Part shown: positions 1-64,000 of the stretch, in pieces | Layout of the letters: the number at the start of each line of letters is the position of its first letter | How positions within the stretch are numbered: the stretch's first letter is position 1 | Assembly: GCA_036925085.1 (NCBI GenBank) | Contig: JAUPFP010000006.1 | Span: 481,001-545,000, forward strand | Source of the DNA: Brachycybe producta | Lineage: Eukaryota; Arthropoda; Diplopoda; Playtdesmida; Andrognathidae | DNA length: 64,000 bases | Direction of reading: 5' to 3' | The notes under the pieces: generated by a model | Databases searched by the model: none | Told to the model about the DNA's origin: nothing | Seen by the model: the letters and a program-made list of their open reading frames with translations, nothing else | Program-made: the position numbers and the translations under genes

Positions 1-3000
1 AAACCTATTTCCGATCCTTTTCTTGCAAGCAATGCAATTAGTAAATTCCGTAATGATTATTTTATCGGCTTGAAACAGAAGTTTCTTTTGTTGAACCTGA
101 AGGTAGTCAGCATGATGCAGATTCATCATAATCTGCAAGTTACGCTTCGTTGTAGCTTTCGCCTGTACGACGTGATCCAAATAAGAACGAACATCCTTCA
201 ATGGTATTGAACTGGGAATGATGTCGAGAGCTTTTATCGGATCGATTTCTTTCGGATATTCTTTTAAAAGTTTAAGAACAGCTTGGATATCGGGTTCTAG
301 CGTCACCATCGGTTGTGTCGAAACTCCAACCAACGACGAATCGGAAGGAATAGCGTATAATTTCAGAAGCAACAGATAAACCTGTTAGAAATCCAGTTTA
401 AATGAATAAATTCAATAAATCCTTTTTTTTAATTTCTTACGTCTTTATTTCCGACACGGTTGCTGTCGTAATTTAACCTGCAGTATTCTTCCGCTTGATC
501 TCGATCTTTGAGTACGTGTGAATAGATGGCAAGAGCCTGTTCGTGGCGACCGATGCGGCCCATTAAAATAGCTCGTTCTTCAAAAAAATCTACGAAAAAA
601 AAAAGAAACAATAAAAATGACGCTTTTTGCGGAGAGGGACAAAACACTATTTGTTCCAAATATCCGACCATCGTAAGGAAAACGAATTATAATCTGTTCG
701 GGATTATAATGAACAGAAGTCTTCAGAAAATTGACTAGTTTCTCTCGTAAAGTATTAAACTCCTTTCTCTTCAGCAAAACACTCATTGTGGAATCTAATA
801 AAAAGAAAGTTAAAACAATATTAAAGTCAATTTCTCCAAATAATAAATCGTTTCGTTGTGAACCGTCTGTCTGATGAGAAGCGATTTCGGTATTCAATGT
901 TTGCAATTTCTCACGATACTGATAGATAAGTACATTGTGAAAATTAGAACATTCGTCTTTCCAAGTAAAGATTACGTGTTCCTAAGACACGGAATCGAAA
1001 AGTTAGAAATTTCGTATCAAACAAAAAACAAGTTTATTAAGTTTCAAACCAAATATGGAATGACGAGAGACTTTTCCGTTTTGAGCAAGAACGAAAGAAC
1101 CTGGTCGCGAGGAAGATCTTCAACTTCCGAAATATTTTCGGTGAAAATACGAAGACCATCTAAAGGATGAGCTTTCAGAACCCATCCGGAAAAATTGAAG
1201 ATCAATTCCAAGTTTTCTCGTCCTAATCCATATGAAAAAACAAAACATAAGCATATTGTTAATAAAAATAGGAACTTAAAATGTTATTAATAAGGTTCAA
1301 ACCCAGGTGTTGAAGGTACTGAATAGTCCTTTCATGTCCCTTGAGTGGCGAATCCGGTTTCTTTGCTTGTCTAAGAAGAAGATCCAAAGCCTTTTGATGT
1401 AGATTTTTACGCTGATACAAGATGATGAGTTCACTATATTTATGATGTTTCTTTAGAGCTCGTTCGCTCTCTTCGATATGGCAGTGGTTGTCCGGAAGTC
1501 TCAAAAGAGCAGCTACAAGAGCATCGTTCGTCTAAGTAGAAAAAAAAGTACATAAAAAGTCGCCGTATTTCCTCTCGATGTAGATTTCCAACCTGAAGAT
1601 AACATTTCAGTATAGTAGTGTCGATAATCTGTAACAATTGCCTTTTTGTATGTACAGTTGTGCTGCCCTCGACGATAGCCATCGATTGAACACCACGATT
1701 GACATCGTCGGACAAAGAATGCCTGGACTGAGCCAAATAATCGATCAGTGCAAGTAATCCGTTCTCTAATTCACATCCGGATAGTTCGGGAACAGGACAC
1801 GGATACTGAAACTGTTCGCGGTAAACTTGAGGTAGCAAATCAGGAAACAATCCGATGACATGTGCGGGATCTTTAAATGAAAAACAAAATTTTTATGAAA
1901 ATAAAAATTAAAAAAAAAAAGATGCAAATAGGCCTGAAAAAAAATGCAAAAATGTGCAATGGAAATTGTTAATTTTATGCAAATTTTAAGTATATAACAT
2001 ATAGCAAAAGTGAAATTAATTAATTGCTTGAAACAATAACTACAAAAAAATGTTAAATCAAAATTATCCCGTTTAAGAAAACCTTTTAAAGAAATTTAAA
2101 AAATTATGCAAATTTCCATAGAGTAGCTTTATGCATTTTAATTCTGGTTTAAAATGATTATTAATGCGCAAACATGGTACTTATATACAGTAATAGCATT
2201 GTGGTGTCCAAAAAAAATGTTTTGGAACTGTTGCCATTATGCATCTTATGCAAATTTTTAGTCATAGTTATAAAATTCCACCGTTAGCGTTTTATTCACA
2301 AACCTGTGTCGAGATCGGTAAAAATTTCTAGCGACTCTTTAAATTGAAATTTGCAGAATAGACTAAAAGCATAAAGATTCCTGATTTGTTGAATTCTCTG
2401 CTGTTTGTTGCCATCTTCGTTATCGTCTTCTTCCTTTAAAGAAACAAAAGAAAATTAGAAATTATAATTCAGAAATATTTCAGAACAAAAAAACATCCCG
2501 ATACTAACCGCCAACTTCAACGCTAACTCAAACTGATTATCCTGAAGCAGTTCCGGAATTTGCTGACTCACTGGTTCAGATATAAGGCACCAGATGTGAG
2601 ATCCCGAAGCCACAAAAAGACGTCCCCGTCCACTGGTCGTCAGTAATTTCGGTTTTTGTAACTCAATGTTTTGTATCAAACGTCGCGGTTCGATCGTTCT
2701 GATTTCAACACACTTCGAGAGAATGGAAACAAGATATGGTGGATCATGTTCTGTTATAAATAAACCCAATATTATGACGACTAAAATCTACAAATTAATG
2801 TCTAAATGTAACAGTACCCATACAAATCGGAAGTCCCGACCACGTAACTGGATATCTGTGAGTCGGACTACCGTCGACATCGATGAAAATCACAGATTCG
2901 TCGCGCCCTAAAGCGAACTTATCGTCGACTAGACGACTCACTCTCGGTTCGAGCAATTTTCCTGTTGGAAAAAGATCCTTTAGTTCGCCGTTTATCTGTA

Positions 3001-4586
3001 AGAAACAATTAAAATTATGGTGAACAATAGCAAAAACAAGAAAGAAAAAACACTTTCCCACCTTTAGTATACAGTATTCATCTCTGAATCCGATGCAGAG
3101 AGAATCAGCACACCACGCCATTACTCTAGGAGCATCGGGAACATTCAGATCTTCCTGAAAGAAAAAAACGTAAAAGTTTTAGACTAAGAAAACTACCGTA
3201 AACAAGGCTAACTTACAGAAAGATCGTGAAACATTCCTTTTTCCCAGTAATAAAGCTGCAAAATACATAAAAAAAAATACGAAAATCGTGACCTTAAGAT
3301 GATTTATGAACAGCTCATTTTCAAACTCTGATTATTCTGTCTTTCAGAAGGGCAAAATTAAGAAAAACTAGAAATTATTTATCGATTGCTTAAAGTTGCG
3401 TCATTGTCAATGTGATACAGTATAAAAAGCTTATTTTGAGAGATATCGACATTAAAATACTCTTAAGTGATTGAACAACCCTTCTAATTTGTAAAAAACT
3501 TTCAAGTTTCAATTTATTTTGGACCTGACAGACAGAATAATCGAAGTTTGAGAGACCCCTGCACTTTAAACCCACCGTAATCGACTAAAATGCAAAAAAA
3601 AAAAACTTACTTGCAACTTCTTACGAACTGCGACACATAGTCTCACAGTAACAAGAACGTCTCCCGTCGGCGTTTTCTGTTTCTATAACGAACAAAATTC
3701 AGATAAAATTCATTATAAGCAGTTATTTGTGATTGTAATAATAGAAAACCTAGTGGAAACGATCTCTTCATACTTGCACATCGGTTACGAAAAGCGTCGC
3801 TCCTTTGGTACGACTCAAAACGAATAATGGCGTGTTGAGTTCGCTCAAATCGTGGACGCTTATTATGTTATCTATGCAAAAAAAACAACGTTAAATTGTT
3901 CGAATATTTGCTCGTGTCAAGCTACTTACCGGATAAACTGATTACAATTCTCAAATCTGGAACGACACCTAACTACAACGACAACAAAACAACTTAAAAT
4001 ATTAGATTGTTTAAATTAAAAGTTTATTTTTCAGTACCTGTACAACTGGTTTCTTCGCAAAATTCTTATTAGATCGTATAAGATCGACTTTGCAACTCTT
4101 TTCGGCTAAAACGGATCATTGAATTAAAAAAATTAAAAGACTTAAAAAAAAATGCGACTAATTTTACAAAACTGACGAAATTAATGAATGGCCTATGTAT
4201 AACATTAAAATGTTTAATCAATTGACCCCAATATTTTCAGCAGTATCAACAATTACGTGAAATAAGTAAGCAATTATATATTATTCATACATTTCGTCAG
4301 TTTAAGCAAAGTTCATTTGTTTCCTTAGTTTCGACCCTTAAATACGCCAATTCTTACTCGTGTTCACTTGCGGAAAAACGCGATAAACTAAAACATGACC
4401 AGGTTTCGTTCCCACAAGTAGACAATCATCTGTTTCGAATATATATATACTGGTATTATTATTATTAGCAATAGACATGTGACATTAAGACGGAAGTGAG
4501 ACAAATATATTACCATAGGCGGCTATGGACTCAATCTGCAAAGGAAGTTTTTCGATGACAGGAGACGCTCTATAAGCAGTATGCAT
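1..4586 (-). CDS. VPS39: VPS39/Vam6, HOPS complex subunit (C-terminal end cut by window edge)
   Basis: VPS39 is the HOPS subunit that binds Rab7 and tethers late endosomes to lysosomes. Exons (minus strand): 4514-4586, 4358-4429, 4038-4105, 3930-3972, 3774-3871, 3611-3676, 3217-3255, 3062-3154, 2818-2995, 2509-2750, 2304-2433, 1593-1870, 1303-1531, 1050-1222, 864-981, 669-794, 441-589, 1-381. All have GT-AG borders and compatible phases, giving 852 codons. The start MHTAYRASPVIEKLPLQIES resembles human MHDAFEPVPILEKLPLQID. The N-terminal half is the citron-homology/beta-propeller region (MAWCADSLCIGF, ELKDLFPTGK, CVEIRTIEPR). The C-terminal half is the alpha-solenoid (DNHCHIEESE, KGHERTIQYLQHLG, ERAILMGRIGRHEQALAIY). 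The last exon reads into the zinc-binding C-x2-C (CIACKKRIGN), so about 20 residues lie outside the window. Exon 3217-3255 is a 39-nt microexon. Identity is very secure; single borders could be off by a few bases. Confidence 0.96.
1871..2303 (-). other. VPS39 intron 11
   Basis: This 433-bp intron is AT-rich with repeated 'atgcaaat'-like words near 1921-1985, 2105-2115 and 2240-2255. No coding homology was seen. It may hold an old transposon relic. Confidence 0.6.
3300..3580. repeat. Fam-1 palindromic MITE copy, in a VPS39 intron
   Basis: This is a partial copy of the commonest repeat in the window. Diagnostic words are 'tctgattattctgtctttcag', then 'aaaaagcttattttgagagatatc', then 'cccttctaatttg', then 'agacagaataatc'. 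The two halves are roughly reverse complements. Fam-1 ends look like TTAAGGTGGTTTTAAAGTG and its mirror image. It sits wholly in the intron between VPS39 exons 3217-3255 and 3611-3676. Confidence 0.8.
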
Positions 4587-4786
4587 GCTTCCAACGCGCT
4601 TTACGATACGAAATTACAAATTATTCAAGAAAAACTACATGTCTTTCGAAGAAAATGATCAAACACGTCGGAAATGAACAACAATAAATGTACGAAGTCT
4701 CCCATTACAATGAAATCTACGGAAATGAACAACAAAAGTACAAAGATTAAAAGACAGATGGCGCAATAGTATTAACATATACATGT

Positions 4787-4974
4787 AATTAGAAAACGGG
4801 ATAAACAGAAGTTGGTTCCGCCCTTTTTATGACCAATGGCACCATCTAATTGGTGTGGTTCAACGTTGAAAAGGGCGCAGCATGTGACGTCAGACTACAT
4901 AACTAACCAATTAGAAGTTGTGTTCGTCATAAAAAGGGCGGAGCCAACTTTTGTTTATCTCGTATTCTAATTTA
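4787..4974. mobile_element. Fam-2 MITE (AATTAGAAAACGGGAT ends), decayed termini
   Basis: Palindromic element of about 190 bp lying 200 bp upstream of the VPS39 start codon. Order: AATTAGAAAACGGGATAAAC, a GGCGGAGC-type GC box, CTTTTTATGAC, TCTAATTGG, then GTGACGTCAGACTACATAA and the mirror-image half. The outer ACAGGC is lost. It carries two GC boxes and a CRE palindrome (TGACGTCA) close to the likely VPS39 promoter. Confidence 0.8.
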
Positions 4975-7900
4975 ACTGTTCTGTTAGACAGCAGCTTCAG
5001 AATTTCTTTGGCTCCATCCTTTTATGAGCATCAGAGGATCAGACCAAATGTGAACCAATTAGAAATAAAAAGGGCGGGGCATGTGACATTAGACTTAGTA
5101 ACAAACAACAAAATAATTCTAACAATAATTTTATTTAAGTTTGTTTTAAAAACTTAAATACATTAAACGTTACAAACTTATAAGACATGACTGAGGCTTG
5201 AACCAGAGAACTCCAGCTCAGAAAGCAGTGGTGCTAACATTGCAGCCAAACAGACATCTGTAACAAGACAACTAATAAATTATACTTAGGAATTTTTTAA
5301 CAATATATCCAAACTATAAAAATTTACAATAAAAAAACCAGCCAAAGTAGATGGAGCCACCGTCTCCATTAAAATTTTTTTGCCAAAAAGCAAAAACTTT
5401 TTTTTGAGGTATAGGATTTTTAACATAGAACTTTTTTAATTAATGTTTGAAATGTTTGAAGACAGGGGCGCTATAAGCAACTCTTACATAGAGTCCATGT
5501 ATAAAGTGTTAGGTTAGGTTTGGTTAGAGGGTTAGTGTTGGGTTACAACCAATTAGAAATTGATGATGCTCATAAAAGGGTGGAGCCAAAAAAATTCTGA
5601 ATCTGTCTACAGATGCCTGTTAGGCATTTGGAGACAGCGGAAGAAGGTAATTTGCACTGCCCTTTTATAAGCATAAGACCAAATATTAACTAATTAGAAA
5701 TTGCCATCTCACATAAAAGGGCAGGGCATGTGACATCATTTTAACAATAAATAAATTTATGTTTACTTTAACAATTTTAAAATATTAAAATGTCAAAGAG
5801 ACACTGCTGAGATTTGAACCCACAGACACAAATTCACAAGCCAGAGACACTACCAATATAGCAATACTGACAACTTATAATTTAATAAATTATACTAAGG
5901 ATTTGTTAAAGAATATATCAAACAAATCTATAAAATAAATTTAAAAAAAAATCAGCCAAAGTAGATGGAGCCACGGTCTCCATTAAAAATTTTTTTGCCA
6001 AAAAGCAAAACCTTTTTTTGAAGGTATAGGATTTTTAACATAGAACTTTTTTAATTAATGTTTGAAATGTTTGAAGACAGGGGCGCTATAATCAACTCTT
6101 ACATAGAGTCCATGTATAAAGTGTTAGGTTAGGTTAGGTTAGTGGGTTAGTGTTGGGTTAGGTTACAACCAATTAGAAATTGCCATCACACATAAAAGGG
6201 CGGGGCATGTGACATCATTTTAGCAATAAATATATTTATGTTTATTTTAACAATTTTAAAATATTAAAATGTCAAAGAGACATCACTGAGATTTGAACCA
6301 ATGGACACAAGTTGACAAGCCAGATACACTACCAATACAGCTATACTGACAACTGGTGATTTAATCAATTATACTAAGGATTTGTTAAAGAATATATCAA
6401 ACAAATCTATAAAATAAATTTAAAAAAAAATCAGCCAAAGTAGATGGAGCCACGGTCTCCATTAAAAATTTTTTTGCCAAAAAGCAAAACCTTTTTTTGA
6501 AGGTATAGGATTTTTAACATAGAACTTTTTAAATTAATGTTTGAAATGTTTGAAGACAGGGGCGCTATAATCAACTCTTACATAGAGTCCATGTATAAAG
6601 TGTTAGGTTAGGTTAGGTTAGTGGGTTAGTGTTGGGTTAGGTTACAACCAATTAGAAATTGCCATCACACATAAAAGGGCGGGGCATGTGACATCATTTT
6701 AGCAATAAATATATTTATGCTTATTTTAACAATTTTAAAATATTAAAATGTCAAAGAGACATCACTGAGATTTGAACCAATGGACACAAGTTGACAAGCC
6801 AGATACACTACCAATACAGCTATACTGACAACTGGTGATTTAATCAATTATACTAAGGATTTGTTAAAGAATATATCAAACAAATCTATAAAATAAATTT
6901 AAAAAAAAATCAGCCAAAGTAGATGGAGCCACGGTCTCCATTAAAAATTTTTTTGCCAAAAAGCAAAACCTTTTTTTGAAGGTATAGGATTTTTAACATA
7001 GAACTTTTTTAATTAATGTTTGAAATGTTTGAAGACAGGGGCGCTATAATCAACTCTTACATAGAGTCCATGTATAAAGTGTTAGGTTAGGTTAGGTTAG
7101 TGGGTTAGTGTTGGGTTAGGTTACAACCAATTAGAAATTGCCATCACACATAAAAGGGCGGGGCATGTGACATCATTTTAGCAATAAATATATTTATGTT
7201 TATTTTAACAATTTTAAAATATTAAAATGTCAAAGAGACATCACTGAGATTTGAACCAATGGACACAAGTTGACAAGCCAGATACACTACCAATACAGCT
7301 ATACTGACAACTGGTGATTTAATCAATTATACTAAGGATTTGTTAAAGAATATATCAAACAAATCTATAAAATAAATTTAAAAAAAAATCAGCCAAAGTA
7401 GATGGAGCCACGGTCTCCATTAAAAATTTTTTTGCCAAAAAGCAAAACCTTTTTTTGAAGGTATAGGATTTTTAACATAGAACTTTTTTAATTAATGTTT
7501 GAAATGTTTGAAGACAGGGGTGCTATAATCAACTCTTACATAGAGTCCATGTATAAAGTGTTAGGTTAGGTTAGGTTAGTGGGTTAGTGTTGGGTTAGGT
7601 TACAACCAATTAGAAATTGCCATCACACATAAAAGGGCGGGGCATGTGACATCATTTTAGCAATAAATATATTTATGTTTATTTTAACAATTTTAAAATA
7701 TTAAAATGTCAAAGAGACATCACTGAGATTTGAACCAATGGACACAAGTTGACAAGCCAGATACACTACCAATACAGCTATACTGACAACTGGTGATTTA
7801 ATCAATTATACTAAGGATTTGTTAAAGAATATATCAAACAAATCTATAAAATAAATTTTAAAAAAAATCAGCCAAAGTAGATGGAGCCACCGTCTCCATT

Positions 7901-10900
7901 AAAAAATTTTTGCCACAAAGCAAAAACTTTTTTTGAAGGTATAGGATTTTTAACATAGAACTTTTTTAATTAATGTTTGAAATGTTTGAAGACAGGGGCG
8001 CTATAATCAACTCTTACATAGAGTCCATGTATAAAGTGTTAGGTTAGGTTAGGTTAGTGGGTTAGTGTTGGGTTAGGTTACAACCAATTAGAAATTGCCA
8101 TCACACATAAAAGGGCGGGGCATGTGACATCATTTTAGCAATAAATATATTTATGTTTATTTTAACAATTTTAAAATATTAAAATGTCAAAGAGACATCA
8201 CTGAGATTTGAACCAATGGACACAAGTTGACAAGCCAGATACACTACCAATACAGCTATACTGACAACTGGTGATTTAATCAATTATACTAAGGATTTGT
8301 TAAAGAATATATCAAACAAATCTATAAAATAAATTTAAAAAAAAATCAGCCAAAGTAGATGGAGCCACCGTCTCCATTAAAAAATTTTTGCCAAAAAGCA
8401 AAAACTTTTTTTGAAGGTATAGGATTTTTAACATAGAACTTTTTTAATTAATGTTTGAAATGTTTGAAGACAGGGGCGCAATAATCAACTTTTACATAGA
8501 GTCCAAGTATAAAGTGTTAGGTTAGGTTTGGTTAGTGGGTTAGTGTTGGGTTACAACCAATTAGAAATTGATGATGCTCATAAAAGGGTGGAGCCAAAAA
8601 AATTCTGAATCTGTCTACAGATGCCTGTCAGGCATTTGGAGACAGCAGAAGAAGGTCGTTTGCCCTGCCCTTTTATAAGCATCAGACCAAATATTAACCA
8701 ATTAGAAATTGCCATCACACATAAAAGGGCGGGGCATGTGACATCATTTTAACAATAAATATATTTATGTATATTTTAACAATTTTAAAATATTAGAATG
8801 TCAAAGAGACACTGCAGAGACTTGAACCAATGGACACAAATTCACAAGCCAGAGACACTACCAATACAGCCAGACTGAACATTGACTAACTAACAGTACT
8901 ATGGATTTGTTAAAGAATATATCAAACAAATCTATAAAATAAATTTAAAAAAAAAATCAGCCAAAGTAGATGGAGCCACCGTCTCCATTAAAAAATTTTT
9001 GCCAAAAAGCAAAACCTTTTTTTGAAGATATAGGATTTTTAACATAGAACTTTTTTAATTAATGTTTGAAATGTTTGAAGACAGGGGCGCAATAATCAAC
9101 TTTTACATATAGTCCAAGTATAAAGTGTTAGGTTAGGTTTGGTTAGTGGGTTAGTGTTGGGTTACAACCAATTAAAAATTGATGATGCTCATAAAAGGGT
9201 GGAGCCAAAAAAATTCTGAATCTGTCTACAGATGCCTGTTTGGCGTTTGGAAACAGCTGAAGAAGGTCGTTTGCCGACAGCTGAAGAAGGTCATTTGCCC
9301 TGCCCTTTTATAAGCATCAGACCAAATATTAACCAATTAGAAATTGCTATCTCACATAAAAGGGCGGGGCATGTGACATCATTTTAACAATAAATATATT
9401 TGTTTATTTTAACAATTTTAAAATATTAAAATGTCAAAAAGACACCACTGAGATTTGAACCCATATGGACACAAGTTCACAAGCCAGAGACACTACCAAT
9501 ACAGCCAGACTGACAATTGACTAACTAACAGTACTATGGATTTGTTAAAGAATATATCAAACAAATCTATAAAATAAATTTAAAAAAAAAATCAGCCAAA
9601 GTAGATGGAGCCACCGTCTCCATTAAAAAATTTTTGCCAAAAAGAAAAAACTTTTTTTGAAGGTATTGGATTTTTAACATAGAACTTTTTTAATTAATGT
9701 TTGAAATGTTTGAAGACAGGGGCGCAATAATCAACTTTTACATATAGTCCAAGTATAAAGTGTTAGGTTAGGTTTGGTTAGTGGTTTAGTGTTGGGTTAC
9801 AACCAATTAGAAATTGATGACGATCATTAAAGGGTGGAGCCAAAAAAATTCTGAATCTGTCTACAGATGCCTGTTAGGCGTTTGGAGACAGCGGAAGAAG
9901 GTAATTTGCACTGCCCTTTTATAAGCATCAGACCAAATATTAACCAAATAGAAATTGCCATCGCACATAAAAGGGCGGGGCATGTGACATCATTTTAACA
10001 ATAAATATATTTATGTTTATTTTAACAATTTTAAAATATTAAAACATCAAACAGACACTGCTGAGATTTGAACCCATGGACACAAGTTCACAAGTCAGAG
10101 ACACTACCAACATAGCTACACTGACAACTGTTAAACTAATAAATTATACTAAGGATTTGTTAAAGAATATATCAATCAAATCTATAAAATAAATTAAAAA
10201 AAAAATCAGCCAAAGTAGATGGAGCCACGGTCTCCATTAAAAAAATTTTGCCAAAAAGCAAAACCTTTTTTTGAAGGTATAGGATTTTTAACATAGAACT
10301 TTTTTAATTAATGTTTGAAATGTTTGAAGACAGGGGCGCAATAATCAACTTTTATATATAGTCCAAGTATAAAGTGTTAGGTTAGGTTTGGTTAGTGGGT
10401 TAGTGTTGGGTTACAACCAATTAGAAATTGATGATGCTCATAAAAGGGTGGAGCCAAAAAAATTCTGAATCTGTTTACAGATGCCTGTCAGGCATTTGGA
10501 GACAGCAGAAGAAGGTCATTCGCCCTGCCCTTTTATAAGCATCAGACCAAATATTAACCAATTAGAAATTGCCATCACACATAAAAGGGCGGGGCATGTG
10601 ACATCATTTTAACAATAAATATATTTATGTATATTTTAACAATTTTAAAATATTAGAATGTCAAAGAGACACTGCAGAGATTTGAACCCATGGACACAAA
10701 TTCACAAGCAAGAGACACTACCAATACAGCCAGACTGACAATTGACTAACTAACAGTACTATGGATTTGTTAAAGAATATATCAAACAAATCTATAAAAT
10801 AAATTTAAAAAAAAAGCAGCCAAAGTAGATGGAGCCACCGTCTCCATTAAAAAAATTTTGTCAAAAAGCAAAAACTTTTTTTGAAGGTATAAGATTTTTA

Positions 10901-11025
10901 ACATAGAACTTTTTTAATTAATGTTTGAAATGTTTGAAGACAGGGGCGCTATAATCAACTTTTACATAGAGTCCATGTATAAAGTGTTAGGTTAGGTTAG
11001 TGGGTTAGTGTTGGGTTACGTTAGA
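4975..11025. repeat. Tandem array of 479-bp and about 610-bp units
   Basis: The landmark AGCCAAAGTAGATGGAGCCA starts at about 5340, 5954, 6433, 6912, 7391, 7871, 8350, 8958, 9596, 10209 and 10819. Spacings are therefore about 614, 479, 479, 479, 480, 479, 608, 638, 613 and 610 bp. The 479-bp units are nearly identical to one another. The longer flanking units carry an extra stretch of about 130 bp (GATGATGCTCATAAAAGGG ... GCATCAGACCAAATATTAAC) and are more diverged. Each unit has a TTAGG-like run, a GGGCGGGGCATGTGAC box and a minus-strand tRNA-like segment. The first 400 bp or so (about 4975-5340) is a diverged unit. No long ORF runs through it. Confidence 0.93.
6283..6350 (-). repeat. tRNA-like segment of the tandem unit (representative)
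   Basis: Read on the minus strand it has TAGCTGTATTGGTAGTG, close to the usual D-arm TAGCTCAGTTGGTAGAG. Downstream is GGTTCAAATCTC, which fits the B-box consensus GWTCRANNC. The spacing is right for a pol III type 2 promoter. The layout around CTTGTGTCCATTGGTTC recalls tRNA-Lys. The same segment recurs once per unit through the array. It is a tRNA-derived relic, not a functional tRNA, because the acceptor stem does not pair. Confidence 0.6.
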
Positions 11026-11212
11026 TTCTTCTCTCTACCAACTTTGACTTAAGACCTCAAACAGTTTGAAAAGGCCTCGAGAGGGTCTAAAAAGCCCATA
11101 TAATTGGGAAAATGTAAAATTCAAAAAAAAAAATGAGAATCTGTTACCACTTAGTCTATATCCATAGATATTACTCACTAGTCATAGGTATAAAAAAAAC
11201 TAAGATTGGGAC

Positions 11213-11406
11213 ACGGGCATCTGTAGACAGCTTTAGATTTTATTTTGACTCTGCCTTTTTATGAGCATCATCAATTTCTAATTGGTTTGTTACTACGTAT
11301 AATGTCACATGCCCTGCCCTTTTTGTTTTTAATTGATTGATATTTGGACTGACGCTCATAAAAGGGCAGAGCCAAACAAATTCTGAAGCTGTCTACAGAT
11401 GCCTGT
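11213..11406. mobile_element. Fam-3 MITE (ACAGGCATCTGTAGACAG ends), intact
   Basis: Terminal inverted repeats run from ACGGGCATCTGTAGACAGC to GCTGTCTACAGATGCCTGT. The inner core is shared with Fam-2: TCTAATTGG, ATGTCACATGCCCTGCCC and CTCATAAAAGGGCAGAGCC. It is flanked by a perfect 9-bp direct repeat, GATTGGGAC, at 11204-11212 and 11407-11415, which is a clear target-site duplication. Confidence 0.9.
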
Positions 11407-11533
11407 GATTGGGACACCTTATACCAAAATTGAATATTTCATATAGCAACTGTTTAATAACATAACCAATAGATGGCGCCTGCATCTCCGTTAAAAAAAA
11501 TTTGCTAAACTGACAGGCCTCTGTAGACACCGG

Positions 11534-11732
11534 GAATTAGAAAACGAGATAACCAGAAGTTGGCTCCGCCCTTTTTATGACGAACGGCAACTTCTAATTG
11601 GTGTGTTATGTGGTTCGACGTTGAAAAGGGCGGAGCATTGACGCCAGACTACATAACCAACCAATTAGAAGTTGCATTCGTCATAAAAAGGGCGGAGCCA
11701 ACATCTGTGTATCCCGTTTTCTAATTGCCAGT
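11534..11732. mobile_element. Fam-2 MITE, decayed termini
   Basis: The element reads GAATTAGAAAACGAGATAAC to GTATCCCGTTTTCTAATTGC. Both GC-box halves and a CRE-like GACGCCAGACTACATAACC centre are present. It lies about 265 bp upstream of the ATP6V1D start codon, so its GC boxes may sit in that promoter region. Confidence 0.85.
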
Positions 11733-11997
11733 CTTTCACACTGATGCTCCAAATGGGACATTTGATCAATGTTTGTGCACAATATTATTGAACGTGCGCG
11801 CAATATTATTGAACGTAAATTATTGTGCGACATGTCCCAAACAGGCTTCCATAAATAATGTGCAGTTGATTTGAACTACTGATTAATAATCGATAAATAT
11901 ATCGATATAAATACTGGTATCGTTTTTTCTTTCGTGTGAAATTTCACAGGTCATTTCGGTCCATTTCATTTTTTTTCAAAGTAGAAATTCAACGAAA

Positions 11998-13187
11998 ATG
12001 TCGGGAAAAGATAGAATTGCAGTATTTCCATCTCGAATGCAAGTATTTTGCATTGTTTTTGTTTTAATTTGGTTGTTTTATTCGTTTTGTTACATGTTCT
12101 ATATTCACCACTCCCTTACTATAGGAGTGTTAGATTTCGCAATATATATTCCCCTTATCAATCTTATCGTTTTATGGTACTTTTTAGGGCTCAAACTGTG
12201 ATGAAAAGTCGTTTAAAAGGAGCACAGACAGGACACAGTTTACTGAAGAAGAAAGCCGATGCATTGCAGATGAGATTTCGTCTTATTTTAGGCAAAATCA
12301 TCGAAGTAAACAACTCGAAACAAGTTTGCCTTCTTCGCTTTTCAAACGTTTTGATTTTGATGTTCTAGACAAAGTCTTTGATGGGTGAAGTGATGAAAGA
12401 AGCTGTTTTCTCGTTGGCCGAAGCAAAGTTTGCAACCGGAGATTTCAATCACGTCGTACTTCAAAACGTAACGAAAGCTCAGATCAAAGTTAGAACTCGT
12501 AAAGATAACGTAGCCGGAGTCAATCTGCCGATCTTCGAGAGCTATCAGGATGGAACCGACGGTTTGAATTCGAAAGAAGCATAAAATAAGGGAGTTGAGA
12601 GACTGATTCATCTTTTCTTTCATTTCAGCTTACGAGTTAGCTGGACTTTCTCGTGGTGGACAACAGCTTACGAGATTGAAGAAGAACTATCAGAAGGCTG
12701 TTCAACTTTTAGTTGACTTGGCTTCACTTCAGACTTCGTTTATAACACTCGATGAAGTCATCAAGATAACGAACAGAAGAGTTAACGCAATCGAACACGG
12801 TATTTATCGAGATCGGTTTGACGAAATTTATGAAGTATTTTCAGGTGGTTCGTAAAGATTTAAATCTGTGATCTTTCTTTTATTTTAAGTCATAATCCCG
12901 CGGATTGAACGAACTTTGTCGTACATTACAACAGAGTTAGACGAACGTGAAAGAGAAGAGTTTTACAGGTTACGAGTCTTATATTATTAGATTTTGTCGT
13001 AATGTATTCAAATAAAACCTTTTTAATTTTGCGTGGTTTCAGATTGAAGAAAATTCAAGAGAAAAAGAAGATAATCAAAGATAAACAGGAAGCGAGAAAG
13101 GCCGTTTTAAAAGCAGAAGGGCTTTTACTGGAAGAGGCTGCGGCTAATCTTCTTGATGACGACAGAGATGAGGATCTGCTCTTTTAA
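11998..13187 (+). CDS. ATP6V1D: V-type proton ATPase subunit D (complete, 6 exons)
   Basis: Subunit D is the central rotor shaft of the V1 sector, coupling ATP hydrolysis to proton pumping in endolysosomal and other membranes. Exons: 11998-12038, 12188-12305, 12369-12561, 12629-12799, 12890-12968, 13043-13187. They total 249 codons with stop, 248 aa against 247 in human. The start [14 protein letters not shown] matches human MSGKDRIEIFPSRM. Further hallmarks are [43 protein letters not shown]-type [62 protein letters not shown] and the acidic tail DEDLLF. The protein is mostly long coiled-coil helices. The first intron needs a GC donor (see the separate entry). Reading GT at 12043 instead breaks the frame. 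Confidence 0.97.
12039..12187 (+). other. GC-AG intron 1 of ATP6V1D
   Basis: Exon 1 ends CGA-AT and the intron begins GCAAGT. The next exon starts after TTTTTAG with G-GCT-CAA. This restores R-M-A-Q-T-V-M, as in human R-M-A-Q-T-I-M. The nearby GT at 12043 would leave the next exon out of frame. GCAAGT is the usual form of the rare GC donor class. Confidence 0.85.
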
Positions 13188-13560
13188 CAATCTTCCAGTT
13201 ACGTCTCAAAAAAAGTAGATAGAAAATCAGGGAACTTGAATTAGTTGAGGTTTCTATGCGTTGTAATTTTGAGCAAAATGCTCTCTTTCAATTTAATGTG
13301 CAATTAATTTTTTTTTCGGTGTAATTATTATTACTTTTGTCATCAATTCCTAAATTCAGGCTCACTAATAAGCTTATATTACAAAAGTGTGTTTCTTTAT
13401 CTTCGAACCCTGAATACTATCGAAACTTGTCCTGGTAAACTGTCTTCTTACCAACCCTAACCCGGTCTCTATAAGGGTACTATAACCTAATTACTGTTCT
13501 GATGTAAATTGTATTTGTTAATTGACATTATAATCATTAAAAATAATAAAAGTCGGAAAA
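13188..13560 (+). other. ATP6V1D 3' untranslated region with poly(A) signal
   Basis: Non-coding and AT-rich. An AATAAA hexamer at 13545-13550 is the likely polyadenylation signal. A Fam-1 MITE begins just after. Confidence 0.6.
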
Positions 13561-13582
13561 AAATGTGTTTCTGTTGTCATTG

Positions 13583-13800
13583 AGACTGTTTCAAAGTGTA
13601 AACTCTCCTTGAACTCTGGTTATTTTGTCTTTCTGGAGCTAAATTGAGAGAAAATTGAAAATGTTTAGAAACTAGAAGGACCACTTAAAGAGTAATTTTA
13701 TGGTTTTTCATTTTTTGTCTATAAAAAGTTTATCGTAATTTTGCTCTTGAAAGACAGAAGAATCACGAGTTCGAAAATCACCTGTTCATAATAAACCATA
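13583..13800. repeat. Fam-1 MITE copy, shortened
   Basis: It has 'aactctggttattttgtcttt', 'gtttagaaactagaaggac', 'tataaaaagtttat' and the mirrored 'ttgctcttgaaagacagaag'. The centre is partly deleted. It lies just downstream of ATP6V1D. Confidence 0.7.
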
Positions 13801-13974
13801 AATCAAGAGAAATTAATTATAAAACGTAAATAAATGCATGCAAAAATCGTTTACAAACTTACACTTACGGTTTCTAGCAGACGTTTCTCTTAGCCAGAAG
13901 AGCGCTTCAACTAGTATTCGTCTTACATAGGAAGATATGATCATATGACTATAACATCTGACTGCGAATGGAGA

Positions 13975-14365
13975 GTAACGTCATTCGCCGTTGGCTATAG
14001 CTTTGGTCGATTTGAATTTGGCCAATATGAACGCAGTACTTCCCCTGTATAAAAGTAGCTGTGAACATTAGTAAAGAATAATAATTAATTAATAATATAT
14101 CGGTAATTAGGTAGTGTTACGTTAAATTAAGCTTGTTGAAGGAGACCTGGGGGCGCAGCCCCACAGAATGTAAAAAGAAATAATAAAATATTAAATATAC
14201 AGCTGGCAAAAACTGCAAGCGAAAAGTGGATTTATTTAGTATTCTGTTTAGATTACTATGGATTCTGAAGAGCGGGTTTTATAGGCTGCAAAAATAAAAT
14301 ACTGCGTTTCTATTGGCCAAATTCAAATTGACTAAACTATCGCCTACAGCCAGTAGTGACGTCAT
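13975..14365. mobile_element. MITE of about 390 bp with inverted arms
   Basis: The left arm (about 13978-14040) contains CGTCATTCGCCGTTGGCTAT and AATTTGGCCAATATGAACGC. The right arm (about 14305-14362) is its imperfect reverse complement (GCGTTTCTATTGGCCAAATT, CAGCCAGTAGTGACGTCA). No ORF is seen between them. Only this one copy was found in the window. Confidence 0.6.
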
Positions 14366-14671
14366 TATCGTTATTGAATTTATGATTAAAATCGATACTT
14401 TAGCGGCTTATCTACTGAAATTATTAAATGTCTCGTGTAGTGTTACTTGTATCTTAATTAATTTATTAAGATTAATTTTATATTGATTTAAGCACAATAA
14501 GATAAAAAAAATACTTTCAAAAATAATTTAGGTAATATTTTGAATTTACTCAACAACAAAAAATTCAGTTACACTGTGATTTCACATCCACAAAACACTT
14601 TATGGTATAATCATAGTAATATAAGTTCGTCTTTACAGTATTCTTCACTAGATGGCAGTACTTGTTTTATG

Positions 14672-14874
14672 ACAGGCAATTAGAAAATGGGACAAACAGA
14701 AGTTCGCTCCGCCCTTTTTATGACGAACGGCAACTTCTAATTGGTTTGTTGTGTGGTTCGATGTTGAAAGGGCGGAGCATGTGACGTCAGACTACATAAC
14801 CAACCAATTAGATTTGCGTTCGTCATAAAAAGGGCGGAGCAAACGTCTGTTTATCCCGTTTTCTAATTGCCTGT
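14672..14874. mobile_element. Fam-2 MITE, intact with 8-bp target duplication
   Basis: It runs from ACAGGCAATTAGAAAATGGG to CGTTTTCTAATTGCCTGT. A perfect 8-bp direct repeat, GTTTTATG, flanks it at 14664-14671 and 14875-14882. Eight bases is the usual target duplication of hAT transposons, so Fam-2 is probably a non-autonomous hAT element. Confidence 0.9.
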
Positions 14875-14949
14875 GTTTTATGTTATCGATGTAAAATTAT
14901 ATTGTAACTCAATTTTTTATTTTTGTTGACATTCACCACAAAGATTCTC

Positions 14950-15092
14950 ACAAGCAATTTATAATTGGTCTGTTACTGGGTCTGATATGTCACATGCCCC
15001 GCCCTTTTTTATTTGTAATTGGTTGGTATTTGGTCTGACGCTCATAAAAAGGTGGAGACTAAAAAATTCTGAAGCTGTCTACAGATGCCTGT
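14950..15092. mobile_element. Fam-3 MITE, left end missing
   Basis: It has a TATAATTGGTCTGTTAC, ATGTCACATGCCCCGCCC, CTCATAAAAAGGTGGAGAC core and a right end GAAGCTGTCTACAGATGCCTGT (last 20 shown in part). The left terminal repeat is replaced by unrelated sequence. Confidence 0.7.
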
Positions 15093-15792
15093 TTCAGCCC
15101 CTCATACGTGTTATTTAGGAAATATTTTTTAATGAAGATGCTGACAGCCTGGCACCATTAAACTGGTTATTCTCTTAAACCTAAGTCATAGAGATATGAA
15201 ATATTTTTTCATCCCAATCTTAGTTTGTTGAATAAATATATATTAGAGATACATTTTCTTGTTTCTTATAAAATTGCTTTCATTTCTGCATTTATAAAAA
15301 AAAATCTTTTTTTTTAATTTTAGAAGTAAATAAATCTTTATTATTTTAAGCTTTTGGGGGCCCACTTGGCCCCATCGAGCCCTCCTTAGCTACGTTTCGT
15401 TCCCCTCCACCCGGCCGCCTCTGCTGCATCAACATTGCATCCCAAAAATGCGCCTTTCAAAACTTCATTGCCCCCTCCCCCCACTGCAGTTGTGGGGAGC
15501 TGTGGGTTCCACCCCAGCTACATCCCTATCCTGAGCCATTTTTAGTGCTTTTTAAAGAATTTCAATTTTTTTCTGTTTTCTGAAGAAAAATCGAAGTCCA
15601 TATAATTAGACTTAATTTTTTCTCATTTTAAATTTTCCCAATTATATAAGCTAAAAAGCCCATATAATTAGGAAAAGGTTTCAAGTCTTTTTTATTTAAA
15701 ATCATAATAATGTGTGAATTTTTATTCATATAATGTGTATGTAAACACATTCACTTTTGATAAAAAGTTGTATGTTATGATTGATAGATGAA

Positions 15793-16640
15793 ATAATTTA
15801 ACCCAAAACTAACCCACTAACCCAACATTAACCCACTTACCTAACACTATACATGGACTCTATGTAAGAGTTGCTTATAGCACCCCTGTCTTAAAACATT
15901 TCAAACATTAATTAAAAAAGTTCTATGTTAAAAATCCTATACCTTCAAAAAAAGTTTTTGCTTTTTGACAAAAATTTTTTAATGGAGATGGTGGCTCCAT
16001 CTACTTTGGCTGATTTTTTTTTTTAAATTTATTTTATAGATTTGATTGATATATTCTTTAACAAATCCTTAGTATAATTTATTAGTTTAACAGTTGTCAG
16101 TATTGCTATGTTGGTAGTGTCTCTGACTTGTGGTCTTGTGTCCATGGGTTCAAACCTCAGCAGTGTCTCTTTGTTTTTAATATTTTCAAATTGTAAAATA
16201 AACGTAAATATTTTTATTGTTAAAATGATGTCACATGCCCCGCCCTTTTATGTGAGATGGCAATTACTAATTGGTTGATATTTGGTCTGATGCTTATAAA
16301 AAGGCGGGGCAAACGACCTTCTTCTGCTGTCTCCAAACGCCTGACAGGCATCTGCAGACAGCTTCAGAATTTTTTGGCTCCACCCTTTTATGAGCGTCAC
16401 CAATTTCTAATTGGTTGTAACCTAACTCAACTAACCCACTAACCTACCTAACCTAACACTTTATACATGGAATCTATGTAAGACTTGCTTATAGCGCCCC
16501 TGTCTTAAAACATTTCAAACATTAATTAAAAAAGTTCTACGTTAAAAATCCTATACCTTTAAAAAACATTTTTGCTTTTTGACAAAATTTTTTTAATGAA
16601 GACCGTGGCTCCATCTACTTTGGCTGATTTTTTTTTGTGT
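15793..16640 (-). repeat. Inverted outlying copy of the 610-bp tandem unit (about 1.4 units)
   Basis: On the plus strand it reads as the reverse complement of the array at 4975-11025. CTACTTTGGCTGATTTTTTT occurs at about 16003 and 16612, spacing about 609 bp, so it is the long unit type. It has runs of CTAACCCACTAACC, a plus-strand tRNA-like part at about 16095-16170 (TGCTATGTTGGTAGTG ... GGGTTCAAACCTC) and the MITE-like ACAGGCATCTGCAGACAGC at about 16345. With the main array it brackets ATP6V1D in inverted orientation. Confidence 0.9.
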
Positions 16641-17165
16641 AGATTTATCTAAATTCTAAATCCACCATCTTTTGTTTTAAATATATAACATTGTAAAAAT
16701 AAAAATATATTAATTTTACTGTTTACGATATATGAACAAATCGATATTTTCATCGATATTGCCATTCCTTTATACATACCTGTGTAATCTGTGTTAGCAC
16801 GACTTACTCGGATTGCTCCAGGGAGCCTCTTTGGATTGCTCCGAGTCAAAACTGTTCTTTGTTCAATATGAGATTACTTGCTCCGATTACTCCGCTTAAT
16901 AAAGGGTGTTTCCGGCCCTTATTTGAGTCTGAACGATCCCGTAGATCACACATGTGCAAGAAAAAAAACACGGCCGCCGTTGGTTAGCCGCCGCTGCTAC
17001 AGATTATTTTTTAAATTTTTTTTTATTAAAAAAAGGTAAGATTAAATTTAATCAAAAAATAGAACAGAATTTTTATTCTAAACAAATTATTAAACAATTT
17101 GATGCATATAAAAATTTAATGTTAAAAGAAATTGCATCTGTCTTGATCGGCGCAGTTTCGCCTTT
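16641..17165. other. Intergenic stretch, no gene seen
   Basis: AT-rich with short repeated 'ggattgctcc' words at 16811-16842. ORFs here are short, low in complexity and resemble nothing known. It leads into the SR-gene promoter. Confidence 0.5.
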
Positions 17166-17169
17166 TTTA

Positions 17170-17335
17170 GCCACTAATTTCGTTTATGCTTGAGTAGTTG
17201 GCATTTTGCGTTTTCTTTGCGAGTCTGCGACTGTTCTTCAGTTATTGTTTGTGTCGTGGAAGTGGTTGGTTCGGTTTTTTTTATTGTGGGTTTTTTTTTT
17301 TCGTGTAAAAAGATTGTTCTAAAAATTGAAAAAGG
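17170..17335 (+). promoter_or_regulatory. Probable 5' UTR exon of the SR gene
   Basis: Inferred only. An 'attgaaaaag' then GTAAAG donor occurs at about 17335, and a TTTTAG acceptor at 17839-17843 lies three bases before the ATG. This would be a 5' UTR intron of about 0.5 kb. A CRE palindrome (TGACGTCA) sits at about 17672 inside that intron. No TATA box is evident. Confidence 0.35.
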
Positions 17336-17846
17336 TAAAGTATTTGTTTTTTAACGTTTGAATAGCTTCTAAATACATTTTAGTTGTGATTTAATCTAGT
17401 TATTCAATTGGAATAGTCGCGTCTTTTATTGTCGCCATTTTTAATCACACGTTTTAATCAAATTTTATATGGTTTTCCGTGTGAAAAATAGCAAATTTAT
17501 AATCGAAAACTTTTTTTTTGCTGCAGATATGTAATTCGTTAAATTTAGTAAATTATATTTTCACGTACATTTGAATATATAGTATTGCTAATTAGCATTT
17601 GCATCGATATGTATCGGTACTATTCGAGTCGAGTATGTAGTGAACGATATGTCTTAAGCCCAGTTACGGCATGACGTCACTGTCGCTGCACTAGTTTTTT
17701 CTATTGTGACCCATTATGGCGGTTATTACTTTGTAATGTATTTTGAGACGCCATATTGGATCACTCGTGCTTTTTATACAAAAATATTAAGTTATTCGTG
17801 TTATTTTTTTTTTTCTGATTTCTTATATTTTGTGTAGTTTTAGGAC

Positions 17847-20800
17847 ATGGGGACAAGAGTTTACGTTGGTCGTCTTCCGTACGACGTCCGTGAAAGAGAT
17901 TTGGAGAAATTCTTCAAGGGTTACGGACGAATCCGTGAAATTCTTCTTAAAAATGGCTTTGGATTTGTCGTACGTTTCATTTAAAGCTTAATTTATTTTG
18001 TATTCCATTATTCAATGGCCTAGTTTTGAATTCATATAATAGGAATTCGATGACTACAGAGATGCGGACGACGCTGTGTATGAACTAAACGGCAAAGATC
18101 TATTGGGCGAAAGGTGAGTGGGTTTTTTTATGGCGGCCATTTTATTGTTTTTGATATGAGGGGGCGGAGGTTCTTTACAAATGACGTCATTTTTTTTTTG
18201 TTTAACGGGATTGGATTTTCTCCTGCTTTGGAGGGCGGAGCTTTATGTTCCAAATCTGTCAATCAAAAGTTTAAACAATAAAGTTGCAATAGTTTCTCAA
18301 CCATTGGGCCGCATTTTTTTCTCGTCTTAATTAAAATTTTGGCTCACTTGAGGGCCGCTTTGTTGCAATTTTTACAAAAATATAGATTTGCCTATAAAAT
18401 AATTAAGGCAAATGTGTAATAGCGTTCCAATGCGCTTATTAAAGGAATAATTTTATCTTTAGACATTTTTAAAAGAAATTCGGCTATTTGTAACTTTAAT
18501 TAGGCGTTTTTATTCTTTTGTTTTAAAACTTTTCTAGAGAATTTGCATTATAAGTAACCCTAATTAGCATTTAATTATGTAATTATTCAAATTTCATTTT
18601 TTTTAAAAATTCTATTGTAAAAAATTTTAATGCATTTTTAAAACAAGGAAATGATTTTTTTTTTAAAAAACCTCTGAGTTTTTTATGAATTTAATTTGGC
18701 TGTCTAAATTATGCAAATTTCTAGAGCTAGGAATATTGACCTGCCCTACAAACAAACTATGTAGTACAAAAGGAACCTCAATTGATTGACTGCCTGAAAG
18801 CATTTGATGAAAAGTGACGTTTATTGGCGTGCGAAAAACAACTTTTATTCATTTTTTGAGCTCCAATTGAATGTTTTTATGGAAATTTGATTCAATTAGA
18901 AGCCCACTTACCCTCTGCAGTTGTAACTTTGAGGCTAGCGGCTCCTAATTGAATGAATAACCTGTTTTTTTTTTAAATATGTCACAATGTTTTTATCTGG
19001 TTTGTTTTATCGTCTCGTCTGCCGACTTCTCCTTCTACAAGCATTTCCGCAGCCAAACGAAGAGAAGAGGGACTTTTAAATATATTGTTTTTGCGACTCG
19101 TTCTGAACTTTTTTTCTTTCGATGACGAGACGAGGAAGAAAATCTGATCTCGTCTTTTTTTTTTAATTTGGCTCTTAAAAAAACGATGAAAATTGAATGG
19201 CCAAAATTAATTTAGTTTTTTTTTTCTCTTCCCTCGTTCTCTTTTCTTTTTTAATCATACAGAATAATAGTAGCGCATGCCCGCGGAACGGCTCGTGGAA
19301 GGAGCGGTGGCGGCAGAGATAGAGATGGAGGCGGTAGAGACGGTGGCGGTTCAAGACGCCGTACCAACTGGATAGACAAGTAAGAATACTAAACGGTTAT
19401 TTTTCGTTATCCTCTTTCCTCTTGTCTCCTCTCCTCGTTCCTCTTTTTTCTTCCCTCGATCCTCTGTTAACCCCACCCCCCTCCTTTAGGGTTTCTGTCG
19501 AACACGCACGAGGAAGTCCTCACGGAAGCGACCTGTGGCGTGGAGGAGGAAGTGGGAGACATAGGTCTCCACGTGCTCCTCCTCCGCGTAGCAGTAGTAG
19601 GCGATCGGGACGTGACAAGTAAGCGTCGTGATTGGAGGAGTTTCTTGGGAATGGAAAGGGTTGAAGGGATGGGTATTTATGCTAATTGTGGATGAGCTCA
19701 TAGGTTGGGAAGAAGTAAAAATCAGGGTAAATTGGGTGAAACTGGTCCAATCAGGACCACTCTGAATCAGAACTACGCCTTTGTGATATGATTTGAAAAT
19801 TTAGCTAATCAAAAAATTGTTTTTAAAAAATTCAAATTTTGTTGGAAACTAGAAGAGTTAAAACTTGAGTAATTTTTTTAAAAAAAGGAAAAAGGTTACA
19901 TTTTATGGCAAGTTTGAACGTTATAAACTGAAGAAGTCACTAAAATGCATTGAAAAAAAGCTCGAAATTGGCATTTCTTGAATTACTTTTGTGAAAGTGT
20001 CATGAAATTATGACATCTTTCAAAAGTAATTCAAGAATTGAAAATTTCGACACGTAATTTTGCATCGTCGTTAATCCACTGTTGATGTGATCGAGATGCG
20101 ATTTAGTTGCTTTATTGTGGTTTTTCTTTGTTTTTTTACTCCCTTTTGATCGTCGTTGCCACGCAGATACGGGCCACCAACCAGAACCGAATATAGGCTC
20201 ATCGTTGAGAATCTTTCCAGCCGTGTCAGTTGGCAGGTAAAGTAAAAACCGGTTATTAAATCGGTCTTTTTTTTTTTTCTTCTTCGTTATTTTATTGATT
20301 TTTTTTTTTTGCACGATTGTTTATTTGATAACGAAAGTGTACAACAGCTTTAAATTGTGTTTTGATTGTGAGTTCGAGAACAGATTTCCTTTTGAGCTGT
20401 TTATTGTCCGTTGTTCGTATTCGATTTCTTCGATCGATCGTTGTTGCGGTTTTTACTTCGCGGTTGCCTCCTAGGAAGGGTCTTTCTCTAGCCATTGATG
20501 TCTTGTGTCTCGGAATGGGAAAACGATTACGAACACCGGACGAGAGGCTTTTTGCGGCTTGCAAATTTTTTCTTGTGGTTTTCGTTGGTTAAAATTAACT
20601 GTTCTCGTGCTCTACGATCAGTTGTTTCATTTATGTTTGTGTGACCAAAACAAATAGTTATCTAACAATTCTTTTCTAAAGAAAGACGAATTTACGACCG
20701 GTACCTTTTGTGTTGGTTTTAACGATTGGTGACGATTCGTTTGAGGGTCTCTCGTGGCGTTTACTTGTCGAGAGAGCGAAAGAGAAAAGAGCGAGCGAGA

Positions 20801-23628
20801 AAGAGAAATCAATTGGGGCTATTGAGAGAAAGAAAGAAAGGAAGGTCGAGGTCGTATGCAATCCTGGCCGATTCCACTTCCTACTCGTTCCCGGGGGCAC
20901 ACTGTCTCTCGTAATCGTGTGACGAAAAGGGCCTCTTCGAGGCCTTACCAGTTCGGGCCTCTCGTGGCTTTTTTATTCGTGCTGTTGTCTTAACGATTGA
21001 GCACTTTTCACAACTGTACTCCTGATAATTTTTCCGTACCCACAAAATTCCTCGACACCACCTTACACCTGATCCTTTTCCTCCTCCTCCTTCATCTCGT
21101 ACGATCGACGGACATCCCGAGTCAGAGGTTCGAGGGTGCCTGTGATCTGGTCTTGGTCTCGTTCGTTTTGTCTATCCCCTGCGTGGCCGATGCGAGTCTT
21201 GAGAAGGGAATAAGAGAGAGGGTAATGAGCGTGAGAGCGAAAGGGCGTCCCATCCAATGACGTTTGCCTACTGGGCCGAGTCTTTTGGGCCGTTAATGAT
21301 TTTACACACGAAAACGTTCGTTCGAAAGGCCGAAAAAGGTAATTCTTCGTTGTTGATGACGAAAAACAAAATCCTCGCGAATATCAAAAAAAATCTACTT
21401 TGCTCTGTTCTCTTACATTGATTCCGTTTCTTCAACAGTTAATTTTTTCACACCTTTGTTTGGGGCTTTTTAAATGTACAGGCGAACCTCCTACAAGAAA
21501 CAATGTTGTTACAATTGGGTTGTTGCTCCACATTGTGAAGTAGCTGGTTTACGAACTTTTGATTCGTATTGGATTTTGAGAGCAAAATTTAAGAGAAACT
21601 GGAATGTCGCGTATTTCCATGGTAATATATTTCGAAATAAAGACAAATATAACTACAAAGTCATAGAAGACTGTGAATTCAACAAAGAAAAAGTCAAATC
21701 AAGAATAATTTAATTTATTTCAAAATAAACTGCGGACAAAAATCTAAAAACTTGGATGTTTTCCCAAACACGTATAAAAAGCTCATTTTGAAAAATAACG
21801 GGAAAATATCGTTAGTGATTCAGCTATCCTTCTAGTTTTCCTAAAACACATTAGTTTCTCTTCATTTTGCACTTAAAAGGCAGAGTAATCAACAGTTCGA
21901 GAGGCTTTTTTACACTTAAAAACTGAAGTTTTCGCTTGAGTTATTCGCCTGTATATTTTTTTTATATGTTAAGTAACTTTTCCCCCCATTTTTGTAATAT
22001 AAAATGGGGTTTTTTTTTGGTGGGTCCTCGAAGTATTTTACCTACTATCTTCTATAAGCAAATGCAGACGTCTGCTAAACCTTTTGCCCTGTTCTCTTGT
22101 TTTTTAGCCAGTTTATAGTGATTGAGATTGTGGATAAACATATTGGAAAAGGTAACTGTGGGGTTGATGATTCATTGATAACAAAATCTCGAGCAAATTT
22201 TATCTGAAGAGTTTTACTTTGCTCGATCGAGTTCGAAATACTGGAATTGTATATATATATTTGTAGTAACCTCTCCTTTCCCCCTTACGTTAGCATCTTC
22301 GCACGTGTTTTTTTATAATGTTGGAGTTTGGTTCTTTTTGTAGCTTACTTTTTTCGAGAGAGGCCTTTAGGTTATTTTAATGCTTCGTGAGATGAAATTC
22401 CCAATTTTTCTTTTCTCTTTTCTTCTGTTTTTTCCTCGAGTGTCTAATATTTTTTTTGTCTTTTCTCCGCTTTTTTTCTTTGTCATCTTGAAATATCTCA
22501 GGATTTGAAGGATTTTATGAGACAAGCTGGTGAAGTAACGTATGCTGATGCTCACAAGCAACATCGGAACGAAGGGTTAGTTGACACTTTATTTTTCTCA
22601 TTGCTATTATGTGTATTGTTATTAAAGGCTAAAACTTTCATTCATTCAATTATAAATTAAGAAATGGCCGGATTTTTCTTAATGGAAACTGAGCATTTTA
22701 TGCAAATAGAACAGTTGTTTTAAACAGCTGATGTTAGAACTCTTAATTATTCTGTGTTTTGTGAGTAAAATTAAAAGAAACTTGAATGTGTTTTAGAAAC
22801 TAGAAAGGGGAGGGGGAGCTCTTATCACTTTAAATTTTCAAAATAAGCTTTTTATGTCACTTTGAAAATAGCCAAACTTTATTTAAGACAATTTAATATT
22901 TGTCTATAAAAAGTTTATTCCTAGCCTTAATTATTCACTTAATTTGAAGTTATGATGATACTGATCTTTCGGGGCGTAAGTACTATTGCCGATAAATCCT
23001 TTTCTGAACTTCTTTTAAGAAAGTATTGAGTTTTTTTAGCGAGAAACCAGTTTTCTTTAATTTTCGTTACCGTTTGCCTATTTGAAAATGAAAATTTCAT
23101 TTTTTTTTAGTGTTGTGGAGTTCTCTTCGTACACGGACATGAAAAACGCCATCGATAAGTTAAGCGACACGGAATTAAACGGAAGACGGATTAAACTTGT
23201 GGAGGACAAGTCGCACAAAAGCCGAAGACGGTATTTTTGATTGGTAGTTTTCGTTAAGTTTCTTTTTACTGATTTTTTATTTTATTTTCAGATCTCGCTC
23301 TCGTTCTCGATCGAGTCATAGCCATAGCCGTTCTCGATCCCGATCGAGTAGACGATCTCGTTCCAGGTCTCGTTCACGCTCTCCACGTTCCAGATCCAAG
23401 TCAAAGACGAGTTCTCGTTCGAGAACGCCTCATTCTAGGTCGGTTTCCAAATCGAAATCAAAGTCTAAATCACGTTCTCGTAGCCGATCTGTAGGACGTT
23501 CTAAGTCTAGGTCGGTGAGCCGTGGAAAGAGTGTAGAAAAGAGTAAATCGAGATCACGTTCTCCTGCAAAGTCGGTCAAGAGCGAGGATCGTTCGTCTCC
23601 GATGAAAGTCTCGAAAGATGAAGATTGA
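17847..23628 (+). CDS. SR splicing factor, SRSF4/5/6 (B52/SRp55) type, complete
   Basis: SR proteins bind exonic enhancers and recruit spliceosome parts in the nucleus. Exons: 17847-17969, 18043-18113, then 19263-19379 (3a) or 19490-19618 (3b), 20167-20236, 22502-22575, 23111-23230, 23292-23628. Phases close to 303 aa with 3a or 307 aa with 3b. RRM1 has RNP2 VYVGRL and RNP1 KNGFGFVEF, and FFKGYGRI matches human SRSF4/6. The pseudo-RRM2 starts [20 protein letters not shown], carrying the SWQDLKD signature of two-RRM SR proteins, then [22 protein letters not shown]. The last exon is an RS domain of about 110 residues rich in SR/SK dipeptides, ending KVSKDED. A single SRSF4/5/6 ortholog would be usual outside vertebrates, so no paralog symbol is given. 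The coding exons are GC-richer than the introns. Confidence 0.96.
18295..18370. mobile_element. hAT-like MITE fragment in SR intron 2
   Basis: It contains GTTTCTCAACCATTGGGCCGC and a trailing TCACTTGAGGGCCGC. This is a pattern common in hAT terminal regions, with a related fragment near 27690-27740 (GGGCCATATTGAAAG ... CACATTGAGAATCCC). Ends and target duplication are not clear. Confidence 0.35.
19263..19379 (+). other. Alternative SR exon 3a (beta-4 of RRM1 plus Gly-rich linker)
   Basis: The 117-nt exon follows CATACAG and ends before GTAAGA. It starts and ends in phase 2. After the shared GE it encodes [18 protein letters not shown], a Gly/Arg/Asp-rich linker, then [17 protein letters not shown] resembles the fly B52 linker. 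Confidence 0.85.
19490..19618 (+). other. Alternative SR exon 3b (beta-4 of RRM1 plus Ser/Arg linker)
   Basis: The 129-nt exon follows CTCCTTTAG and ends before GTAAGC. It has the same phases as 3a. It encodes [19 protein letters not shown], then [21 protein letters not shown] followed by [10 protein letters not shown] is near-identical to human SRSF4. It is separated from 3a by a 110-nt intron. Confidence 0.85.
21126..21338 (+). other. Candidate poison exon in SR intron 4
   Basis: The 2.27-kb intron 20237-22501 has a GC-richer centre. A pyrimidine tract (TTTTCCTCCTCCTCCTTCAT) precedes AG at 21124-21125. Donor-like sites follow at 21222 (AGGGTAATG) and 21339 (AAGGTAATT). Read on from exon 4 in phase 0, the frame reaches TGA at about 21258. 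The shorter form (95-96 nt) would also shift or stop the frame. A purine-rich tract (GAGAAGGGAATAAGAGAGAG) could act as an enhancer. SR genes commonly regulate themselves through such exons. The borders are guesses. Confidence 0.35.
21760..21930. repeat. Fam-1 MITE copy, half element
   Basis: It has 'aaaaagctcattttgaaaaataac', then 'gtgattcagctatccttctagttt', then 'ggcagagtaatcaacagttcgagagg' (each quoted in part). It lies in SR intron 4. Confidence 0.65.
22725..22960. repeat. Fam-1 MITE copy
   Basis: It has 'gaactcttaattattctgtg', 'gttttagaaactagaaaggg', 'aataagctttttatgtcac' and 'tctataaaaagtttattc'. The distal part is lost. It lies in SR intron 5. Confidence 0.65.
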
Positions 23629-24482
23629 AGAATTCATCTCTAACACATTTCATTTCTTGTATTTTGTTTTCCCCTGTTCGTCGCGTTTTTAGTTTTCAAT
23701 TCGATAATTAAAAAAGATGAATTTATTATATAAATAATTTTCTCTTTTTGCTGTTTCTTTCTTTGTTTATATTTGTATAAATATCATTTTATTCTCTTGT
23801 GTATTGTAATTTTGAGTTAAATTAATCTTTTTGCATCATTTTTTTTGTGTATTAGTAAAAATAATTTTCATTCATTTGCAAGGATTTTGTGTAATAAGGG
23901 GGTTTTTTTTTTCTCTGAAATTTATAAGAAAAGTTAAAATATCAAACTTTTCGTTGATTTTCAGTTATGAGTTGCAAGGTTTTTTTGTGTGTAATTGTTT
24001 TTCCTGAAATTTGTAAGAACAGTAGTTTAAAAAATCTTTTAAAACTTCATTTATTTTCAGTTAAAATGTAGTTTTTCCTCAGACGCTTGTGAATATTAAA
24101 TAGCAATATTTTAGTAACCACTGAATGTTTTTTTAAAAAAACAATTGTTTTTGGACATTTTGTTTTTGTAGAAAAAACGGATAAAATTAAGAATTTTGTT
24201 GACACCTAATGAAAAAAAGACAAAATTGTTTTTAACTTGAATTTTATTTTATTTTTGCTTGAACCATATTTCAATTTGTAAAATTATTTACATAACAAAG
24301 TTTGTAAATTTCATCAAAAATGTTTGATTATGAATGACATTGTTTTATGACTTAAAACTTATTTTCAACTGAAAACATTTATTTTATTTGAATATTCTCT
24401 TTTCTTTTTACACCACATCCCTTATACCATAAAATCTTTTTTCTTCCCAAAATTATCACCAGTAGAAATTTGCATATTATAT
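23629..24482. other. SR gene 3' UTR and convergent intergenic space
   Basis: AT-rich sequence between two convergent genes. Repeated 'ggttttttt ... ttttcagttatgagt' and 'ttttcagttaaaatg' words are present. No further ORF or RNA gene is seen. Confidence 0.5.
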
Positions 24483-24488
24483 TTTATT
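24483..24488 (-). terminator. Poly(A) signal of the Gly/Tyr-rich gene
   Basis: AATAAA on the minus strand, about 85 bases past the stop codon. Confidence 0.6.
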
Positions 24489-24571
24489 GTGTAATCTTTC
24501 AAAATGAAAAATAAAATCGCATTTACTCAAATGAAATTAAATTAATGATTGATGTTGTTGATTGATATGTT

Positions 24572-26198
24572 TTAGTAGCTGCTAGGATTTCCATAACTAG
24601 AACCACCGCCATAAGTAGGGAATTTAACCGAGGCTCCGTAAGATGTTCCATATTCAGATGGATGTCCAACATTGTAAGAATAGCTGCCGGAACTTGGACC
24701 GTAGCTTCTGCTGCTGCCGTAACTCGATTCATAACCAGATCCGTAGCTGGGAGATCCGTAACTGCTGTAACTACTTCCGTAACTCGGTGCTGCGTAGCTG
24801 CTGTAACTACTTCCGTAACTCGGTGCTGCATAGCTGCTGTGTCCAGATCCGTAGCTTGGTGATTCGTAACTGCTGTAACTGCTTCCGTAACTTGGAGCTT
24901 TGTAGCTGCTGTGTCCGCTTCCGTAGCTTGATCCGTAATGAGGAGTCGAGTGAGCGTAACTGCTGTGAGCATTATCGTAGTTCTTGTTGTTGTGGTTTGA
25001 TCCGTATTTGTTGTGTCCACCGTAATGTCCATTGTTGTTTGCGTATTTATCGTAATAGCTCTTGTAAGCATCGTCGTTGTACTTGTTGTTGGAATTGTAG
25101 TAGTCGTTGTATTTTTTGTAATCGTTGTTATCATGATACTTGCTGTAATGTCCGTATTCTTCCTTGTGGTAAATGTTGTGGAATCCATCCTTGTTGTGTC
25201 CGTGATCGGAAAGACCCTTGTTGCCGTAATAGTTGGCAGCTTTGCCGTGGTTTCCGTAGTTGTTGTGGCCGCTGTTGCCATATTTGTTTCCGTGTGCACC
25301 ATAGTAATCATCGTAGTTGCTGTGGTCACCGTGGTTGGCTCCGTAGTTGCTGTGTCCATAAGCACCGTATTTGTTCTGATGTCCGTAGCTGGATGGTGCA
25401 TAATCGTAGCTGGAGGCAGAAGCTACCAAATCGTCACTCTTGACTTGGACGGCTGTCGAGGCTTCGGCTACTTTGGGTTCGTGAGGTTCCACAGTGGCAT
25501 CAGTGCTCATAACATCACACAGACACACACTCAAAACCAAGAAACATACGAGGAACTTCTGCAAATGATGAAAAATAAATTATTTTAAAATGGTTTACGA
25601 ACAGCTGATTTTCGAACTGTGGTTATTCTGTATTTCAGAAGAGCAAAATAAAAGAGAAACTAGAAAGTGTTTTAAAAACTAGAAGGATAGCTCAATCACT
25701 TAAGGATATTTTCTTGTTGATGTCATTCAAAATTCACTTTTTATATAATAAAGTTAAAAATAATAATCCTTAAGTGATTGAACTACCTTTCTAGTTTCTA
25801 TAACACATTCAACTTTCTCTTAAGATGTTTTATCGAACTATGATTATTCTGTATTTCAGAAGAGCAAAATAAAAGAGAAATTAGAAATTGTTTTAGAAAC
25901 TAGAAAGGTAGCATAGCTCAATCATTTAAGAGTATTTTCTTATTAGTATCTTTCAAAATAAACTTTCTATAAAAAATATTAAAAAAAATATTATTTGTTT
26001 TAAAATTTTCAAACTCATACATTAAAGATATTTTTTTTAAAAAATGAAAATACTCCTTAAGTGATTGAACTACCCTTCTAGTTTATAAAACACATTCAAA
26101 TTTCACTTCATTTTACACCTGAAAGACAGAAAAAAAAAAACACTTTAAAACCACCTTAAGCGATTAATAAATAAGTTAAAAACTTCAAAATATACCAT
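24572..26198 (-). CDS. Secreted Gly/Tyr/Ser/Asn-rich low-complexity protein
   Basis: Exon 1 carries only the ATG (26196-26198) before a GTATAT donor. Exon 2 is 25558-24572 after TTTGCAG. Together they give 329 aa starting MKFLVCFLVLSVCLCDVMS, a clear signal peptide. An acidic spacer follows (about 20-55). Next is a stretch rich in Tyr, Gly, Asn, His and Lys (about 55-195), with motifs such as YGNHGKAANYYGNKG, and no cysteine. Then come near-tandem repeats of APSYGSSYSSY (about 205-290) and a Gly/Ser/Tyr tail ending NPSSY. Such composition suits an extracellular structural or adhesive protein (cuticle, silk-, byssus- or glue-like) or a Gly/Tyr-rich antimicrobial peptide. No family is recognised. 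The 5' exon is inferred from splice signals and a TATA box; exon 2 is certain as an ORF. Confidence 0.82.
25590..25828. repeat. Fam-1 MITE copy
   Basis: It starts TTAAAATGGTTTACGAACAG, then 'ttctgtatttcagaagagc' and 'agctcaatcacttaaggata', and the mirrored 'gattgaactacctttctag'. It is one of two adjacent copies that make up most of the intron of the Gly/Tyr-rich gene. Confidence 0.8.
25828..26165. repeat. Fam-1 MITE copy, nearly full length
   Basis: It starts CTTAAGATGTTTTATCGAAC and ends ACTTTAAAACCACCTTAAG. Both ends carry TTAA, which suggests a TTAA target site as in piggyBac elements. The body has the usual inverted halves. Confidence 0.8.
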
Positions 26199-26326
26199 TT
26201 TCTCAAAAAAGCAAATAACCGCCACAAAAATCCTCTTTTGTTGCAAAGAAAAGTTATTTTTTGATAAAACTAACTATTGCAAAAGCTAGAAGAACTTGTT
26301 GTTGTGATTCTAACAATTTCTCACGT

Positions 26327-26340
26327 CTCTTTATATATAC
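26327..26340 (-). promoter_or_regulatory. TATA box of the Gly/Tyr-rich gene
   Basis: GTATATATAAAGAG on the minus strand, about 130 bases upstream of the proposed ATG exon. Spacing fits a start of transcription near 26305. A TATA box is consistent with a strongly, tissue-specifically expressed secreted protein. Confidence 0.5.
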
Positions 26341-26854
26341 CTGACTTTAGTCCTGATTTAACCCAAACACAATTTAACTTCCTGAATAGCCCATTGATCT
26401 AATTACAATTGTTTTCATTTTTTTTTTGAAAACAAAAAAAGAAAGGAAAATCGCTTCTCAGCTTTGTCTTCAAGCAAATATTATTTTTCCCTCTCTTTTC
26501 GAATGCCACTCTGTACTAAGATCCAAATATAACCGCGAAAAATACTATTGAAATTTTCAATATACCCCCTTCTGTATTTGGGTGTCTATATTAGGATTTA
26601 GGTCGATTTTTTTTATTATTTCATTATGTATTGATAATACAATATTCTCTCTTTTTTAACTAGTATTTTTGTAAGTTAGATTCTTTCTTAAATTAGGTAA
26701 AAATATATTAAGAGAAAAGGAACCTCAATTTTTTGGCAATCTTTTGTGTTCATTTCAAAATTGGGTACTCAAAAGTTTTATTGAAAAGAGAACCACATAA
26801 TTAATGAGGGTGTTGAGTGAGAGAAACATTATTGAAAAATTAACACCAGTACGT

Positions 26855-26855
26855 C

Positions 26856-26928
<73 letters not shown>
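26855..26928. repeat. (TAA)n microsatellite
   Basis: About 24 perfect TAA trinucleotides in a row, followed by imperfect AATAATATT sequence. Confidence 0.95.
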
Positions 26929-26930
<2 letters not shown>

Positions 26931-27234
26931 TAATTTAATAATATTAATAAATAGTAATAATATTATATTAAAATAATTATAACTTAATTCAATAAGAATT
27001 TAATAAAACTTTTAGAAGTAAGTTCGGAAGACCTAAGGAGAAACTATTGGACATTTGACGGACCCAACAAAAACTTGCATTTAATAAAAAATATAATAAC
27101 TAAACAATATTTAATAAATAATTTCATTACAAAAAAATTTAAAAGTCCAGAAGACCTTGAAGCGACTTTTTGAAGTTTGAGAGGCCCATTAAAAACTTGC
27201 GACCATTTTTCTAACTATGTTCCTAAATAAGAGG

Positions 27235-27530
27235 ATTAAAGTACAAACGACTCTCGAACTCCGATTATTTTGTCTTTTATAAACAACATTTAAAAAAATT
27301 GAAAGTATTTTAGAAACTAGAAGAGTAATTCAATCACTTACGAGTAATTTTCATGTTGAATATCTTTTAAGCAGACGTTATTTATAATTTTTTGCTTATA
27401 AAAAGTTTATTTTAAAAGATATCAACATGAAATTACTCTTAAGTCAAAAGCTACCGTTCTAGTTTTCTAAAACACTTCAATTTCTCTTGCGTATTGTTTC
27501 TTAAAATTAGAATATCGAATATCAGTTGTT
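27235..27530. repeat. Fam-1 MITE copy
   Basis: It has 'cgaactccgattattttgtc', 'agaaactagaagagtaattc', 'cttataaaaagtttattttaa' (in part) and 'ctaccgttctagttttctaa', with inverted halves. Confidence 0.75.
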
Positions 27531-29249
27531 CATATTGATTAAAATAATAATAATTTAATCAAAAAAAATTTATTTGTAGGTCGTGATGACCTAAGATAAC
27601 AAAACTTCTTGAACTTTGATCGGCCCAAAAATAACTTGCACCGATTTTCGAACTATAACTTTCATTATATTACTTTTTTTCTCCAAGGGCCATATTGAAA
27701 GATTTTATGAGCCACACATTGAGAATCCCTCTATTGTAGATGTTATCGATTTTTTTTTCTTCTATTAATTTATTTGAAAAAAAATTTCCCACCCACGCCT
27801 ATTTTGTCTCCACTGATCACAATAGTTTTTGATCTAAAAAGAAATTGCCTTAAAAATTGGTTATTACGCGACCTTGCATTTTTTTTTAATAATGTCTCTT
27901 TATTATAAAATTAATAACACATGAGGTTATTAAGCTTTAAGTTTGGTTTTGATGAATTTTTGATGCGTAACATAATTTGGATATGTTGTACTTCCTTATG
28001 AATAATGAGTACTTTGTATTTTAGTGAAGAAAAATATCAAAAGTTTTGAGGTTGTTTCAATTTAAATTTTTTTTTTGCTATTAAATTAACTTTGAATCTA
28101 ATTTTTTTTATTTCAAAGATTACAAAGGGTGTGGTCCTTTAAATGTTAATTTTCTATTGAAATAATCATTGGGTTTGTTGTTAAAAGAATTTTGTTGTGA
28201 CAAACTACATTGAGATTCGAGAATGAAAAGCATTGACATAGACTTGTGAGCATTGAGGTAAAAACTTAAGAATTAAAAGAAAAATCAACAACAATTGCTC
28301 AGTAATAAAAATGAAACAAAACACAAAAGGCCCTGAAGCTATTGTTTTAAATGTGCTGATTTTAATAATTTCTTGTTATCATAGATATTTGTAACACATC
28401 AATGTGTATAATTTATATAACTAAAGAAAGAGAGAAACAAAAAATAATTAGATAAATAAATCAGATTTTTTTTTCTTTACAAATAGAAACAATGAAGGTA
28501 TATATTTAATTTGTGACCTGTTTATTAAAGTGTAATTATATTTTATGTGAGCTTGAAATTATAGAAATTATGTTTATTTGAATGGATGAAGATGAATATA
28601 ATCAATGGAGCAATAATGTGTATCTATTCTGTGTGACCTTTTTTAATTTTAGAAAGTGAAAGGATTTTCATTTGAAGGAATGAGTATAAAAAGAATTTGT
28701 TCTTTTAATTAAAACCTTTCAAAACTTTTTTTTTATCAATCTCAGGAATTTTATTTGAAGTGCAGTGTTTTATAAAACTTCCATTTCTAAGTTTACTTTC
28801 AGTTTGAAAATTTATAAAAGTTTTATTTTTACTGCTTCATAATGTTTTACATTTATGATATAATATGTAAAATTTTTAAAATTAAAACATAATGTGTAAG
28901 ATTTAAAAAATTAAGAGATTACAGGTAAAATTTATAAAAGTTAGAAAAATTATCTAAAGTTTGTAAAGTGTAACAAAAAGTTAGTAAACTATTATAACTA
29001 CAAACTGACTAGTCTAACTGCTATAAAAGATTATTTTAAAAATTGTATATAATTAACATTCATTTTTTATTTTTTTATATATGTATTTGTTTTTGATAAT
29101 TTAATTTAATGATTATGGCAATATGATGTGTATACGTTTTATGCTTTTATTTCATTTTGAATTTATTTCAAAATTTTCATAAAAAATATGTATACACCTA
29201 TAAATGAATTGTACTAATATGGCGTCCAAGTGCTAGGAAATACATATAG

Positions 29250-29575
29250 AAGAAGACCATATTACGTCAACCCTTCTGTTTGTTTATATAGCTACAGATT
29301 TGCTTCAGTGATGTTTCATCATATGTGTAGCAACATCTTTCACCTCACAAAGATGCCAATAGATGGGGCTACTACCTTGATCCCCACAAGTTTGGCGCCA
29401 TACTCTCGACACCCATATTACGTCAACCCTTCTGTTTATTTATATAGCTACATATTTGCTTCAATGATATGTCATCATGCGTGTAAGCAACATCTTTCAC
29501 CTCACAAAGATGCCAATAGATGGAACCACCACCTTGAACCGCAAATTTGGCACTTTTACTCTCGACACCCTTACT
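29250..29575. repeat. Direct tandem duplication, unit about 156 bp
   Basis: CATATTACGTCAACCCTTCT occurs at about 29258 and 29414. Both copies continue through TTTATATAGCTACA, CATCTTTCACCTCACAAAGA and TGCCAATAGATGG. The copies differ by about 10 percent. The reading frame stays open across both on the plus strand (29230-29583), but the peptide has no recognisable features and is probably chance. Confidence 0.9.
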
Positions 29576-29725
29576 TTGAATAATAAAAAAATTGACATTA
29601 ATCTAAATAGATTTTGCATAAATAAAACATATTTTTATTTGAATAATAAATAAATCTAACAAATTTTTAAATGTTATCATTGAATGAATTTGTAGTATGT
29701 ATTTTTTAAGAAGTTAAATTTTATA

Positions 29726-30130
29726 TTGAGGTTCGAGGCTATAATTACAATGGCGGTTCTCTATAGGAGGAAAAGATGGAAACTTTCGTCCTTGTACAAC
29801 TACGACAATGATGATGATGATGATGAAGAGAAGAAGGAGGAGGAGGATGAGGTGGTGGAGGGGATAATGTGGGGTTTTGCTTTTTTATCGACGCTGCCGT
29901 TCTTTAAAATTCGCCATTTTGGAAGTGGATTCGTTACCAATGGAGTCGATGGACATTCGTTTTGTTCGTTTCTTTTTAAGATCATAAAAGAGGTGATCTG
30001 AAAAACGGACCCTTTTTCGGACACTTCAGGTTTGTTCGTAACTGGAACCTCATATTTAGAAGGTGGGGGGGTGTGGTGGGGTGGGGTGGTCCCTCCTTTT
30101 ACGGGATTATTACGAAAAAAAAAACATGCG
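29726..30130. other. Upstream region of INO80 with simple repeats
   Basis: GC-richer than its surroundings. It contains a GAT run (about 29809-29826), a GA/GAG-rich tract and a G-rich run (about 30063-30090). It could include the INO80 transcription start, as the first coding exon begins with a splice acceptor. No TATA box is seen. Confidence 0.35.
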
Positions 30131-30234
30131 AAACACACGCTGAAAATGCGATTTATTACATTGTTAAAGCGATTGGATGGCGGTTTTTTTAGCCCTGAAA
30201 TGCTTTTTTTGGGCGATAGCTGATGAATTTGGAC

Positions 30235-30760
30235 GTTTTTTGGTGCTAATTAATAAAACGTGATGTTTTTTTGGCGCCAGTAATTCGATTTTGAGCGCCA
30301 ATTGTCGTCTTTTGGCGCCAAATGATCAAACTTGACGTTTCGTTATGTTTCTAGGCGCCAAATGATGTTTTTGTGTGCCAGTTAATCAATTCAAAGTGCT
30401 AATTAACGAAATTTGACTTCTTTTGGTGCCAATTTATAAAACGTGATGTTTTTTTTGGTGCCAGTAAATCGATTTTGAGCGCCGTTTGTCGAAATTTGAC
30501 GTCGCTTGGCGTCAAATGATAAAATTTGACGTTTCGTGATGTTTTTTTTTGGCGCCATTTGATAAAAAGTGCTGTTTTTGTGTCATTTAATCAATTTCTT
30601 GATGTTTCTTGGCACCAATTTATAAAATGTTATTTTTTTTTAGAAATATTTTATTGTTTTAATGCGCCAGTTTACAAAATTTGACTTATTTTGGCGCCAG
30701 ATGATGAAAAGTGACGTTTCTTAGTGCCAAATACGTTCATTTTGACGACAATTTAATGAA
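30235..30760. repeat. Degenerate array with GGCGCC palindromes (E2F-like motifs)
   Basis: Exact GGCGCC occurs at 30273, 30314, 30354, 30551 and 30693, with many one-base variants (GGTGCC, GGCGTC, AGCGCC). The site at about 30311 reads TTTTGGCGCCAAAT, a full match to the palindromic E2F consensus TTTSGCGCSAAA. Units also share AATGATNAAATTTGACGTTT. A larger period of about 183 bp is visible (30253 and 30436: ATAAAACGTGATGTTTTTTT). It lies 0.3-0.8 kb before the first INO80 coding exon. Confidence 0.75.
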
Positions 30761-31055
30761 TTTTGATAGTCAATTTGATTATTTTTGTCGAATGTGAATT
30801 CGTACAGCGCTTCGACGCAACCTATGTATGTATATAACAACGGTGCTGCATTAGCTTAGAGGCTAGCGGCTTCTAAATGGATAGAATAGAAGATTTCAGA
30901 TTTTTTTTCTTTCGATTATGCTCTGTACAATCTCCTGCTTAGAGAGCTAAAAGGCTGCTAATCGAAAGAAATTTTTGAATATTTCAACTTTTATATGCCA
31001 GATATTGTAAGAAAATTACAGGATTTAATAAAATATTTTGTTTTTCAGTGTTGAA

Positions 31056-61333
<30,278 letters not shown>

Positions 61334-62412
61334 GTAAGTTTCGATTTGATATTGGATGTCGTTTGAACGGTTTTTTAGTATTGTGTGATGATACGAATTA
61401 AGACATTTACATTTTGTAAAACAAATTGAGGCCCAGCCCATAAAACTTATGGACTGGGCTGAGATTTTACTGTGCCCACCAAAGCCTATTATAGGTCCAC
61501 TAGACCCATAAGTCTCACTGGCTGTATGTACGTCTATAGTATGAAACGAAGAACCTAAATAACAAAGAACTGACTTTGTCCAGTAGTTCTCAGTTGTGTT
61601 CCATCATGCCATGTTGGACAATGTCCACTAGACGTCCCTCACAACAAAAAATGTTGTTTATAAAAGATATATTTAGACGTTTAAGACAGAAAAACAGATC
61701 AATGTAGGTGTGTATGTGTTGTCCTTCCTATTATTAGGAATAAACTTTTAAATAAAGAACTACAATAAGAGAAAGAGAAGAGAAGAAAAAAACAACAACA
61801 ACGGGTGGAGCCAATGAGGGTAGAAAATGAGGCCGACAAGAAATATTTTCCCACAGTCCACAGAAGTTATGTAGCTTTTGGTTTTTCTCTTTCTTTCTCT
61901 CTCGATTATTGATTTCGAGAAACGATCTCATCAAATAGCAGCGAAAGGAAACCTTGAAAAACGTGTTCCTCATCATTAAACCCGTAGTTTTGACAACAAG
62001 AACCGTTTGAAAATTAACAACTTTTAATTTGTTTAAAGAGAAAAAAAAAATTAATAGCTTAGACATGAATACAACTTTGCCCAATTTTAGATAAAAAAAA
62101 TTTAACGACGCCGCAATCAGAAGAGCAATTTGTTCCGTTTTTATGGATTCACCTTTACAATAAACTAAATGTCACTTCGTGTGAATCTTCGTCTCGTAGA
62201 TGAGAATCTTCGTCTCGTAGATGAGAATCTTCGTGATGCTGCTATAATGTTGGTTGAAATGATGGTTCTTTTAGCTTAAATAAACTGAAATCGGTTCAGG
62301 CGGTCTCTGGGTTTTCAAATGACTTAAGACATTCCGCAAATATGAAGGGGAATACTACAGGACAGTCGCCACCGGCTGCAACATCAGCCTCAACTTGTTC
62401 GTAACCTTTGAA

Positions 62413-63021
62413 CAGCCTGTAATTCGTGACACATTTCTAGCTTTAAGTTGGGAATATGGACAAGAGTGAACTGCTCAAGCAGCAAACTTACTCTTAGCAT
62501 GTGAAAAACTGAAGTATCGTAAGGTTGGCAACTTGTCTGTGCCACACTTACGATACTTGAGTTTTGTTCTCGAAATTGGGGAACAATTGGAAGACATGTT
62601 CGAGAGTACGTGGACGTATGCCATTTGGTTTGCCACAACACTCTTATAGGCGTTATACTGTGCCTACCTGTCTACTTGCCGAGAGATACATACAAATTCT
62701 ATTTAAAAGACGATTCTGGAGAACGGAACTTGTTCATAACCCAAGAACCACCTGTAATGTCTGACACATTTTTTTGACTTTAAGGTTGGGAATGTGGACA
62801 GTGGACAAGAGTGAACTGCTCAAGTAGAAAACTTACTCTTAGCATGTGAAAAACTAAAGTATGGTAAGGTTGGCAACTTGTCTGTGCCACACTTACGACA
62901 CTTGAGTTTTGTTCTCGAAATCGGGGAACAATGGGATGACGTGTTCGAGAGTACGTGGACGTGTGCCGTTGGATCTGGTTTGCCACAACAAACACTCCTA
63001 TAGGCTTTATAATGTGCCTAC
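62413..63021. repeat. Direct duplication, period about 345 bp
   Basis: AAGAGTGAACTGCTCAAG occurs at about 62463 and 62808. Both copies continue with TTACTCTTAGCATGTGAAAA, GGCAACTTGTCTGTGCCACA and TTCGAGAGTACGTGGACG. They are about 90 percent alike. ORFs in either direction are short. Confidence 0.92.
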
Positions 63022-63744
63022 CTTTTTTTTGCTACCTGAGCAAGTTCATTCATGAGTTGGAAACTTTTGGTGTGTTGTGTGTGTATAATAAGTCACACTA
63101 TTATTAATGAGAGCAGGCGACCTTCAGAGGCGAAAATTTTCTCACGACATTGAGTTAAAAAAGCTTAAGATATACATTTTTTTTAAGACTTGTTTCTCCC
63201 TCTCTCCTTTGGGCTCATTTAAAAACAAGCAAAATTCTCTGCTCAAGTCAGCCCTTAATGAATGGAGATTTTTCTTAAAAATAAAGGTGAAATCTCCTTA
63301 ACTACTAAGGTCCAAATTCAAGAGGGAAACTTGCCACTTGAGAACAAAATACTGCAAATGAAACCAATATGAGAAACTGAAAACATAAATAGCATTTGGG
63401 AAAGGTCACACACGCTGAAACACACAGAAGCGCCATATACCTTTGAGTTTAAAGGAATTTAACTGAAACAGTATAATATTCCTATTTTCTGTAGATTTTT
63501 CAGCATGTGTGACTCGTCCCTAAGCCATGTTTTCGTGTTAAATGTTTTTTTCTCTCTATATTTGATTTCAATATAGAACAATTCAGTTGAAGAATAATTA
63601 ATAAGACAATAATAAGTATGCTTTTTTGCTGCAATAAAAGATACTGGTTAGAGGCTATTTTAGGCCAAGTTGTAGGGTGAATCTAGAAGAATTATAGCCT
63701 CTAACCAATCGTTTAAGATTCTAAAAAGCGTCATTCTTTTTGCC

Positions 63745-64000
63745 TTAAAATGTTTTATGAACAACTGATTTTAGAACTCTTGATTATTCTTTCAGGAGTA
63801 AAATTATGAGAGAAACTAGAAAGTGTTTTAGAAACTAGAAAGATAGCTCAGTCACTTAAGTCTTTAAGGGTATTTTTCATATTGATCTCTATTTAAGCGT
63901 TTTAAGACAAAAATTTCAAAATATTGTCTGCTTAAATTTTTAAATTGACATAAAAAGCTTATTTTGAAATATATCAACATGAAAATATCTTTAAATGACT
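63745..64000. repeat. Fam-1 MITE copy, cut by the window edge
   Basis: It starts CTTAAAATGTTTTATGAACA and shows 'gtgttttagaaactagaaag', 'aaaaagcttattttgaaata' and 'caacatgaaaatatctttaa'. Confidence 0.8.

Follow-up and report, generated by a model that had tools for sequence, protein, structure and literature searches.

The nearest analogue of the exons described here is the Ab/3 pair of U2AF1, the source of U2AF35a and U2AF35b, where a splicing factor likewise carries tandem duplicated alternative exons in an RNA- or protein-binding module. According to PMC6821156 the U2AF35 isoforms have different nucleotide preferences, and PMC5224494 attributes a long polypyrimidine tract to the repressed U2AF1 exon. 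U2AF1 belongs to another protein family, however, and its exons are a vertebrate pair whose use has been demonstrated experimentally, whereas the pair reported here, 3a and 3b, is known from sequence alone.

A second precedent, the pair 4a/4b of OGDH, concerns the mechanism of exclusion. There, exclusion is enforced by branch points lying between +25 and +41, and a limit of ~50 nt from the upstream donor has been proposed (PMC7969005). The intron between 3a and 3b resembles the OGDH intron as described there (PMC7969005): it is short, AG-free and largely polypyrimidine, with a branch-point-like site under the ~50-nt limit. The OGDH branch points were mapped by experiment, however, whereas the site at +12 in our intron is a sequence match that has a conventional competitor.

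The protein itself is closest to human SRSF6 and Drosophila B52 (SRp55), whose domains come in the same order and whose RRM1 and pseudo-RRM are closely similar in sequence; the RRM1 of human SRSF6 carries a VEHARG strand, as does exon 3b. We know of no duplication of exon 3 in human SRSF6 or in B52. Insect SR proteins probably include some whose linkers resemble those of 3a and 3b, and the 3a/3b pair could perhaps already be present in other annotations. Among the literature titles and opening lines of abstracts listed, a set that mostly leaves subscription papers aside, none described an exon pair of this kind in an SR protein. A word search of main-text passages of PMC9741552, which surveys tandem duplicated exons in humans, returned neither SRSF genes nor U2AF1 nor RRM. 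The 3a/3b pair is best filed as a known kind of object, the tandem duplicated exon pair, with an unusually well-defined predicted consequence.

Two homologous versions of exon 3 in an SR-protein gene

The window, by which we mean the whole 64,000-nt stretch of DNA analysed, carries on its plus strand an animal gene whose protein is an SR splicing factor with two RRMs, of the SRSF4/5/6 (B52) group. RRM1 starts in the coding part of exon 1 (17847-17969), recognized by in-frame translation. It continues in exon 2 (18043-18113) up to ...DLLGER, as indicated by in-frame translation and by the donor AAGGTGAGT, which ranks first among 280 GTs at 17800-22500 on a generic splice-site matrix. Two exons follow on the same strand, both placed by splice sites, phase and alignment to human SRSF6 PDB entries. 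Exon 3a (19263-19379) encodes the beta-4 strand RIIVAHARG, with Ala69, and a Gly-rich linker, and exon 3b (19490-19618) encodes RVSVEHARG, with Glu69, and a linker rich in Ser, Pro and Arg. The pseudo-RRM starts in exon 4 (20167-20236), identified by translation and PDB alignment. Spliced translation then carries it through exon 5 (22502-22575) to its end in exon 6 (23111-23230), and assigns the C-terminal RS domain and the stop codon to exon 7 (23292-23628). Within the intron that separates 3b from exon 4, positions 19962-20050 hold an inverted repeat whose 30-nt arms are 90% complementary and which could be a small foldback element.

The conceptual protein is 303 aa long when 3a is used and 307 aa when 3b is used, and in each form runs uninterrupted through RRM1, linker, pseudo-RRM and RS domain. 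Its RRM1 is near that of SRSF6, the best PDB match being 9r53 (E 1.5e-31 with 3b, 1.3e-31 with 3a); the pseudo-RRM with its SWQDLKD motif is present in the spliced protein, and 9hx5 also matches. The assignment to the SRSF4/5/6 type in the original prediction is thus backed by PDB alignments to SRSF6 as well as by the spliced translation. In prokaryote genomes, 168 stretches yielded 18 confirmed loci, all in bacterial records and similar to RRM1 only, which were set aside, and 12 stretches of viral contigs matched the related-gene pattern, none of which was confirmed.

Rechecking reproduced exactly the coordinates, lengths, phases and translations first proposed for 3a and 3b. The exons measure 117 and 129 nt and are separated by 110 nt. 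Each completes the Arg codon begun by the AG of exon 2, and each ends in GACAA, to which exon 4 adds the A that completes the last codon. All four combinations (3a only, 3b only, both or neither) are in frame. Retention of the intron after either exon brings an immediate stop (DK-stop), owing to the phase and to GTAAG.

Splice sites were scored over 17800-22500 with the generic matrix, which uses general frequencies and was untrained on this DNA. Since two sites of the gene itself score low (3.0 for the donor of exon 1, 1.1 for the acceptor of exon 2), the matrix is a rough guide only. By this rough measure the good splice sites claimed for both exons are indeed high-ranking. The 3b acceptor is first of 234 AGs (score 13.5) and its donor third of 280 GTs (8.2), and the 3a acceptor is tied for ninth (8.2) and its donor sixth (7.3). 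Among pairs of sites scoring at least 6 and lying 20-400 nt apart in the same region, none defined a third copy or a poison cassette within intron 2. Two pairs opening in intron 2 extend into 3a and contain stops, and the pairs with a donor at 19727 also contain stops.

As in other tandem duplicates, 3a and 3b are adjacent and homologous, compatible in phase and equivalent in protein position. With either exon, residues 4-73 of RRM1 align to human SRSF6 RRM1 9r53 at ~113 bits, and the alignment reaches the end of beta-4. The human SRSF6 entry 9hx5 aligns to the linker end and the pseudo-RRM of both forms, and both linker ends face human SRSF6 SSRRTSGRDKYGPP, before DKYGPP. A vertebrate-like end had been predicted for 3b. 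That resemblance stands, but it is not limited to 3b: the end of 3a, which keeps SRRRT..DK, also resembles SSRRTSGRDKYGPP. The linker of 3a, likened in the original prediction to that of fly B52, may share that likeness too.

The two beta-4 strands have R, V, H, A, R and G in common, and in five of these six codons the only difference is at a silent position, as expected of two old, protein-constrained copies. Random DNA composed of the same bases as 3a would give V, H, A, R and G at all five shared positions with a probability of ~1.6e-6, for positions chosen after the match was seen. A loose beta-4 pattern matched four times in the six frames of the 64-kb window; two matches are exons 3a and 3b and the others lie at 20945 and 46452, leaving no third beta-4 copy beside the pair in this search. 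Over their full length 3a and 3b are only modestly similar: when 3b was shuffled, 74 of 5000 protein versions and 37 of 2000 codon versions scored as well, because the linkers share little beyond Gly, Arg, Ser and their ends; the middle of the linker has therefore diverged freely. Taken together, the shuffles, the SRSF6 alignment and the beta-4 codons uphold the view that these are two homologous versions of one exon. That 3a and 3b are complete exons, equivalent in protein position, is solid.

Predicted consequences of exchanging 3a and 3b

The RNA complex of SRSF1 RRM1 provides the reference for what the exchange would change. In PMC7813835, Glu87 of beta-4 hydrogen-bonds cytosine, Ala mutants of the contact residues bind RNA more weakly, and the E87N mutant gains uridine binding. 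The same text extends the cytosine preference to RRM1 of human SRSF4, SRSF5, SRSF6 and SRSF9 and of fly B52, and states that the inter-RRM linker of SRSF1 sets the side and the distance at which RRM1 binds relative to the RRM2 site (PMC7813835).

SRSF1 Glu87 aligns with residue 69 of our protein, which is Glu in 3b and Ala in 3a; two positions earlier, at residue 67, 3b has Ser where 3a has Ile. Glu occupies the position of residue 69 in the aligned RRM1 chains of the SR proteins SRSF6, SRSF1 and plant SR34. The other SRSF1 contact residues named in PMC7813835 correspond to residues encoded by the common exons 1 and 2. The original prediction that an RNA-contacting strand is altered can now be tied to a named residue, Glu69/Ala69, aligned with SRSF1 Glu87. 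Since Ala stands at this position in other RRMs that bind RNA well, such as poly(A)-binding protein RRMs in some alignments, Ala69 need not mean lost binding and could go with a different kind of RNA binding. The exchange resembles E87N in that the swapped residue aligns with Glu87, and E87N changes base preference (PMC7813835). E87N is an engineered point change, however, whereas here Ala is a natural alternative supplied by a second exon, with the linker changing too.

The 31-aa linker of 3a contains 10 Gly, 2 Ser and no Pro; the 35-aa linker of 3b contains 6 Gly, 8 Ser, 5 Pro and four RS/SR dipeptides. These compositions agree with the predicted swap of a Gly-rich linker (3a) for an Arg/Ser one (3b), and add that the latter is also Pro-rich. 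Exon choice would be expected to alter both base reading and inter-domain geometry.

The explanation that we prefer, to which we give a probability of about two in three, is that a tandem-duplicated exon persists as two functional copies, used alternatively and mostly one per mRNA, and that the exchange of Glu69 for Ala69 together with the linker alters RNA reading. The exon duplicated in tandem would be the one that encodes the final RRM1 strand and the linker leading to the pseudo-RRM. The 3b form would keep the cytosine-reading Glu69 and a Ser/Pro/Arg-rich linker, and the 3a form would have Ala69 and a Gly-rich one. With these, RRM1 of the 3a form would read RNA differently, with weaker or no cytosine preference, and its Gly-rich linker would make RRM1 docking freer relative to the pseudo-RRM. 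Splicing control would operate through the very long polypyrimidine tract of the 3a-3b intron, and a distant branch point too near the 3a donor may be a further element of exclusion. Alternative use of 3a and 3b is likely; strict mutual exclusion and a switch in specificity we regard as inferences.

It is conceivable, though doubtful, that one exon choice resets both the base-reading residue and the RRM tether, and so gives one gene two splicing regulators whose binding rules differ. The usual picture of a splicing regulator is one of fixed RNA preferences. If the idea were true, the gene would change its own RRM1 preference and inter-RRM geometry, and isoform choice would re-target a whole splicing programme. 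The pair would also be a natural test of the structure-function work on SRSF1 Glu87, as a matched pair whose members differ only there and in their linkers. Upstream of 3b the intron is rich in C and contains a ACCCCACCCCCC run, and one may speculate about self-regulation, in which the cytosine-reading 3b form would bind this C-rich tract, restrain its own exon and shift splicing to the tract-blind 3a.

The intervening intron and the question of exclusion

The intron between the two exons (19380-19489, plus strand, 110 nt) is nearly all polypyrimidine. The AG-free run before its terminal AG is 103 nt; the corresponding runs at the gene's six other acceptors are 17, 45, 58, 59, 58 and 31 nt, and just 49 of the 6547 AG-to-AG gaps on both strands of the window reach at least 104 nt. 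Over 95 nt the intron is 84% pyrimidine, a level attained in 19 of 127810 intervals, 14 of which lie there; this richness and the AG-free length are not independent features. The remaining five equally pyrimidine-rich intervals lie on the other strand at 47265-47275, in the only other such region (47265-47369, minus strand). The OGDH-type trait, a long AG exclusion zone with a polypyrimidine tract in the intervening intron, is thus present.

Candidate branch points were scored on a home-made U2-pairing scale. TACTAAA (19387-19393, plus strand) provides a candidate distant branch point, A19392, at +12 from the 3a donor (score 7.5). A competing conventional candidate, A19470, lies in TGTTAAC (19465-19471, plus strand), at +90 from the 3a donor and 20 nt upstream of exon 3b (score 7.9). 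Use of A19392 would block 3a-3b splicing, and use of A19470 would leave it unblocked. Frame and NMD cannot enforce exclusion, since all four exon combinations are in frame.

This freedom of frame, with 117 and 129 both multiples of three, would equally suit two ordinary cassette exons spliced in any combination, joint inclusion among them, with exclusivity absent. The better score of the conventional branch point at 90 nt, which would permit 3a-3b splicing, points the same way. Joint inclusion, however, would add a second beta-4 and linker without an RRM of their own, double skipping would delete beta-4 of RRM1, and the occurrence of the beta-4 motif at the same place in both copies fits substitution better; we regard free combination as unlikely. 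Pfam RRM_1 does not separate the four exon versions, its match ending at residue 64-66 in each.

Our preferred reading, alternative use of two functional copies, has also to be set against normal use of a single exon. That exon would probably be 3b, with its stronger splice sites and conserved Glu, and 3a would be rarely used or decaying. On the rough matrix the acceptor and donor of 3a (8.2 and 7.3) do fall below those of 3b (13.5 and 8.2), and the branch-point candidates for 3a, at 9 or 53 nt from its acceptor, are unfavourably placed. Yet 3a is fully open, and 39 open codons are expected in ~4% of cases at intron-like composition and in 20% at the composition of the exon itself. Six beta-4 residues (R, V, H, A, R and G) have moreover been preserved in it despite changes at silent sites, and it retains SRRRT..DK at its end. 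A decaying or idle 3a therefore seems to us a slim prospect.

Pairing between parts of the transcript was examined in 12 region pairs by a duplex test. For intron 2, shuffles did as well in 5/60 cases with the tract before 3a, 3/60 with the intervening intron, 0/60 with exon 3a, 0/60 with exon 3b and 21/60 with the last intron. For the last intron, the counts were 1/60 with the tract before 3a, 1/60 with the intervening intron, 58/60 with exon 3a and 44/60 with exon 3b, and for the intervening intron they were 27/100 with exon 3a, 85/100 with exon 3b and 16/100 with the tract before 3a. The low counts are mostly effects of G-rich exons or of purine-pyrimidine composition. Local shuffling is a fairer control, and under it pairing with the tract before 3b vanished: the purine-rich stretch 3' of 3b (19619-19700) paired with that tract in an ordinary way, 188 of 300 local shuffles doing as well. 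With the tract before 3a the same stretch gave a weak signal, 12 of 300 local shuffles being as good. Overall, the case for the tracts pairing elsewhere in the transcript does not convince. The folds of 19600-19780 and 19360-19700 are ordinary (z -0.49 and z -1.23, respectively). Within exon 3b, a strong hairpin, GGAGGAGG/CCTCCTCC (19537-19590), was equalled in 8 of 500 synonymous shuffles, and may hold SR-protein GGA sites in its stem; folding of exon 3a is ordinary, 365 of 500 synonymous shuffles being as strong. That competing RNA secondary structures around 3a and 3b enforce mutual exclusion is highly improbable, for although the purine stretch with the tract before 3a beats 288 of 300 local shuffles and the 3b hairpin is seldom equalled, the pairing with the tract before 3b and the whole-region folds are ordinary and the low-count pairs mostly reflect composition.

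Other features of the window

An SNF2-related domain is encoded at 36302-36850 on the plus strand (E 3e-17) and is INO80-like by eye only. At 12015-12368 on the plus strand begins a protein of the ATP-synt_D family (E 1.8e-9), probably V-ATPase subunit D. On the minus strand, 2795-3178 is CNH-domain-like, at a score under the Pfam cut-off, and adjoining minus-strand open frames may share its gene. Finally, a 335-aa open frame at 24572-25579 (minus strand), without a Pfam match, has a signal-like start and is rich in SYGSSYSSYxxPSYGS repeats, and its product looks like a secreted structural protein.
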